Below are positions 1-64,000 of a DNA stretch of 64,000 nucleotides, in pieces. The position numbers and the translations under genes are program-made. Position 1 is the stretch's first letter; the number at the start of each line of letters is the position of its first letter. Where the stretch lies: contig JAFEGO010000101.1 in NCBI GenBank assembly GCA_018239845.1, forward strand, positions 1 through 64,000. Direction: 5' to 3'. The stretch comes from Verrucomicrobiota bacterium. GTDB lineage: Bacteria > Verrucomicrobiota > Verrucomicrobiia > Opitutales > Opitutaceae. The notes beneath the pieces are model-generated. The model saw nothing but the letters and a program-made list of their open reading frames with translations. It ran no database searches and had not been told where the DNA came from.

Positions 1-850
1 GCTCGGCGGATTGTGCCTGATCATCGGCTTCCTCTGCCATGGTGCCGCGGCCTTCGCCTTGCTGGCCATCGCGCCGCTCTGGCTGTGGCCCCGCCGCCGT
101 TTCCCTTGGAAAAACCTCGCGCTCTGCGCGCTCATCGCGGGCGCCGTGTATGCGCCGTGGTGGGCCTACCAGCACTTTTATCAGCCGCCGGCCAACCGCC
201 TGATCAAGTGGCACCTGGCCGGCGTCATCCCGATCGATGCGCGCGGATCGTGGGAAACCCTCCGCCAGGCCTATCACGAGAAAACCTGGGCCGAGCTCTG
301 GGCCGTCCGGCGCGAGAATCTCAAATTCGCCCTGCTGCAGGATGACTGGCCCCGCCTCGTGAAATTTTTCTCCACGGATCTGATGGACGCCCGCAACGCG
401 GACTTTTTCCACCTGCTCCGCTCAATCGGTTGGTGGAACGCCGGCCTGCTGGCCCTGCCCTTCTCCCTGTGGCTGGCCGCCCGGCGCCGGCCCGCCCTGA
501 CCAATCCGGATACACTCGCCTTCGCCTCCCGTACGCTGCTCTGGACGGTGCTGGGGTACGTGGTGTGGTGGCTGTTGGAATTCGGCCCGTGGCCCTACAT
601 CCACCACATGTCCTACAACACACCGCTGCTCCTGCTCGGGCTTGCGTTGTGGGCGCTGCTGATCCTGCACCGGGTTGCGCTGCTCGCAGTCGGGCTGCTG
701 GCCGGCCTTTATTTCTGCACCTTCTACGGCCTGTCCGCCCCGGTCTATTTCTCGAGCCAGCCGGTCTGGGCCGTTTTCCTCCCGCTGCTGGTCGCCTTGG
801 CGCTCGCCGGCTGGCTGGTCGCGCCTAGCCGCGACCAAACTTCAGCTTGA
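1..850 (+). CDS. GT-C-like polytopic membrane protein, C-terminal part
   Basis: The reading frame is open from the left edge, so the true start and the N-terminal catalytic half lie outside the window. The visible 280 or so residues contain at least five hydrophobic segments, from a first helix at the edge to a last helix ending at the WLVAPSRD terminus. This topology resembles the C-terminal half of family-39-like (GT-C) glycosyltransferases, and similar proteins occur at 7456, 20461 and 23186. A lipid-linked sugar donor is inferred, not seen. The last codons and the stop overlap a decayed antisense copy of a glycosyltransferase 3' end, so the native C-terminus may have been replaced by rearrangement. 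The exact family is uncertain because no catalytic loop is visible. Confidence 0.6.
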   Translation, partial: LGGLCLIIGFLCHGAAAFALLAIAPLWLWPRRRFPWKNLALCALIAGAVYAPWWAYQHFYQPPANRLIKWHLAGVIPIDARGSWETLRQAYHEKTWAELWAVRRENLKFALLQDDWPRLVKFFSTDLMDARNADFFHLLRSIGWWNAGLLALPFSLWLAARRRPALTNPDTLAFASRTLLWTVLGYVVWWLLEFGPWPYIHHMSYNTPLLLLGLALWALLILHRVALLAVGLLAGLYFCTFYGLSAPVYFSSQPVWAVFLPLLVALALAGWLVAPSRDQTSA

Positions 851-1020
851 GCGAGATGTTTGTCGTACCGTACGGTCGGTCCCTGCAGCGCACCGGGATG
901 TCGCGGATGTCGCGTATCCGCAATTTCAATAACCTCGCACCGAGGATCGGGTGAAGTCGCCGAAACGGCCGAAGCTCCGCCCCGGCACCTCAATACGCCT
1001 CAATATCCAGCAGGTCGTTA
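830..1020 (-). pseudogene. Decayed copy of the 3' end of the 2209-3642 glycosyltransferase gene
   Basis: Read on the minus strand, this stretch aligns by eye with the last 65 or so codons of the gene at 2209-3642 (compare 2216-2420). Shared blocks include GACC[A/G]AACTTCAGCTTGA, GCGAGATGTT[T/C]GTCGT, GCACCGGGATGTCGCG and TTGAAGTCGCCGAA-like sequence. The copy has lost about 45 bases after the first block and carries a 9-base tandem duplication (GATGTCGCG). It therefore cannot encode the same protein. It lies immediately downstream of the beta-helix gene at 1023-2087. The simplest reading is a tandem or recombinational duplication in which only the end of one copy survives. Confidence 0.75.
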
Positions 1021-1022
1021 GG

Positions 1023-2087
1023 TCAGAGAATGTCCGTTATGGAATTGCCGGATCCGTTATCGATGTAATTGGTGCTGCATCCAAAGAATGTCAGGTCCCG
1101 GCCACTGCAGGTCTGGCAGGAATTTCCGAATAAAAGACCAATTCCCGCGTCGCCAATAAGACAGCTCGAAACCTTATTGTACTGAGCTTCCAGCTGGATA
1201 CCCACGATCGCCGTCCATCCCTGTCCAAACATGCGGCAATTGCGGATCAATGTCATGCCTCCCGTGCACTCAATGCCGACGGCGCTGTTGGAATTCCACA
1301 GCACATATAATCCATCAATGTCATTCTGGCCGCGGCTCCCGATTTGCACGGCAATATTGTATTGATTAAAAAAACAGTCGTACAATTGCGTATTCGCGGT
1401 GTAATCAGTAGCGATTACACCATAATTTACCGCCGAACCCTCGCATCCACGAAATACCGTCCCTTCAGTCGGAGTCGTTGGCAGCCCATCGACATAAAAA
1501 CTGATGTTTACCCACTGCGCCTGGCAGTCGATAAGCGTGACATTCCCGCCCGGGTTATAGATGAAAAAAGCCCGATCAGTTCTCGTGAAATGGGCGGAAT
1601 CTCCATACACATTGACATCACGGATCACGCTTCGATTTCCACCTGTGATATTCAGATACAATCCATACTGCCAATTACCGAATATCTGGCAGCGTTCACA
1701 CCAGAATTGCTGCTCAAGGGTATTCCCGGGCGTTCCTCCCAAGTAGGATATTCCGTAGGTCGATGGCGATGATATCGAGTTCCGCTGCTCCACCCAAACA
1801 TCGGTAATCCGGCACACCCCGTTGTTCGCAGCCGTGCGGTCAAAGATGATGCCATTGCCGCCATATATACCCAGCCTGCTGCCTGCCACCGTGTCGCCAC
1901 GAACCCACGCCTTCGCGGTAATCGAGCTCAATGAGCCGGATATATTGTAATAATTTGGAGCTGACGGCACCACCAGAACACCCGATCCAGCCGTATTCAG
2001 CGCACTGATAGCCGCGTTAAATGCAGCCGTATCGTCGGTCGATCCATTACCGGTCGCACCGTAAGTCATTACATTGAAGTCGCTCAT
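1023..2087 (-). CDS. Right-handed beta-helix protein, pectate-lyase-superfamily type
   Basis: The 354-residue product opens with FNVMTYGATGNGSTDDTAAF, the typical start of Pfam Pectate_lyase_3 and tailspike-like proteins: a DDTAAFxxA motif followed by a [V/L]xVPxxxYY strand. The rest has the regular short strands and Asn-rich turns of a parallel beta-helix. No export signal is visible, and a catalytic triad cannot be assigned. A GAGAGAGG Shine-Dalgarno-like stretch lies just upstream of the ATG. Base composition is clearly less GC-rich than the neighbouring genes. It sits between an intact glycosyltransferase gene and a decayed copy of that gene's 3' end, which suggests acquisition by transfer. 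A polysaccharide lyase/hydrolase, epimerase or structural role are all possible. Confidence 0.75.
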   Translation of the reverse strand: MSDFNVMTYGATGNGSTDDTAAFNAAISALNTAGSGVLVVPSAPNYYNISGSLSSITAKAWVRGDTVAGSRLGIYGGNGIIFDRTAANNGVCRITDVWVEQRNSISSPSTYGISYLGGTPGNTLEQQFWCERCQIFGNWQYGLYLNITGGNRSVIRDVNVYGDSAHFTRTDRAFFIYNPGGNVTLIDCQAQWVNISFYVDGLPTTPTEGTVFRGCEGSAVNYGVIATDYTANTQLYDCFFNQYNIAVQIGSRGQNDIDGLYVLWNSNSAVGIECTGGMTLIRNCRMFGQGWTAIVGIQLEAQYNKVSSCLIGDAGIGLLFGNSCQTCSGRDLTFFGCSTNYIDNGSGNSITDIL

Positions 2088-2208
2088 GGCATTACCTCTC
2101 TCATTTAGTCAGGGGTTGGTGAGAACTACACTTGTATCTCAATTTAGATACGCATAGTCAATGAATTTCAACCCCAACGGGATTGTAACGGAAATTTAAC
2201 CACAAGCA

Positions 2209-3642
2209 CTATCCCCGACCGAACTTCAGCTTGAACATCCCGAACGCCGTCATCTTCAGCAGCAGCCACCCGTGGCGGAAGCGCGAGATGTTCGTCGTCC
2301 CGTAGGTCCGGTCCTTGTATCGCACCGGGATGTCGCGTATCCGCAGTTTCAATAACGCTGCGCCGAAGAGCAGGTTGAAGTCGCCGAACGGATCGAAGTC
2401 CCCGAGCACCTCGATGCGCTTGAGGATGCGCTCGTAGTCCCGCCGCAGCAGCATCTTCGTGCCGCACAGGCTGTCCTTGATCGGCTGGCCGAGCGTGAAC
2501 GACAGCGCGAGCGCGAAGAATTTGTTGCCGAGCAGGTTCAGGAAACGCATCGCCTCCTTCTCCATCGGGTACACGAGGCGGCTGCCGTTGGCGAACTCCA
2601 CCCGGCCCGAGGCCACGGCGGCAAAAAACTTCGGCAGGTCCTCCGGCGGCGCCGTGAGGTCCGCGTCCTGGATCACCAACACGTCGCCCGTCGCCGCCGC
2701 AAAGCCCGTGAAGACCGCGTCCCACTTGCCCTTCCCCGGCTGCTGCATCGCGCTCACCACGAGCGGACCGCGGTACGCCGCCACCTCGCGCTGGATCGCG
2801 GCCCACGTGTCGTCGCGACTGTGGCCTTCCACAAAGATCACCTCCGTCCGCGCGCCCATCACCGGGATGCGCTCCAGTGCGGCGCGGATGTTGCCCGACT
2901 CGTTGCGCGCCGGCACGATCACCGAGCAGGTCAGCTCCGGGCCGAGATTCTGAGGCGCGGGCCGGGCCACGATGTACAGGCTCGATCCGAAATGCCGCAG
3001 GCCCGGTAGGCGCACCACGAATCGGTTGAAGAAACCCGACACCAGCGGCACGCGAAACGGAAACAATTGCTCCGTGCTCTGGTGCACGACTTCCCAGCCC
3101 GAAAGTTCGAGCAAGTTGATCAGGTCCTTCGTCGAGAGCCAGTTGCTCGGCGGCTGCTTCGTCACCATCCCCAGCCACTGCCCGAGCCCGAGCAAGGGCG
3201 TCCAGACGTTGTTGACCGAGGTGAGGCAGAGACGCGTGCGCGGGTGCGACGCGGCCCGCAGGTTTTCCAAGGCCGCCTGCACGTCCGACAGATAACCAAC
3301 GAGGTAATCCATCACCACGAAATCGAATTTCTCCTCCGTCCGGAAGGTCTGCGCATCCGCCAGCACGTACTCCGCCGTGCCGCCCGCATCCGCTGCGCGG
3401 GCCTGCTCCAGCATCCGCGGGCTCACGTCGATGCCCACTGCGCGCGCCGGCTTCAGCGCCCGCAGCAGCGTCCCCCGCCCGCACCCCACCTCCAGCACCC
3501 GGCTCCCTTCCGGGATGAGATGCCGCAGCTGCTCCGCCAGTTGCGCATGGAAGCCCGCTTGGACGCGCCGCGCCGCGCCATCATGGGCGCTGACCCAGTC
3601 GAAGTGCTCCGCCATGCCGGCGTCGGTCGTTGAGGAATCCAT
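2209..3642 (-). CDS. SAM methyltransferase fused to GT2 glycosyltransferase
   Basis: The 477-residue product has two domains. Residues 45-225 or so form a class I methyltransferase with motif [13 protein letters not shown] at about 49-60 and acidic IDVSP after strand beta2. Residues 238-477 form a GT-A fold family 2 enzyme ([22 protein letters not shown] in place of the usual DDGSxDG, and DAD at 326-328). The C-terminal part resembles dolichyl-phosphate or polyprenyl-phosphate sugar synthases. The chosen ATG leaves 115 bp to the divergent epimerase at 3758. A longer in-frame start at 3798 would run into that gene. Likely role: addition or modification of a sugar on a lipid carrier, with methylation in the same pathway. 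Substrates cannot be told from sequence. Confidence 0.85.
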
Positions 3643-3757
3643 CCCGCCCAAACTCCCCGAGCCCCGCCCCAGCGACAAGCCTTTTGCCCAAGCGTTTGGG
3701 CTCGAAACCCACCCGTCACCCGCATTCTGTGGTGTTTTCACCTTAGCTTTACCTTTC

Positions 3758-4816
3758 ATGGCCAAAACGCTCCTCGTCACCGGCTCCTCCGGCCTCATCG
3801 GCTCCGAAGTCTGCGTCTATTTCGCGCGCGAGCTCGGCTTCACCGTTCATGGCGTGGACAACAACCAGCGCGCCGTCTTCTTCGGCCCGCAGGGCGACAC
3901 CCGGTGGAACCAGCAGCGCCTCGCTCGCGAGTTGCCGGGCTTCGTCCATCACGAGCTCGATATCCGCGACCGCGCCGGCGTCCTCGCCCTCGTGAAATCG
4001 GTGAAGCCCGATGTCATCGTCCACACCGCCGCCCAGCCCAGCCACGACCGCGCCGCCGCCATCCCCTTCGACGACTTCGACACCAACGCCGTCGGCACTC
4101 TCAACCTCCTCGAGGCCGTCCGCCAGGCTGCGCCGGAGTCCCCCTTCGTTCACATGAGCACGAACAAGGTCTATGGCGACGCCCCCAACCGCATCGCCCT
4201 GAAGGAACTCGACACCCGGTGGGACTACGCCGACCCCGCTTACGAGCACGGCATCGCCGAGACCTTCACCATCGACCAGTCCAAGCACTCCCTCTTCGGC
4301 GCCTCCAAGGTCGCCGCCGACGTCATGGTCCAGGAGTACGGCCGCTACTTCAACCTCCCCTGCTGCGCCCTCCGCGGTGGCTGCCTTACCGGCCCCAACC
4401 ACACCGGCGTCGAGCTCCACGGCTTCCTCTCCTACCTCGTGAAGTGCAACCTCGAGGGCAAGGAGTATCGTGTTTTCGGTTACAAGGGAAAGCAGGTCCG
4501 CGACAACATCCACTCCCTCGACGTCGCCCGCTTCATGGCCGCCTTCGTCGCCGCCCCCCGCGCCGGCGAGGTGTACAACCTGGGCGGCGGCAAGGCCAAC
4601 AGCACCTCGATTCTCGAGGCGTTCAAGATCACGGAAAAGTTCTCCGGCAAGGCCCAGGTCTACACCTACGTGGACCAGAACCGCGCCGGCGACCACATCT
4701 GCTACTACAGCGACCTCCGCAAGATGCGCGCCCACTACCCCAATTGGGACATCACCCAGTCCCTCGAAGAGACCATCCGCCAGATCGTCGCCGCCTGGCG
4801 CGCCCGGCAGGCGTAA
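3758..4816 (+). CDS. NAD-dependent sugar epimerase/dehydratase, RfbE-like extended SDR
   Basis: This 352-residue extended SDR begins with the Rossmann motif TGSSGLIGS (residues 8-16) and has the conserved STNKVYGD segment. It most resembles CDP-tyvelose/CDP-paratose 2-epimerase-like proteins. Where classical members carry YxxxK, the sequence reads FGASK (in [11 protein letters not shown]). The catalytic Tyr position is therefore Phe, which may be a feature of this subfamily. It is followed by a small exported protein, a second epimerase and a GT2 on the same strand, so a role in making an activated sugar for the surface glycan is likely. The reaction itself is uncertain. Confidence 0.85.
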
Positions 4817-4866
4817 TTCCCCGGCTTGAGAAACTTTCCCATCCGGCCATCGTCTGGTCTGTGTCC

Positions 4867-5553
4867 ATGTCGCAGCTCAATTTCGCACGTTCCACCCTTT
4901 TCGCCCCGCTCTTCGCGGTAGCGCTCCTTGGCGTGCCCGTTGCGCTCCCCGCAGCCGACAATCCCTTTGCCCCGGCTCCTTCCGCGGGCGGTCCCGGCGC
5001 CGGCCCGGTCAGCGACACCTATCAGCTTTCCGGTTACGTGGCCCAGCCGAAGGGCGACGGCATGATCAGCGTCACGCGCACCAGCGACAAGCGCAGCCTC
5101 TGGATCCCCCTCGGTCAGACCGTCGGCGACATCACGGCCGTCAGCTACGATGCGCTCAATGACCAGGCGGTCATCAAGGCCGGCGGGCAGACCCTCACCA
5201 TCACCCTCCGCAAGGCCGTCGTCAAAGCCGGCACCAATATCATCCGCTCCGCCGCTCCGCCGCCGCCCATGCCTGCCCCTGTCGCCGCTGCGCCCGCGAG
5301 CGGGGCACCCGCCGCTCCCGGCACCACCCCCGCCGCTGATCCGACCCTCCCGCCCCAGCCGCCCCCGCCGGCTCCCGGGACCGACGCTTTCAAGGAGCAG
5401 GAAGCCCGCATGCTCGTGACCGACCTGCTGGAAATCGGCTTGGAGCAGCGCAAGGCCTACGAGGCCGCGCAGCGCGAGGCCGCAGCCCGCGGTGGCCGCG
5501 CCGGTCAGGCCGATCCCGCGACCGCCACGGCCACGACGTCCCCGACGCGCTGA
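4867..5553 (+). CDS. Exported Pro/Ala-rich protein of unknown function
   Basis: The 228-residue product has a signal peptide (hydrophobic segment STLFAPLFAVALLGVPVAL, then cleavage near AAD). A small beta-rich core of about 90 residues follows (YQLSGYVAQPKGDGMISVTR through VVKAGTN). Then come a proline/alanine linker and a helical, charged C-terminus (FKEQEARMLVTDLLEIGLEQRKAYE). It is probably periplasmic or surface located. It lies 50 bp after the epimerase at 3758 and 61 bp before the epimerase at 5615. I recognise no family. The upstream ATG at 4867 was chosen because it places the signal peptide at the N-terminus. Confidence 0.7.
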   Translation: MSQLNFARSTLFAPLFAVALLGVPVALPAADNPFAPAPSAGGPGAGPVSDTYQLSGYVAQPKGDGMISVTRTSDKRSLWIPLGQTVGDITAVSYDALNDQAVIKAGGQTLTITLRKAVVKAGTNIIRSAAPPPPMPAPVAAAPASGAPAAPGTTPAADPTLPPQPPPPAPGTDAFKEQEARMLVTDLLEIGLEQRKAYEAAQREAAARGGRAGQADPATATATTSPTR

Positions 5554-5614
5554 GCCGCTGCGCGGCCAAGTTTCGCCTTCCGCCCTGCCGGAGGCCCTGT
5601 TTCCCTCAGCGCGC

Positions 5615-6682
5615 ATGAAACTCCTCATCTCCGGCGTATGCGGTTTTGTCGGCAGCACCCTCGCCCGGGCGCTGGTCGCCGCCGGACATCAGGTCACGGG
5701 CTTTGACAACTACATCCGCCCCGGCAGCGAGACCAACCGCGAGCCGCTCCAGCGCCTCGGCGTCAAAGTCCTCACTGCGGACCTGCGGGACGCCACCGCC
5801 ATCGACGCGCTGCCGGCCGCCGACTTCGTGATCGATGCCGCCGCCAATCCCAGCGTCCTCGCCGGCATCGACGGCCGCACCAGCTCCCGCGAGCTCGTGG
5901 ATCACAATCTCACGGGCACCATCAATCTCCTCGAGTACTGCAAGGCCCGCCGCGCCGGTTTCATTCTCCTCTCCACCAGCCGCGTTTACTCCATCGCGCC
6001 GCTGGCGAAGCTCGCAGTCACCCCGGAAAACGGCGCCTTCCGCCCTTCGCCGCTCGCCCCTTTCCCCGCCGGCCTGACCGCCGCGGGGCTCGACGAAACT
6101 TTCGCCACCACCGCGCCCATCTCCCTCTACGGCGCGACCAAGCTGGCCTCCGAAGCCCTCGCCTTGGAATACGGCGCGGCCTTCGATTTCCCTGTTTTCA
6201 TCAATCGCTGCGGCGTACTGGCGGGGGCCGGCCAGTTCGGCCGCGCCGACCAGGGCATCTTCGCCTACTGGCTCAATGCACACCTCCGCCGTCGGCCGCT
6301 CAAGTATCTCGGCTTCGGCGGCCACGGCCACCAGGTCCGCGACTGTCTCCACCCGCTCGATCTCCTGCCTGTCCTGGAAAAACAGTTCGCCGCCCCGTCG
6401 ATCGACATGGCGGATCGCATCGCCAATTTCTCCGGCGGCCTCGCCTCCGCGATGTCCTTGCGCCAGCTCACCGACTGGTGCGACGCGCGGTTCGGCCCGC
6501 ATCCGGTCGTAGCCGACGGCACGCCGCGGCCCTTCGACATCCCCTGGATCATCCTCGACCACGCCAAGGCCACGCGCGTGTGGAACTGGCGCCCGGCCAC
6601 GCCGGTATCCACAATCCTCGACGAAATTTCCGCCCACGCCGCGCAAAATCCGGCTTGGCTTGAGCTGTCCGCCCCGCGGTAA
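5615..6682 (+). CDS. NAD-dependent epimerase/dehydratase, CDP-paratose epimerase-like
   Basis: This 355-residue extended SDR has an N-terminal ISGVCGFVGSTLA nucleotide-binding motif, LLSTSRVYS with the catalytic Ser/Thr region, and an intact YGATK (YxxxK) motif. The length and the GSETNREPL segment after the second strand resemble CDP-paratose 2-epimerases and related nucleotide-sugar epimerases. Unlike the paralogue at 3758, it keeps the catalytic Tyr. The GT2 gene at 6697 follows after 14 bp, suggesting co-transcription. It probably provides a nucleotide sugar for the polysaccharide made by the locus. The specific sugar is not known. Confidence 0.85.
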   Translation: MKLLISGVCGFVGSTLARALVAAGHQVTGFDNYIRPGSETNREPLQRLGVKVLTADLRDATAIDALPAADFVIDAAANPSVLAGIDGRTSSRELVDHNLTGTINLLEYCKARRAGFILLSTSRVYSIAPLAKLAVTPENGAFRPSPLAPFPAGLTAAGLDETFATTAPISLYGATKLASEALALEYGAAFDFPVFINRCGVLAGAGQFGRADQGIFAYWLNAHLRRRPLKYLGFGGHGHQVRDCLHPLDLLPVLEKQFAAPSIDMADRIANFSGGLASAMSLRQLTDWCDARFGPHPVVADGTPRPFDIPWIILDHAKATRVWNWRPATPVSTILDEISAHAAQNPAWLELSAPR

Positions 6683-6696
6683 TCCGTATCCAACCG

Positions 6697-7449
6697 ATGC
6701 CCACCGCCCCCGCGCTCACCCTCTACTCCGTCATCATCCCCGCCCGCAACGAGGAGGAGTCGCTGCCGACGACGATCGAGGACATTGTCCGCACCTTCAC
6801 CGCCGAGAACATCCCGCACGAGATCGTGGTCGTGGACGATGGCTCGACCGATGGCACCTGGTCCGTCCTGACCCGGCTGCAGTCCACCTACCCGACGCTG
6901 AAGCCGGTGCAGAACCTCGGCGACCATGGCTTCGGCCGCGCCGTCGTCCATGGTCTCAACCACAGTCGCGGCGATGCCGTGGTCATCATGATGGCTGACG
7001 CCTCCGACTCCCCGGTCCATGCCGCGTATTACTGGCGGCTCCTCAACGAGGGTTACGACTGCGCCTTCGGCAGCCGGTTCATCAAGGGCGGCGAGGTCGT
7101 CGACTACCCGCGGGTGAAGCTGTTCGTCAACCGCCTGGCCAACTTCCTCGTGCGCGTGGGGTTCGCGATCCCGCTCAACGACACGACAAACGCCTTCAAG
7201 GCCTACCGCCGCACGGTGATCGACGGCTGCCGCCCCTTCCTTGCTCCGCATTTCAACCTCACCGTCGAGATCCCGCTCAAGGCCATCGTCCGCGGCTTCA
7301 GCTACACGATCATTCCCATCTCGTGGCGCAACCGGAAGTACGGCGAGGCCAAGCTCAAAATCAAGGAGATGGGCAGCCGCTATTTCTTCATCTGCGCGTA
7401 CATCTGGCTGGAGAAATATTTCAGCCGCGGGGACTACCGCAAACGCTGA
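6697..7449 (+). CDS. GT2 glycosyltransferase, polyprenyl-phosphate sugar synthase-like
   Basis: The 250-residue GT-A protein has SVIIPARNEEESLP, the nucleotide-binding VVDDGSTDGTW (residues 46-56), MMADASDSP as the metal-binding DxD region, and SWRNRKYGEAK near the C-terminus. Its size and motifs are those of dolichol-phosphate mannose synthase-like enzymes, which transfer a sugar from a nucleotide donor to a polyprenyl phosphate at the cytoplasmic face of the membrane. There is no C-terminal membrane domain. The next gene, a GT-C-like membrane protein that could use such a lipid-linked sugar, starts 6 bp later. That pairing supports the assignment but does not prove it. Confidence 0.88.
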   Translation: MPTAPALTLYSVIIPARNEEESLPTTIEDIVRTFTAENIPHEIVVVDDGSTDGTWSVLTRLQSTYPTLKPVQNLGDHGFGRAVVHGLNHSRGDAVVIMMADASDSPVHAAYYWRLLNEGYDCAFGSRFIKGGEVVDYPRVKLFVNRLANFLVRVGFAIPLNDTTNAFKAYRRTVIDGCRPFLAPHFNLTVEIPLKAIVRGFSYTIIPISWRNRKYGEAKLKIKEMGSRYFFICAYIWLEKYFSRGDYRKR

Positions 7450-7455
7450 CGCCCC

Positions 7456-9132
7456 ATGAAAATGATCGACGCCTCGCTTCACTGGCTCGCAGCCGAGCCC
7501 GGCCGCTACTGGACGTCCTGCTGGATCACGTTTGCGATTGCGACCGCACTGGCCTTCGTGCCGGAGTTCGGCTCCGGCCGCACTTGGGCCCGGCGGCTCT
7601 CCCATCCGCTCTGGTTCGCCCTCGCGGTGCTGCTGGTCTTCGCCGCCTTTCGCTGGCCGTCGTGGTATTTTCCCCGCGATTTCAATCCCGACGAGCCCCA
7701 GATGATCGCAGGTGCCGTCACCCTGCGCGAGTATCCGGTGTTCTGGCGCGATGTGGACGGCACCACCCACGGTCCCCTCACCGATTACATCCTGCTGCTC
7801 GGCCCCATCTTCGGCCTGCCGCTGAACCTGATCGGATGCCGCATCATTGCCACGCTGCTGGCGGCGGGATCGCTGCTCGCCACGTGGTGGGCCGGACGGC
7901 GCCTGCTCGACCCGACGTCGGCCCGGCTGGCGATTCTGCCGGCGGTGCTCCTGTGGGCCTCCACCTTCACCTTCGATTTCCTGCAATATTCGAGCGAGGT
8001 GCTGCCCATTTTCCTGACCGCCGTCGGCGGCGCCTTGGGCGTGCTGGGCGTGACTTCATCCGGACCGCGTTCGCGCCGCCTGGCCCTGGTCGCCGCAGGT
8101 TTGGCGCTTGGCTCGGTACCCTACTCAAAATTGCAGGGGGTGCCGCTGGCCGCCTTGGTCGGCCTCCTGCTGATTGTGGCCGTTTTCCGCACCTCGGGCG
8201 GACGGGCCCGCTGGGCCGATCTCGGCTGGCTTATCGGCTGCGCCTTGGTGCCGACGATGGTGGTCGCCGCCGCCTTGGCCATCTTCGGACTCGGCGCGGA
8301 GTTCTACCAATCCTACTGGCTGAACAACCTGTTCTACGCCAGCGGCCGGTGGATGAGCTATGTTGACCAGATCAAGGCTTTGCCCGCCTACCTGGACATG
8401 GCGCCGGGGAGCCGACCCTTCTTCTTCGGTTCGCTCTGGGCTGTACTCCTCCTGCTGATCCCCGCGGTGTGGGGCAACCGGCGCCTGATGCTGGCGGTGG
8501 GCTGGGCCGTGGGCTTGGCCGGATTTTACACCGTGCTCGCTCCGGGCCGGACCTTCCAGCACTACATCCAGTTTCTCATTACGCCCGCCGCATTCCTCCT
8601 CGCGGTCAGCCTGCACGGCGCGCGCCGCGGCCTCGACCGGTGGTCGCCCTGGGGCTGGCGGGGCCTCCTGCCCATCGCCATGGCGCTTGCCCTCTGGCCC
8701 GGCATCTCGGACCGCGTGAAAACGTCCGGGCAGCAATTGCTCAACGAATATCTCCATGAGCAGGACCAGCGCGTCTCGGAAATCGGCCGTCACCTGCTGG
8801 CCGAGGCCCGGCCGGGTGACCGGCTCGCCATGTGGGGCTGGCGGGCGATGCTCTACGTCGAAACCGGCCTCCCCCAGGCCATCCGCGACGCCCAGACCTA
8901 CCGCGCGATCGAGAACTACCCGATGCGCGACTATTATCGCGCCCGCTACATGGCCGATTTCCAGCGGGCGAAGCCGCGCTGGTTCGTCGATGCCGTGGGT
9001 GGCGACAATTTCATCTACCACGACCGCCAGGCTGCCGGCCATGAGACCTTCCCCGAATTGCAGGCGGAGATCAGCCAGCACTACATGCTCGTGGGCGACT
9101 GGAGCGGCTGCCGTCTTTACCAGCGGAGGTAA
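7456..9132 (+). CDS. GT-C (family 39-like) membrane glycosyltransferase
   Basis: The 558-residue polytopic protein has about ten hydrophobic segments between residues 20 and 415 and a soluble C-terminal domain of about 140 residues. The first extracytoplasmic loop carries FNPDEPQM (Asp-Glu at 79-80), the acidic signature expected of the catalytic loop in PMT/ArnT-like GT-C enzymes, followed by HGPLTDY. These enzymes use polyprenyl-phosphate sugars on the periplasmic side. It directly follows a GT2 of the polyprenyl-phosphate synthase type, which fits a donor-making and donor-using pair. The acceptor is unknown. Confidence 0.75.
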   Translation: MKMIDASLHWLAAEPGRYWTSCWITFAIATALAFVPEFGSGRTWARRLSHPLWFALAVLLVFAAFRWPSWYFPRDFNPDEPQMIAGAVTLREYPVFWRDVDGTTHGPLTDYILLLGPIFGLPLNLIGCRIIATLLAAGSLLATWWAGRRLLDPTSARLAILPAVLLWASTFTFDFLQYSSEVLPIFLTAVGGALGVLGVTSSGPRSRRLALVAAGLALGSVPYSKLQGVPLAALVGLLLIVAVFRTSGGRARWADLGWLIGCALVPTMVVAAALAIFGLGAEFYQSYWLNNLFYASGRWMSYVDQIKALPAYLDMAPGSRPFFFGSLWAVLLLLIPAVWGNRRLMLAVGWAVGLAGFYTVLAPGRTFQHYIQFLITPAAFLLAVSLHGARRGLDRWSPWGWRGLLPIAMALALWPGISDRVKTSGQQLLNEYLHEQDQRVSEIGRHLLAEARPGDRLAMWGWRAMLYVETGLPQAIRDAQTYRAIENYPMRDYYRARYMADFQRAKPRWFVDAVGGDNFIYHDRQAAGHETFPELQAEISQHYMLVGDWSGCRLYQRR

Positions 9133-9197
9133 CATCGCCGTCGCTTGGCAAACCTCATGTTGACCAACCCCGGGGGCGCGTTTCTAGTGACCGCTTC

Positions 9198-10067
9198 ATG
9201 ATTTATCTGCTCGGTGGTTCCGGATACGTCGGTCAAGCTTACCAGTCGCTGCTCACCCGCAAAGGCATCCCCTTTCGCAACCTGCGCCGCGCGGAACTCG
9301 ACTACACCCACCCCGCCACTCTTGCCGCCGCGCTGAAGGCCGGCCGCCCCGATTTCCTCATCAACGCCGCCGGCTACACCGGCAAGCCCAACGTTGACGC
9401 CTGCGAGCTCCACAAGACCGAGTGCCTTTTCGGCAACGGCGTCTTCCCCGGCATCGTCGCCCAGGCCTGCGCCGAGGCCGGCGTGCCTTGGGGCCACGTC
9501 TCTTCCGGCTGTATCTTCACCGGCGCCCGGCCCGATGGCTCGGGTTTCTCCGAAACCGACACGCCCAACTTCACCTTCCGCCAGAACAACTGCTCGTTCT
9601 ACAGCGGCACCAAGGCCCTCGGCGAGGAGGTCCTGGCCGGCCAGCCCAACGTCTATCTCTGGCGCCTCCGCATTCCGTTTAACGAGGTCGACAACCCGCG
9701 CAATTACCTCGCCAAGCTGATGCGCTACCAGACCCTGCTCGAGGCCACCAATTCCATTTCCCAGCTCGAGGAATTCGTCGCCGCCACCTTCGCCTGCTGG
9801 GAAAAGCGCGTCCCCTTCGGCACCTACAACGTCACCAACCCCGGCCAGGTCACGACCCACGAGGTCGTCGATCTGATTCTCAAGAGCGGCGTCTGCACCA
9901 AGGACTACCGCTTCTTCAAGAGCGAGGACGAGTTCATGCACGTCGCGGCCAAGACTCCGCGCTCCAACTGCGTGATGGACTCCGCCAAACTCGCCAGCGT
10001 CGGCATCAAGCTGACCGAAGTTCACGAAGCCATCGCCCGCGACCTCCACCGCTGGCGCAAGGCCTGA
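9198..10067 (+). CDS. dTDP-4-dehydrorhamnose reductase-like SDR
   Basis: The 289-residue product starts with MIYLLGGSGYVGQAY, has INAAGYTG after the fourth strand and YSGTK as the YxxxK catalytic motif. The short length and the single-domain SDR pattern resemble RmlD. rmlB and rmlA follow on the same strand, so a role in a dTDP-deoxysugar pathway is reasonable. The sequence is, however, divergent from typical RmlD, and no RmlC (3,5-epimerase) is encoded in the window. A 4-ketoreductase acting on another dTDP-4-keto sugar is an alternative. The next gene starts 18 bp downstream. Confidence 0.75.
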   Translation: MIYLLGGSGYVGQAYQSLLTRKGIPFRNLRRAELDYTHPATLAAALKAGRPDFLINAAGYTGKPNVDACELHKTECLFGNGVFPGIVAQACAEAGVPWGHVSSGCIFTGARPDGSGFSETDTPNFTFRQNNCSFYSGTKALGEEVLAGQPNVYLWRLRIPFNEVDNPRNYLAKLMRYQTLLEATNSISQLEEFVAATFACWEKRVPFGTYNVTNPGQVTTHEVVDLILKSGVCTKDYRFFKSEDEFMHVAAKTPRSNCVMDSAKLASVGIKLTEVHEAIARDLHRWRKA

Positions 10068-10085
10068 CCCTTAAATTTCTTCTCT

Positions 10086-11153
10086 ATGAACCTACTCGTA
10101 ACAGGTGGCAGCGGTTTCATCGGCTCCAACTTCATCCGTCAGCGTCTCACCGAAAAGGGCTCGGTCATCGGTAAGCTCGTCAACCTCGACGCGCTCACCT
10201 ACGCCGGCAACCCCGCCAACCTCGCCGACCTCGCCTCCGATCCCCGCTACGTCTTCGTCCACGGCGACATCGGTGACGAGGCCCTTGTCGCCCGCCTGCT
10301 GGCCGATCACGCCATCGACGCGATCGTCAACTTCGCCGCCGAGTCCCACGTGGACCGCTCGATCGATTCGCCCGAGCCCTTCGTCCAGACCAACGTCACC
10401 GGCACGCTCCGCCTGCTCAACTGCGCGAAACGCCACTGGGCCAAGCTGCCCGAGCCCCGCCGCGCCGCCTTCCGGTTTCTCCACGTCTCGACCGACGAGG
10501 TTTACGGCGCGCTCTCCCCGACCGATCCCGCCTTCACCGAGGAGACGCCCTTCGCGCCCAACTCCCCCTACTCCGCCTCCAAGGCCGCCAGCGACCACTT
10601 CGTCCGTGCCTTCCAGCATACCTACGGGCTGCCCACGCTCACGACGAACTGCTCCAACAACTACGGGCCCTACCACTTCCCCGAGAAGCTCATCCCCCTG
10701 ATGATTCTCAACGCCCTCGACGGCAAAAGCCTGCCCGTGTACGGCGACGGCCAGCAGATCCGCGACTGGCTCTACGTCGAGGACCACGCCGCCGCCATCT
10801 GGCTCGTCCTCCAAAAGGGGCGCGTCGGCGAGACCTACAACGTCGGCGGCCTCAACGAGAAGCCAAATATCGAGATCGTGAATACGATCTGCGCCCTGCT
10901 CGACCAAAAGTCCCCGCGTGCCGACGGCAAGTCCTACACCACGCAGATCACCTACGTCGCCGACCGCCCCGGCCACGACCGCCGCTACTCCGTCAACTGC
11001 GCCAAGCTCCAGGCCGAGCTCGGCTGGGCCCCGCGGGAGAACTTTGCCAGCGGCATCGCCAAGACCGTCGATTGGTATCTCACCCACCGCAGCTGGGCCG
11101 CCGATATCACGGCCAAGAAATACGCACGCGAACGCCTCGGCACCGTCAAGTAA
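10086..11153 (+). CDS. rmlB: dTDP-glucose 4,6-dehydratase
   Basis: RmlB converts dTDP-glucose to dTDP-4-keto-6-deoxyglucose. The 355-residue product has [10 protein letters not shown] (residues 7-16) for NAD binding, [15 protein letters not shown] with the Thr-Asp-Glu catalytic residues at 136-138, and YSASK with Tyr162 and Lys166. [17 protein letters not shown] and [15 protein letters not shown] are hallmark segments. Length is normal for the family. It lies between the reductase-like gene at 9198 and rmlA, with 20 bp to rmlA, so these three probably form one transcript for a dTDP-deoxyhexose. Confidence 0.96.
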
Positions 11154-11173
11154 ACCTCTTCCCTCCACCCCTC

Positions 11174-12061
11174 ATGAATCGCAAAGGTATCATTCTCGCC
11201 GGTGGCTCCGGCACCCGCCTCTTCCCGCTCACCATCGCGGTCTCCAAACAGCTCATGCCGGTTTACGACAAGCCGATGGTGTACTACCCGCTGTCGGTCC
11301 TCATGCTCGCCGGTATCCGGGAGATTCTCGTCATCTCCACGCCGACCGACCTCCCGCTCTTCCGCAAGCTCCTCGGCGACGGCGCCAACCTCGGCCTCAA
11401 GTTCAGCTACGCCGAGCAGCCCAGCCCCGATGGTCTCGCCCAGGCCTTTCACATCGCGCAGGACACCGGTTTCCTCACCGGCCGCGAACCCTCCGCCCTC
11501 GTCCTCGGCGACAACCTTTTCTACGGCGCCGAGTTCGTCCGCGCCCTCGCCGGGGCCGACGCCCGCACCAGCGGCGCCACGATCTTCGGCTATCACGTGG
11601 CCGACCCGAAGAGCTACGGCGTGGTCGAGTTTGCCGCGGACAACCGCGTGCTCTCCATCGAGGAAAAGCCCGCGCAACCAAAATCCAACTACGCCGTCCC
11701 GGGCCTCTATTTCTACGATGCCCGCGTCGTCGAGCTCGCCCGCAGCCTGAAGCCTTCGGCCCGCGGCGAGCTTGAGATCACCGATCTCAACCGGCTTTAC
11801 CTCAACGAGCGCCAGCTGCACGTCGAGCTGCTCGGCCGCGGCACGGCCTGGCTCGATACCGGCACGCACGATTCGCTCCTGGAGGCCGCTCAGTTTGTCT
11901 CGGTCATCGAGAACCGCCAGGGCCTCAAGATCGCCTGCCTCGAGGAGATCGCCTACAAGAAGGGCTGGATCGACCGCGCGGGCTTCGAGGCGAACATCCA
12001 GCGCCTCGGCAAGTCCTCCTACGGCGCCTATCTCCGCAAGGTCCTGGCCGACTCACGGTAA
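11174..12061 (+). CDS. rmlA: Glucose-1-phosphate thymidylyltransferase
   Basis: RmlA makes dTDP-glucose from glucose-1-phosphate and dTTP, the first step of dTDP-deoxysugar synthesis. The 295-residue product has the signature [11 protein letters not shown] (residues 9-19), [25 protein letters not shown] and [16 protein letters not shown], all typical. Length matches the family. The chosen ATG follows the rmlB stop by 20 bp. The next gene, a GT2 starting with GTG at 12088, could use the resulting dTDP sugar. Confidence 0.97.
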
Positions 12062-12087
12062 CACCGCGGCTGCGTGGATACCCTGCG

Positions 12088-13011
12088 GTGAAGATCTCGT
12101 TTATCATCCCGCTCTACAATTGCCTGCCGCTCACGCAGGCGATGCTCGCGAGTCTCCAGGCCACCCTGCCCGCCGGCCTCGCGCACGAGATCATTTTCGT
12201 GGACGACGGTAGCACCGACGGCACGCGCGCGTGGCTCGCCACTTTGCCGGCCCCCGTTCGGGTCGTGCTCAATGAGCGCAACCTCGGCTACGCCGGGGCC
12301 AACAACCGCGGCGCGTCCGTCGCTACAGGCGATCTCCTCGTCCTCCTCAACAACGACCTGATCCTGACCCCGCGCTGGCTCGACCCCATGCTCGCCGCTC
12401 ATCGGCGTTGCCGCGGCTTGGTCGGCAACGTGCAGCGCGACGCCCGCACCGGCGCGGTGGACCACACCGGCATGTGGATCACCTTGCAGGGCAAACCCGC
12501 CCACGACCGCGTACTCCCGCCGTGGTGGCTGCGGCTGCTCCGGCCCGTGCGCCCCACGGTCGCCGCCACCGGCGCCTGCCTCCTCGTGCCGCGCGATCTC
12601 TGGGGGCAGCTCGGGGGCTTCGACGAGGCGTTTCGCAACGGCGGCGAGGATGTCGATCTCTGCTTCCGCGCCCGCGCCGCCGGCCATCCCACCGTCATCG
12701 CGCTCCGCAGCATTATCCGCCACCACGTCAGCTCCTCCCCCGGCCGCAAGTTGAACGACGAGGCCAACAGCCGCCGCCTGGCCCTTAAGTGGCGCGATGA
12801 ATTTGCCCGTCTCGCCGCCCGCCGCTGGTCCTGGCATCACCTCGAACGCGAGTGGACCGGCCCCAATCCTGCCGGCGACCACGCCGCCGCCATCCAGCTG
12901 CTGGCTTACGGTTTGTATCTGCGTCGTACGCCTCCGCCCTCCGCCCTCGCCGGCATGCGTGACGCGCTCGACCACGAGTTCGCCCGCTGGGAAAAAATCC
13001 TCCCGTCCTGA
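12088..13011 (+). CDS. GT2 glycosyltransferase, rhamnosyltransferase-like
   Basis: The 307-residue GT-A protein has SFIIPLYN, FVDDGSTDGTRAW (Asp39-Asp40), NERNLGYAGANNRG, NNDLILTPRW and GGEDVDLCFRARAAGH. The last motif contains the ED dyad near the catalytic base of family 2 enzymes such as rhamnosyltransferases (WbbL-like). There are no membrane segments, so it should act at the inner face of the cytoplasmic membrane. The start is GTG. It follows rmlA by 26 bp. Rhamnose or another dTDP sugar as donor is inferred from context only. It ends one base before the convergent GT2 gene at 13012. Confidence 0.85.
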   Translation: MKISFIIPLYNCLPLTQAMLASLQATLPAGLAHEIIFVDDGSTDGTRAWLATLPAPVRVVLNERNLGYAGANNRGASVATGDLLVLLNNDLILTPRWLDPMLAAHRRCRGLVGNVQRDARTGAVDHTGMWITLQGKPAHDRVLPPWWLRLLRPVRPTVAATGACLLVPRDLWGQLGGFDEAFRNGGEDVDLCFRARAAGHPTVIALRSIIRHHVSSSPGRKLNDEANSRRLALKWRDEFARLAARRWSWHHLEREWTGPNPAGDHAAAIQLLAYGLYLRRTPPPSALAGMRDALDHEFARWEKILPS

Positions 13012-13962
13012 TCAGTCGCGCAGCGACACGCTGCGCATGACCGTCCGGATCACGGCCTGCGGCCGCCGGTTCACGGTCAGAAACATGCGGCCGATGTATT
13101 CGCCGATCAGTCCCAACAGCGCCAGCTGCGTGCCGGAGAAGACCAGCAGCGCCGCCATGATCGAGCCCCAGCCGAAAGCCGGGCCGTTGTCGGTGAGCCG
13201 CAGGTACACCACCCAGCCGAAGCCGATCAGGCCCGCGCCCGCCATCGCGAGGCCGAGCACCGTCGCCACCCGCAGGGGCAGCACGGAAAAATTCACCCAC
13301 GCGCTGATCCACAGCCGGATGAGGCGGCGCAGGGTGTAGCCGCTTGCTCCCGCCGCTCGCTCCTCGTGCCGCACCTCCAGCGAACCGATCCGCTGCGTCA
13401 CCTGCAAAATCAGGCCGTCGATATACGGATAAGGGCCCGTGTGCTTCGCCACTTCGTGACCGACCATAGACGTCACGCAGCGGAAGCTCGACAGGTAAAA
13501 GCCCGACGGCTTTTCCAAAGCCCAGTCCGTCACACGGTTGGTAAACCAGCTGCCGATGTTGCGCCAGGCCGAATGACGTTTTGTTCGATAATGTCCGAAA
13601 ACCACGTCCATTCCCGTCGCCTTGGCGTGCGCCCACATCCGCACCGCCTCGGCCGGCGGGTTCTGCCCGTCGTCGTCGAGGTTCGCGATGTAGGCGCCGC
13701 GGGCATGGCGGTAGCCCGTGATCACCGCGTTGTGTTCGCCGAAGTTGCGCGCGTGCTCCACGTAGGTCACCGGCACGCCAGCGGAGCGCACGAGCTCGCG
13801 GCACACATCCGCTGTTCCGTCGCGGCTGCCGTCATTCACCAGCACGATCTCGATTCCACCGTCCACCTTGAGGGTCGCGAGGTCGCGCACCACGCCGCCG
13901 ATCGTGTCTTTGCTGTTGTAGAGAGGGATGACGAAACTGAGCGCGGGCGCTGGGTGGCTCAT
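13012..13962 (-). CDS. GT2 glycosyltransferase with C-terminal membrane helices, GtrB/ArnC-like
   Basis: The 316-residue product has an N-terminal GT-A domain (SFVIPLYNSKDTI, LVNDGSRDGTADV, NFGEHNAVITGYRHA, LDDDGQNP). Two predicted transmembrane helices follow near the C-terminus (VATVLGLAMAGAGLIGFGWV and IMAALLVFSGTQLALLGLI), ending in GEYIGRMFLTVNRRP. This is the layout of GtrB, ArnC and DPM1-type polyprenyl-phosphate glycosyltransferases. The stop codons of this gene and the plus-strand GT2 are adjacent. It lies 17 bp downstream of the large membrane protein at 13980, with which it is probably co-transcribed and for which it may supply a lipid-linked sugar. Confidence 0.9.
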   Translation of the reverse strand: MSHPAPALSFVIPLYNSKDTIGGVVRDLATLKVDGGIEIVLVNDGSRDGTADVCRELVRSAGVPVTYVEHARNFGEHNAVITGYRHARGAYIANLDDDGQNPPAEAVRMWAHAKATGMDVVFGHYRTKRHSAWRNIGSWFTNRVTDWALEKPSGFYLSSFRCVTSMVGHEVAKHTGPYPYIDGLILQVTQRIGSLEVRHEERAAGASGYTLRRLIRLWISAWVNFSVLPLRVATVLGLAMAGAGLIGFGWVVYLRLTDNGPAFGWGSIMAALLVFSGTQLALLGLIGEYIGRMFLTVNRRPQAVIRTVMRSVSLRD

Positions 13963-13979
13963 GACACTTAACCAAGGAT

Positions 13980-16217
13980 TCAGCGCGAATCGCTGTCAAC
14001 GCCCGCCATCGCCCCCGCCGGCCCGGGCAACACCTCCACCTCGACTCCTTGCAACATCAGGCCCAGTTCGCGTGCATCGGTGGAGCTGGCCGGGCCCGGC
14101 CGCTCCGTGCAGCGCAGCTCGATCACCGACTTGCCCGGGGGCAGCGTCAGCACGGGCGTGGGGATCAGCTGCAACTCGGCCCCGATCCGTATCCGTCCCA
14201 TCGGGCGGTTGTTCAGGAATACGTCCAGCTCGCGTGTCACCAGCCCGCGCGTCCTGAGCCGGAGCACGGCCCGGAGCGGGCCGGCCTGCGGGTTTTCCAA
14301 CCGCCAGTTTGCCACCGGGCCAGACCAGCGCCAGGTCAGGTTCGGCCGCGCGAGGCGCTCGATGTCGTACCAACCCGAACCAAACTCCATGCGGAGGTAG
14401 TGCGGGCTGCTCCGCCGCACGGCGGAGAAACGCGGGCTCAGCAGCACGAAGCTGTCGCGCTCCGGCACCTGGATGCGGATCAGGCCGCCGTTGAGGTCCC
14501 ACTCGCCCTTGAGCGCGGTGTTCAGGCGACCTTCGTAGGTGTGCGTCGCGAAATACTGGGGCCGGTGGAGCAGCAGGGCGTTGGCCCACAGCCGCGCCCA
14601 GAACTCCGGGATGTTCATATTGAGCGAGGTCACCTCGGGGAGCGTCTCGAGCTTTTGCACCGCCCAGAGATCCCGCCCCACCGTCAGACGCTCCGTCATC
14701 ATGCGCCGGCCGAGCCGCCAGTCTGCATAGAGGTTGCCGCCGAGGATCAGGGCAAACACCGCGATCGTCGCCGTGCGCAACCCCCGGTTGGCCGATCCGG
14801 CGAAGACCAGCCATGCGCCGAAGGCCGCCAGCATCCCGGGGTAGAACACCGCGAACAGCTTGTAGGCGTCGTAGCTGGCGTTCGTCCCCCGCGCGACCCC
14901 GCGCCACTCGAGGTACGCATAGCCGGCCAGGATCGGCGCGCACAGCACCGCAGCCAGGAACGCCGTCCGGGCTCCCCGTTTCAGGGCCGCCACCCAGCCG
15001 GCAAGGATCAGCGCCAGCACCGCCGCCCCGAGCAGCCAGCGCAGCGCGCCGCCATGGGCGTTAAGGTGCCCGTCCGCCACCAATCCCAGCCAGCCCTCCG
15101 GCCCCAGCGCCGGGATGCGCCAGCCAAAATCGTATTGCTGAAACAACGACATGCGCTCGATCAGCCCGTCCACCCGCTCGTAGCTTACCAGCGCCGCCCC
15201 GAGCAAAGGCGCCAGCATCAGCACGGCCCAGTCCGTGATCCGTCGCGTTTCCCCTCGCCAAAGCGCGCACCCGGCGGCAAAGCCCGCCGCCGGCACCAGG
15301 CACACCACCACGATGAAGTTGTACGCTCCCAACAGCAGCGCATAGCCCGCGAACAGCAGGCCGCCGAACGCCAGCCCGGCCCGCCAGCCGCCTTGCTGCC
15401 GCCAGAGCACCACCCCGCACCAGGTCAGCAGCGCGATGGCCTGCGCCGCGATCAGCTGCCCCGTTGCAACTTGGTAAACGGCGTACCATGTGACCGGGCT
15501 GAGCCCGTACAGCAGCGCGAGCCCGAGCGCCACGCGCGGCCGCAGCCGCAACAGCGTGCGCGCCAGCCAGTACACCAGCGGCAAGGTCGCCACGAGCAGT
15601 GCCGCCGTGAGCATGCCCACGACTTCGTACACTTCGAGCCCGAGCACCGAGCCGTTGAAGGCCATCAGGGCCGACGGCGTGAAGTGGTTCAGACGCAGCC
15701 AAAAATCAAAAAAAATGTCCGTTGAGCGCACGCTCACCACCTCGGTCAGGCCGATGAATCCGCTCCGGTCGCTGTGGGCGAACTCCCGCAGCACGCGTGC
15801 GCCCGCCGCATAGTCCGCCGCGTCGCAGCTCCCGATCGAGGAGGTCGTGAGGCCGCTCTTGGAGGCCTGCGAGAGCGGCCACGTGATCAGCAGCAGGCTC
15901 GCGCCCATCATCAGCACCATCCACAGGCTCTTGCCCAGGCTCGGCCAAAAACGCATCCGCCGCCAGGCCACCGCCAGCAAGATCACTGGCAGCACCTCGC
16001 ACCAGCGGCCGTAGGCATCGGTCCCCGGTAGGTTGGCGTAGGCGCCCACCCATACGACGAGCGACTGCAGCATCGCTCCGGTTACCAGCGCAAACACCGG
16101 CCAGAACCGCCGCCAGCGCCTGGGAGTGATCAGCGCAGCCAGCCCGGCGCCCCAAAAGAAGAGGTGCGCCAGTAGCGCGACACCCACCCCAAGATACAGC
16201 GGATAGTTCCAAAACAC
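13980..16217 (-). CDS. Large GT-C-like membrane protein with C-terminal beta domain
   Basis: The 745-residue product starts with GTG. It has about a dozen hydrophobic segments in the first 500 residues and then a soluble region of about 220 residues. This C-terminal region begins near FGSGWYDIERLARPNLTWRW and ends in a beta-sandwich-like stretch with LTLPPGKSVIELRC. A similar region terminates the membrane protein at 18775 (FGPGWFDTEESSSSYWRWVP, LELPPGRTAFQI), so the two share a domain organisation. It is probably a periplasmic-facing glycosyltransferase or other polysaccharide-assembly membrane protein. No sure catalytic motif is seen. Downstream is a polyprenyl-phosphate GT2; upstream is a methyltransferase. 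Confidence 0.65.
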   Translation of the reverse strand: MFWNYPLYLGVGVALLAHLFFWGAGLAALITPRRWRRFWPVFALVTGAMLQSLVVWVGAYANLPGTDAYGRWCEVLPVILLAVAWRRMRFWPSLGKSLWMVLMMGASLLLITWPLSQASKSGLTTSSIGSCDAADYAAGARVLREFAHSDRSGFIGLTEVVSVRSTDIFFDFWLRLNHFTPSALMAFNGSVLGLEVYEVVGMLTAALLVATLPLVYWLARTLLRLRPRVALGLALLYGLSPVTWYAVYQVATGQLIAAQAIALLTWCGVVLWRQQGGWRAGLAFGGLLFAGYALLLGAYNFIVVVCLVPAAGFAAGCALWRGETRRITDWAVLMLAPLLGAALVSYERVDGLIERMSLFQQYDFGWRIPALGPEGWLGLVADGHLNAHGGALRWLLGAAVLALILAGWVAALKRGARTAFLAAVLCAPILAGYAYLEWRGVARGTNASYDAYKLFAVFYPGMLAAFGAWLVFAGSANRGLRTATIAVFALILGGNLYADWRLGRRMMTERLTVGRDLWAVQKLETLPEVTSLNMNIPEFWARLWANALLLHRPQYFATHTYEGRLNTALKGEWDLNGGLIRIQVPERDSFVLLSPRFSAVRRSSPHYLRMEFGSGWYDIERLARPNLTWRWSGPVANWRLENPQAGPLRAVLRLRTRGLVTRELDVFLNNRPMGRIRIGAELQLIPTPVLTLPPGKSVIELRCTERPGPASSTDARELGLMLQGVEVEVLPGPAGAMAGVDSDSR

Positions 16218-16265
16218 CTTGTCATATTCAACGTCTCTCCACCCCAGACCAAGCCATTTTGCCGG

Positions 16266-17018
16266 TCATTTTTTGGCCGTCGCAAATAGCGAAACACCAA
16301 ATGGTAGCCGCCCAACATAATTGAGCCATACCCGCTCCAGGGCCATGGCCGCGCGCCCGAGCCATTCCAGGAGAGGCGAATAGGCCGCCACGTCGCTGCC
16401 GCCTGCAGGAGCCGGCAATAATTTGCGCCGCACCGCCACCAGCGGCAGCAGAAGCGTATTCCAGTGCGTGAGCCGCATTGCGCCCGCTCCGAATCCGGCC
16501 GCCAACAACTTACCTTTTAGCTCACCCCGGCCGTAGCGCCGCCGGGCGTGCGTCGCTACATCGTGATACGACCAGAGCCAGGGATGCGCGGGGGCGTTCA
16601 CGACCAAAATCCCGCCCGGCCGCAGCACGCGGTGCGCTTCGCGCAGCGCCGCCATATCGTCGTCGAGATGGTAGATCACGTCCGACAGCACCACTGCGTC
16701 AAACGTCGCGTCGGCGAAGGGCAGCGCCGTCACTGAGGCCTCGTGGATCTGAGTATCGGCTCCCACACGCTCCCTCGCGAGCGCACAGGCCAGCGGCTCC
16801 AGCTCAACCCCCGTCCACCGCCACGCCGGCTCCGCCGGCCCGAGCCGGCGGATCAGCCCGCCTGTGCCGCAGCCGGCGTCGAGGATGCTCGCCGGCCCCC
16901 GGCCCAGCCCCGCCGTCAGCTCGCGTCGGATATGGCCATGTAGAGCCCGGTAAAACCACATGCCGTCCTCCACCGCGGCCATCTTCCGGTATTCGTCGGC
17001 TTCCACGCCGCGATGCAA
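16266..17018 (-). CDS. Class I SAM-dependent methyltransferase
   Basis: Motif I reads ILDAGCGTGGLIRRLG. It is followed by VELEPLA, FDAVVLSDVIYHLDDD and VLRPGGILVVNAPAHPWLWSYHD, a pattern common among methyltransferases of polysaccharide clusters. The N-terminal EADEYRKMAAVEDGMWFYRALH is typical of this family, so translation must begin upstream of that segment. I chose TTG at 17018 because GGAGG lies 7 bases before it. An ATG at 17105 is possible but would overlap the divergent gene starting at 17104. Product 250 residues. It probably methylates a sugar or lipid intermediate. 48 bp separate it from the membrane protein gene downstream. Confidence 0.82.
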   Translation of the reverse strand: MHRGVEADEYRKMAAVEDGMWFYRALHGHIRRELTAGLGRGPASILDAGCGTGGLIRRLGPAEPAWRWTGVELEPLACALARERVGADTQIHEASVTALPFADATFDAVVLSDVIYHLDDDMAALREAHRVLRPGGILVVNAPAHPWLWSYHDVATHARRRYGRGELKGKLLAAGFGAGAMRLTHWNTLLLPLVAVRRKLLPAPAGGSDVAAYSPLLEWLGRAAMALERVWLNYVGRLPFGVSLFATAKK

Positions 17019-17103
17019 CGCGCCGCCTCCGGTTTTGCCAGCCCATTCCCAGCGCGGCAAAAGCTTTGCCAATCTTCCTCCCCCCTTCTTCGCTGGCCGC
17101 TGC

Positions 17104-18762
17104 ATGGCTTCGGATCGTACCACTTCCCACGCCGCCGATGGCTGGCAGACCCCGCGCCACGAAGGTCTCTTCTTCGACACGTTCACCACCGGGTCCGCGT
17201 GGCTGCGCGGCCATGCGGTGCTGCGTCTGCCGCCCCACGAGGGCCCCGGTGCCGTCACCCTGCTCGGTGAGTTTCGTCCCCACCCTGACGCTCGTGGTCT
17301 CGAGGTCACTCCGCCTTCTCTCACGGTCCGGCTCGATGGCGCGCCCGTCGCCACGCTGTCCGCGCTCCAGCCCGGGCCTTTCTCGGTCACGATCCCCGTC
17401 CCGCCCGCCACCGCCCTCCGGGGGTTCACCATTGCCCTCGATCTCGGCGGCACCGCCTTCACCAACTTCCTCGCCTGGCTCGGCCGCGTCACCGCGCTGG
17501 CCGGCCTCCAACGTTTCCGCGCGCAGAATAAAAACCGCCAGCTCCGTATCGCGGCGCTTACCCTCGGGTCATCGGCCGAGGGCGAGCGGATCTTCGATTT
17601 CTCCGTCCGGCTCGCCCCCTACTCGCTGGGGTTTGCCCGCCGCCACACCCACCTCGCCTTCAACCTCGCCGGCTTCCTCACCGCCGACCTCGGCGTCGGG
17701 GAATCCGCCCGCTGCATGGCCCGCGCCGCCGATGCCGCCGGCATCGAGCTCGCCCTCGTGCCGCTCAAGCTCAACTGCAAGAACCGCCTCGGCGACCTCT
17801 CCTTCGCCGACCGCCTGCAGTCGGCCAATCCCCACCGCATCAACGTCGTCCATATCGACGCCCCCGCCTCGGCGGACATTGACCATCACCACGGCAAGGC
17901 CTTCCGCGCGGGCAAGTACAACATCGGTTACTGGGCCTGGGAGCTGCCCGAGTTTCCCGACGCGTGGGTGCCGAGCTTCGCCTTCTTCGACGAGATCTGG
18001 ACGCCCAGCGACTTCGCCACCGCAGCGATTGCGATGAAGTCCCCGCGGCCCGTCCTCACGATGCCGCACGCCATCTCCTTTGCGCGGCCGACCGGTGACC
18101 TGCGCACCCGGTTTGGCCTGCCGGCGGACAAATTTCTCTTTCTCTTCCTCTACGACCTCAACTCCTACTCCGCGCGCAAAAATCCGCAGGCCGTCCTCGC
18201 CGCCTTCCACCGCGCCGTCGCCGCCTCGCCCGCCTTCGCGTCGCAGGCCGCCCTCGTCATCAAGGTCCAGAACACCGCGGAAAATCCCGCCGACTTCGCC
18301 GCCCTCCAGGCCGCCGTCGCCGATCTGCCCGGCACCGTGCTCATCACCGGCACGCTCCCGCGCGAGGAGATCTACGCGCTCGAGGCCGCCTGCGACTGCT
18401 TCGTGTCGCTCCACCGGGCGGAAGGCTTCGGCCTCGCCGTCGCCGAGTCCATGTACCTCGGCAAGCCCGTGATCTCCACCGACTGGTCCGCCACCGCCGA
18501 GTTCGTGAACCACGACAACGGCTGTCCGGTCCGCTGCACGCTGACCACGATCGAGCAAACCCACGGGCCCTACACCAAGGGCCAGACGTGGGCCGAGCCC
18601 GATGTCGCCCACGCCGCGGAGTGGATGCAGCGCCTCTGCGCCGACCGCGCCCTGGCCGCCCGGCTAGGCACCGCCGGCCGTGTCACGATCGAGACGCGCT
18701 TCTCCCCCGCCGCCATCGGCGCCCGCTATCGCCGCCGGCTCGAATCGCTGGCGACGTTTTAA
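17104..18762 (+). CDS. GT4 glycosyltransferase with N-terminal extension
   Basis: The 552-residue product has a beta-rich N-terminal domain (about residues 1-160; strands such as SLTVRLDGAPVATL) and a GT-B family 4 domain. The GT4 signs are HLAFNLAGFLTADLGVGESAR, then GYWAWELPEFPDAW, and a donor-site EGFGLAVAESMYLGKPVIST that matches the E-x7-E motif. The N-terminal domain is unlike the helical partners of most GT4 enzymes and may bind the acceptor or another protein. It is divergent from the methyltransferase gene and convergent with the membrane protein at 18775, 12 bp away. Donor and acceptor are unknown. Confidence 0.85.
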   Translation: MASDRTTSHAADGWQTPRHEGLFFDTFTTGSAWLRGHAVLRLPPHEGPGAVTLLGEFRPHPDARGLEVTPPSLTVRLDGAPVATLSALQPGPFSVTIPVPPATALRGFTIALDLGGTAFTNFLAWLGRVTALAGLQRFRAQNKNRQLRIAALTLGSSAEGERIFDFSVRLAPYSLGFARRHTHLAFNLAGFLTADLGVGESARCMARAADAAGIELALVPLKLNCKNRLGDLSFADRLQSANPHRINVVHIDAPASADIDHHHGKAFRAGKYNIGYWAWELPEFPDAWVPSFAFFDEIWTPSDFATAAIAMKSPRPVLTMPHAISFARPTGDLRTRFGLPADKFLFLFLYDLNSYSARKNPQAVLAAFHRAVAASPAFASQAALVIKVQNTAENPADFAALQAAVADLPGTVLITGTLPREEIYALEAACDCFVSLHRAEGFGLAVAESMYLGKPVISTDWSATAEFVNHDNGCPVRCTLTTIEQTHGPYTKGQTWAEPDVAHAAEWMQRLCADRALAARLGTAGRVTIETRFSPAAIGARYRRRLESLATF

Positions 18763-18774
18763 AAACGCGCCGCA

Positions 18775-20388
18775 TTACGGCTCCACCTGGAGCCGCAGGT
18801 TGCGCAGGGCGAAGGCCAGCACCTGAGTCGAGCCCGGCGGGACCGTCGGTACTTGCGGCGGACGGTCGGTCTTGATCTGAAACGCCGTTCGGCCCGGCGG
18901 GAGTTCCAGCACCGGAAGTTCGATCTTCTGCTGCGTCTCGGTCGGGCCCGACCACAGCTCTTTCTCGCCGAGCAGCACCTTCGCCATCCGGTGATCGACA
19001 CTGCCCAGATAAAAACTGAGCCGCACCTTGATGGACGTCTGGCGGGGATTGATGATCGTGAAACCCGTGTCGGCCGGCACCCAACGCCAGTAGCTGGAGC
19101 TGCTTTCCTCGGTGTCGAACCAACCCGGACCAAAGTCCACCCGCACCTTCTCGCGCCCGTCCTCGCTCGTGCGCACCGCCGCCGGCCCCTCGACCCGATA
19201 GCCCGAGCCCGCGGGGGGGCGGAGGAAATTGACCGAGTAGAGCGCGCTCACGTTGCCCAAGATCAGGACCAACCACCACGCGCGCGTCCGGGGTACGAGG
19301 ATATTGAACGCCAGCTGCATCGGCAGCAGCACGCGCACCGCCGCGCCGGGGTAGCCTTCCCACACCGCCGGTCCCAGCACGACCATCAGCACCGCAAAGC
19401 TCACGCCCACGCGCCACCAGATTTCCTTCGGACGCCAGCGCAACAGGAAGAACAGCATCTGCGTGGTGAGCGCCACCATCATCACCATCACGGTCTGGCC
19501 CATCTTGAACCAGTACGGGCGGTACATGACCTCATATGCGTCCTTCCACGTCGCGAAATAGGCCCGCAGCGGCCAGTCGAAGTTGCGCACGCCGGCATCA
19601 AGCGCCGAGCCCACGGTGACGCGGATATAGATCAGCCACAGCGCCAGCGGCACGGCGAGCAGCACCGCCAGCAAGGCGAGCCGCCCGAGCGCGCGCCACG
19701 ACCGGTCCTCCGGTTTGATCAGCGCCGTGCCGGTGATCAGATTCGTCTCCTTCGCCAGACCCGACAGCGCCAGCACGCCGATGCCCAGCCACTTCCGGTT
19801 GCGGTCCAGCAGCCACACGCCGAGTGCGATTAACATCAGGCTCGGTCCGTCGAGCAACGCGTTGCGCAGGCTCATGCACAGGCCTGCGCAGAACAGCACG
19901 CCGCCCCAGCGGAAAAAATTCGTCCAACTCACCGGCGGCAGCCAGTGCAGCAACAGCCACGCGAGGATGACCCACGCGATCGCATTCTGCAGCACATAGA
20001 CCGCCAGGATCCGCGCGGGGTCACCCCACCCCAGCGCATAAGCGGTCCAGCCAAACAAAATCCGCCGCGACCGGTACGCCAGGCTGTCCACCGCGGTCTT
20101 GAGTTCCGGGTCTTTCAAATCCGGGTGCATCGCGATCTGCGCGTAGTACTGCGCGTCGTACCCGTACCCGTCGTGCATCAGCAGGAAATTCAGGCGCTTG
20201 AAATCGCTCAGCTGCGGCAGCCCCTGCTTGGCGCCGAACATGATGAGCCGGTTGAACCCGTCTTCCGGGTCGTGAAACCGTACCAGTACGAGCCCGAACC
20301 ACACCACCAGGGCAAGATAGGCCGCGCGGATACCCCAGCGATTGACTGCGGTCCAGCGTCCGGACCGCGCTGCATTCGCTTCGCTCAT
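18775..20388 (-). CDS. Polytopic membrane protein with C-terminal beta domain
   Basis: The 537-residue product starts MSEANAARSGRW. It has one helix near the N-terminus (IRAAYLALVVWFGLVLVRF), a loop with HDGYGYDAQYYAQIAMHPD, and about eight further helices to about residue 390. The Gly-Tyr-Asp-Ala-Gln segment sits where GT-C enzymes carry their acidic catalytic residue. The last 130 residues resemble the end of the protein at 13980-16217. A start nine codons upstream is possible, but MSEAN leaves a 72-bp divergent promoter region with the gene at 20461. Likely role: periplasmic sugar transfer or polysaccharide assembly. Confidence 0.65.
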   Translation of the reverse strand: MSEANAARSGRWTAVNRWGIRAAYLALVVWFGLVLVRFHDPEDGFNRLIMFGAKQGLPQLSDFKRLNFLLMHDGYGYDAQYYAQIAMHPDLKDPELKTAVDSLAYRSRRILFGWTAYALGWGDPARILAVYVLQNAIAWVILAWLLLHWLPPVSWTNFFRWGGVLFCAGLCMSLRNALLDGPSLMLIALGVWLLDRNRKWLGIGVLALSGLAKETNLITGTALIKPEDRSWRALGRLALLAVLLAVPLALWLIYIRVTVGSALDAGVRNFDWPLRAYFATWKDAYEVMYRPYWFKMGQTVMVMMVALTTQMLFFLLRWRPKEIWWRVGVSFAVLMVVLGPAVWEGYPGAAVRVLLPMQLAFNILVPRTRAWWLVLILGNVSALYSVNFLRPPAGSGYRVEGPAAVRTSEDGREKVRVDFGPGWFDTEESSSSYWRWVPADTGFTIINPRQTSIKVRLSFYLGSVDHRMAKVLLGEKELWSGPTETQQKIELPVLELPPGRTAFQIKTDRPPQVPTVPPGSTQVLAFALRNLRLQVEP

Positions 20389-20460
20389 CGGCACCGCTTG
20401 AGCCCGGTCGCACACCAGCCGCGTCCGCGCCTGAGCCAGCGATGTTTTCTAATTTGCACC

Positions 20461-22038
20461 ATGCCCGCATCGAACGACATGATTTTCGCTGCGACAATGA
20501 AAATGACGCCCTCTGATCCGGCCCCCGCCAGTCCCTTGGCCAATAATCGCACGCTCCGGATCTGCCTGGGCGTGGCGGTCGCGTTGCTGTTTGTCTGGTA
20601 CCTTTGGTTTGTGCGGACCAGGACGGCCTACTTCGCCTCCGACTCCGATGCCTCCGGCTATTTCAACACCGCCAAGCTCCTGACGCAGCCCGGCTTGGTC
20701 CAGCCCGTCCCGCAGATCGCTGGCCTCACCCCACCCGACTGGAATTACTATTACCAGCAACCCCTCGGCTTCACCGCCCACCCGGACAAGGTGGCCTTCA
20801 CCGCCACCTACCCGGTCGGACTGCCCCTGCACTTCCTCGCGGCGGCACCCTTCGTCGGCGGTCTCGATTACGCCGCCATCCTCGTGAATGTCGTGCTCGC
20901 CGGCGCCGCGCTGCTGCTACTCTTCGTCCTCGGGCGGCAGCTCGGCCTGCCCGTGCCGTGGGCGCTCGCGGGCTCCGCCTTGCTCGCGGTCTGCCCGTTA
21001 TGGATCTACGCCATCCTCCGGCCCATGAGCGACGCGTGCGCCACGGTGTGGACGCTCGCCAGCCTCGTGCTCGCGCTGCTGCACCGCCGGCACTGGGCGT
21101 GGGGATTCGCCGCCGGGCTGGCCTACGCCATCGGCGTGCTCGTCCGCCCGACCAATATCCTGCTGCTGCTCCCGCTCGGCTTCGTGCTCGGAACCCATAT
21201 CCGCGCCTGGCTCGCCTTTCTCGTCGGCGGTCTGCCCGGCGCCCTCTTTCTCGCTTGGTATAATTTCACCGTTTACGGCGGCTTGCTCACCACGGGCTAC
21301 GGTCAGGTCGGCCACCTCTTCGGCTGGCAGTTCGTGCCGCACAATTTCCTGCACTTCCTGCACTGGCATTTCCTGCTGCTCACGCCGTTTGTCTTCCTCC
21401 CCGCCTTTGCGCTGCCGTGGCTGCTTCGCCCGGCGCGTTTCACGGTTATTCTGCTCGGTCTCTGGGGTCTCTCGTTTCTGGGCTTTTATATCTTCTATTT
21501 CCATACGGGTGAGACGTGGTGGTACCTCCGCTTCGTGCTGCCGGCCTTCCCGGCAGTGATTCTGGCGGCCCTGCTGGTCGCCCAGCGCTATTTCAACCAG
21601 CAGCCCCGTCCGGCTTTTTACCGCTGGGGACCGGTGCTGCTGCTCGTCGTGGCCCTCGGCTGGGAAATCCAGGCGACCCGGAGCTTCTACCTCGCCACGA
21701 CGAAGCAGGGGGAGCGCGCCTATCTCGAATCCGTCGAGTGGATGCAGGCTCACGTCCCCGCCAACGCCATTCTCCTCCAGATGCAGGTCAGCGGGGCCTT
21801 CGCCTACTACACGAACTTCACGATCGCGCGCTGGGACCTGATGGACGCGCCGGCCTGGGCGCGCCTGCGGGCGGCGGCGCGCGCCTCGGGCCGCCCGATT
21901 TACGCGACCCTCTTCGACTTCGAGGAGCCGCGGCTGCTCTCGGATCTCGGCGCTGCCGGCTGGGAACGTGTCACCCGCGTCCGCCATATCAATGTCTGGC
22001 GGTTCCACGATCCTGCCGCCACGCCGCCGTCCCGCTGA
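20461..22038 (+). CDS. GT-C-like membrane protein (family 39-like)
   Basis: The 525-residue product has a first transmembrane helix at about 33-52, then a loop with ASDSDASGYFNTAKLL (Asp61 and Asp63 as candidate catalytic acids). Roughly ten more helices follow, then a short C-terminal soluble region with LESVEWMQAHVPANAILLQM. This is the layout of dolichyl-phosphate-mannose protein mannosyltransferase-like proteins. Later in-frame ATGs at 20479 and 20497 are also possible starts. The next gene begins two bases after the stop, so the pair is co-transcribed. The substrate is unknown. Confidence 0.7.
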   Translation: MPASNDMIFAATMKMTPSDPAPASPLANNRTLRICLGVAVALLFVWYLWFVRTRTAYFASDSDASGYFNTAKLLTQPGLVQPVPQIAGLTPPDWNYYYQQPLGFTAHPDKVAFTATYPVGLPLHFLAAAPFVGGLDYAAILVNVVLAGAALLLLFVLGRQLGLPVPWALAGSALLAVCPLWIYAILRPMSDACATVWTLASLVLALLHRRHWAWGFAAGLAYAIGVLVRPTNILLLLPLGFVLGTHIRAWLAFLVGGLPGALFLAWYNFTVYGGLLTTGYGQVGHLFGWQFVPHNFLHFLHWHFLLLTPFVFLPAFALPWLLRPARFTVILLGLWGLSFLGFYIFYFHTGETWWYLRFVLPAFPAVILAALLVAQRYFNQQPRPAFYRWGPVLLLVVALGWEIQATRSFYLATTKQGERAYLESVEWMQAHVPANAILLQMQVSGAFAYYTNFTIARWDLMDAPAWARLRAAARASGRPIYATLFDFEEPRLLSDLGAAGWERVTRVRHINVWRFHDPAATPPSR

Positions 22039-22040
22039 TC

Positions 22041-23213
22041 ATGCTGCTCCTCGACCTCACGCATACGAGCCACACCCGCGCCCGCACCGGCATCCAGCGC
22101 GTCGCCCGCGCCCTCCACGAGAATCTCGCCGGCACTGCCATCCCGGTCACGCGCGACCCGTTCCTCGGCGCGTGGCGTCCGCTCGAAGCGTGGGAACTCT
22201 CCAACCTCGCCAACAGCCAGGGCGGCGAGAAGCGCAGCGCCCAGTGGCCCGCGTCCGCCAAGTGGCGCGGCCGCCTCCGCCGCACCTTCGGCCGCACGTC
22301 CGCCCACGCGCTGCGCGGCGATTTCGCGGGCTTGATCGAGCCGGAGTTGTTCAGCGCCCAGGTCGCGCGCGATCACGGCAAGCTCTTCGCCCAGGTGAGC
22401 GGTCCGCGCGTCGCCTTGTTTCTCGACGCGATTCCCCTGCGCTTTCCCGAGCTCACGCCGCCCGGCACCGTCGCGCGCTTCCCCACGTACCTGCAGGAGC
22501 TGCTGCGCTTTGACGGCATCGCCGCGATCTCCGAGGAATCCCGCGACTCCCTCCTCGGCTACTGGCGCTGGCTCGGTGTGAAAAATCCGCCGCCGGTCCA
22601 CGCCCTGCCCCTCGGCGTCGATCCCGTTGTCCGCTCCTCCGCCGGGGACCAACCCGATCCCTCCGCCCTCCCCGTCGTCCTCTCCGTCGGCACGCTGGAG
22701 GGCCGCAAGAACCATCTCGCCCTCCTCGAGGCCTGCGAACAGCTCTGGGCCCGCGGCGTCTCGTTTCAGCTGCGCCTCATCGGCCATGTCAACGCCGAGA
22801 CCGGCGGTGCCGCCCACGCCCGCGCCCTCGCGCTGCAGGCCGCCGGCCGCCCGCTGATTTATAACGGGCCCGCCACTGACGAGGAGATTGTGCGCGCCTA
22901 CGCCGCCTGCGCGTTCACCATTTATCCGTCGCTCGCCGAGGGTTTCGGGCTGCCCGTGATCGAGAGCCTCGCCCACGGCAAGCCCTGCATCTGCTCCGGC
23001 CTCGGTGCCCTCGGTGAGATCTCGCGCCTCGGCGGCTGCCTCGCCCTGCCCGCCCTCGCGCCGGCCGACCTCGCCGCCGCCATCGAAAAACTCCTCGCCG
23101 ATCCCGCCCTGCGCGCCGACCTCGCCGCCGCCGCTCGCGCCCGCACTTTCAAGTCGTGGTCCGGCTACACGCAGGAACTCACCGCATGGATGCGCACCCT
23201 GCCCCGCCGCTGA
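22041..23213 (+). CDS. GT4 glycosyltransferase
   Basis: The 390-residue GT-B protein opens MLLLDLTHTSHTRARTGIQR. It contains FLDAIPLRFPELT, AISEESRDSLLGYWRWLG, VLSVGTLEGRKNHLALLEA and the donor-binding EGFGLPVIESLAHGKPCICS. The same blocks recur in the GT4 at 26311 (FYDAIPLKLPQIT, AISQASKDELLEYWRWLG), so the two are paralogues within one locus. They may add related sugars or similar linkages. It is tightly coupled to the membrane protein upstream (2 bp gap) and downstream (28-bp overlap). Confidence 0.9.
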   Translation: MLLLDLTHTSHTRARTGIQRVARALHENLAGTAIPVTRDPFLGAWRPLEAWELSNLANSQGGEKRSAQWPASAKWRGRLRRTFGRTSAHALRGDFAGLIEPELFSAQVARDHGKLFAQVSGPRVALFLDAIPLRFPELTPPGTVARFPTYLQELLRFDGIAAISEESRDSLLGYWRWLGVKNPPPVHALPLGVDPVVRSSAGDQPDPSALPVVLSVGTLEGRKNHLALLEACEQLWARGVSFQLRLIGHVNAETGGAAHARALALQAAGRPLIYNGPATDEEIVRAYAACAFTIYPSLAEGFGLPVIESLAHGKPCICSGLGALGEISRLGGCLALPALAPADLAAAIEKLLADPALRADLAAAARARTFKSWSGYTQELTAWMRTLPRR

Positions 23214-24487
23214 AGATCACCCGCTGGCTCGTCCTGCTCTGCCTCGCGGTCAGCGCCGCGGCGATCACCTGGACCGCGTGGGACATGGCCGGCCCGGCGC
23301 GCCGCCCGATGCTGCAGGGCTGGGACGACAGCTACTATTATTTCTGGCTGCCTTCCGTGGTCATCGACCATGACCTCGACTTCAGCAACCAGGTCGAACA
23401 ATGCCGTACCATGAACGCGGATATGCGCGAGGCCGCCCTCGCCGCGCCCCGCCTTCCCTCCGGCCTGCCGGCCAACAAGTATCCGCCCGGCTGGGCCATC
23501 GGCAGCCTGCCTTTCTTTCTCGCGGCGCATGTCTTCATGCCCGCCGGCTCGACCGGCTTCGAGCCACCCTACCTGCTCGCCGTCTGGCTCGGCCAGTGGC
23601 TCTACGCCGCTGCCGGCCTGTGGCTCGCGATCAAAATCCTCGCGCGCTACTTCCCGCCCGATCTCGCGGCCGGTGCCGTCCTCACCGTCTGGCTCGCCAG
23701 CCCGCTCGTCTATTACCAGACCGCGCGGCTTTCGATGAGCCACAGCCAGGTCTTCGCGCTCGCCATGGCCGTGTTCTGGCTCGCGCTGCGGCTCCGGGAC
23801 GACGCTACCCGCGGTCGCGACTGGGCGCTGCTGGGATTCTGTTCCGCCCTGCTCGTCGTCACGCGCAACGTCGCCGTGGTTTACCTCGCCCTGCCCGCCT
23901 GGGTCGTCTGCTCAAAGCTCCGCGCGCCGCGCGCCGCGCTCTGGCTTGCCCTCGGGGCCCTGCCCCCGCTGGCGGCGCAACTGCTCGCGTGGAAAATTCT
24001 CTATGGCTCGTGGTTCGCGTACTCGTATGGCGGCGAGCGTTTCGATTTCACGCAGCTGCACTTCCGCGAGATCCTGTTTTCCCCGCGGCACGGCTGGTTT
24101 TACTGGCATCCGCTGCTCCTCGCGGGGATCGCGGGCTTCCTGCCCTGGGCGTGGTCCCGCGCCGAGGGCCGCGCGTGGCTGGTCTCGCTCGGCCTGATCC
24201 TCGTGCTCTCCGCGGCGTGGCCCACCTGGTGGCTCGGCTCTTCCTTCGGCTACCGCGGCCTGGAGGTGCCGGTCTTTTTCGCGATGCTCGGGGTCGCCGT
24301 CGTATGGCAAGGCCTCTCACCGTATCCGCGGTTTCGTGTCGGCTGCGCCTTCTTTCTTGGCCTGCTCGTCGCGTGGAATCTCGTGCTGTTCGCCTTGTTT
24401 TTGACGCAACGTATCCCGCGACAGGAGCCGGTCACCTACGGCGAAGCCGTGCGGGCCCTGCTCAGCTGGCTCGCTCCGGGTGCCTGA
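23186..24487 (+). CDS. GT-C-like membrane protein
   Basis: The 433-residue product begins MDAHPAPPLKITRW, with a first helix at about 13-28. The first loop contains QGWDDSYYYFWLPSVVIDHDLDF (split here as QGWDDSYYYF and LPSVVIDHDLDF); Asp47-Asp48 are candidates for the catalytic acid. About nine further helices follow. The start codon lies 28 bases inside the previous glycosyltransferase gene, showing translational coupling. The long in-loop segment with NKYPPGWAIGSLPFFLAAH resembles other GT-C proteins. It probably transfers a lipid-linked sugar in the periplasm. The family assignment is tentative. Confidence 0.7.
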   Translation: MDAHPAPPLKITRWLVLLCLAVSAAAITWTAWDMAGPARRPMLQGWDDSYYYFWLPSVVIDHDLDFSNQVEQCRTMNADMREAALAAPRLPSGLPANKYPPGWAIGSLPFFLAAHVFMPAGSTGFEPPYLLAVWLGQWLYAAAGLWLAIKILARYFPPDLAAGAVLTVWLASPLVYYQTARLSMSHSQVFALAMAVFWLALRLRDDATRGRDWALLGFCSALLVVTRNVAVVYLALPAWVVCSKLRAPRAALWLALGALPPLAAQLLAWKILYGSWFAYSYGGERFDFTQLHFREILFSPRHGWFYWHPLLLAGIAGFLPWAWSRAEGRAWLVSLGLILVLSAAWPTWWLGSSFGYRGLEVPVFFAMLGVAVVWQGLSPYPRFRVGCAFFLGLLVAWNLVLFALFLTQRIPRQEPVTYGEAVRALLSWLAPGA

Positions 24488-24539
24488 TTGTCTTTCAGGT
24501 TTGCCAAGCAGGAAACGCGCCCGGTAACTTTGCCCGTTC

Positions 24540-25736
24540 ATGGCGCTTTCATTTTTCACAAAAAGTAACAAGGGAGTCATTACGCGCTGCCAGGATGACC
24601 CCGTCACCAAGTTCCGCCTGAAGTACGCGCCGTACTATCATGCGATGGAGGCCCAGAAGGGCACCACGGTGAAGCTCGACGGCCGCGAGATGATCATGCT
24701 CACCAGCAACGATTACCTCGGGCTCTCCTTCCACCCGAAGGTCATCGAGGCCGGTCGCGCCGCCATGCTCCAGTGGGGCACCAGCACCACCGGCGCCCGC
24801 CCTTCCAACGGTTCCCGCGCCTGCCACGTCGAGCTGGAGGAGCGCCTCGCCGCCTTCCTCGGCACCGAGGCCTGCCACGTCCACGCCGCCGGCTACCTCT
24901 CGTGCATGGCCGCCACGTCCACCTTCGCGCAGAAGGGCGACGTCGTCTTCGCCGACAAGAACCTCCACTCCTGCCTCTGGGACGGCATCCGCCTCTCCCT
25001 CGCCACGGTCGAGCGTTTCTCCCATAACAATCCCGACGACCTCCGCGACATCATTGCCGCGGCGCACTCCAACGCCACCAAGCTCCTCGTCGTCGAGGGC
25101 GTGTATTCGATGGAGGGTCACATCGCCCGCCTCCCCGAGCTCGTGCAGATCGCCGACCAGCACGGCTGCTTCACCATCCTCGACGATGCGCACGGCTTCG
25201 GCGTGCTCGGCCGGCAGGGCCGCGGCACGGTGGACCACTTCGGCCTCACCGGCAAAATCGACATCATCTGCGGCAGCATGTCGAAGTCCCTCGCCAGCAC
25301 CGGCGGCTACGTCGCCGGCTCGCGCGATGCGATCGAATACCTCCGCTCCCACTCCAAGCAGACCATCTTCAGCGCCGCCCTGAGCCCGGCCCAGACCGCC
25401 TGTGCCCGCGCCTCGCTCGAGATCATGCAGACGGAGCCCCAGCACCACGAGCGCCTCGTGGCCAACACGCGCAAATACCGCGCCATGCTGAAAAACCTCG
25501 GCCTCGACACCTGGGAGAGCGAGACCTCCGCCATCCCGATCGTCCTCGGTTCGAAAGAGCGCGTTTACCTCTTCTGGAAGGCTCTCCTCGAAAAGGGCGT
25601 CTTCACCGTCCTCTCCATCGCGCCCGCCGTTCCGGCCGGCAAGGACCTCATCCGCACCGCCGTCTCCGCCATGCACACCGACGAGCAGCTCGATAAGATC
25701 GGCGATGCGATGGCCTACGCGCTGAAGAAGCTCTGA
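24540..25736 (+). CDS. Alpha-oxoamine synthase (KBL/BioF/serine palmitoyltransferase-like)
   Basis: This 398-residue PLP enzyme of fold type I has YLGLSFHPKVIEA, GTSTTGARPSNGS, LDDAHGFGVLGRQGRGT and the cofactor lysine in GSMSKSLASTGGY. Family members condense an amino acid with an acyl-CoA: glycine C-acetyltransferase, 8-amino-7-oxononanoate synthase, ALA synthase or serine palmitoyltransferase. No biotin or threonine-degradation genes are nearby; the neighbours are glycan genes. A serine palmitoyltransferase-like role in a sphingoid or other lipid anchor is therefore possible but only inferred. It converges with the toxin gene, 6 bp away. Confidence 0.85.
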   Translation: MALSFFTKSNKGVITRCQDDPVTKFRLKYAPYYHAMEAQKGTTVKLDGREMIMLTSNDYLGLSFHPKVIEAGRAAMLQWGTSTTGARPSNGSRACHVELEERLAAFLGTEACHVHAAGYLSCMAATSTFAQKGDVVFADKNLHSCLWDGIRLSLATVERFSHNNPDDLRDIIAAAHSNATKLLVVEGVYSMEGHIARLPELVQIADQHGCFTILDDAHGFGVLGRQGRGTVDHFGLTGKIDIICGSMSKSLASTGGYVAGSRDAIEYLRSHSKQTIFSAALSPAQTACARASLEIMQTEPQHHERLVANTRKYRAMLKNLGLDTWESETSAIPIVLGSKERVYLFWKALLEKGVFTVLSIAPAVPAGKDLIRTAVSAMHTDEQLDKIGDAMAYALKKL

Positions 25737-25742
25737 GGTGTC

Positions 25743-26054
25743 CTATCGCCTCGCCTTGAGCAGGCCTTGGATTTCCTGCGGATCGCGCCGGCCATCAAGC
25801 ACGGCGAGAACCACCGAACGCTGCGTCTCCTGTCGGAAATAGACCAAGTAGTAAGATTGCTTGAGGATCGCACGCTGAATTGATCCGTGCTTCCTTGGAA
25901 AGGCGTCGGGATTCCACTCAATCCAGCCTACGGTCTCGTCATATTTGGCCAGCAACTGCTCCGCACCGTCCGGCCGCCAGGATGCATAATGCGCCATCGC
26001 CGCCCGCAGGTCCGCTTCCACCTCGGGTAGAGCGACCACCGGCTTGCTTTTCAT
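25743..26054 (-). CDS. RelE/ParE-family toxin
   Basis: The 103-residue product has the ParE-like pattern: helical N-terminus EVEADLRAAMAHYASWRPDGAEQLLAKYDE, then PDAFPRKHGSIQRAILKQSYYLVYF and the C-terminal strand RSVVLAVLDGRRDP (quoted in parts: EVEADLRAAMAHYA, AFPRKHGSIQRAILK, VVLAVLDGRRDP). Such proteins inhibit gyrase (ParE) or cleave mRNA on the ribosome (RelE). Which applies cannot be told here. Its start overlaps the upstream antitoxin gene by four bases, the usual toxin-antitoxin arrangement. Confidence 0.85.
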   Translation of the reverse strand: MKSKPVVALPEVEADLRAAMAHYASWRPDGAEQLLAKYDETVGWIEWNPDAFPRKHGSIQRAILKQSYYLVYFRQETQRSVVLAVLDGRRDPQEIQGLLKARR

Positions 26055-26266
26055 GACCGGCTCAGCCGCTGCATCAGCTCTGCGTGTGAAATCGGCTTGC
26101 TCTTGCCCGAACGATAATCCGCCAGCCTCTGATCCAATATCTTTTTGTGGCTTGCCGGAGTCGGCAGCTTTTTTTCATCCGCCACCGATAGCCAAAGACT
26201 CTCCGCAATCTCGAGGCGTTTGCGCTTCGGCAGACGGAGGAGGGTTGCGACTTCCAGAGGTGGCAT
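26051..26266 (-). CDS. Addiction-module antitoxin, PF09720-like
   Basis: The 71-residue product has LPKRKRLEIAESLWLSV followed by LDQRLADYRSGKSKPIS, the pattern of the small putative addiction-module antitoxins (Pfam PF09720) that accompany ParE/RelE toxins. It should bind and neutralise the toxin encoded four bases into its own 3' end, and may repress its own operon. The gene is short and on the strand opposite the alpha-oxoamine synthase. It sits between two glycan biosynthesis blocks, an occasional landing place for such pairs. Confidence 0.85.
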   Translation of the reverse strand: MPPLEVATLLRLPKRKRLEIAESLWLSVADEKKLPTPASHKKILDQRLADYRSGKSKPISHAELMQRLSRS

Positions 26267-26310
26267 GCGTCCAAGCTAACACTTGGCTATATTCGCGCAA
26301 GGCCGGGCTT

Positions 26311-27333
26311 TCAATGTCGCAAGATCCCCTCGCGCAGCACCGCGGCCGTCCCCGCCCACGTGGGCAGTTCGCGCGTCCGCGCCTCTTCCGCCAGCCGCGC
26401 CACCAGCGCGTCGTCGGTCAGCACGCGGCGCAGCGCAGCCTTCCAGGCCGCCTTGTCGCCGGCAGTCACGCTCAGACAGCCGCCGCCGGATGCATTCTCC
26501 AGCAACGCGGGCAAATCGCTGCCCACGCAGGGCACGCCCGCCCAGAGCGACTCCAGCAGCGGCAGCCCGCAGCCTTCCGCGATGGTCGGACACACCGTGA
26601 CCCGCGCGGATGCGTAGCTCGCCGCCAGCTCCGCATCGCCCGCTCCTTCGATGTGACGCAACTGCGGGTACTTCTTCGCCAGGGTCTTCATGCGCGCCGC
26701 GATCGGCGCGCCAAAATGCACGTTGACCCGCCCGAGCACGCGCAGCTCGAAATTAAGTCCTTCGCCCCACAGCTCTTCGCACACGTCGAGCAGCAGCGTC
26801 TGGTTTTTCCGCGGTTCCACGATGCCCACGCAGAGCAGCAGCGGCGTTCCCTCACTGCGCCTCGGCGTCGTCACCCGCGGCGTCGCCCCGAGATCCGCGC
26901 CCAGCGGCAGCACGTCCACCGGAGGCACCTCGGCCAGCCCGAGCCAGCGCCAGTACTCCAGCAGCTCGTCCTTGCTCGCCTGCGAGATCGCCCACACGCG
27001 GTCAAACTGCGCGAGCAGCTTCATGTAACCCGGGTGCCGCGCCACCGACTGCGGCCACGTGATCTGCGGCAGCTTCAACGGGATCGCATCGTAAAACACC
27101 GCACCCGCCCGGCAGCGCCGCGTCCGTAAAAAATCGCCCAGCCCCGGCCGCTCCTCCGTGGAGAACAGCTCCGTCGTGAGCCACCAGTCGCCGGGCCCCG
27201 CCGCGATCGCGTCCGCCAGCCCCGTGGACTCGCGCACCGCGTCACCCAGCGCCTCGCGTAGGCGGCGGTTGACGCGCACGAGACCCGAGCGGTGCTTCGC
27301 CGCCGCCGACTTGGTGACGTCGTAGTAGATCAT
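26311..27333 (-). CDS. GT4 glycosyltransferase
   Basis: The 340-residue GT-B enzyme starts MIYYDVTKSAAAKHRSGLVR. It contains FYDAIPLKLPQIT, AISQASKDELLEYWRWLG, LLCVGIVEPRKNQTLLLDV and the donor site EGCGLPLLESLWAGVPCVGS. It is a paralogue of the enzyme at 22041. The ATG overlaps the stop of the upstream GT4 by four bases (ATGA), so the two are translationally coupled. Much longer upstream reading in this frame is antisense-free but coincides with the other GT4 gene and is not coding. Donor and acceptor are unknown. Confidence 0.9.
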   Translation of the reverse strand: MIYYDVTKSAAAKHRSGLVRVNRRLREALGDAVRESTGLADAIAAGPGDWWLTTELFSTEERPGLGDFLRTRRCRAGAVFYDAIPLKLPQITWPQSVARHPGYMKLLAQFDRVWAISQASKDELLEYWRWLGLAEVPPVDVLPLGADLGATPRVTTPRRSEGTPLLLCVGIVEPRKNQTLLLDVCEELWGEGLNFELRVLGRVNVHFGAPIAARMKTLAKKYPQLRHIEGAGDAELAASYASARVTVCPTIAEGCGLPLLESLWAGVPCVGSDLPALLENASGGGCLSVTAGDKAAWKAALRRVLTDDALVARLAEEARTRELPTWAGTAAVLREGILRH

Positions 27334-28577
27334 GACGCCGCTTGCTTCGTCTCCTGCTGGAAGCGCGCCAGCAGGCGGCCCGCGTTCTTGTGCGCGTCGA
27401 AATTCTCCGCCACCCAGCGGTGCGCCGCCGCCCGCAGGGCCTCCGCGAGGCCGTCGTCCACCGACAGCCGCCGCAGCGCCGTCACCCAGGCTTCGTACGA
27501 CGTCGCCGGAGCCACGAGGCCCGTGACCATGTCCGTGATCGCCTCGGTCGTCGCCGCCGCCGGCGAGGTCACCACCAGCACGCCGACCGCCATCGCCTCG
27601 GGGATCACGTTGGGCAGGCCGTCGCGGTCGCCGCTCGGCGCGATCACACCCGTGTGCAGCAGCACGTCGGCCCAGTCGAGCTGCGCCTGCACCTCGTGGT
27701 GCGGCAAGTGGCCGCAAAACGTCACCTGCGCCGCCACGCCGAGTTTCCCGGCCAGCTGCTCCAGCTCCGCGCGCTGCGGTCCTTCGCCGATGATGCGCGC
27801 CTCGAAGGCCACGCCCGCCGCGCGCAGCGCCGCGTAGATGCGCATCTGATGATCGAGGCCTTTTTTCTCCACGAGCCGCGCCACGCACACGAGGTGCAGC
27901 GGCAGGCGCGAGAGGCGCAGGGGCTTGCAGGCCGGCAGCCGCTCGAGGCCGCGGCGGATGCAGAGCACCTTGTCCGCCCCGAGCCCGCGCTCGATCAGCG
28001 TCTGCCGCCCCATCTCGGTGGAGGTGTGCACGAAGGCCGCGTGCTCCAGTTTTTCCCGGAGCCACCAGTCGCCACCGTGCTCATAAAGGTCATACGCATG
28101 CGCGCCCGAGCTGAAACGGTGCCCGTCGATGCGCCACAGGAGCCAAGCGGCCGTCGCCGGCGCCCCGGCCCACGCCGCGTGGATCAGCGCCGGGGGATCG
28201 CGCCGGAACTCCCGCGCGTATACGCAAGCGAAGCCAGCCCCCAGCATGTTCTCCCAAAAGTTCAGCCACGACGGCGCGCGCCGGCCCATGAGACCGCGCA
28301 GCAGCTGCTTCAGCACCTCGGGCCGCCGCCACGCCTCCATCGGGATAAGCCACAGCAGCGTGAGCAGCCGCCACTTGGGGAAGCGCCGCACCGGGTAGCC
28401 GCGAAACGTGCCGCCGCCGCCCCACAGCGAGTAGATCCGCAGCGACACCCCGCGGGCGCGCATCGCGATGATCTCGCGCTGGAGAAAGGTCTCCGTGGAT
28501 TTCGGAAACGTGGTGAAGAGATAGGCGATGACCGGCGCGTCGTTCGACAAGGTCGCGCCAGCATGCCGCCGCCTCAC
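27330..28577 (-). CDS. GT4 glycosyltransferase
   Basis: The 415-residue GT-B protein has VIAYLFTTFPKSTETFLQRE near the N-terminus, HAYDLYEHGGDWW, LHLVCVARLVEKKGLDHQM, RIIGEGPQRAELEQLA and GLPNVIPEAMAVGVLVVTS as donor site. FPKxSETFxxxE-type N-termini are typical of exopolysaccharide and colanic-acid-type GT4 enzymes. The start is uncertain: GTG at 28577 gives the full length, and a TTG at 28550 just before SNDAPVIAY is also possible. It is the first of two coupled GT4 genes and follows the thioesterase gene by 46 bp. Confidence 0.88.
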   Translation of the reverse strand: MRRRHAGATLSNDAPVIAYLFTTFPKSTETFLQREIIAMRARGVSLRIYSLWGGGGTFRGYPVRRFPKWRLLTLLWLIPMEAWRRPEVLKQLLRGLMGRRAPSWLNFWENMLGAGFACVYAREFRRDPPALIHAAWAGAPATAAWLLWRIDGHRFSSGAHAYDLYEHGGDWWLREKLEHAAFVHTSTEMGRQTLIERGLGADKVLCIRRGLERLPACKPLRLSRLPLHLVCVARLVEKKGLDHQMRIYAALRAAGVAFEARIIGEGPQRAELEQLAGKLGVAAQVTFCGHLPHHEVQAQLDWADVLLHTGVIAPSGDRDGLPNVIPEAMAVGVLVVTSPAAATTEAITDMVTGLVAPATSYEAWVTALRRLSVDDGLAEALRAAAHRWVAENFDAHKNAGRLLARFQQETKQAAS

Positions 28578-28623
28578 TTCCCGGCAAGCGCGAGTTGGAC
28601 ATCCCCTCCTCTGACTTTCGCGC

Positions 28624-29097
28624 CTACAGCGCCGCCACGTACTCGCCGGTCAGAAAGCCCACCCGCTGCCCTCCGCTGACCAGCTCCACCTCCAGCGTGA
28701 TGCGCGCGCGGCGGTGTCGTTGGAGCGTCTTTAAAAACTTCGCCAGCACCTCCGTCGCCGGAGCCGCGCACCACGCCTCGAAGTCCTCCGTCACCGGCAC
28801 GAGATACTCCATCGTGTTGCGCTGGATCACAGGCTTGGCAGCCAGGCCCGCAGTCTGCAGCGCGCCGTACAACCACAGCCAGCCGGCCAGCAAGGCCACC
28901 GCCGACGCGCTGCCGCCGAAGACGGTCGCGTGGTGGTTGATATTGGGCGCGAGCGGCGCGCGCAGCACCGCCCCGCGCGCATCGCACGACACCACACTCA
29001 CGCCCATGGCGGACGCGAGCGGGATGTTTTCGTGAAGGTAGGCCTCGAGCTGCGCCGGGCTCGGCCCGGCGGCCCCTGACCCGGACGCCGCCGGCAT
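28624..29097 (-). CDS. YiiD-C-type (PF09500) hotdog thioesterase
   Basis: The 157-residue product has LEAYLHENIPLASAMGVSVV, then RAPLAPNINHHATVFGGSAS and AGWLWLYGALQ. These match the PF09500 thioesterase domain that also forms the C-terminal half of YiiD, a hotdog fold thought to act on acyl-CoA or acyl-ACP thioesters. Here it stands alone, without the GNAT domain. Its ATG overlaps the stop of the upstream gene (TGATG), so translation is coupled to the R/G-rich protein. The substrate is unknown. Confidence 0.85.
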   Translation of the reverse strand: MPAASGSGAAGPSPAQLEAYLHENIPLASAMGVSVVSCDARGAVLRAPLAPNINHHATVFGGSASAVALLAGWLWLYGALQTAGLAAKPVIQRNTMEYLVPVTEDFEAWCAAPATEVLAKFLKTLQRHRRARITLEVELVSGGQRVGFLTGEYVAAL

Positions 29098-30962
29098 CAG
29101 GCCTGAGGCGCCTCGCCCGTCGGCGCGGCCGGAGCCTGCTCGGCTGCAGGAGCCTCCGCCACCGGCTCGGCCGCGGGGGCCGGGATCGGCGGACGGGTAT
29201 CGGGCGGCACTTCGGGGAAATTCTCCGGATCGTGCTCGGCCGACTCCACCTCGCGCTTGCGCGCCTCGACCATCGGCGGCGCCGCAAACAGGCGGCCGTC
29301 GATGAACTCGGTGACGTAACCCTCCGTCACGAGCCAGCGCAGGTCGCCCTGCATGCGCGCGAACTGCGCGCGCTGCTCGATCGTGAGATCGGGCGCCACC
29401 TCGGCCACCGGCTGGCCTTCCGCGGACGCGGGGGCCGCCTCGCCCGCCTTGGGCGCGGCCGGGAGCGTGATGTTGAGGAACTTGGCCGGCAGCTCGCTCG
29501 CGCGCACCATCGGCTTTGACTCGATAAAGGCGATCAGCGCCGAGATGGTCTCGGAGAAGCTCTGGCCAGGCACGCGGAACTTGCGTTTCACCGCGCACAC
29601 GTAGCTCACGCCCTTCGAGCCTTTCTTGAAGATCGTGAAGTGCTCGCGGCGCAGGCGGCCGCGGAGCGCGTTGGCCGTGTCGAGCGGGAAGCGCCGCTGG
29701 CGCTCCAGCGCGCCCTCGATGGCCGCGCGGATCTCGCCGGGAGGCAGCGTCTCCGCCACCTTGCCGTGCAGGCGCACATTGTCGACCGCGCGCACGACCT
29801 TGTCGCGCACGGCGCCGAGCAGGTACGCGCGGGCATCTTCGTAGTTGTCGAAGGATACGGCCGCAGACGCCGCAGGGGCCTCGGCGGTTTCCGCCGGGGC
29901 GGCGGGCTCGGCCGGGGCGCCGTCCGCCGCAGGAGCGGCTTCGGCGGCAGGCGCCGCGGGCGCGGGCTTGGCGCCGGGCGTCTTCCACGTGTAGCGCGTG
30001 GTCTTCTTCATCTTCTCCAGCCACTGCGCCACGACCTCGGGATCGCGCACCGTCTCGATGCGGCCGCGGTAGGCGTCAAACGACATGCGCGAGATCTTCG
30101 CGGCGAAGTGCTGCTGCACGATCTGTGCGTAGCGATGGTAGTTCGGCGGCCCGAGCAGCTCGCCCGTGATGGAGCAGCGGTTGATGACCTGGAAATTGCC
30201 CTTCGGCGGCTCGACCTCGACGTCGGCGCGGTCGAAGAACGTGTCGAGGTGCGTGCTCAGCACGTGCGAGACCGCGGCCTCCTCGGTATCGAACGGCAGG
30301 CCGTCCGGCACGGAGATATAGATCGGCTTCGAAGCCGCGGGCGCGGCACCCTCGGCCTGCGCGGGCTTGCGCGTCAGCACGACGACGAAGCGGTCGGTCT
30401 TGCCGACCACGGTGCGGGCGATTTCGAAGAGTTCGATCGTGCGGCAGGAAGTGCGGATCGTCTTCGCCAGCGCGCCGAAGCTCGTGTCCTCGGGATAAAA
30501 CGCGACGTTGAAGAACGGGCTCTCGTACGGCCCGCGCGGCTCCTGCTGCTCGTAGCGGCCGCCGCCATGGCGCGGACCGCCCCGATCATAACCGCCGCCC
30601 TGACCATCGCGGCGCGGACCACCCTGCCCTTGGTACTCGCGACGGGGGCCGCGGTCGCCGCCCGCAGGCGCGCGACGCTCACCCGCCTCATCGCCACCCG
30701 CCGGGCGCGACGGAGCCGCGCCGCTCTCCGGCTTGCGGAAAGCGCGACGGTCGCGCCGGTCCGGCGCGCCGCCCGGGCCATCCCGGCGGTCTTCGCGACG
30801 CGGACGGTCCTCGCGCTCACGGCGTTGTTCGCCGGGCGAGCTCTTTTCCTGGCTCCATTGCGTGCCGAAGCTGAAGCCTTGGAGTTGGCTCAGGTCGAGT
30901 TTGTTGAAATCCTTGGCCGGGGTCTCCGGGGCGGGAGTTTCTTGGTTGGGCGTGTCGTCCAT
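29097..30962 (-). CDS. Unrecognised protein with R/G-rich low-complexity N-terminus
   Basis: The 621-residue product starts MDDTPNQETPAPETPAKDFN. Residues 45-150 are rich in Arg, Gly, Asp and Pro with RGG-like runs. About 150 residues follow that look folded (FFNVAFYPEDTSFGALAKTI, FVVVLTRKP, FDTEEAAVSHVLSTHLDTFF). An Ala/Pro linker and a second folded part (YLLGAVRDKVVRAVDNVRLH, HFTIFKKGSKGVSYVCAVKR) come next, and the tail is Ala/Pro-rich. The RGG-type region and basic segments suggest nucleic-acid binding, but I recognise no family. A longer N-terminus is possible in frame up to 31202 but looks non-coding. It overlaps the thioesterase start by one base. Confidence 0.7.
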   Translation of the reverse strand: MDDTPNQETPAPETPAKDFNKLDLSQLQGFSFGTQWSQEKSSPGEQRREREDRPRREDRRDGPGGAPDRRDRRAFRKPESGAAPSRPAGGDEAGERRAPAGGDRGPRREYQGQGGPRRDGQGGGYDRGGPRHGGGRYEQQEPRGPYESPFFNVAFYPEDTSFGALAKTIRTSCRTIELFEIARTVVGKTDRFVVVLTRKPAQAEGAAPAASKPIYISVPDGLPFDTEEAAVSHVLSTHLDTFFDRADVEVEPPKGNFQVINRCSITGELLGPPNYHRYAQIVQQHFAAKISRMSFDAYRGRIETVRDPEVVAQWLEKMKKTTRYTWKTPGAKPAPAAPAAEAAPAADGAPAEPAAPAETAEAPAASAAVSFDNYEDARAYLLGAVRDKVVRAVDNVRLHGKVAETLPPGEIRAAIEGALERQRRFPLDTANALRGRLRREHFTIFKKGSKGVSYVCAVKRKFRVPGQSFSETISALIAFIESKPMVRASELPAKFLNITLPAAPKAGEAAPASAEGQPVAEVAPDLTIEQRAQFARMQGDLRWLVTEGYVTEFIDGRLFAAPPMVEARKREVESAEHDPENFPEVPPDTRPPIPAPAAEPVAEAPAAEQAPAAPTGEAPQA

Positions 30963-31223
30963 GTAGTCTGCGAAAGCGGGCGATTGGGCCCGCGAGGTTT
31001 GCTTGGTGGGCTCGGTAGCCGGTGATAGTCGCTGCGGAGTGTTCACGGGCGCAGGGGTGAAGCAAGCGCTTTCCGGACACCCCGCCCGCGGGCCTCTCCT
31101 TTGCCCTACCCTCCCCGCCGGGGACAAGCCCCTAGGCGGTCCGTTGCCGAATTGTCGCTTAATGGCACCGGGCGAGTCAGGCCCGCTGGTCGTCGCGGCC
31201 AAAATCGTTTGCAGAATTTCCCA

Positions 31224-31252
31224 TTGACGCCCCCTGCCGGCCGCCCTTTGTT
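31224..31252 (+). promoter_or_regulatory. Candidate promoter for tRNA-Phe
   Basis: TTGACG (31224-31229) and TTTGTT (31247-31252) are separated by 17 bases and lie 15 bases before the tRNA. The -35 is close to consensus and the -10 is weak. The rest of the 305-bp gap from 30963 shows no other clear element. Confidence 0.35.
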
Positions 31253-31267
31253 CGCCCCTCCACTCAA

Positions 31268-31343
<76 letters not shown>

Positions 31344-31350
31344 CTCTTAA

Positions 31351-31384
31351 GCCCGGTGATTTCAACGATCACCGGGCTTTTTTG
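31351..31384 (+). terminator. Rho-independent terminator after tRNA-Phe
   Basis: GCCCGGTGAT and ATCACCGGGC form a 10-bp perfect stem around a short loop (TTCAACG), followed by a run of six T (with the stem's last bases giving CTTTTTTG). It should end the tRNA transcript. It sits just before the 3' end of the convergent fusion-protein gene, for which it could also act in reverse. Confidence 0.9.
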
Positions 31385-31388
31385 TGCC

Positions 31389-33671
31389 TCAAAACTCGTC
31401 CAACGCGATCTGCGTGGGCGGCACGCCCAGCCCGGCCAGCATCCGGGTGCAGGCCTTGATCATCAACGGCGGGCCGCAGAGATAGTATTCCACAGCCTTC
31501 GGGTTGGGGTGGTTTTTCAGATAGCGCTCGAGCACCACGTCGTGGATCAGCCCGACCGGCCCGGTCCACGCATCCGTCGGCAACGGCGCCGACAGCGCCA
31601 CCTCGAACGAGAAATTCGGGTTCGCCCGCGCCAGCTCGCGAAACACCTCGTCATAAAAAACCTCCTGCCGCGAACGCGCCCCGTACCAGAAGTGCACCCG
31701 CCGCGCCGTGCGCTCCGTCTCAAACAGGTGCGAGAGGTGCGCCCGCAACGGCGCCATGCCCGCCCCACCCCCGATGTAGATCGCCTCGCGCTGCGTGGGC
31801 TTCACGTGGAAATCCCCGAACGGTCCCACCGCCGTGACCGTGTCGCCCGCCTTGAGGTTGAACATGTACGCCGAGCCCACGCCCGGCGGGCAGTCCTGCC
31901 CGGGCGGCGGCGTCGCGATGCGAATGTTGAACCGCAGGGTCCGCTCCGTCGCGGGGTTGCTCGCGAGGGAGTAGTTGTTGCGCCGCGCGCCTCCGTCCGG
32001 ATTGCGCGCCACGAGGTCGAAGACATGGTGCGCCTCCCACACCGCCGCGTACGGCTCCGGGATGTCGAACTCCCGGAAACGGATCTGCGCATAAGCCGGG
32101 ATATCGAACTGCAGATAATCGCCCGGCGTAAACGCCACCGGCTCCAGCGGCTCGAGGATCAGCTCCTTGATGAAGGTCGCGACATTGCGATTCGAGACCA
32201 CGCGGAAGGAATACGTCTTCTGCGTGCGCGTCCCCTCCCCGCCCGCGCGGGTAAGATTAAGCCAGAGCCGCCCGCCGCGCTCCTCGATCGGATACGTTGC
32301 GAGGCCGCGGCACACCGGCGGGCGCGCCGGCGAGCCGTCCGCGAGGTGAAACCGGCCGTTGTGCTTCGGACACTCGATGATCTTCCCTTTGACCAGACCG
32401 TCGGCGAGATGGGTGTTGCCGTGCGTGCACATGCCGTCGGTGGCAAAAAGCGCGCCGTCCGCGTCGCGGTACAGCGCGTAGGTCTTTCGCCCGTGGTCAA
32501 AACGGATGACGTCCGCGCGCCCGAGGTCGGCCGCCGCACACACCTCGATCCAGCCATCCGCCGCCGGCGGTACCTCCGTCCGGATCGCCGGCTCCGCCGC
32601 CCGGGGCGCCGGGTCGGGCAACCGGCGCTTCACGTGATACGCCGGGTCGTGCACCTGCCGCAGCACCGCCGGCACGATCTCGCGGTAGGCCGCGAGGATG
32701 CTCGGGTACGGCTCCGGCATGTCGGCCTTCACTGCGGCGTGCAGCTGCGGGAGCGCGTGGTACGGCACCAGCGGGAACATGTGGTGCTCCACGTGGTAGT
32801 TCATGTTCCAATACAGATACCGGTGGATGGGATTCATGTACACGGTCCGGCAGTTGAGCCGGTGATCGAGTACGTTTTCCGCCAGCCCCGCGTGCTGCGT
32901 GAGCCCGTAAACCACCATGAGCCACGAGCCGTAGAGGTTCGTCAGGCCGACGAACAGCAGCGGCAAAATGCTCCGCGTGTAAATCGCCAGCGCCAGCACG
33001 GAGGCGTAGATCGCGACGTAGAGCCGCGCCTTCCAGTAGATTTTGCCGAACTGGTTTTCGGGAATGTACACGCGCTCCTCCGGCGCCATGCGGCCGCAGG
33101 CATGCCGGATGATCTGCGGGAAATATTTCAGGTAGGACCCGATGTTAAAGAACGCCAGCAGCGTCGCCCGGATGTTCGCCGGCCGAGGCACGAAGATCTC
33201 CGGATCGCGCCCCACGATGATCGTGTCGCTGTGGTGCCGCGTGTGGCTCCAGCGCCAGAGCGTGGACTCGCGCATGACCATGAACGACGCGATCTCATAC
33301 AACGCCGAGTTCATCCAATCCGTCTTGAACGCCGTGCCATGCCCCGCCTCGTGCCAGCGCGAGTCCGAGGTCGAGGCGTAGAGCACGCCGTAAACCATCA
33401 GCGGCAGCACCGCCCACCACGAAGGCCACAGCGCCCACGTCGCCCACGCGCTCCCGAGGATCAGGGCAAACCACAGGATCGTGTCGCGCACCGCCGGCCC
33501 GTCGCGCCGCTCCAGCAGCCGCCGCATCGTGGCCCGCGGCACCGGACACTGATACCAGTCCGCCTCCGCGAGCCCCAGCTCAATGGCCTTGGCCGCCGAC
33601 CGTCCGGTGAGGCTGTAATCAAGCGTAGCCGATGGCGCCGGCGAAGCCGCGCCGCTGTGCATTTGGGTCAT
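31389..33671 (-). CDS. Fusion: MocD-like desaturase/hydroxylase, Rieske ferredoxin, NqrF-type NADH reductase
   Basis: The 760-residue protein joins three parts. Residues 1-350 are an integral-membrane di-iron fatty-acid desaturase-like domain with HEAGH (107-111), HTRHH (143-147) and HVEHH (293-297), similar to MocD. Residues 372-475 are a Rieske [2Fe-2S] domain with Cys415-x-His417 and Cys434-x2-His437, similar to MocE. Residues 486-760 are a flavin/NADH domain very like the C-terminal half of NqrF: SNRNVATFIKEL, NYSLASNP (FAD), RIATPPP, GGGAGMAPLR, FWYGARS and YYLCGPP. NqrF's own plant-type ferredoxin domain is absent. A self-contained chain NADH to FAD to Rieske to di-iron is inferred, oxidising a lipid, hydrocarbon or methoxylated compound at the membrane. 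The substrate is not evident. Confidence 0.9.
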   Translation of the reverse strand: MTQMHSGAASPAPSATLDYSLTGRSAAKAIELGLAEADWYQCPVPRATMRRLLERRDGPAVRDTILWFALILGSAWATWALWPSWWAVLPLMVYGVLYASTSDSRWHEAGHGTAFKTDWMNSALYEIASFMVMRESTLWRWSHTRHHSDTIIVGRDPEIFVPRPANIRATLLAFFNIGSYLKYFPQIIRHACGRMAPEERVYIPENQFGKIYWKARLYVAIYASVLALAIYTRSILPLLFVGLTNLYGSWLMVVYGLTQHAGLAENVLDHRLNCRTVYMNPIHRYLYWNMNYHVEHHMFPLVPYHALPQLHAAVKADMPEPYPSILAAYREIVPAVLRQVHDPAYHVKRRLPDPAPRAAEPAIRTEVPPAADGWIEVCAAADLGRADVIRFDHGRKTYALYRDADGALFATDGMCTHGNTHLADGLVKGKIIECPKHNGRFHLADGSPARPPVCRGLATYPIEERGGRLWLNLTRAGGEGTRTQKTYSFRVVSNRNVATFIKELILEPLEPVAFTPGDYLQFDIPAYAQIRFREFDIPEPYAAVWEAHHVFDLVARNPDGGARRNNYSLASNPATERTLRFNIRIATPPPGQDCPPGVGSAYMFNLKAGDTVTAVGPFGDFHVKPTQREAIYIGGGAGMAPLRAHLSHLFETERTARRVHFWYGARSRQEVFYDEVFRELARANPNFSFEVALSAPLPTDAWTGPVGLIHDVVLERYLKNHPNPKAVEYYLCGPPLMIKACTRMLAGLGVPPTQIALDEF

Positions 33672-33836
33672 GGAAGAAAGGGGTAACGATGCTTAACCGC
33701 AGGGTGTCCGAAAACCATGACCTGCCCCCACCCGCGGATCACGCCAAATTCCATCGGGCCGCTCTGAAAAAACATCGCCCGCCGGCGCCTCGTCCCGCCC
33801 CGCGCGTCTCCGAACCGCCCCGCGCTTTCGCGGTCC

Positions 33837-34880
33837 GTGTTGCTCCTTGTGATCAGCCTCTCCCGTCCCACTCCCGCCCGGGTCGCCCGCCGCGCCGGCC
33901 TGCGCTACGTGTCCGACACCGCCGCCGGCATCCAACGTCTGCGCCGCGGAAAAACCTTCCGCTACATCTCTCCCCGCGGTCGCCCGCTGACCGACGAGCG
34001 CACGCTCCGGCGCATCAAGTCCCTCGCCATCCCGCCCGCGTGGACCGACGTCTGGATCTGCGCCCACCCCGCCGGCCACATCCAAGCCACCGGCCTCGAC
34101 GCCCGGGGCCGTAAACAATACCGCTACCACGCCGCCTGGCGCACCACCCGCGACCGCGCGAAATTCCAGCACCTCCACGCCTTCGCCCGCGCCCTGCCGA
34201 AAATCCGCCGGCGCGTCGCCGCCGATTTGCGCGGCGCGCCGACTGACCGCACCACGGTGCTCGCCACGCTCGTCCGCCTGCTCGACACGACGCTGATCCG
34301 CGTCGGCAATGAGGAGTACGCCCGCGCCAACCACTCCTTCGGCCTCTCCACCCTGCGCCACCGCCACGTCGCCGTGCGCCGCGAGGCGGTCCGCTTCCAC
34401 TTCCGCGGCAAAGGCGGCAAAGCGCACGACGTCGAACTCCACGACCGCCGTGTCGCCGGCGTGCTCCGTCGCCTGCAAGACTTGCCCGGCCAGACGCTCT
34501 TCCAATACCTCAATGCCCACGGCCGCCGGACGAACCTCGGCTCCGCCGACATCAACGCCTACCTGCGCGACATCGCCGGCACCGAGATCACCGCGAAGGA
34601 TTTCCGCACCTGGGCCGCCACCCTCGAAGCCGCCCGCCTGCTCTCCCTCGCCGCCGCCCGCGACCAGCCCCGCACCAAGGTCCTCGTCACCGCCACCATC
34701 GCCACCGTCGCCGACCGCCTGCGCAACACCCCCGCGATCTGTCGCAAGTGCTACATCCACCCCGCCCTCATCACGTCTTACCTCGCCGGCACCACCCTCC
34801 CCTTCCCCACGCACCCACCCCGCGCCACCCAATCCGCCCTCCTCCGCTTTCTCAAAAACCAATCTGCCCCGCGTCCCTGA
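33837..34880 (+). CDS. DNA topoisomerase IB, poxvirus/bacterial type
   Basis: The 347-residue product matches the bacterial type IB topoisomerases. It has FRYISPRGRPLTDERTLRRI with the KSLAIPPAW segment, RGRKQYRYHAAWR, the catalytic Arg region LIRVGNEEYARANHSFGLST, KDFRTWAAT and the nucleophile Tyr306 in ICRKCYIHP. It relaxes supercoils through a 3'-phosphotyrosine intermediate. The start is GTG at 33837, with a second GTG at 33849. It is divergent from the fusion gene, with 165 bp between them, and is followed by 725 bp without a convincing gene. Confidence 0.92.
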   Translation: MLLLVISLSRPTPARVARRAGLRYVSDTAAGIQRLRRGKTFRYISPRGRPLTDERTLRRIKSLAIPPAWTDVWICAHPAGHIQATGLDARGRKQYRYHAAWRTTRDRAKFQHLHAFARALPKIRRRVAADLRGAPTDRTTVLATLVRLLDTTLIRVGNEEYARANHSFGLSTLRHRHVAVRREAVRFHFRGKGGKAHDVELHDRRVAGVLRRLQDLPGQTLFQYLNAHGRRTNLGSADINAYLRDIAGTEITAKDFRTWAATLEAARLLSLAAARDQPRTKVLVTATIATVADRLRNTPAICRKCYIHPALITSYLAGTTLPFPTHPPRATQSALLRFLKNQSAPRP

Positions 34881-34926
34881 AAAAACGCGTATCGAACACA
34901 ATCGAACACAATCGGACAATTCGCCG

Positions 34927-35121
34927 TGTTTTTACCGGAGGCAACGAAGGGACAGAGAGAAAGGGCAGAAAAGTCCGCGAAGACCCACGCGGATTATCAC
35001 GAACTATCCCACACTAACCCGAAGATATTTCGCTACCCCATCTTTTCCAATACTTTGCGCAAACTCCACTAAGTAGAAAAAGCTCCAACCTCCGTTCCCT
35101 CCGTTACCTCCTGTAAAAACA
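34927..35121. repeat. Imperfect long inverted repeat, TTTTTAC-GGAGG family
   Basis: The left arm is 34927-34957 (begins TGTTTTTACCGGAGG) and the right arm 35090-35121 (ends CCTCCTGTAAAAACA). The arms are about 31 bases with a few mismatches and 132 bases between them. The arm sequence closely resembles the arms at 50977-51053, so both belong to one dispersed family. Confidence 0.8.
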
Positions 35122-35310
35122 GGGTATGGGTATGCTGCGTCTAATCGGACAAAACCCTGCAAATTCCGCTTTAATCCATTATCCTTAAATCTCTTCCGCA
35201 ATCGGACAATATCGGCCAAAACCCAGCATTTGTCCGATACCAACGGCCAAATCGCCTCGCCGCACTTACTGTCAAAGAACCTCAACTGGCGGCAGTGACC
35301 ATCCTCACCT

Positions 35311-35333
35311 GTAGGAGCGGCTTTACGCCGCGA
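35311..35333 (+). repeat. REP-like palindrome with GTAG head
   Basis: GTAGGAGCGGCTTTACGCCGCGA starts with the GTAG head typical of REP elements and has a GCGGC/GCCGC stem (quoted parts: GTAGGAGCGGC and GCCGCGA). Single copy here. Related elements with the same head occur at 40561 and 43397. Confidence 0.75.
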
Positions 35334-35605
35334 CCCACGTGGAGCCCGGGTCAATTCGTCGCCGGAACGCAGGTCGCCACAGTCCCAAACTAAACCCGCG
35401 TCACCGGCCGAGCCGGGGTCCCTCGTTGGCCGAGCCAGAACGAGCCTGTCAAAATCAGCCGCGTCATCATAATTATACCAAATGGCTATCCGAGGCACCA
35501 GTTGAAAACCTGAGCTTTGTGAGTTAGAAAACCTCACCCAATGGCTTCACTCGATCAATCGCTTACGGTTGACCATTCATCCTGTGTAAGTAAGCTCGCT
35601 TTGTC

Positions 35606-35824
35606 ATGTCCGAGGAATCTATCCGCCTCTTGGAAGCTCAAGTGCCCACTTTATCAGGGGTCGCTTTCGCGGAAGCGCGTCAACTGGTACTAGAATCGGG
35701 GCAGAGCGTGCTCCAGTCGGAGAATGGTGTGATCTACAAAATTTTTCCGGACGGCGCAAAAGTCCGGATTAAAGAGGTAGAGCCACAATCAGTCGTCTCG
35801 GGCTCAAGATTCCCGATCCAGTGA
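35606..35824 (+). CDS. Small partner protein of zeta-like toxin, probable antitoxin
   Basis: The 72-residue product has a helical N-terminus (SIRLLEAQVPTLSGVAFAEA) and a beta C-terminal part (SENGVIYKIFPDGAKVRIKE). A Pro-Asp-Gly turn followed by a V-x-I-K strand and an early Gln-rich helix is common in small proteins encoded just before zeta-toxin-like kinases. Its stop overlaps the GTG of the next gene by four bases (GTGA). The antitoxin role is inferred from this arrangement. It is not homologous in an obvious way to classical epsilon. Confidence 0.75.
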   Translation: MSEESIRLLEAQVPTLSGVAFAEARQLVLESGQSVLQSENGVIYKIFPDGAKVRIKEVEPQSVVSGSRFPIQ

Positions 35825-36567
35825 GTTTTGTTACGCCTCGCTTGCGCATGTTCGCCGGGCCTAACGGGTCGGGTAAAAGCACGCTCAAATCCAAATTAGT
35901 CCCCGAACTGCGGGGCGTTTATCTCAATCCCGACGAGATAGAAGCCACGATCAAGCAAACCGGCAGGCTGTGCATCGCGGACTATGGTGTAAGGGCCACA
36001 ACGGAGGAAATTTTATCCTTCTTCCTCACAGCCCGGCTTCTGATCGAACATGGCCTTCAATCCACGGCGCTGCGACTGGCTTTTGACGGCAAAAACCTGT
36101 TGTTTTCCGGTATCGAAGTTAATTCCTATTGGGCCTCAGCAACGGCGGATTTCCTTCAGCAGAAGCTGGTGCAGGCAAAAGCCTCATTCACATTGGAAAC
36201 GGTTATGTCGCATCCGAGTAAGATCGCCGTGTTGACGGGCGCCCAGACCGCAGGCTACCGCACCTATCTGTACTTCATCGCTACGGACGATCCGGAAATT
36301 AACATCTCTAGGGTCCAAAACCGGGTAAACCTCGGCGGACATCCTGTGCCTGAGCATAAAATCCGTAAGCGTTATCATCGGTCTCTCGGACTCCTACCCG
36401 CTGCGGTGCGAGCAACAAACCGAGCCTACATCTTCGATAATTCCGGTGCCCCGGGCACGGATACGTGGCTGGCGGAAATTACCGATAGCAAGGTACTCGA
36501 CCTCAAGGTCAATCCGGTGCCAGCTTGGTTTAAAAAAGCCCTGCTTGATCCACTCGGAATCAAATGA
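35821..36567 (+). CDS. Zeta-toxin-like P-loop kinase
   Basis: The 248-residue product has Walker A GPNGSGKS at 13-20, YLNPDEIEATI after strand 2, and FTLETVMSHPSKI, in which Glu and the SHP segment are typical of zeta-toxin family (PF06414-like) proteins. A C-terminal RKRYHRSLGLLPAAVR matches the Arg-rich lid region. Zeta toxins phosphorylate UDP-N-acetylglucosamine and block wall synthesis; substrate identity here is inferred from the family. The start is GTG. Composition is less GC-rich than surrounding genes. The decayed tRNA-Phe copy lies 32 bp downstream. Confidence 0.85.
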   Translation: MSFVTPRLRMFAGPNGSGKSTLKSKLVPELRGVYLNPDEIEATIKQTGRLCIADYGVRATTEEILSFFLTARLLIEHGLQSTALRLAFDGKNLLFSGIEVNSYWASATADFLQQKLVQAKASFTLETVMSHPSKIAVLTGAQTAGYRTYLYFIATDDPEINISRVQNRVNLGGHPVPEHKIRKRYHRSLGLLPAAVRATNRAYIFDNSGAPGTDTWLAEITDSKVLDLKVNPVPAWFKKALLDPLGIK

Positions 36568-36903
36568 TCTCACGGGTTCGATTCCGCCCTTTCGCTTAAG
36601 GTCAGATGGCTCGGTTTGCAGAACAGAGGACTGAAAATCCTCGTGTCCTCGGTTCGATTCCGGATCTATCCGCTTAAAATCCGCTTCCTTTCCGTTAGCA
36701 GGTGGGGCGAAAGGAGTGATATTGATATTGCCCCGCCCCCCTTTGCAAGGCCTCTGCATGCCCTTTGCAAGGTCCCTGCAAGGCTCAAATGCAATGTCCG
36801 CCCTGAATTTATATACATGAGCAGAGACAAAAATACCCACGCGATAATGCCCATGTTCATGACACCTAAAGAATACCGACTAAGAATATTAGTTTCTAAT
36901 CTA
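36568..36903 (+). other. Low-GC intergenic stretch with tRNA relic
   Basis: It contains the tRNA-Phe relic (36600-36671) and, near 36740-36785, three repeats of a CTTTGCAAGG/CCTGCAAGG-type motif, partly palindromic. No gene with family features is seen; a 104-codon plus frame at 36616 merely runs through the relic. Confidence 0.6.
36600..36671 (+). pseudogene. Decayed full-length copy of tRNA-Phe
   Basis: It aligns without gaps to the tRNA at 31268. Positions 25-62, from the D-arm end through the anticodon (GAA) to the T arm, are identical (for example AGAGGACTGAAAATCC). The D arm has six changes, and the 3' end reads GATCTATCC instead of AGTCTGGCC. The acceptor stem then has two mismatches (T-T and C-A), the T stem is weakened and CCA is lost. 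Similarity extends about 14 bases upstream, so the copied segment included some leader. Confidence 0.85.
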
Positions 36904-37638
36904 TTAAAGCTTGTTCAAATCCACAGATAGACCGACCGCTTTCATTTCTTTGGCCAGATGGAGACTCCACACGCCAGAATCGTCGTAAGGGATATAAAGA
37001 ACTCCGGTATAATCTGACGGCATATCAACCGTCGCATCAAATAGCGCAGCAACTCGCTCTCGTCCTAATCTTCCGATAAAAAAGCCAAGCTCAAGAATCA
37101 CGTTCTGACGGGCACGAGCCTTCATCGAATCGAAAGAACCATCGATTAAACCTCCTTTGTCGTCAGGTGTGAGCAAGACGACTGCATACGCGACGTCAGA
37201 ATGATCTAAGAATTTCTCAATAATCGTTCGGCCTCGATTAGGCTGCTCGTGCAAAATGATAGGCTCCATACCAATTCTGGACACGACACGTGCCACCGAA
37301 TTTTTCAGCGCATCGTCCCTGCCGTGAACGATAAAAACTTTTTTACTGTTTTTGGGCTTCGGCACAGCCCCAATAGCTTCCTCTTTCAAAAACGGGACAA
37401 TTGGTCGTGCTCTCAATAGCACCGCCAGCGCACGATGGAGATTAGATGGGGGTACGACCAATAATGAATCAGCAAGTTCAGAATTCGCCGTGTGTTCTTT
37501 GAGCCAATCGACAGCACGACGACGCCATTGACGAATCGTACGCTCAGCAGGCGGCTGTGGACTACCCGTGTACCGCTCAGCTTGCTCAACTAGGAACAGA
37601 AACTGGTCTTTCGGAAGTTCAGGGTACGGCAGCTTCAT
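36904..37638 (-). CDS. TIR-like nucleotide-binding protein (PF10137, Cap12-type)
   Basis: The 244-residue product has a helical N-terminal part (1-95; EQAERYTGSPQPPAERTIRQ) and a TIR-like domain from residue 100. The latter shows VFIVHGRDDALKNSVARV, ILHEQPNRGRTIIEKFLDHS, AVVLLTPDD, ARQNVILELGFFIGRLGRER and PSDYTGVLYIPYDD. These are the conserved blocks of PF10137, the family used as NAD-degrading effector in some CBASS and Pycsar anti-phage systems. NADase activity is inferred from family. Its ATG is two bases after the stop of the hybrid kinase gene. The gene has lower GC than the kinase gene, suggesting separate origin. The function of stand-alone members is poorly known. Confidence 0.85.
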   Translation of the reverse strand: MKLPYPELPKDQFLFLVEQAERYTGSPQPPAERTIRQWRRRAVDWLKEHTANSELADSLLVVPPSNLHRALAVLLRARPIVPFLKEEAIGAVPKPKNSKKVFIVHGRDDALKNSVARVVSRIGMEPIILHEQPNRGRTIIEKFLDHSDVAYAVVLLTPDDKGGLIDGSFDSMKARARQNVILELGFFIGRLGRERVAALFDATVDMPSDYTGVLYIPYDDSGVWSLHLAKEMKAVGLSVDLNKL

Positions 37639-37640
37639 AT

Positions 37641-40388
37641 TCACTTCTTCCGCACCGCGCGTAGCGCGCGCTCTAGGTCGGGGAAGCGGATGGGTTTGGG
37701 GAGGTAGTCGTCCATGCCGTGGCCCAGGCAGGTTTCGCGGTCGCCTTCCAGGGCGTTGGCGGTGAGGGCTACGATCCAGGGGCGGCGTTCGGGTGAAATG
37801 ATTTCGCGGATGCGCTGGGTTGCCTCGAAGCCGTTCATCTCGGGCATCTGGATGTCCATGAACACCACGTCGTAGCTGCCGGCTTGCACGGCTTTGACGG
37901 CCTCGGAGCCGTTGTTCGCGAGGTCCACCGTGTAGCCGAGGCGTTCGAACATGCGCTTGGCCACGAGCTGGTTCACCTTGTTGTCGTCGGTGACGAGGAT
38001 GCGCAGCGGGATCTCGGCGGCGAGGTTGGGCGCGACGGCCTGCGGGGTCTTGACCGCCGTGGCGAGGGGCGTCGGGGGCGCGAACTTCGTGCCGGTGGAG
38101 AGGATTTCCTCCAGGGTGTGCAGGAGCGTGCCGGGGCGCAGGGGTTTTTGCAGCAGGGCCGCGACGTCCACCGCGAGGGCTTCGGCGCGGATGTCGGCGC
38201 GGGTCTGCGCGGAGATCATGATGATCTTCGGCTGCGGGCCGCCGGCGTCGCGCAGGCGGCGGCAGAGCTGGAGGCCGTCCATGTCGGGCAGGTACAGGTC
38301 GGTGATCAGCACGTCGTACGGGCCGCGCTCGGCGAGTTGCCGCAGCGCCTGCTGGCCTTCCTGCACGGCGAAGCACGCCATGCCCCACTGCTGCACGTAG
38401 GATTGCAGCACGGCAGAGGTCGTGGGGTTGTCCACGCAGAGGAGCACGCGGATGGCCTTGAGCGAGGGGCGGGCCGAGAGCAGCGCGACGCCGGCCGTCA
38501 CCGCCTCGGCGCGCGTGGGGAGCGTGAAGGAGAACACCGAGCCTTCGCCCGGCTTGCTGGTGGCGCCGATGCGACCGCCCATCAGCTCGACGAGCCGGCG
38601 CGAGATCGCGAGGCCGAGGCCCGTGCCGCCGTACTTGCGGGCGGTATCCTTGTCCACCTGGCTGAAGCTCTTGAAGAGGCGGTCCATCCGGTCCGGCGCG
38701 ATGCCGATGCCGGTGTCGCGCACGCTCACGCGCAGCGTGAAATCCCCGCCCTCGGCCGGCTGGCCGGTGACATCCACCGCGAGGCGCACCTCGACCACGC
38801 CCTTGTCGGTGAACTTGATGGCGTTGCCCACGAGGTTGCAGAGCACCTGGCGCAGGCGCATCGGGTCGCCGCGGATCGCGGCCGGCACCTCGGGCGGCAT
38901 CACGTACACGAGGTCGATCCCCTTCTCCGCCACCTTGCCGGCGAAGAGGTCGAGGCAGTCCTCCACGCAGGCGCGGAGGTCGAAGGGCTCCGACTCCAGC
39001 TCCATGCCGCCCGACTCGATCTTGGTGTAGTCGAGGATGTCGTTGATGACGACGATGAGGCCCTCGCCGCAGTTGCGGATCGTCTCGGTCATCTCGCGCT
39101 GGCGCGGGTCGAGCGGCGAGTCGAGCAGGAGGTTGGTCATGCCGATCACGCCGTTCATCGGCGTGCGGATCTCGTGGCTCACCGTGGCGAGGAAGGCGCT
39201 CTTGGCCTGCGCGGCCGCCTCGGCGCGCTCGCGCGCCTCGATGATGTTGGCCTGGTACTGCTTCTGCTCGGTGATGTCGTTGATCAGCCAGACCTCGCCG
39301 GGATCGTAGATGTGCGCGGTGAATTCGAGCCAGCGCTCCTGCCCGTCCTTGCGGCGGGCGAGCACCTCGCGCGTCTGGGTAAAGCCCGCCTGCTTGTCCG
39401 CCTCGTAGTACCCGCGGATCTCCGCGGCGCGCGGGCCGTAAACCAGCTCGAACCAGCGGTCGAGCGTGGGGACCTCCTCGCGCTTGTAACCGAGACAGCG
39501 CACGAGGGGGTCGTTGATCCAGAATTCGCCGTCCTGCAGGTGGACGCCGGGCTTCGGCATCGTTTCCACCATGATGCGCCAGCGCTCGCGGTTGCGGCGG
39601 GCCTCCTCGATCGCGTGGCGGCGGGCGGCCTCGGCGCGCTCGCGCTTCACGAGGGCCATGCCCGTGCCGAGGCCGGAGAGGAAGCCGCTTGCGAGGCAGA
39701 GGACGATCTGGAGGTACCACGCGCGGCGGATGCCCGCGAGGCGGGCGGCGTAGGTGTCGGCCGCCCAGTCCACGCCGACGATGCCGACCTGCTTGCCCTT
39801 GCCATCGTAAAACGGTGCGTATCCGCTGACAAATACTCCCCACTCATCCGCGTAGGGCTCCGGGTCGGCCTGTGGCTCGCCGGTCGCGATCGTCTTGCGC
39901 AGGACGTCGCTCGCATCCGGGTACGGCTGCATGATGTGCGACTTGGCATCGATACCGGAGGGGGTGCGCGTGCCCGGCGGCGTAGGATCGAGCACGAAGT
40001 AGATCTGCCCGTCGGGCTTGACGATGCAGGTGTAAACGAAGCCGTAGTCGTTGCGCACGTCCTTGCCGCCGAGGCGCCAGTAGAGCGCCTTTTGCAGCGG
40101 CTCGAGCGCGCGGAAGTAGGCGGGCGTCGTCTCCTGTTTCGGGTCGGTGAAGGTCTCGTGGAGGTCGCCGTCGATGTCGCGCGCCACATCCATGGCCGCG
40201 CGCACGAGCTTGTCCTGCACTTCCTTTTTCAACGCCGACATCGCGCGGAAATGCAGCACCGCCGAGCACAGGATCGTGGCGAGGAGCACGATCAGGCCGA
40301 CGATCATGCCTTTGAAATGTGCCGCGCGCCGCGGGAGGCTTTCCACGGGGGCGGGGGTGGGCGTAGCGGGGGTGGTGGCGGGGCTCAT
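37641..40388 (-). CDS. Hybrid sensor histidine kinase with two receiver domains
   Basis: The 915-residue product has a transmembrane helix at about 28-47 and an extracytoplasmic sensor of about 175 residues (ends DGKGKQVGIVGVDWAAD, CACHE-like). A second helix lies at about 224-246 and a PAS domain at about 275-378 (GVHLQDGEFWINDPLVRCLG, then WLINDITEQK). HisKA follows with His405 in SHEIRTPMNG, then an ATPase domain (NLVGNAIKF, DTGIGIAPDRMDRLF, GTGLGLAIS). Receiver 1 begins LLCVDNPTTS with only one of the usual acidic pair but keeps the Asp in LITDLYLPDMDG. Receiver 2 is canonical (VTDDNKVNQ, FMDIQMPEMNG). No separate response regulator is adjacent. Confidence 0.93.
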   Translation of the reverse strand: MSPATTPATPTPAPVESLPRRAAHFKGMIVGLIVLLATILCSAVLHFRAMSALKKEVQDKLVRAAMDVARDIDGDLHETFTDPKQETTPAYFRALEPLQKALYWRLGGKDVRNDYGFVYTCIVKPDGQIYFVLDPTPPGTRTPSGIDAKSHIMQPYPDASDVLRKTIATGEPQADPEPYADEWGVFVSGYAPFYDGKGKQVGIVGVDWAADTYAARLAGIRRAWYLQIVLCLASGFLSGLGTGMALVKRERAEAARRHAIEEARRNRERWRIMVETMPKPGVHLQDGEFWINDPLVRCLGYKREEVPTLDRWFELVYGPRAAEIRGYYEADKQAGFTQTREVLARRKDGQERWLEFTAHIYDPGEVWLINDITEQKQYQANIIEARERAEAAAQAKSAFLATVSHEIRTPMNGVIGMTNLLLDSPLDPRQREMTETIRNCGEGLIVVINDILDYTKIESGGMELESEPFDLRACVEDCLDLFAGKVAEKGIDLVYVMPPEVPAAIRGDPMRLRQVLCNLVGNAIKFTDKGVVEVRLAVDVTGQPAEGGDFTLRVSVRDTGIGIAPDRMDRLFKSFSQVDKDTARKYGGTGLGLAISRRLVELMGGRIGATSKPGEGSVFSFTLPTRAEAVTAGVALLSARPSLKAIRVLLCVDNPTTSAVLQSYVQQWGMACFAVQEGQQALRQLAERGPYDVLITDLYLPDMDGLQLCRRLRDAGGPQPKIIMISAQTRADIRAEALAVDVAALLQKPLRPGTLLHTLEEILSTGTKFAPPTPLATAVKTPQAVAPNLAAEIPLRILVTDDNKVNQLVAKRMFERLGYTVDLANNGSEAVKAVQAGSYDVVFMDIQMPEMNGFEATQRIREIISPERRPWIVALTANALEGDRETCLGHGMDDYLPKPIRFPDLERALRAVRKK

Positions 40389-40560
40389 GCGCGAGGCCCT
40401 CCCGCTGGGCTATGCATCATGGCAGGGGACGTGACATGGCGGGAGCAGGGCACGCCCCTCAGCTTAACCGTTGCGCCCCACTGTCGAGCGTATTTCCCGT
40501 AATCCAATACCGTTACAAGATGCCGATGGCTTGCATGAAACAGGGCTGAGCTTCGGAATT

Positions 40561-40628
40561 GTAGGAGCCTGCTTGCAGGCGATGTTGGATTCCGCCGGGC
40601 CAAAAATCGCCTGCAAGCAGGCTCCTAC
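40561..40628. repeat. Paired REP-like inverted repeat (BIME/REPIN-like)
   Basis: GTAGGAGCCTGCTTGCAGGC at 40561 is mirrored by GCCTGCAAGCAGGCTCCTAC ending at 40628. The arms are 23 bases, identical, 22 bases apart, and each arm is itself a short hairpin. The GTAG head is typical of REP elements. The 345-bp gap 40389-40733 around it holds no gene. Confidence 0.88.
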
Positions 40629-40733
40629 CCCCAAGCCTACCGCCCCGCCGCCGCCAGAAAATTCATGCGTTTCGTCGTGGTTTAAACCCCGCGCGCTCTC
40701 TACGGTTTTGCTTTCCGTCCCCTCCCCGCCCCG

Positions 40734-42257
40734 ATGACCCCGCCCCGTCTCCGCCTCACTGGCGTCGCCAAAGCCTTCGGCCCGACCCGCGCCCTGCGCT
40801 CCGTGTCGCTCGAGGTCGCGCCCGGCGAGGTCCACGTGCTCATCGGCGAAAACGGCGCGGGCAAGAGCACGCTGATGAAGATCCTCAGCGGCGCCCACGC
40901 CCCCGATGCCGGCGAGCTCGCCCTCGACGGCCAGCCCTACGCCCCCACCGGCCCGACCGATGCCCGCGCCCGCGGCGTCGCGATGATCTACCAGGAGCTC
41001 ACCCTCGCGCCGCACCTCACCGCGCAGGAAAACATTTTGCTCGGCTCCGAATCCGCCCGCTTCGGCTGGCTCGACGCCAAGACCTCGCGCGAACGCGCCC
41101 GCGCCGCCCTCGCCCAGCTCGGCCACGACCACCTCGACCTCGACCGCCCCGCCGCCAGTTTTTCCATCGCCGAGCAGCAGATCATCGAAATCGCCCGCGT
41201 CCTCCTGCAGCCGCCCCGCGTGCTGATCATGGACGAACCCACCAGCAGCCTGACCCCGGTGGACGTCGAAAAACTCTTCGCCGTCATCACCCGCCTCCGC
41301 GCCACCGGCGTGAGCATTATCTATATCAGCCATTTTCTCGAAGAGTGCCGCCGCATCGGCGACCGCTACACCGTGCTCAAGGACGGCGAGACCGCCGGCA
41401 CCGGCCACCTCGCCGAGGCCACCATCAACCACCTCGTCGCCCTCATGACCGGCCGCGAGGTGAAAGACCTGTATCCGCGCCTCGCCCACACCCCCGGCGC
41501 CACCGTCCTCGACGTGAAAGCCGTCGGCCTCCCCCGCTTCACCGGCCCGGCGGGATCGAGTGCGGGTCGGGCTTCACGCCCGACCTCGTTTCAACTGCGC
41601 GCCGGCGAGATCCTCGGCATCGCCGGCCTGATCGGCGCCGGCCGCACCGACCTGGCCCGCGCGATCTTCGGCCTCGATGAAGCGACCGCCGGAGAGGTCC
41701 TCGTCGTCGGTGCCCCCGCCGCCCGGACCACCCCGCGCGCCCGCTGGCAGAGCGGCGTCGGCTTCCTCAGCGAAAACCGCAAGGAGGAGGGCCTGATGCT
41801 CGTGCAACCGCTCGCGGACAACCTCACGTTTACCAAGCTCGGCGCCTTCGGCCGCTTCGGCTGGATCTCCCGCCGCCGCCAGCACGCCGCGGCCACGCGC
41901 TGGATCGGCGAACTCGAGGTGAAATGCCGCGACGCTGCCCAGCCCGTCGTCGAGCTCTCCGGCGGCAACCAGCAGAAGATCGCCCTCGCCCGCCTGCTAG
42001 AGCACCCCGCGCGCATCCTCCTCCTCGACGAGCCCACCCGCGGCATCGACGTCGGCAGCAAGGCCCAGATCTACCGCCTCATCGGCGACCTCGCCGCCTC
42101 CGGCAAGGCCGTGCTCGTGATCAGCTCCTACCTCCCCGAACTCCTCGGCCTCTGCGACACCCTCGCCGTGATGCACCGCGGCGAACTCTCCGCCGTCCGC
42201 CCCTGCGCCGCGTGGACCGAAGCCGAGATCATGCGCACCGCCACCGGGAGTGCGTGA
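40734..42257 (+). CDS. Sugar ABC transporter ATP-binding protein, RbsA/MglA type
   Basis: The 507-residue tandem ATPase energises uptake of a sugar. The first nucleotide-binding domain has Walker A GENGAGKST (38-46), a degenerate signature FSIAEQQIIEIAR and Walker B VLIMDEPTSSL. The second has the degenerate GLIGAGRTDL typical of this subfamily, LSGGNQQK and LLLDEPTRGID. Length fits RbsA/XylG/MglA. Between the domains, at about residues 276-286, sits an extra SSAGRASRPTS segment encoded by a REP-like palindrome (41560-41587). The permease is at 42431. No periplasmic binding protein is encoded nearby, so it may be elsewhere. Confidence 0.92.
   Translation: MTPPRLRLTGVAKAFGPTRALRSVSLEVAPGEVHVLIGENGAGKSTLMKILSGAHAPDAGELALDGQPYAPTGPTDARARGVAMIYQELTLAPHLTAQENILLGSESARFGWLDAKTSRERARAALAQLGHDHLDLDRPAASFSIAEQQIIEIARVLLQPPRVLIMDEPTSSLTPVDVEKLFAVITRLRATGVSIIYISHFLEECRRIGDRYTVLKDGETAGTGHLAEATINHLVALMTGREVKDLYPRLAHTPGATVLDVKAVGLPRFTGPAGSSAGRASRPTSFQLRAGEILGIAGLIGAGRTDLARAIFGLDEATAGEVLVVGAPAARTTPRARWQSGVGFLSENRKEEGLMLVQPLADNLTFTKLGAFGRFGWISRRRQHAAATRWIGELEVKCRDAAQPVVELSGGNQQKIALARLLEHPARILLLDEPTRGIDVGSKAQIYRLIGDLAASGKAVLVISSYLPELLGLCDTLAVMHRGELSAVRPCAAWTEAEIMRTATGSA
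41560..41587 (+). repeat. REP-like palindrome inside the ABC ATPase gene
   Basis: The core GGTCGGGCTTCACGCCCGACC forms a 9-bp stem (GGTCGGGC/GCCCGACC around TTCA; quoted arms 8 bases each). The same element, with two changes in the loop, lies at 42311-42336 downstream of the gene. Here it is translated in frame in the linker between the two ATPase domains. Confidence 0.8.
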
Positions 42258-42264
42258 TTTTTTG

Positions 42265-42409
42265 AACCGCGAATGCACGCGAATGAACGCGAATCCAAAT
42301 CATTCCGAATGTGGGTCGGGCTTTATGCCCGACATCAGGGATACCAGATCTCCAGTAAAGTCCGCCGCAGCCTCTCCCCATTCGCGTCCATTCGCGTGCA
42401 TTCGCGGTT
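42265..42409. repeat. Long inverted repeat of GCGAATG units enclosing a REP-like element
   Basis: The left arm 42265-42294 starts AACCGCGAATGCACGCGAAT and the right arm 42380-42409 ends ATTCGCGTGCATTCGCGGTT. The 30-base arms differ at one position. Each arm is itself a tandem of CGCGAATGNA units. The 85 bases between hold the palindrome at 42311-42336. It fills the gap between the ABC ATPase and permease genes. Confidence 0.9.
42311..42336 (+). repeat. REP-like palindrome, GTCGGGC family
   Basis: GTGGGTCGGGCTTTATGCCC followed by GACATC forms a GTCGGGC/GCCCGAC stem with a TTTAT loop. It is nested inside the long inverted repeat 42265-42409 and matches the intragenic copy at 41560. Confidence 0.8.
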
Positions 42410-42430
42410 AAAACCTTCCCCGAATTTTAA

Positions 42431-43393
42431 ATGCCTCCTGTCGCCAAACGCCTTCTCACCCAAGCCGGCCCCTTTCTCGGTCTTGCCGTCGTCATCGCGC
42501 TTTTCGCGATCCCCGCCGAGACGCGTGAGTTCTTCCTCACGTATCACAATTTCAAGATCATCCTCACGCAGACGGTGATCGTCGCCATCGGCGCGCTGGG
42601 CATGACGCTCATCATTATCAGCGGCGGCATCGACCTCTCCGTCGGCTCGACCATCGCCTTCACCGGCGTCATCGGCGCGCTGCTGATCCAGCAGGGCTGC
42701 AGCATCCCCACGGTGGTCGTGACCTCCATCGCGGCGGGCGGCGCCATCGGACTCCTGCACGGCCTCGCCATCGCCAAGCTGCGCATGACGCCCTTCATCG
42801 TCACCCTCGGTTCGCTCGGCATCGTGCGCGGCGCCGCGATCCTCTGCGCGAGCAGCCAGACCGTCACCTACGACGACTCCCCGCTCAACAGCTGGATGCG
42901 CACGAAAAACGCCTTCGACTACACTCTCCCCGTCGGCGTGTGGGTCGCCATCGCGCTCGCGCTCCTGACCGCGGTGCTGCTGCGCCAGACGGTGTTTGGC
43001 CGCTACATCTTCGCCCTCGGCTCCAACGAGTCCGCCGCGCGCCTCTGCGGCGTGCCGACGGGCCTCGTGAAAATCGCCACCTACACGCTCGGCGGCTGCC
43101 TCTTCGGCCTCGCAGGCATTTTCCAGCTCTCGCGCCTCGGCGTCGGCGACCCCACGGTGGCCAACGGCCTCGAACTCGACATCATCGCCGCCGTGATCAT
43201 CGGCGGCGCGAGCCTCAATGGCGGCGTGGGCACGATCCTCGGCTCGATGATCGGCGCGTTTACGATGGCGGTCCTGCGCAACGGCTCCGGCCAGATGGGC
43301 TGGCCCACGCCGGTGCAGATGATCATCATCGGCTGCGTCATCATCATCGCCGTCTTCATCGACCGCCTCCGCCAGGGGCGGAGCAACGCGTAG
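42431..43393 (+). CDS. Sugar ABC transporter permease, RbsC type
   Basis: The 320-residue integral membrane protein has eight or nine hydrophobic segments and the family signs GGIDLSVGSTIAFTGVIGA, LGSLGIVRGAAIL, YIFALGSNESAARLCGVP and IIGGASLNGGVGTILGSMIG. These are standard for BPD_transp_2 permeases of the ribose/xylose/galactose type. It pairs with the ATPase at 40734 despite the 173-bp repeat-filled gap. A single permease probably forms a homodimer. The transported sugar is unknown; downstream oxidoreductase and ThuA genes suggest catabolism. Confidence 0.93.
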   Translation: MPPVAKRLLTQAGPFLGLAVVIALFAIPAETREFFLTYHNFKIILTQTVIVAIGALGMTLIIISGGIDLSVGSTIAFTGVIGALLIQQGCSIPTVVVTSIAAGGAIGLLHGLAIAKLRMTPFIVTLGSLGIVRGAAILCASSQTVTYDDSPLNSWMRTKNAFDYTLPVGVWVAIALALLTAVLLRQTVFGRYIFALGSNESAARLCGVPTGLVKIATYTLGGCLFGLAGIFQLSRLGVGDPTVANGLELDIIAAVIIGGASLNGGVGTILGSMIGAFTMAVLRNGSGQMGWPTPVQMIIIGCVIIIAVFIDRLRQGRSNA

Positions 43394-43396
43394 GTA

Positions 43397-43453
43397 GTAG
43401 CGCAGGCGTCCTCGCCTGCCGTCTTATTCTTGCAGGCGGGACGCCTGCGCTAC
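43397..43453. repeat. Paired REP-like inverted repeat
   Basis: GTAGCGCAGGCGTCCTCGCC at 43397 is mirrored by GGGACGCCTGCGCTAC ending at 43453. The arms are about 22 bases with short internal stems (GCAGGCG/CGCCTGC) and the GTAG head. It begins four bases after the permease stop. Confidence 0.85.
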
Positions 43454-43538
43454 TTATCCGCGTCGCCTATTATTCACCTCGTTTAGCCACCCTCCGCTTG
43501 ACGCCCCGGCGGGTCCGGTGCACGCGTTGTTTCCCCCT

Positions 43539-44642
43539 ATGCCTCGCATCGTCAACGTCGGCCTCATCGGCTGCGGCAACATCAGCAACGCGTATTTTGC
43601 CGGCAGCAAAAACTCCGAAATCATCAAGATCGTGGCCTGCGCCGACCTTGATCTCGCCCGCGCCAAGGCCCGGGCCCAGGAGCACGGCATCCGCGCCTGC
43701 ACCGTGGACGAGATTCTCCGTGACCCCGAGATCGAGCTCATCGTCAACCTCACCGTGCCCAAGGCCCACGCCGAGGTAAACCTCGCGGCGCTGCGCAACG
43801 GCAAGCACGCCTACTGCGAAAAGCCCTTCGCCCTCGACTCCGCCAGCGCCGCGGCCGTCGTCGCGCTCGCGAAGGAGAAGAACCTCCTCGTCGGCTGCGC
43901 GCCCGACACCTTCCTCGGCGGCGGCCAGCAGACCGCGCGCAACGCCCTCGACCGCGGTGCCATCGGCCAGCCCGTCGCGGCCCTCGCATTCATGATGTGC
44001 CGCGGCCACGAGAGCTGGCACCCGAGCCCGCAGTTTTACTACGAGAAGGGCGGCGGCCCGATGTTCGACATGGGCCCCTACTACATCAACGCCCTCGTCA
44101 ACCTCCTCGGCCCCGTCGCGCGCGTCAGCGGCTCGACCAAGGCCGCCTTCCCGGAGCGCCTCATCACCAGCCAGCCCCTCAACGGCACCAAGGTCCCGGT
44201 CGAGACGCCCACGCACCTCACCGGCGTGATGGACTTCGCCAACGGCGCCAACGCCACGATCGTCATGAGCTTCGACACGTGGACCTATCCGCTGCCGAGT
44301 ATCGTTATTTTCGGTACGGAAGGCACGATGGAGGTCCCCGACCCCAACACCTTCGGCGGCGCCGTGCGCCTCCGCAGCGCCGACGGCAAGACCTTCGACG
44401 AGATCCCGCACACGCACACGACCGACCGCGGCCGTGGCGCCGGCGTGGCCGACATGGCCTACTCGATCCGCCGCCGCGAGCGCCCCTACCGCGCCAGCGG
44501 CGCCCTCGCGCTGCACGCCGTCGAGGTCATGGAGTCCTTCGAAAAGTCATCGACCTCCGGCCGTCACATCACCCTCACCACGACCTGCGCCCGCCCCGCC
44601 GCGCTGCCCCTCGGCCTCGGCGTGCACCAGCTCGACGCCTGA
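43539..44642 (+). CDS. Gfo/Idh/MocA family oxidoreductase
   Basis: The 367-residue product has an N-terminal Rossmann motif VGLIGCGNISNAYF, CADLDLARAKARAQEHGI, then VNLTVPKAHAEVNLAALRNG and EKPFALD, the standard blocks of the family. The C-terminal GFO_IDH_MocA domain has KGGGPMFDMGPYYINALVNL. Such enzymes oxidise or reduce sugars, inositols and sugar acids with NAD(P). It follows the ABC permease and precedes a ThuA-like gene, a common sugar-catabolic trio. The ATG at 43539 begins MPRIVNV; a GTG seven codons upstream is less likely. Confidence 0.93.
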   Translation: MPRIVNVGLIGCGNISNAYFAGSKNSEIIKIVACADLDLARAKARAQEHGIRACTVDEILRDPEIELIVNLTVPKAHAEVNLAALRNGKHAYCEKPFALDSASAAAVVALAKEKNLLVGCAPDTFLGGGQQTARNALDRGAIGQPVAALAFMMCRGHESWHPSPQFYYEKGGGPMFDMGPYYINALVNLLGPVARVSGSTKAAFPERLITSQPLNGTKVPVETPTHLTGVMDFANGANATIVMSFDTWTYPLPSIVIFGTEGTMEVPDPNTFGGAVRLRSADGKTFDEIPHTHTTDRGRGAGVADMAYSIRRRERPYRASGALALHAVEVMESFEKSSTSGRHITLTTTCARPAALPLGLGVHQLDA

Positions 44643-44645
44643 TTA

Positions 44646-44725
44646 TTTTTACACGAAGATCGCAAAGGTCGCGAAGATCGGAGCTAGGAGTCTTCTTTGC
44701 TGCCTTTGCGGCCTTGGTGTAAAAA
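44646..44725. repeat. Imperfect inverted repeat, TTTTTACAC family
   Basis: The left arm 44646-44672 begins TTTTTACACGAAGATCGC and the right arm 44699-44725 ends GGCCTTGGTGTAAAAA. About 22 of 27 positions pair. It fills the gap between the oxidoreductase and ThuA genes and can form a long hairpin with outer T/A runs. Confidence 0.75.
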
Positions 44726-44751
44726 TCCACACACCCATTTTCTTTATACCC

Positions 44752-45399
44752 ATGAAAAAAGCCCTCATCGTCTGGGGTGGCTGGGATGGCCACCAACCCA
44801 AGGAATGCGCCGACCTCTTCGCCGCCCAGCTGACCAAACGCGGCTTCGCCGTCGAGGTCTCGCCCACGCTCGACGCGTTTCTCGATACGGCGAAACTCGC
44901 CACCCTCTCCCTCATCGTCCCGATCTGGACCTGCGGCACCATGACCCCCGAGCAGACCAAGGGCGTGTGCGACGCCGTGCTCTCCGGCGTGGGCATCGCG
45001 GGTTTTCACGGCGGCATGTGCGACGCCTTCCGCGGCAACTGCGACTGGCTCTGGATGACCGGCGGCCAGTTCGTCTCCCACCCCGACAACATCAAGGAGT
45101 ACACGATCAACATCGTGAACAAGACCGACCCGATCACGGCGGGCATTTCGGACTTCAAGGTGAAGAGCGAGCAGTACTACATGATGACCGACCCGCGCAA
45201 CGAGGTGCTCGCCAGCACCGTGCACCAGTCGGTGAGCGCCCCGTGGACCAACGGCGTCGCGATGCCCTTCGTCTGGAAAAAAATGCACGGCCAGGGCCGC
45301 GTGTTTTACTCCGCGATGGGCCACGCCGTCAGCGAGTTCAAGGACTACCCCCAGCAGCTGGAGATCACCCTCCGCGGCATGGAGTGGGCGGCGCGGTGA
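44752..45399 (+). CDS. ThuA-like (trehalose utilisation) domain protein
   Basis: The 215-residue product has ALIVWGGWDGHQPKECADLF, LIVPIWTCGTMTPEQTKGV, GIAGFHGGMCDAFRGN and GRVFYSAMGHAVSEF. These are the conserved blocks of the ThuA fold, a class I glutamine-amidotransferase-like flavodoxin fold. In Rhizobium, ThuA works with ThuB, a Gfo/Idh/MocA enzyme, on keto-sugars; the same pair is seen here. The exact sugar is unknown. A strong terminator follows at 45447. Confidence 0.9.
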   Translation: MKKALIVWGGWDGHQPKECADLFAAQLTKRGFAVEVSPTLDAFLDTAKLATLSLIVPIWTCGTMTPEQTKGVCDAVLSGVGIAGFHGGMCDAFRGNCDWLWMTGGQFVSHPDNIKEYTINIVNKTDPITAGISDFKVKSEQYYMMTDPRNEVLASTVHQSVSAPWTNGVAMPFVWKKMHGQGRVFYSAMGHAVSEFKDYPQQLEITLRGMEWAAR

Positions 45400-45412
45400 G
45401 ACAGTATCGGCA

Positions 45413-45526
45413 AGCGATAAGCTTTAAGCTGTAAGCCAATTCAAGAGGGCGGGTCTTCGACCCGCCCTTTTCATTTCCGCTGTCCTAGGATCGAAGCTTA
45501 GCGCTTAACGCTTAAAGCTTATCGCT
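45413..45526. repeat. Perfect 17-bp inverted repeat around a terminator
   Basis: AGCGATAAGCTTTAAGC at 45413-45429 is exactly mirrored by GCTTAAAGCTTATCGCT at 45510-45526. The 80 bases between include the terminator hairpin 45447-45471 and AGCTTAGCGCTTAACGC-like sequence. It lies between the convergent ThuA and mannose-1-phosphate guanylyltransferase genes. Confidence 0.88.
45447..45471 (+). terminator. Rho-independent terminator after the ThuA gene
   Basis: GGGCGGGTC-TTC-GACCCGCCC forms a 9-bp GC-rich stem followed by TTTT. It ends the plus-strand sugar-catabolic transcript. Confidence 0.88.
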
Positions 45527-45531
45527 CTTCT

Positions 45532-46599
45532 TCACAGCACTTCCTTCGGCAGCACGGGCATCAGCTTCTTGATGTCGGGGACGGAGTCCTTGTGGCAGAC
45601 GAGGATGGCGTCGGGCGTCTCGACGACCACGAGGTCGCTCACGCCGACGAGGGCGATCACGCGGCCGTTGCTCACGGCGATGTTGTTGGCGGCGTTGCCC
45701 GCGGTCACGACCGTGCCGCGCGTGGCGTTGCCCGCGGCGTCCTTCGCGAGGTGCGGCGGGAGCGCGGTCCACAGGCCCACGTCGTCCCAGTCAAATTCGG
45801 CGAGCATCGTCTCGACGGCCGCAGCTTTTTCCATGATCGCGTAGTCCACGGAGACCTTCGGCTCGAGCGTGGGAAATTTCTCCGCGAGGTACGCGGTCGG
45901 GTCGCCGGCGGGGAACTCCTTGATGAACTTCGCCAGCATCGGCGTGTGCTTCTCCGCCTCGGCGAGGAAGGCCGCGACGCTCCAGAAAAACATGCCCGCG
46001 TTCCACGCGTGGTTGCCGCCGGCCACGTAGCGCTCGGCGGTGGCGAGGTCGGGTTTCTCGACGAAACGGGCCACGCGGCGAAAACCGCCGCCCGCATCCG
46101 CGCCCATTTCCAAATACCCGAAGCCCGTGGCCGCGTGGTTGGGTTTGATCGCGAAGGTCAGCAGCGAGTCCGTCGTGGCGGCGCGCGCGAGGGCGAGTTT
46201 CAGCTGACCCGCGAGCACGGCGACATTTTTGATCAGCGCGTCGGCGGGCAGGAGGGCGAGCACGCCGCGGGGATTGCGCGCGCGGACGAGACCGGTCGCC
46301 AGCGCGGCGGCGGCGGCGGTGTCGCGCTTCGCGGGCTCGGCGATGATGTTGGCCTCCGGGATCACGCCGGCGAGCGCGGTGCGGGTGTTGTCGAGCTGCG
46401 CGGTGTTGGTGAGGACGAAGACGTTGGCCCGCGGCACCACGCCATCGAGCCGCCGCACGGTGTCCTCGACCAGCGTGCGGTCGGAGAAGAGCTTCAGCAG
46501 GTGCTTCGGCGTGCGCTGGCGGCTCATCGGCCAGAACCGCTCGCCGCTGCCGCCGGCCATGATGCATACGTACGCGTTGGGGTTTTCCTGCAGACTCAT
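45532..46599 (-). CDS. Mannose-1-phosphate guanylyltransferase
   Basis: It makes GDP-mannose from mannose-1-phosphate and GTP. The 355-residue product has the pyrophosphorylase signature CIMAGGSGERFWPMSRQRTP (residues 12-31), LPADALIKN, ARFVEKPDLATAERYVAGG and WNAGMFFWSVAAFLAEAEK. It has the short form without the isomerase domain of bifunctional ManC/AlgA. The ATG at 46599 (MSLQENPN) was chosen over an in-frame start 15 codons upstream because the conserved domain begins right after it. It is divergent from the rhamnosidase gene. GDP-mannose could feed the glycan locus. Confidence 0.93.
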   Translation of the reverse strand: MSLQENPNAYVCIMAGGSGERFWPMSRQRTPKHLLKLFSDRTLVEDTVRRLDGVVPRANVFVLTNTAQLDNTRTALAGVIPEANIIAEPAKRDTAAAAALATGLVRARNPRGVLALLPADALIKNVAVLAGQLKLALARAATTDSLLTFAIKPNHAATGFGYLEMGADAGGGFRRVARFVEKPDLATAERYVAGGNHAWNAGMFFWSVAAFLAEAEKHTPMLAKFIKEFPAGDPTAYLAEKFPTLEPKVSVDYAIMEKAAAVETMLAEFDWDDVGLWTALPPHLAKDAAGNATRGTVVTAGNAANNIAVSNGRVIALVGVSDLVVVETPDAILVCHKDSVPDIKKLMPVLPKEVL

Positions 46600-46767
46600 G
46601 CCCCACTGTGTGGGGCCCGTCCGGGCGACGCCAAGCCCGAACATTCAACATCGCATCCTCCTTGCCTCAATTTCCCCGATGCTCATTGCTCGTCGGGCTC
46701 TTGGTCACCTTCCCCGTCGGTCTCTCTTACACTAGACATTGGTCATTCGTCATTGGTCATTTTCTCC

Positions 46768-49455
46768 ATGCCCTCCCCTACCCGCCCCGAAAACCTGCGC
46801 TGTAATTTTCTCGTCGCTCCCCTCGGGATGCACGACCAGGCCCCGCGCCTGAGCTGGCTCCTCGCCACCGACGGACGCCGCGGCGCCCGCCAGACCGCCT
46901 ACCAGATCCGCGTATCCTCCAAAAAGAACGGCGCCGCCGATCTCTGGGACAGCGGTCGTATCCCCTCCGAGGCGACGACCCACATCGTCTACCGCGGCAA
47001 ACCGCTCGCCTCGCGCCAGCGCGCTTGGTGGACCGTCGAGGTCTGGGATGAAAAGAAAAAGTCCTCCGTCTCCGCCCCCTCCTTCTGGGAAATGGGCCTG
47101 CTCGCCAAGTCCGACTGGTCCGCGCAGTGGATCGGCTCCAATCTCGTCGGCGGCCCCGAGGCCTCCGCCCCCGCGCCATATGTCCGCACGGTCTTCAATG
47201 TTTCCAAGTCCGTCGCCAGCGCGCGGCTCTTCGTCTCTGCGCTCGGTCTTTTTGAGTTCGAGCTCAACGGCCAGCGCGTCGGCATCGACCAGTTCACCCC
47301 CGGCTGGACCGACTACAACAAGCGCGTCCAATACATCTCCTACGACGTGACCTCGCTGCTCCGCCCCGGGGCCAACGCCGCCGGCGCCATCCTCGGCGAC
47401 GGTTGGTACGCCGGCCGCATCGGCTGGCGCATGCGCGGCTACTACGGCGACCGCCCGCGCCTGCTCGCGCAGGTCGAGGTCACCTACACCGACGGCACCA
47501 CCGCGACCATCGCGACCGACGGCTCTTGGAAAACGTCCCCCGGCCCCATCACCGAGAGCGACATCATGGCCGGCGAATCCTACGACGCCCGCCGCGAGCT
47601 CCCCGGTTGGAGCACCACCGCCTACGATGACCGCGCGTGGCTCCCCGTCCTCACCTTCCCCGCGCCCGCCATCGAGCTTTCCCCGATGCTGGCCGCCTCC
47701 GTCCGCGTCACGCAGGAGATCAAGCCCGTCGCCGCGCCGAAGAAGCATCCCATCTGGCCCGCGCCGGTCTGGATCTGGGATCTGGGTCAGAACATGGTCG
47801 GCCGCATCCGCCTCAAGGTGAAGGGCGCCCCCGGCCAGATCTTCAAGATCCGCTACGCCGAGGTGCTCAACCCCGACGGCACGATGTACACGGAAAACCT
47901 CCGCGCCGCCCGCTGCACCGATTACTACACCGCCAAGGGCGACCCCGCCGGCGAGACCTGGGAGGCGCGTTTCACCTTCCACGGCTTCCGCTACGTCGAG
48001 GTCGACAATATCCTCGAGGGCGAGCCCCTGCCCGACGCCGTCACCGGCATCGTGCTGCACAGCGACACGCCGACCACCGGCAGCTTCACCACCAGCGACC
48101 CGCTCATCAACCAGCTGCAGCGCAACATCGACTGGGGCCAGCGCGGCAACTTCCTCGAGGTCCCCACCGACTGCCCGCAGCGCAACGAGCGCCTCGGCTG
48201 GATGGGCGACGCCCAGGTCTTCTCCCGCACCGCCGCGTGGAACCGCGATGTCGCCGCCTTCTTCAACAAGTGGCAGCGCGACATCTCCGACGCCCAAGGC
48301 AAGGAAGGCCAGATGCCCTCCGTCTCCCCGCACGTCGAGGGCGTCGGTGCGGATGGCGGCCCCGCCTGGGCCGACGCCGCGGTCATCTGCCCGTGGACGA
48401 TGTATCTGTGCTACGGTGACACCCACCTCCTCGCCACGCACTTCGCCTCGCTCGAGGGCTACATCGGCTTCCTCGAGAAAAACTCCGTCGAACTCATCCG
48501 CGCCCACCCCACCGGCCCGACCTGGCAGGGCTACGGCGACTGGCTCGCGCTCGACGGCAGCGGCAGCGTCTTTGGCAACACCCCGAAGGACCTGATCGGC
48601 ACCGCGTTCTTCGCCTACAGCACGAGCCTCGTGGCCAAGATGGCCCGCGTCCTCGGCCGCACCAAGGACGCGGTCCGCTATGAGCGCCTGCTCGATCGCG
48701 TGCGCACCGCCTACCAGCAGCGTTTTGTGACCGACGCCGGCCTCGTCACCGGCCTCACGCAGACCAGCTACGTGCTCACCCTCCAGTTCGACCTCGCGCC
48801 CGAGGCCATCCGCCCGAAACTCGTGGATGAGCTCGTGCGCGACATCGAGCAGCGCGGCAACAAGCTCACCACGGGCTTCGTCGGCGCCTCCTACCTCCCG
48901 CACGTCCTCACGCGCTTCGGCCGCAATGACGTTGCCTACAAGCTCCTCCACCAGAAGGCCTGGCCGTCGTGGCTCTACGCCGTCACGCAGGGCGCGACCA
49001 CCATCTGGGAACGCTGGGATGGCTGGACCCACGACAAGGGTTTCCAGGACAAGGGCATGAACTCCTTCAACCATTACGCCTACGGCGCGATCGGTTCCTG
49101 GCTCTACGCCCACGTCGCCGGCGTCGACATCGACCCGGAGCGGCCAGCCTTCAAGCACATCCTCCTCGCCCCGAAGCCGGGCGGTGAGCTGACCTCGGCC
49201 AAGGGCACCCTCGACTCGCCCCATGGCGAGATCGTGAGCGCCTGGAAGAGCAGCGCCAAACGCTTCGAGTGGACGGTCGCCGTGCCGCCCAACACGACCG
49301 CGTCCGCGCGCATCCCCGTGCCCGAGGCCGCGACGATCAAGGAAGGCAAGGGCCCGCTCGCGAAGAGCGAAGGCATCAGCGCCATCAAGCGCACCGCCGA
49401 CGCCACGACCTGCCTCCTCGCCCCCGGCACCTACCGCTTCAGCGCGAGCTGGTAA
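46768..49455 (+). CDS. Alpha-L-rhamnosidase, GH78
   Basis: The 895-residue product has the GH78 order. An N-terminal fibronectin-like part comes first (RPENLRCNFLVAPLGMHDQA, PRLSWLL). The concanavalin-like domain has WSAQWIGS and LFVSALGLFEFELNGQRVG. The (alpha/alpha)6 catalytic barrel has TDCPQRNERLGWMGDAQVFS and GDWLALDGSGS, and WERWDGWTHDKGF lies near the end. The general acid is expected in the NERLGWMGD region. No signal peptide is visible, so it may act in the cytoplasm on imported rhamnosides. Upstream is a short repetitive run of GTCATTGGTCATTCGTCATT (about 46740-46764). Confidence 0.93.
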   Translation: MPSPTRPENLRCNFLVAPLGMHDQAPRLSWLLATDGRRGARQTAYQIRVSSKKNGAADLWDSGRIPSEATTHIVYRGKPLASRQRAWWTVEVWDEKKKSSVSAPSFWEMGLLAKSDWSAQWIGSNLVGGPEASAPAPYVRTVFNVSKSVASARLFVSALGLFEFELNGQRVGIDQFTPGWTDYNKRVQYISYDVTSLLRPGANAAGAILGDGWYAGRIGWRMRGYYGDRPRLLAQVEVTYTDGTTATIATDGSWKTSPGPITESDIMAGESYDARRELPGWSTTAYDDRAWLPVLTFPAPAIELSPMLAASVRVTQEIKPVAAPKKHPIWPAPVWIWDLGQNMVGRIRLKVKGAPGQIFKIRYAEVLNPDGTMYTENLRAARCTDYYTAKGDPAGETWEARFTFHGFRYVEVDNILEGEPLPDAVTGIVLHSDTPTTGSFTTSDPLINQLQRNIDWGQRGNFLEVPTDCPQRNERLGWMGDAQVFSRTAAWNRDVAAFFNKWQRDISDAQGKEGQMPSVSPHVEGVGADGGPAWADAAVICPWTMYLCYGDTHLLATHFASLEGYIGFLEKNSVELIRAHPTGPTWQGYGDWLALDGSGSVFGNTPKDLIGTAFFAYSTSLVAKMARVLGRTKDAVRYERLLDRVRTAYQQRFVTDAGLVTGLTQTSYVLTLQFDLAPEAIRPKLVDELVRDIEQRGNKLTTGFVGASYLPHVLTRFGRNDVAYKLLHQKAWPSWLYAVTQGATTIWERWDGWTHDKGFQDKGMNSFNHYAYGAIGSWLYAHVAGVDIDPERPAFKHILLAPKPGGELTSAKGTLDSPHGEIVSAWKSSAKRFEWTVAVPPNTTASARIPVPEAATIKEGKGPLAKSEGISAIKRTADATTCLLAPGTYRFSASW

Positions 49456-49476
49456 GTCGGATACCGCTGCTTGCTC

Positions 49477-49513
49477 CATCGGAACAAGTGATTAACAGTC
49501 ACTTGTTCCGATG
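49477..49513. promoter_or_regulatory. Perfect hairpin covering a start codon
   Basis: CATCGGAACAAGTGA (49477-49491) and TCACTTGTTCCGATG (49499-49513) form a perfect 15-bp stem with a 7-base loop. The last three bases of the right arm are the ATG of the small membrane protein gene at 49511, so the structure would hide its start. It could equally act as a terminator-like end for the rhamnosidase transcript or as a protein-binding site. No T run follows. Confidence 0.7.
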
Positions 49514-49711
49514 AGCCTGTCTGCCTCAATCTTTCTCGCCTATTTCTTCATCGGCCTCGTGCTGATGATTGTCGGTGCGGCTGTCCGACGAAATGGCAAA
49601 TCATTCCCGGATACCACCGATGGCACTCATTTCGGCGCCGCACTCCTGATCTTGTTCGCCCTGCTATGGCCAATATGGGTGCTGGTGAAATTCCGCAAAG
49701 ATAGGCGCTGA
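49511..49711 (+). CDS. Small membrane protein with two helices
   Basis: The 66-residue product has one hydrophobic segment near the N-terminus (IFLAYFFIGLVLMIVGAAV) and one near the C-terminus (GAALLILFALLWPIWVLVKF), ending in basic KDRR. The loop is short and polar (RRNGKSFPDTTDGTH). No family is recognised. Its start codon lies inside the hairpin 49477-49513, and no ribosome binding site is visible outside it. It could be a genuine small protein, but the evidence is only the two helices and composition. Confidence 0.5.
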   Translation: MSLSASIFLAYFFIGLVLMIVGAAVRRNGKSFPDTTDGTHFGAALLILFALLWPIWVLVKFRKDRR

Positions 49712-49836
49712 GCGAACCGCGAAAGCTGAGATAAGGCCGGCGCCCAAGCCGTCCCTTCCTCCCTACGCGTTTCTACGCCACCTGCTCGTTGGGCGTTTAC
49801 TTCCCCAGGCCAAAACGGCGTTCTGCGCGCGTCGCC

Positions 49837-50958
49837 ATGCCTTCCTTACACTCCCGCCTCTTCATTTACGCCTTCGCTTTTGCCGCTGCGTCCCTTGTCC
49901 GGGCCCAGACTTACACGTACACGATCACCAATCTCGGCAACCTCGGGGGCAGTTCCAGTTCCAGCATCGCCCAGCCGCAGGCCTACGCCACGTCGATCAA
50001 CAACAGCGGCCAGATCGTCGGCAGCGCCTACACTGCCAGCCGGGTGGAGCATGCTTTCCTCTATCAGAATGGCGCGATGACCGATCTCACCGCGACCTAT
50101 GGCAACACCATCGGCGCAGCCAAGAGCATCAACAACTCCGGCATGATCGCCGGCACGCTCAACAACGCAGTAGGCTCCTACACCATCAGCGCCGGCGGCA
50201 CCGTGACCACCGTCGGCACGATGTACGTCAACAAGCTCAACCCCTCCGGCCTCTTGGTCGGCTCCGACACCAATTACCCCAACGTCGCGGCCCAGAACAG
50301 CGGCGGCACCACGACCTCCCTCGGTACGTTTGGCGGCACGCAGAGTTCCGCCTATGGCATCAATACCGCCGGCACCATCGTCGGCTACGCCACCAGCAAC
50401 GGGAGCAGCACCTTCAAGCCCTTCGTCTATTCCGGCGGCACGATGACCAACCTCGGTAACCTTGGTGGCAACGGCGAAGGCATCGCCTACGACATCAACG
50501 ACGCGGGCACCATCGTCGGCTATTCGAAGAACGCCTCCGGTTACTCCACCGCCTTCTCTTACGTGAACGGCACGATAACCAGTCTCGGCCAGCTCAACAG
50601 CGGCCGCAACAGCGTGGCCAACGCCATCAACGCCTCCGGCACCATCGTCGGCTTCGCCGTCAACGGCCCCAGCGGCCGCCAGGAAGCGGTGATCTTCAAC
50701 GGCGCCGGCTCGATCACGAGCCTCAGCAGCCTCGTCGATCTCTCGTCCGCCGGATTCAGCTACCTGACGCAGGCCCTCGACATCAACGACCTCGGCCAGA
50801 TCGTCGGCTACGGCGTCCCCATCGGCGGCTCGCTCAGCGCCCAGCAGGCCTTCCTGCTCACGCCCCTCGCTCCCGTCCCCGAGCCCGCCACGACCGCGGC
50901 AATCGCAGGTGTCCTCGCGCTCGGTACCGTCGTCTTCTTCCGGAATCGCCGCCGCTGA
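49837..50958 (+). CDS. PEP-CTERM protein with HAF-type repeats
   Basis: The 373-residue product has a signal peptide (LFIYAFAFAAASLVRAQ) and about seven copies of a repeat with the core A-x-x-I-N-x-x-G-x-I-V-G (for example SINNSGQIVGSA, GINTAGTIVGYA, DINDAGTIVGYS), the HAF repeat. The C-terminus is a PEP-CTERM sorting tail: VPEPAT, a hydrophobic helix, then RNRRR. It should be exported, then processed by an exosortase-type system and attached at or released from the cell surface. The exosortase is not in this window. Start MPSLHS was chosen to place the signal peptide first. Confidence 0.9.
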   Translation: MPSLHSRLFIYAFAFAAASLVRAQTYTYTITNLGNLGGSSSSSIAQPQAYATSINNSGQIVGSAYTASRVEHAFLYQNGAMTDLTATYGNTIGAAKSINNSGMIAGTLNNAVGSYTISAGGTVTTVGTMYVNKLNPSGLLVGSDTNYPNVAAQNSGGTTTSLGTFGGTQSSAYGINTAGTIVGYATSNGSSTFKPFVYSGGTMTNLGNLGGNGEGIAYDINDAGTIVGYSKNASGYSTAFSYVNGTITSLGQLNSGRNSVANAINASGTIVGFAVNGPSGRQEAVIFNGAGSITSLSSLVDLSSAGFSYLTQALDINDLGQIVGYGVPIGGSLSAQQAFLLTPLAPVPEPATTAAIAGVLALGTVVFFRNRRR

Positions 50959-50976
50959 GCGGCTCGGCAGTTTTTC

Positions 50977-51053
50977 TTTTTACAGGAGGAATACTGAGGG
51001 AACGGAGAGTTTAAAACTCCTCCTCTGTTCCCTCGGTATTCCTCCTGTAAAAA
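50977..51053. repeat. Long inverted repeat between convergent genes, possible bidirectional terminator
   Basis: The left arm 50977-51007 begins TTTTTACAGGAGGAATACTG and the right arm 51023-51053 ends GTATTCCTCCTGTAAAAA. The 31-base arms have two mismatches. The outer T and A runs would give a U tract in either direction. It sits 19 bp after the PEP-CTERM stop and 5 bp from the clpX stop. Related to 34927-35121. Confidence 0.85.
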
Positions 51054-51057
51054 TTCC

Positions 51058-52356
<1,299 letters not shown>

Positions 52357-52451
52357 GGGAAAAGGGTGATGACCGACGTTCGTGAGTCGAGGGCGGAGTT
52401 TGTCCTACCCTTTTGGACCCGCAACCGGGTCCGCCGTTGCAACTGAAAATG

Positions 52452-52481
52452 AAAAGCGGGCCTGCCGCTGGGCAAGCCCGC
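52452..52481 (-). terminator. Terminator between clpP and clpX
   Basis: On the minus strand GCGGGCTTGCC and GGCAGGCCCGC form an 11-bp stem with one mismatch around CAGC, followed by TTTT (52455-52452). It should end or attenuate clpP transcription before clpX, leaving clpX partly dependent on the 139-bp gap for its own promoter. Confidence 0.8.
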
Positions 52482-52495
52482 AAAAGACTTAAACC

Positions 52496-53107
52496 TCAGG
52501 CCGCGCGCGCGACCTTCTGGGCGTCGCGGGTGGACTCGACGACATGATCCACGATGCCGTAGGCCTTGGCCTCCTCGGCGCTCATGTAGTAATCGCGGTC
52601 GGAATCCTTCGCCACCTGATCCGGGGTCTTGCCCGTGTGCTTGGCGATGACGTCGTTGAGGGTCTTGCGCCAGCGGATGATTTCCTTGGCTGCGATGGCG
52701 ATGTCGGCCGCCTGGCCGCCCGCGCCGCCGCTGGGTTGGTGGATCATCACGCGGCTGTTGGGCAGAGCGAAGCGCTTGCCCTTCGTGCCCGCGGAGAGGA
52801 GCACCGTGCTCATGCTCGCCGCCATGCCCACGCAGTAGGTGACGATGTCACACTCCAGGTAGTTCATGACGTCGTAGATGGCCATGCCACCGGTCACCAC
52901 GCCGCCGGGCGAGTTGATGTAGAGGTGGATGTCCTTCTTCGAATCCTCCATCTGGAGGTACAGCATCTGCGCGATCACGAGGTTCGCGACATTGTCGTCG
53001 ATCGGCGTGCCGATGAAGAGAATGCGGTCCTGCAGCAGGCGCGAAAAGACGCTCATGGGCCGCGTCTCGCGGCCCGTGTTGTGCCAAATGGTGGTATCGT
53101 AGCTCAC
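52496..53107 (-). CDS. clpP: ATP-dependent Clp protease proteolytic subunit ClpP
   Basis: This 203-residue serine protease forms the barrel partner of ClpX. It has [19 protein letters not shown], the nucleophile Ser98 in GMAASMS, His123 in [13 protein letters not shown] and Asp near [12 protein letters not shown]-terminal [15 protein letters not shown] is typical. The family length is about 200. It follows tig by 38 bp on the same strand. Confidence 0.97.
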
Positions 53108-53145
53108 GGGTGGTGGATGGGTTGGTCCGCCGCCGGCTGCCCTGA

Positions 53146-54471
53146 TCAGGAAGCCTTCGGCTGGACGGTGGACACCGTAGCCTTGGAGACGAGAAAATCA
53201 ACCGCCTTGTCGAAAATGATGTTCTGCTGCACCGCGCGGAGCTGGTCGCGGTCGCTCGTGAGCGCCTTCACCAGCTTGTCGGGCTTCTGCTGCGTGCGCA
53301 TCGACTCGCGGTAGATGAAGGTGTCGATGTCGCTCTCGGAGACCTGGATCTTCTCGGCGTCGGCGATCTTGGTGAGGATGAGCTGCACCTTCACGCGGCG
53401 GGCGGCGGCCTTCTTGGCGCCCTCGAAGAGCTCCTTCTTGTCCTTCTCGAACTGGTCCTGCGGCACGCCGCGGCGCATGTTTTCCTCGATGAACTGACGG
53501 AGCACGGCCTGCGTCTCGCGCTCGACCAGGGACTCCGGCACGGAGAACTCGACGGAGTCGGCGAGCTTCTCGGTGACCTGGCGGCGCTGCTCGTTGCGGT
53601 TCTGCTGCTCCTTCTGGAGCTTGATGTTGTTGCGCACGCTGGTCTGGAGACCGGCGAGATCATCAGCCTGGTTGGCCTTGAAGAAAGCCTCGTCCATCGC
53701 GGGCAGCACACGCTCGCGGATTTCCTGCACGCTGACGGCGTAGACCGCCGTCTTGCCGGCGAGGGCCGGCACCGCGGCGAAGTCCGCCGGGAAGTTCACG
53801 GTGACGTTCTTCGTGTCGCCGGTCTTGAGGCCGGCGAGTTCCTTGCCGAGGCCCGGGATGACGCCCTCGTTGGCGCCCTCGACCTCTTCCCATGTCTGCG
53901 GGACCTTGCCGTAAATCTGCTTGTCCGGCGCGATCTCAGCGATCGCCTTGCCGTCAACCGTGCCCTCATAGGCGAGCTTCACGTAGTCGCCCTTGGCGGC
54001 GGGACGCTCGGCGACCTTGAACTCCGCACGCTCGGCGCGGATGCTGTCGATGATGCGGGAAACCTCTTCATCGCTCACCTCGACGGCGGCGACCTCGGTC
54101 GCGATGCCGGTGTAGGTCGGAAGGGTAAACTCCGGGTAGGTATCAACCGTGATGGTGACCTCGGCAGCGGCGCCGGCCTTGATCTCGCCTTCCTTGACGT
54201 CGACGACGTTGACGACGTTCAGCTTCTGCTGCTCGAGGGAGTCGCGGTAGGCCTTGGTGACGACCTTCTGCTTGAAATCATCCTCGATCTCCTTCGCGAA
54301 GCGCTTCGCGATCATCGCCGCAGGGGCCTTGCCGGGACGGAAGCCGGGCAGGCGGGCCTGCTTGACCACCTCCGCGACCACGGACTGGTGCACGGCATCG
54401 ACTTCGCCCTGATCGAGGGTGACGACGACATTCTTGCGGGTATCAGAGACGTTATTGATTTGGACGTTCAC
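53146..54471 (-). CDS. tig: Trigger factor
   Basis: Trigger factor is the ribosome-associated chaperone and prolyl isomerase that binds nascent chains. The 441-residue product has the ribosome-binding signature GFRPGKAP (43-50) and a central FKBP-type domain beginning [16 protein letters not shown] long helical C-terminal domain ([34 protein letters not shown]) follows. Length is normal. It heads the tig-clpP-clpX block and is divergent from tsaB, with 123 bp between the chosen starts. Confidence 0.96.
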
Positions 54472-54594
54472 GGGAGGTTGGCAGACAGGTTTTGATTAGA
54501 AGAATCGAAAACGCTACGCCCCTCCCCCGCCCGGTCAATGCCTGATTCTGTACGCTTGCGCCGCGTGGCCCGGGGACGTTTCGTGCGTGAAACC

Positions 54595-55245
54595 ATGCCG
54601 AGCCTGCGCCAACTCCTCGCCGCCCACGCGCCCCTGCTGCTCATCGACGCAGCCTCCGCGCGCATCCAGGTCGGCTGGCTGGCCAAGGATGAACCCGCGC
54701 GCTGGGCCAACTCCACCGATGAGGCCGGCGTGGGTATCTTCCGCAGCGTCGAGGCCTTGGGCATCGATCCCGGCGCGGCTGGAGCGCTCGTTTTCTGCGA
54801 CGGACCCGGCTCCGTCCTCGGCGTGCGTACCGCCGCCATGGCCCTGCGCGTCTGGCACGAGCTGCGCCCGCGTCCCCTCTTCGCGTATCACAGCCTCGCC
54901 GTGGTCGCCGCCGCGCTCAACCGCCCCGGCACCACCGTGATCGCCGACGCCCGCCGTGATTCGTGGCATGGCGTCGCAGCGACCGTCCCGCCCGGTCCGC
55001 TGCGCCGCATCGCCAGCGCCGACCTCGGCACCGCCGGCGAACTGGTCATGCCGGAGGGTTTCCGCCACTGGACGCCGCTCCCGGCCAACGTGACGCTCAC
55101 GCCCTACTCGCTCGCCGACGTGTTGCCGCGCGTCGCCGACCAGCCCGATCTTTTCCGCGCCACCGACGCGCCCGATGCGTTTCTCCACGAGGAACCGAGC
55201 TACGCCAAGTGGACGCCGCAGCTCCACCGCGCCCCTGCGCCATGA
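54595..55245 (+). CDS. tsaB: tRNA threonylcarbamoyladenosine biosynthesis protein TsaB-like
   Basis: TsaB partners TsaD in making t6A at position 37 of ANN-decoding tRNAs. The 216-residue product has LLLIDAASARIQVGWL as the first ASKHA strand and FCDGPGSVLGVRTAAMALRV, which matches the family signature GPGSFTGxRxG. It then has FAYHSLAVVAAALNRPG and VIADARRDSW. The start is uncertain: ATG at 54595 suits the fold, but ATG at 54538 is also in frame. The stop overlaps the start of alr (ATGA), so the two are coupled. Confidence 0.82.
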   Translation: MPSLRQLLAAHAPLLLIDAASARIQVGWLAKDEPARWANSTDEAGVGIFRSVEALGIDPGAAGALVFCDGPGSVLGVRTAAMALRVWHELRPRPLFAYHSLAVVAAALNRPGTTVIADARRDSWHGVAATVPPGPLRRIASADLGTAGELVMPEGFRHWTPLPANVTLTPYSLADVLPRVADQPDLFRATDAPDAFLHEEPSYAKWTPQLHRAPAP

Positions 55246-56396
55246 GTACCACGCTTACCTCCCGTCTGCCGCTCCGCTGCTGGGCCGAGATAGATCTCGC
55301 CGCGCTCGAGCGCAATCTCCGGCTGATCCGCGCCTCGCTCCCCGCGCACATGCGCTACGTCGCCGTTATCAAGGCCGACGCCTATGGCCACGGCCTGCCC
55401 CAAACCGCCGCGCGCTTGATGCACGCCGGTGCCGACCTCTTCGCCGTCGCCACGCTCGCCGAGGCCGCAGCCATCCGCGAGATCGGTCCCGGCTGGCCCA
55501 TTTTGCTTTTGAGTCCGCTCCTGCCCGAGGAAGACCGCTACCTCGCCGACTACGATCTGGCCGCGACGGTTTCGAGCGCGGAGGAGGTCGCGCGGTTCGA
55601 CGCCGTGGGCCGCGCGGCGGGCCGCCCGATCCCGGTCCACCTGAAGATCGACACCGGTATGGGCCGCCTCGGCGTCTGGCACGAAGAGGCGCCCGCGCTC
55701 TGGGAAAAAATCCGCGCCGCATCGCACGTGCGCCTCGCCGGCGTGTTCACGCACTTCGCGAGCCCCGACGACGATCTCGCGTTCACCGCCGAGCAGCGGA
55801 AGCGTTTCCTCGACGCCCTCGCGCGCTGCCCCGGCCTGCCGCTCGACGATCTCTTCGTGCACGCCGACAACAGCGCGGGCATCGAGACCATGTCCGGGGC
55901 CGGCCTCTTCAACGCCGTGCGGGTGGGCCTGCTGCAGTTCGGCATCTTGCCGCACCCGCACTCGCTGCTCGCGCAGGTGCGCACCGAGCCGGTCTTCAGC
56001 TTCCACACGCGCGTCGGCCTCGTGAAAAAACTCCCGCGCGGCACCACCGTCAGCTACGGCCGCACGCGTACCCTTAATCGTGATACCACCGTCGCGATCC
56101 TCTGCGCCGGCTACGGCGACGGCCTGCCGCGCGCCGCGAGCAACCGCGCCCAGGTCCTGGTGCGCGGCCGGCGCTGCGCCGTGCTCGGCCGCGTGACGAT
56201 GGACCAGACGATCATCGACGTGACGGATGTCCCCGGCGTCGCCGCCGGCGACGCGGTCGTGCTCGTGGGCCGGCAGGAGGGCGCGGAGATTTCCATCACC
56301 GAGTTCAGCGGCTGGGCCGACACGATCCCGTGGGAAACGCTCTGCTCCGTCACGAAGCGCGTCCCCCGCCTCTACCGCACCGCGCTGGGGGTTTAG
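55242..56396 (+). CDS. alr: Alanine racemase
   Basis: It interconverts L- and D-alanine for peptidoglycan. The 384-residue PLP enzyme has the cofactor lysine Lys44 in YVAVIKADAYGHG, HLKIDTGMGRLGV, VRVGLLQFGILP and the second catalytic Tyr in TVSYGRTRTL. The C-terminal beta domain contains CAGYGDGLPR and GRVTMDQTIIDVTD. Length is normal. It overlaps tsaB by four bases. Confidence 0.96.
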   Translation: MSTTLTSRLPLRCWAEIDLAALERNLRLIRASLPAHMRYVAVIKADAYGHGLPQTAARLMHAGADLFAVATLAEAAAIREIGPGWPILLLSPLLPEEDRYLADYDLAATVSSAEEVARFDAVGRAAGRPIPVHLKIDTGMGRLGVWHEEAPALWEKIRAASHVRLAGVFTHFASPDDDLAFTAEQRKRFLDALARCPGLPLDDLFVHADNSAGIETMSGAGLFNAVRVGLLQFGILPHPHSLLAQVRTEPVFSFHTRVGLVKKLPRGTTVSYGRTRTLNRDTTVAILCAGYGDGLPRAASNRAQVLVRGRRCAVLGRVTMDQTIIDVTDVPGVAAGDAVVLVGRQEGAEISITEFSGWADTIPWETLCSVTKRVPRLYRTALGV

Positions 56397-56437
56397 CCCC
56401 GCCCCTCATCATCCTGCGCGTCTCCGCACTCCCCAAA

Positions 56438-56452
56438 GTCCGTAATACGGAC
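56438..56452. promoter_or_regulatory. Palindrome copy downstream of the 56454 gene
   Basis: GTCCGTAATACGGAC is an odd palindrome (7-bp arms, central A). It is the core of the longer palindrome at 56833 and lies between the alr stop and the stop of the convergent small gene. The right flank also matches the other copy (TACGGACATT). Confidence 0.75.
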
Positions 56453-56453
56453 A

Positions 56454-56831
56454 TTATTCCCGGGCACGCTTGCGCTGGTCCAATGGGCTGTTCGTGCGAT
56501 TGAGCCAGAGGAGAAGAAGGAGCGTGCGCTCGGCATCGGGCATGGCAGAAGGTCGGTCAAAAAATTCGGTTATGCGCGAAGGATGGACCGACAGTTCGCG
56601 GGCCAGCAGGGCACGATCACCTCGGCGACGAAGGCGTGCTCGAACGAGGGGAATCAGCGCATTCCAGAGCGGGGTGTCCACACTCGGCCGCAGGGTGGCA
56701 CCACGTTTGGTCCGTGATTTTCCCGGCCGAAAGTTCCGCCGTGCATCGCGCAAGATTTCCTGCGCCGACGACTCCAAAATATCCATCAATTCGAACAGCG
56801 ACGCCAACCGGGGATGCAGGGGTGTATTCAT
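56454..56831 (-). CDS. Small basic protein with putative HTH, possible autoregulator
   Basis: The 125-residue product starts MNTPLHPRLASLFELMDILE. It has a basic middle (RRNFRPGKSRTKRG) and a C-terminal GDRALLARELSVHPSRITEFF that resembles a helix-turn-helix, followed by AERTLLLLLWLNRT. I recognise no named family. An in-frame ATG 18 codons upstream would read through the palindrome at 56833-56857 and is less likely. Copies of that palindrome flank the gene on both sides, one ending right at the chosen start. Binding of the palindrome by this protein is inferred. Confidence 0.65.
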   Translation of the reverse strand: MNTPLHPRLASLFELMDILESSAQEILRDARRNFRPGKSRTKRGATLRPSVDTPLWNALIPLVRARLRRRGDRALLARELSVHPSRITEFFDRPSAMPDAERTLLLLLWLNRTNSPLDQRKRARE

Positions 56832-56832
56832 G

Positions 56833-56857
56833 CCAATGTCCGTAATACGGACATTGG
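56833..56857. promoter_or_regulatory. Perfect 25-bp palindrome at the start of the 56454 gene, putative operator
   Basis: Arms CCAATGTCCGTA and TACGGACATTGG (12 bp each, perfect) surround a central A at 56845. It begins one base upstream of the ATG of the minus-strand gene. An added hairpin TAGCCGT/ACGGCTA follows at 56858-56877. The site could control this gene, the divergent DUF1800 gene, or both. Confidence 0.8.
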
Positions 56858-56960
56858 TAGCCGTCAATAAACGGCTAAAAGGCACCGGTCATATATGCGC
56901 TTCAGAAAATTTTTACCGCCTCCGCTGCAACCCGGCGGGGTGGCCGGCGTCTTTGAGCGC

Positions 56961-58451
56961 ATGGCCACCACGCTCACGCCGACCGAAGCCTGGGAGCCGT
57001 TGCCCGCCTCACGGTGGGACGCCAGCGCCGCCGCCCACCTGCTCCGTCGCACCGGCTGGAGCGCGACCCCCGCCGAGGTCGCACGCGCCACCGCCGACGG
57101 CCTCGCGCCCACGCTCGACCGGCTCTTTCCCGGCACGCCCGCCACGATCGCCAAGCCTGACTCCGTCACGCGCCTGCGCGAGTATGCGCCGGAGTATGTA
57201 AAGCAGCTCGCCGCCGCCAACCCCGTCGAAAAGCGGCAGCTGCAGAAGGAGGCGCGCGAGCGCTCCCAGCAGGCGTTGCAGGACACCGGCCTGCGCTGGC
57301 TCGATTTTGCCGCGCAACCCGCCACCGCCGCCCAGGCCAAGTGGGTGCTGTTTCTCAGCGACGTCTATGTCGTGTCCGCCGAGAAGGTGAAAAACGCCGC
57401 GCTCATCTGGTCGCACTTCGACCGGATCGCCCTCCACTCGCTCGGGCCCGCGCCGGAGCTGACGAAGGCCATCTCGCGCTCGCCCGCCATGATTGAGTAC
57501 CTTGATCTCAACCAAAACCGCCGCGAAGCCCCCAACGAGAATTTCGCGCGCGAGCTCTTCGAGCTGTTTCTCCTCGGCGAGGGCCATTACACCGAGCGCG
57601 ACATCAAGGAGTCCGCCCGCGCCTTCACCGGCTACCGCCAGCGCTTCGGCGAATTTTTCTACGCCGCCCGCCAGCATGACTACGGCGAGAAGACTATCTT
57701 CGGCCGGACCGGCCATTTCACCGGCGACGACGTGATCGCCCTCGCCTACCGCCAGCCCGCCGCCGGCACTTTCCTCCCGCACGAGCTGGCGAAGTTCTAC
57801 CTCACCGACGAGCCGCTGCCCGCCGCGCAGCTCGAGGCCCTCGGCGCTTGGTGGAGCGCGCACGACTACAATCTGCGCGCGCTCGCGCAGCGGTTTTTCG
57901 CGAGCCAGCTTTTCTTCGACCAGGAGTACCGCGCCAATTTCATCAAGAGCCCCGTGCAGCTCTACCTCGGGCTCGTGCAGGACCTCAACCTCGACGTCAC
58001 CCCCGTGCCGCGCCTCGTGCTGAATCCCCTCCGCCAGATGGGCCAGGCGCTCTACAATCCGCCCAATGTCCGCGGCTGGGTCGGCGGCCGCAACTGGATC
58101 AACTCCGCCACCCTCGCCGCGCGCCGCCGCCTCGTGGGCGCGCTCTTCAACCCGCTCAACGAGGACAAGCTCAACGCCGACGAGATCGCCGCGCTCAACG
58201 CCGCGCGCGCCCGCGGCGAAACGAAGTTCTCGGTCGACAACGCGGTGTTCGCCGACCTCGCGAAACTCGACCCCGCCGCGGCGGCGGACCGTCTGCTCGG
58301 TAATTTTCTCGCCGCCCCGGTGTCGTCTGCGTTTCGTGACACGGTGCGCCAGTTCCTCACCTCCGGAGCCCACGACGATGCCTCGCGCCTGCGCCAGCTG
58401 CGCCGCACCGCCACCGTGCTGATGGAGTCCTCCGAATATCAACTTTGCTGA
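56961..58451 (+). CDS. DUF1800 family protein
   Basis: The 496-residue product has the DUF1800 signs: AAHLLRRTGWSATPAEV near the N-terminus, NENFARELFELFLLGEGHYTERDIKESARAFTGYR and FHEL-type PHELAKFYLTDEPLP (quoted in parts: ARELFELFLLGEGHYT and FLPHELAKFYL), then NPPNVRGWVGG. These proteins always travel with DUF1501 proteins, as here; their function is not established. An in-frame ATG at 56895 gives 22 more residues. The start MATTLTP was chosen for lack of conserved sequence before it. Confidence 0.88.
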   Translation: MATTLTPTEAWEPLPASRWDASAAAHLLRRTGWSATPAEVARATADGLAPTLDRLFPGTPATIAKPDSVTRLREYAPEYVKQLAAANPVEKRQLQKEARERSQQALQDTGLRWLDFAAQPATAAQAKWVLFLSDVYVVSAEKVKNAALIWSHFDRIALHSLGPAPELTKAISRSPAMIEYLDLNQNRREAPNENFARELFELFLLGEGHYTERDIKESARAFTGYRQRFGEFFYAARQHDYGEKTIFGRTGHFTGDDVIALAYRQPAAGTFLPHELAKFYLTDEPLPAAQLEALGAWWSAHDYNLRALAQRFFASQLFFDQEYRANFIKSPVQLYLGLVQDLNLDVTPVPRLVLNPLRQMGQALYNPPNVRGWVGGRNWINSATLAARRRLVGALFNPLNEDKLNADEIAALNAARARGETKFSVDNAVFADLAKLDPAAAADRLLGNFLAAPVSSAFRDTVRQFLTSGAHDDASRLRQLRRTATVLMESSEYQLC

Positions 58452-58459
58452 TCCCCGCC

Positions 58460-59713
58460 ATGGCCTCGTCTTCCTCCAAACCTTTCCTGCCCAGCACGCG
58501 CCGCGAATTCCTCCGCACCGCCGGCCGCGGCATCGGCCTCCTCGCCTTCGCGCAGTACGCCCCGTCGTTTCTCACCGCCTCCACCCTCGCCGGCGCGCCG
58601 GCCCCGGAGAAGGACCGCCCGATCCTCGTCCTTGTCCAGCTCGCCGGCGGTAATGACGGTCTCAATACGCTTATCCCCTTCGAGGATGCGCACTACTACC
58701 GGCTGCGGCCCACCCTCGGGATCGCCAAGGACCGCGTGCTCCGGGTCGGCGACACCCTCGGCCTGCATCCCGCCTGCGCCCCGCTCCACTCGCTGTTTCA
58801 TGATGGGAAGCTCTCCATCGTCCAGAACGTCGGCTATCCCAACCCCAACCGCAGCCACTTCCGCTCGACCGAGATCTGGGAGACGGCCAGCCCGAGCGAC
58901 GAATTCCTGACGACGGGCTGGGTCGGCCGCTACCTCGACAACGCCTGCGCGGGCCAGCCCGCCACCTCCGACCCGCTCGCGCTCCACATCAGCGACAGCC
59001 TGCCGCAGTCCTTCGTCGGCGGCGAGGAGCACGCCACCTTCGGCCTCTCCCCGGGCCTGCGCAATTTCCGCGAAAACGAGGAGAACCGCCGCCTGCTCTC
59101 CGCCCTGGCCCACGAGCCCGGCGATGCGCCCGGCGGCAATGACACCTTCCTGCGCCACACCCTGATGGACGCCCTCGTCAACGAGCAGCGCGTGTCGGCC
59201 ATCCTCGCGAAGGACCGCCCGGAAGTTACGTATCCGACTAACAACTTCGCCTCATCCCTCGCCAGCGTGGCGGCCCTCGTTGCCGCCGGCCTGCCCACGC
59301 GCGTGTACTTCGTCTCCCTTACCGGCTTCGACACCCACAGCAACCAGGCCAACCAGCACGCCAACCTCCTCACCACGCTTTCCGAGGGCCTCGCCGCCTT
59401 CCAGAAGGATCTCGAGGCCCGCAAGCTCGACGGCCAGGTGCTGACAATGACGTTCTCCGAATTCGGGCGCCGGCCCAATGAAAACGAGAGCCGCGGCACC
59501 GACCACGGCACCGCCGCCCCGCTCTTCGTGCTGGGCAGCAAGACCAAGGGCGGCCTGCACGGCACCGCGCCCTCGCTCGACCTCGCCGCCAACCAGGACA
59601 TGCGCTTCTCCACCGATTTCCGCGCAGTGTACGCCACCGCGCTCGACCGCTGGCTCGGCAGCCCGTCGGAAAAAATCCTCGGCGCGCCCTTCGCTCCGCT
59701 CGGCTTCGTCTGA
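58460..59713 (+). CDS. DUF1501 family exported protein (Tat signal)
   Basis: The 417-residue product begins with a twin-arginine signal (STRREFLRTAGRG, then a hydrophobic stretch to about residue 40), so it is exported folded. The mature part has VLVQLAGGNDGLNTLIPFED, SRSHF-like NPNRSHFRSTEIWETA, VYFVSLTGFDTHSNQANQHA and TFSEFGRRPNENESRGTDHG. This is the DUF1501 pattern, related to the alkaline phosphatase/sulfatase-like fold. It starts 8 bases after the DUF1800 stop, so the pair is one operon. Role unknown; polysaccharide degradation has been suggested for such pairs in related phyla. Confidence 0.9.
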   Translation: MASSSSKPFLPSTRREFLRTAGRGIGLLAFAQYAPSFLTASTLAGAPAPEKDRPILVLVQLAGGNDGLNTLIPFEDAHYYRLRPTLGIAKDRVLRVGDTLGLHPACAPLHSLFHDGKLSIVQNVGYPNPNRSHFRSTEIWETASPSDEFLTTGWVGRYLDNACAGQPATSDPLALHISDSLPQSFVGGEEHATFGLSPGLRNFRENEENRRLLSALAHEPGDAPGGNDTFLRHTLMDALVNEQRVSAILAKDRPEVTYPTNNFASSLASVAALVAAGLPTRVYFVSLTGFDTHSNQANQHANLLTTLSEGLAAFQKDLEARKLDGQVLTMTFSEFGRRPNENESRGTDHGTAAPLFVLGSKTKGGLHGTAPSLDLAANQDMRFSTDFRAVYATALDRWLGSPSEKILGAPFAPLGFV

Positions 59714-60187
59714 GGCGCAGGCGCAGCGCCGGCCTAGATCGTATTGTATTTATAAATACATATGGCTCGCCCCGCCCGGTTGACTACCGGCGCCGGGCGG
59801 CCAAGGCCGAAACGGCGCGATTTTCCCGCCCATGGTCAGCGGTTCGTCGCCAAAATCGGGCGCCCAACCGTATTTTACGTCTAGGGTGTGCTTAGCCGGT
59901 CAACCCCGGGCTCGCCGGAGGTGTACCGAGCCGAATCGCTCGCTCAGCATCTGTGGTATGATTGCTTATCTCACTTTTTAATAAAGGTTTATAAGTTAAT
60001 CTTCGGCTCCGACGCCTCCAATCTAACCATCGGTCAGCTTTCGGTTCAGCGACCCCGGTATTTCACCCCATGTTTTAAGGCTCAGTGTAACACCTGAATA
60101 CGTTAATGCATATCATTGTATAATGGGTATATCACCCTATTCCCGTTGACTATAAGGCGGGTAAAAGATGAAGTAATCACACTGCGT
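59714..60187 (+). other. AT-richer intergenic region before the giant repeat protein
   Basis: No gene is seen. It contains the perfect palindrome TGTATTTATAAATACA (59745-59760), a GC-rich hairpin CCGCCCGG/CCGGGCGG (59772-59800) that could end the DUF1501 transcript, and a TATAAT at 60119-60124 as a possible -10 for the next gene. No good -35 is seen at 17 bases. Confidence 0.6.
59745..59760. promoter_or_regulatory. Perfect 16-bp AT palindrome
   Basis: TGTATTTATAAATACA is fully self-complementary (8-bp arms, no loop). It looks more like a regulator-binding site than a terminator. It lies 31 bp after the DUF1501 stop and 428 bp before the next gene. Confidence 0.55.
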
Positions 60188-63100
60188 ATGCATCTGCGCC
60201 GCCCTACTCCCCCGACCAATGTCTCGCCGCGCCGCAGCGATGGTCTTGCCCTGCGGATTTTGCGCGCGCCGTTCGCGTTGTTCCTGGGTCTCGCCAGCAC
60301 TTTCTCCGCCTCCGCCGCCACGCGCAGTTGGCTCGCCGCTCCCACGACCCCGACGGTCTTCTCCAATACCGGTAACTGGAACGGTGGCACCGCCCCGGCC
60401 AGTAGCATCACCACCGACATCGCGCAGTTCGGCAACACCTCGGCCGCGGGCTCGAATGTCAATTTCAACAGCGCCTACAGCCTGAACGGCCTGACGTTCA
60501 ACGCCTCGTCCGTCGCCTACAACCTTTACTCCAACACCAGCTCCACGCTCACCATTGGTGCCAACGGTATCGTATCGAGCTCGGCCAATGCCACGGTCTT
60601 CGCCTCCAACCTCACGCTCACGCTCGGCGCGGCCGCGCCCCTGACCGTGTCGTCCACGGGCAACCTCACGGTCAACGGCACGGTCAACACCGGCGGCTTC
60701 GTCGCCACGCTCAATGGCAACGGAGCGGGCACCGGCACCCTCGCCGGCACGGTCGCCGGTACCGGCAACATCACCAAGTCCGGTACCGGCACCTGGGTGC
60801 TCTCCGGCAACAATACTTACACCGGCCTGACCCAGATCCAAGGCGGCGTACTGAGCGTCAACACCCTCGCCAATGCCGGGGTCAACTCCGCCCTCGGCGC
60901 CGCCACCGGCACCAACGCCACGATCAAAATCGGCAGCACCACCACCGCAGCCACCCTCCGCTATACCGGCAGCGGCTCCACCACCAACCGTGCCATCGAC
61001 CTCTCCGGCACCACCGGCGGTGCCACGCTCGATGCATCAGGCAGCGGCGCGATCACCTTCTCTAATACGTCAGTCACGGCCACGGGGGCGGGGAGCAAAA
61101 CGCTCACCCTCACCGGCTCCAACACCGGCAACAACACCCTTTCCGGCGTCATTGTTAACAACAGCGGCACCAACCTCACTTCGCTGATCAAGTCCGGCAA
61201 CGGCACCTGGGTCCTCGGCGGCAACTCCACGTACACTGGCACCACCCAGATCCAAGGCGGCACCCTGATCGTCAGCAACCTAGCCAACGGCGGTACCAAT
61301 TCCAACCTCGGCGCCGCCACCGGCACCAACGGCACCATCAAGATCGGCAGCACCACCACCGGCGCAACCCTCCAGTACACCGGCAGCGGCGGCACCACCA
61401 ACCGCGCCATCGACCTCGCCGGCACCACCGGCGGCGCCACGCTAGATGCCTCCGGCTCGGGCAACATCACCTTCTCCAACACGGCGCTCACCGCTTCCGG
61501 TGCCGGCATCAAGACCCTTACCCTTACCGGCAACAACACCGGTAACAACACCCTCACCGGCGCCATCGTAAACAACAGCGGCACCAACTACACCAACGTG
61601 TACAAGGACGGCGTTGGAACTTGGATTCTCGGCGGCAACAGCACCTACACCGGCAACACCACGGTCAACGCCGGTACCCTCGTTGTCACCGCCAACAACA
61701 ACCTCGGCACCGCTGGCAACGGCACCACGGTCAATTCCGGCGGCACCCTCGGCCTGCAAGGTGGCATCACCTATTCCACCGCCGAGACCGTTTCCGTCGT
61801 CGGCACCGGCGCCTCGGGCCGCAACGGCGCCATCGACAACCTGTCCGGCACCAATTCCTTCGCCGGCGTCATCACGCCGACCGGCAACGCCACCATCGCC
61901 GTCACCTCCGGCAACCTCACCCTCTCCGGCGGAGTCAGCCTCGGTGCTTCCGTGGCGTCCGCCTCGACCGTCACGTTCAACCCCGCCGCCGGCACTTCCC
62001 TCACCGTCAGCGGCAAGGTCACCGACGCCCTCTCCTCCGTTGACCTCATCGTCGCGCACACCGGCAACGGCAACGTCATCCTCTCCAACACCACCAACGA
62101 TTACTACGGCAACACCATCCTCGGTTCCGCCGGCGGTAACACCACCGGCACCCTGACCCTTGGCGGCACCGGCGCGCTCTCGCCCAATACCACCCTCAAC
62201 CTCTATTCCGGCACGCTCGATCTCAACGGCAACAACCAGACCACCGCCGACAACATCTACATGGGCGGCGGCGGCGCGGGCTCGACCGCCGCGATCACCA
62301 CCGGGGCCGGCACCCTCACGCTCGGCAACAATACCAGCATCAACTACGACTCCACCAACGATCCCAACGGCGCCACCATCGCCGGCAAGCTCGCCCTCGG
62401 CACCACCGCCCACACCTTCACCGTCGCCGACTCCGCCAATGCCACCAGCGATCTTGCCATCAGCGCCGTCATCTCCGGCAGCGGCAATATCGTCAAGAGT
62501 GGCACCGGCACCCTGGCCCTGAGCGGCAACAACACCTACACCGGCCAGACTCAGATCCAGTCCGGCACCCTCAGCGTCAACACCCTGGCCAACGGCGGCA
62601 CCAACTCCGCCCTCGGCGCGGCCACCGGCGCCAACGGCACCATCAAGCTCGGCAGCACCACCACCACCGGCACGCTCCAGTACACCGGCGCCGCCACCAC
62701 CACCAACCGCGCCATCGACCTCGCCGGCACCACCGGCGGCGCCACCCTCGACGCTTCCGGCTCCGGCAATATCACGTTCTCCAATACGTCGGTCACCGCC
62801 TCCGGCGTCGGGGCCAAGACCCTCACCCTCACCGGCAACAACACCGGGTCCAACACCCTCTCCGGCAACATCGTCAACAGCTCCAGCGGCGCCACTTCCC
62901 TCGTGAAGTCCGGCAACGGCACCTGGGTGCTCGGCGGCGCCGCCTCGTCCTACACGGGCCAGACTCAGATCCAGGCCGGCACCCTCAGTGTCAGCACGCT
63001 CGCCAACGGCGGCACCAACTCCAACCTCGGCGCCGCCACCGGCGCCAATGGCACCATCAAGCTCGGCAACAGCACCACCACCGGCACCCTCCAGTACACC

Positions 63101-64000
63101 GGCGGCACCGCCTCCACCGACCGCGGCATCGACCTCGCGGGCACCACCGGCGGCGGCACCCTCGATGCCTCCGGCTCCGGTGCCGTCACCTTCTCCAATA
63201 CCGCCGTCACCGCCTCCGGCTCGGGCAACAAGACCCTCACCCTCACCGGTAACAATACCGGCGCCAACACCCTCGCCGGTGCCATCGCCAACGGCTTTGG
63301 CAGCGTCACCTCGGTTTACAAGGATGGCTCCGGCACCTGGGTCCTCTCCGGCAACAGCACTTACACGGGCAACACCACGGTCAACCTCGGCACCCTCAAG
63401 CTCGGCGGCACCGGCAACGCCACCGCCGGCCCCCTCGGTGGTACGGGCGGCAGCACGATCGTGAATTCCGGCGGCGCCCTCGATCTCAACGGCAACACCC
63501 TCGCCTCCGCCGAGGCGCTCAATATCACCGGTTCCGGCGTCAGCTCCACCGGCGCGCTGACCAACAGCGGCGCGGCCGCCAGCTATAGCGGCGCCGTCTC
63601 GCTCGGCGGCAATGCCACCATCGGCGGCACCGGCAACATCACCCTCAGCGGCGGCCTCAGCGACCTCGGCACCGCCCGCACCCTCACCAAGGCCGGCTCC
63701 AGCACCCTCAACCTCACTGCCGCCGCCACCAGCCTCGTTGACGGCACCGCCATCAACGTCTCCGCCGGCACCCTCAATTCCAACCAGGCCACCGCCCTCG
63801 GCACCCTCGCCAATGTCACGGTCGCCTCCGGCGCCACCTTCGGCGTCGGCGCCAACCAGACCATCGGCGCCCTCAACAGCAGCAGCGGCGCCGGCACCGT
63901 GACCCTCGGCTCCAACGTCCTCACGCTCGGCAGCACCAACAATCTCTCCGGCTCCTACGGCGGCGTCATCTCCGGCACCGGCAGCCTCGTCAAGAGCGGC
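60188..64000 (+). CDS. Giant secreted protein of autotransporter-associated beta-strand repeats, 5' part
   Basis: The frame from ATG 60188 stays open to the window edge (at least 1271 codons). The N-terminus is MHLRRPTPPTNVSPRRSDGL, followed by a signal peptide (ILRAPFALFLGLASTFSASA). Then SNTGNWNGGTAP introduces a long passenger made of Gly/Thr/Asn/Ser-rich beta-strand repeats (PF12951-like: GTGTWVLSGNNTYTG, TQIQGGTL). Two tandem pairs of a 138-residue unit are visible (see 60791-63335), separated by about 435 residues of less regular repeats. Cys is absent from the visible part. A C-terminal autotransporter barrel or PEP-CTERM anchor would lie beyond the window. Likely function: a surface beta-helix adhesin or matrix protein; inferred. 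Confidence 0.88.
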   Translation, partial: MHLRRPTPPTNVSPRRSDGLALRILRAPFALFLGLASTFSASAATRSWLAAPTTPTVFSNTGNWNGGTAPASSITTDIAQFGNTSAAGSNVNFNSAYSLNGLTFNASSVAYNLYSNTSSTLTIGANGIVSSSANATVFASNLTLTLGAAAPLTVSSTGNLTVNGTVNTGGFVATLNGNGAGTGTLAGTVAGTGNITKSGTGTWVLSGNNTYTGLTQIQGGVLSVNTLANAGVNSALGAATGTNATIKIGSTTTAATLRYTGSGSTTNRAIDLSGTTGGATLDASGSGAITFSNTSVTATGAGSKTLTLTGSNTGNNTLSGVIVNNSGTNLTSLIKSGNGTWVLGGNSTYTGTTQIQGGTLIVSNLANGGTNSNLGAATGTNGTIKIGSTTTGATLQYTGSGGTTNRAIDLAGTTGGATLDASGSGNITFSNTALTASGAGIKTLTLTGNNTGNNTLTGAIVNNSGTNYTNVYKDGVGTWILGGNSTYTGNTTVNAGTLVVTANNNLGTAGNGTTVNSGGTLGLQGGITYSTAETVSVVGTGASGRNGAIDNLSGTNSFAGVITPTGNATIAVTSGNLTLSGGVSLGASVASASTVTFNPAAGTSLTVSGKVTDALSSVDLIVAHTGNGNVILSNTTNDYYGNTILGSAGGNTTGTLTLGGTGALSPNTTLNLYSGTLDLNGNNQTTADNIYMGGGGAGSTAAITTGAGTLTLGNNTSINYDSTNDPNGATIAGKLALGTTAHTFTVADSANATSDLAISAVISGSGNIVKSGTGTLALSGNNTYTGQTQIQSGTLSVNTLANGGTNSALGAATGANGTIKLGSTTTTGTLQYTGAATTTNRAIDLAGTTGGATLDASGSGNITFSNTSVTASGVGAKTLTLTGNNTGSNTLSGNIVNSSSGATSLVKSGNGTWVLGGAASSYTGQTQIQAGTLSVSTLANGGTNSNLGAATGANGTIKLGNSTTTGTLQYTGGTASTDRGIDLAGTTGGGTLDASGSGAVTFSNTAVTASGSGNKTLTLTGNNTGANTLAGAIANGFGSVTSVYKDGSGTWVLSGNSTYTGNTTVNLGTLKLGGTGNATAGPLGGTGGSTIVNSGGALDLNGNTLASAEALNITGSGVSSTGALTNSGAAASYSGAVSLGGNATIGGTGNITLSGGLSDLGTARTLTKAGSSTLNLTAAATSLVDGTAINVSAGTLNSNQATALGTLANVTVASGATFGVGANQTIGALNSSSGAGTVTLGSNVLTLGSTNNLSGSYGGVISGTGSLVKSG
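60791..63335 (+). repeat. Two tandem pairs of a 414-bp coding repeat
   Basis: Anchoring on the GGC-ACC-TGG-type codons, units start at 60791, 61205, 62510 and 62921, with unit ends at 61205, 61619, 62921 and 63335. Periods are 414, 414, 411 and 414 bp, all in frame. Each unit encodes T-x-I-Q-x-G-x-L, LANGGTNS-like, GAATG, TTNRAIDL and TTGGATLDASGSG blocks. Nucleotide similarity between units is high by eye. Each pair is followed by a TGNTTVN-type module. Confidence 0.9.

Follow-up and report, generated by a model that had tools for sequence, protein, structure and literature searches.

A family of predicted Cro-like proteins in Opitutaceae whose genes lie between copies of a co-varying palindrome

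REP and REPIN sequences, which with RAYT transposases make up REPtrons, are short palindromes that occur alone and as inverted pairs, mostly between genes, often after 3' ends and in some cases within genes. According to PMC3733652, GTAG REPs abound in Opitutus terrae, which has the largest number of intragenic copies, double insertions in both uvrA genes among them. The family of P0001, the 125-residue protein studied here, shares the anatomy of REP/RAYT systems, in that the gene is flanked by the matching repeat and the repeat is dispersed singly and in pairs. Unlike RAYTs, the partner is a predicted Cro-like helix-turn-helix (HTH) protein of ~120 residues without HUH motif or catalytic tyrosine, and the palindrome is symmetric around a TAWTA centre, carries no GTAG (or CGTC) tag and is low in copy number (up to 52 in the genomes counted). 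We set the P0001 system apart from REP/RAYT because the defining HUH transposase and GTAG tag are absent; by analogy, it may function as REP systems do, a Cro-like protein standing in for the transposase.

Rickettsia palindromic elements (RPEs) also lie in frame within coding genes that are empty in relatives, a likeness of layout. To our knowledge RPEs have no dedicated protein, whereas the P0001-family palindrome brackets the gene of a matching, probably DNA-binding protein. Lambda repressor, Cro, YdaS and the controller (C) proteins of restriction-modification systems resemble P0001 in the predicted HTH fold and in having a palindrome next to the start codon. P0001 differs from them in an extra N-terminal helix and an RG-TLRP-TPLWN arm, and its family differs in having sites on both sides of the gene, dispersed copies and no recurrent partner gene. 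MatP-matS, SlmA and Noc are chromosome-wide site-specific binders. They too have dispersed palindromic sites irrespective of promoters; the P0001 family, unlike them, is patchy, multi-paralog and fast-changing in specificity, with a self-bracketed gene. A search of the open-licence literature on palindromes and REPs of Opitutaceae and Verrucomicrobia, YdaS operators, Rickettsia elements and REPIN/RAYT listed no paper on the P0001 family. We consider it probable that the locus is a one-gene element, that is, a Cro/lambda-repressor-like HTH protein whose own gene lies between palindrome copies and whose further copies are dispersed. Its direct support consists of the bracket, the covariation of helix and site, their co-occurrence, insertion in genes and concerted change of the sites.

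The P0001 gene lies on the minus strand of the window, the whole 64,000-nucleotide stretch of Verrucomicrobiota DNA analysed here. Its open reading frame occupies 56457-56831 and its stop codon 56454-56456 (gene with stop, 56454-56831). The perfect 25-bp palindrome CCAATGTCCGTA-A-TACGGACATTGG at 56833-56857 is separated by 1 base from the ATG (56831), and the core copy GTCCGTAATACGGAC at 56438-56452 lies 1 base beyond the stop codon; the two sites are 400 bp apart, centre to centre. Palindrome, second core copy and gene were thus exactly where the original prediction had placed them. Its statement that the arms are far beyond chance stood in part: a 12-bp arm by itself also arose when the window was shuffled by dinucleotides (2 of 60 shuffles), and the case rests on the second exact copy, the copies elsewhere in the genome and the brackets of relatives. 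With up to 3 mismatches allowed, the window contained 5 matches to the palindrome, whereas shuffles averaged 0.72. The 4.23-Mb genome had 6 exact copies of the core and none of a reversed-pattern control, and the sister palindrome GTTCGTAATACGAAC occurred at 10 further places. The codon-usage score of the reading frame for its host was slightly negative (-3.2). Despite this it appears to be a real gene, because tblastn found homologs in 102 of 200 family genomes and because dN was far below dS in close homolog pairs, with 0 nonsynonymous and 10 synonymous changes between L102 and L103 and with 2 and 12 such differences between L146 and L148. The position of the upstream site directly against the start codon makes negative autoregulation, also proposed at the outset, plausible.

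Brackets of this kind are a regular feature of the family. We collected 108 distinct homologs, 105 of them with full flanks; homologs outside 100-190 residues were excluded from the bracket and covariation counts. A TAWTA-centred palindrome within 250 bp of the gene was present upstream in 75 of the 105, at the place of the window's palindrome, downstream in 65 and on both sides in 61, compared with 11 of 1557 control windows. Several of the genes without a scored site (30 upstream, 40 downstream) had degenerate inverted copies by eye. When perfect palindromes of any sequence with one base at the centre and arms of 10 or longer were counted, they were found upstream of 40 and downstream of 35 of 98 genes, and in 0-6% of farther 250-bp bins. 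The upstream site often lay 10-50 bp before the start codon. In some brackets the gene has on either side a palindrome pair spaced by 42-57 bp; in L137 an identical pair with a nearly identical spacer stands on each side. The single paralog in the window's genome, 41% identical to P0001, is bracketed on both sides by a different palindrome, TTTGTAGT..ACTACAAA.

The palindrome varies together with the recognition helix, which in P0001 is VHPSRITEFFD (residues 82-92; 56556-56588, minus strand). Across 81 homologs, helix distance correlated with half-site distance (r 0.63). The correlation persisted when the rest of the protein was removed (partial r 0.60, reached by 0 of 2000 permutations), compared with a partial r of 0.05 for the rest of the protein. 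High mutual information with the half-site was found at P0001 residues 85, 83, 88 and 89. The helix HRARIGEYF goes with GTTCGTA, HPSRITEFF and HVSRVTEYF with GTCCGTA, HCSRITEYF with CTCCGTA, DPARMTEFF with TAGCGTA, PRQRVHEYL with GTCACGTA, DRQTINAYF with GTCAACTA and PKQRLGDYL with GTAACCTA. The half-sites of the 81 homologs are symmetric and share no GTAG tag, and at least a dozen palindrome classes exist within this one bacterial family. Because the palindrome follows the recognition helix and not the remaining protein, P0001-family proteins very probably bind their own flanking palindromes. The covariation and a lambda-repressor-like predicted fold together support the original description of P0001 as a putative DNA-binding HTH protein. 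Two sets of homologs (L044 and L050; L077 and L155) occupy shared syntenic loci, yet have different palindromes, which suggests vertical inheritance with fast change of specificity. L106, L114, L120, L121, L131, L151 and L160 also lie at shared syntenic loci.

Sequence searches placed P0001 in no known family. The protein alone matched nothing in Pfam or NCBIfam at E up to 1, its best PDB sequence match had an E value of 0.91, and a comparison with PHROGs gave nothing useful; the remark that it belongs to no recognised family holds for the whole of P0001. Its relatives touch the YdaS and HTH_3 models, and 66 of 93 members matched the Pfam model of YdaS (PF15943) at E up to 0.1 (best 1.1e-5), a model that P0001 itself did not match. 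An AlphaFold2 model built with 93 sequences reached a mean pLDDT of 84.5, compared with 49 for a poor first model without alignment. The model is all-helical, with a long N-terminal helix, a basic linker (residues 34-52; 56676-56732, minus strand) and a lambda-repressor/Cro-like HTH domain (residues 53-113; 56493-56675, minus strand). The linker contains SRTKRGATLRPS and is a lower-confidence coil in the model; its R40, T46, L47 and P49 are invariant in a 13-sequence alignment, and it may serve as a minor-groove arm. Residues 53-113 aligned with HNF-1A POU, C.EcoT38IS, lambda cI, C.Esp1396I and YdaS at middling VIA-align Z scores of 5.3-7.8, and Foldseek gave E values of 0.46 or worse for the P0001 model. 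The modelled HTH domain thus appears to share the lambda-repressor-like fold, a shared fold rather than a proven family.

The family is almost confined to Opitutaceae, where relatives were found by tblastn in the 102 of 200 genomes mentioned above; a phylum sample had them in only 16 of 288 genomes, 14 of these in Opitutaceae. Hosts in named records are Opitutaceae, Opitutus, Lacunisphaera and others, some labels being broader or differing. One genome may carry up to 8 paralogs, and the same-genus genome G021 has neither the protein nor its sites. At the place in G021 that matches window positions 55242-56940, both alr and the P0001 element are missing; the flanking genes there are, we presume, tsaB-like and DUF1800-like. 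In G021, alr thus lies elsewhere or is missing. We rejected this place as a clean empty site for the window element, as alr is missing there too.

Dispersed sites occur mainly in genomes with the corresponding protein. GTCCGTAWTACGGAC is present in 3 of the 200 family genomes. The window's genome has 6 copies. G052 has 29 and a homolog with the helix HVSRVTEYF, similar to that of P0001. G115 has 3 GTCCG sites and no matching helix among its homologs that were read. GTTCGTAWTACGAAC is found in 30 of the 200 genomes. It occurs, in 4-52 copies, in all 10 genomes in which a helix of the H-R-A-R type or close to it was seen, compared with 20 of the 190 others (Fisher, 1.3e-9); these 10 are the genomes whose homolog loci were retrieved, and the homologs of the others were read in part. 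Sites and protein are not always found together. The complete genome G020 has 15 sites and one listed homolog of another class, the window's genome (G000) has 10 GTTCG sites and no H-R-A-R protein, and G127, G158, G191, G098 and G035 have 5-33 sites and no matching protein among the part of their homologs that was read. The simplest reading of such genomes, though unproven, is that the gene was lost recently.

The original prediction had proposed a genome-wide search for the site, to find a regulon or a mobile repeat. The placement of the sites, as judged by a simple codon-usage gene caller, does not support a promoter regulon. Of 84 dispersed sites, with some loci represented twice, 27 lay in coding sequence, 32 between tandem, 13 between convergent and 8 between divergent genes, and 4 were unknown; the figures for 51 of the 52 sites of G174 were 15, 12, 11, 11 and 2 in the same order. 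Nor did a DNA comparison of 46 site loci reveal a regulon common to genomes: the same gene with a site was seen only in L172 and L175, the remaining matches being a duplicate entry of one locus and two short ones that lay away from, or within, the sites of a single genome. We therefore find it improbable that P0001 is an ordinary XRE/Cro-type repressor that controls itself and a small promoter regulon, its two sites forming a 400-bp repression loop; these results, and a downstream site nearly as regular as the upstream one, weigh against a reading that the predicted fold and the upstream site, which abuts the start of P0001 and often lies just before the start in homologs, would otherwise favour.

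Many sites lie 10-75 bp past stop codons, and their outer arms are long, perfect and specific to the locus, as could be the case for mere transcription-terminator hairpins without special relation to the gene. Such hairpins are a very remote explanation. A terminator scan was negative at the P0001 locus, sites also lie within genes and before start codons, and the core is common within and different between protein classes. Of 23 sites in coding genes, 20 are in phase 0, where they read VR[IN]TN, and 3 in phase 2; some have variant or hybrid cores. The outer arms differ from site to site, and over 102 sites the pairing rate per step stays at 0.5-1.0, where chance would give 0.28. Between L146 and L148 (94% identity), one palindrome has a flipped centre base, and its outer arms differ in such a way that pairing extends further in one of the two; these changes would fit hairpin-driven mutation.

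A protein that organises or segregates the chromosome, in the manner of MatP, SlmA or Noc, would have sites placed irrespective of genes. The sites indeed ignore gene boundaries, are tolerated in frame within genes, lie on both G174 contigs and track the specificity of the protein. Patchy presence, up to 8 paralogs, fast turnover of specificity and absence from G021 are unlike a core chromosome function, and regional clustering on G174 contig 1 was unclear (KS p 0.058), so we regard this role as unlikely.

Sites frequently come in close pairs. Among 21 such pairs in G174, the spacing was 52-54 bp in 10, 62-63 in 3, 72-76 in 4 and 119-140 in 4, and the 17 pairs under 100 bp were phased at 10.5 bp (Rayleigh R 0.8). 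Elsewhere the spacings were 44 bp in the window's genome, 50, 57, 58 and 92 in G020, and 42, 47, 54 and 57 in others; those outside G174 do not all fit the 10.5-bp rule. The central bases of the G174 pairs were oriented T..A in 12, A..T in 4 and the same way in 5. No conserved motif was found in the spacers of these pairs, only arm tails.

Comparison with relatives showed site-bearing insertions in genes. Seven G174 loci were searched in 21 same-genus genomes and the orthologs aligned; gene names here are our reading of the translations. In G174 an SNF2 gene exceeds its G112 and G160 orthologs by 78 bp, and these additional bases carry a palindrome pair; G488 has a longer insert at the same spot, also with a pair. 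The G174 copy of a cupin gene is 60 bp longer than the empty one of G112. An OGT-like gene is 51 bp longer in G174 than in G482, being empty in both G482 and G483, and an FG-GAP gene exceeds its counterparts in five relatives, all empty, by 24 bp. All four measured lengths are multiples of 3. A second SNF2 gene has a pair in G174 only, among three aligned genomes. The site in moeA, present in G174 and G488, decayed in G112 and absent from G129, involves no change of length, so some sites arose by substitution.

Existing sites change in concert. Among 9 orthologous sites of G174 and G488, 6 differ on both arms, 1 on one arm and 2 are unchanged; the differing arms read AAT/ATT in G174 and AAA/TTT in G488. 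The same distinction holds genome-wide, with AAT..ATT flanks at 44 of 48 sites in G174 and AAA..TTT flanks at 13 of the 15 listed among 25 in all in G488. L075, which we take to be G488 or a near relative, shows the same AAT/AAA-type difference at all three sites around its gene, with one flank 89% identical, and its helix reads KARVGEFF in place of RARAGEYF. At those 6 of 9 sites both arms changed together with the protein class of the genome, so the sites are not just debris but follow the protein. The original prediction had taken many copies scattered without relation to promoters as the mark of a repeat element. Such scattered copies were found, but a passive repeat unrelated to the protein is disfavoured, because the sites occur mainly where the matching protein does and change along with it.

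A one-gene element would most likely operate as follows. The HTH protein, presumably a dimer, would bind the TAWTA-centred palindrome; a dimer at the upstream site by the start codon would repress its own gene and so limit expression, and the downstream site would mark the other edge of the unit. On phased pairs two dimers might touch and bind cooperatively, the pair spacing following the DNA helical repeat in the best-studied genome. Small insertions, in frame or between genes, would account for at least part of the copies and substitution for some others, and copies would come and go, those retained staying in register with the shifting specificity of the protein. Binding, dimerisation, autorepression and cooperation are thus what we infer for a P0001-type protein. 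Candidates for the copying itself are template switching during replication at bound hairpins and a transposase acting in trans. We see as possible, though doubtful, a transposase-free one-gene element in which the Cro-like protein and its palindrome co-evolve through a large number of specificities and the protein itself causes palindromes to be gained or rewritten genome-wide, in frame within host genes too, for instance by stalling replication and thereby provoking template switching at bound hairpins.

Alternatively, the palindromes might be REP-like repeats moved in trans by a RAYT or other transposase, the HTH gene being a passenger that uses them as operators. The REP/BIME-like anatomy speaks for this, as do the differing numbers of a ~90-bp tandem unit in L102 and L103 and the abundance of GTAG REPs in Opitutus terrae (PMC3733652). 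We nevertheless judge it quite improbable, in view of the missing GTAG tag, the covariation of specificity with the HTH protein and the lack of any transposase or other partner recurring beside the gene. Across 98 homolog loci, neither a recurrent partner gene nor a recurring transposase was found. The largest neighbour family occurred at 7 of the 98. These 7 seem to be a single shared locus, as 6 of them also have a second neighbour family in common. The 93 aligned homologs contain no invariant or nearly invariant His or Tyr, and no transposase model was present among the first 25 of the 29 Pfam families matched by members.

If a one-gene element is correct, families of palindromic repeats can be linked to a DNA-binding protein without a recognisable transposase, and the spread of REP-like and Rickettsia-type palindromes could be approached from a new side. 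The family would also offer a natural specificity code, with dozens of recognition helices each beside its own palindrome, for use in predicting HTH-DNA recognition. With many sites changing in concert with one protein, the system would give a rare view of the co-evolution of a protein and its genome-wide sites.

Several further repeats were observed. The closely related genomes of L102 and L103, which share stretches of 89-94% identity, carry a second REP-like repeat of the CATTGCGAG...CAATCC type, apparently unrelated to the palindromes and inserted at different places (L102, 1530-1700; L103, 3280-3560); these insertions away from the HTH gene were therefore rejected as palindrome insertions. 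In the window's genome the motif TGTCCGAT recurs (L006, 1440-1500; L012, 1393-1425), and one copy is the near-palindrome TTGTCCGATAGTCGGACA, directly beside a GTCCG site; the motif is perhaps a further or decayed site class. Behind the HTH gene, ~90-bp units that each contain one palindrome are repeated in tandem, giving four palindromes in L103 (4430-4740) and two in its near relative L102 (4430-4550).
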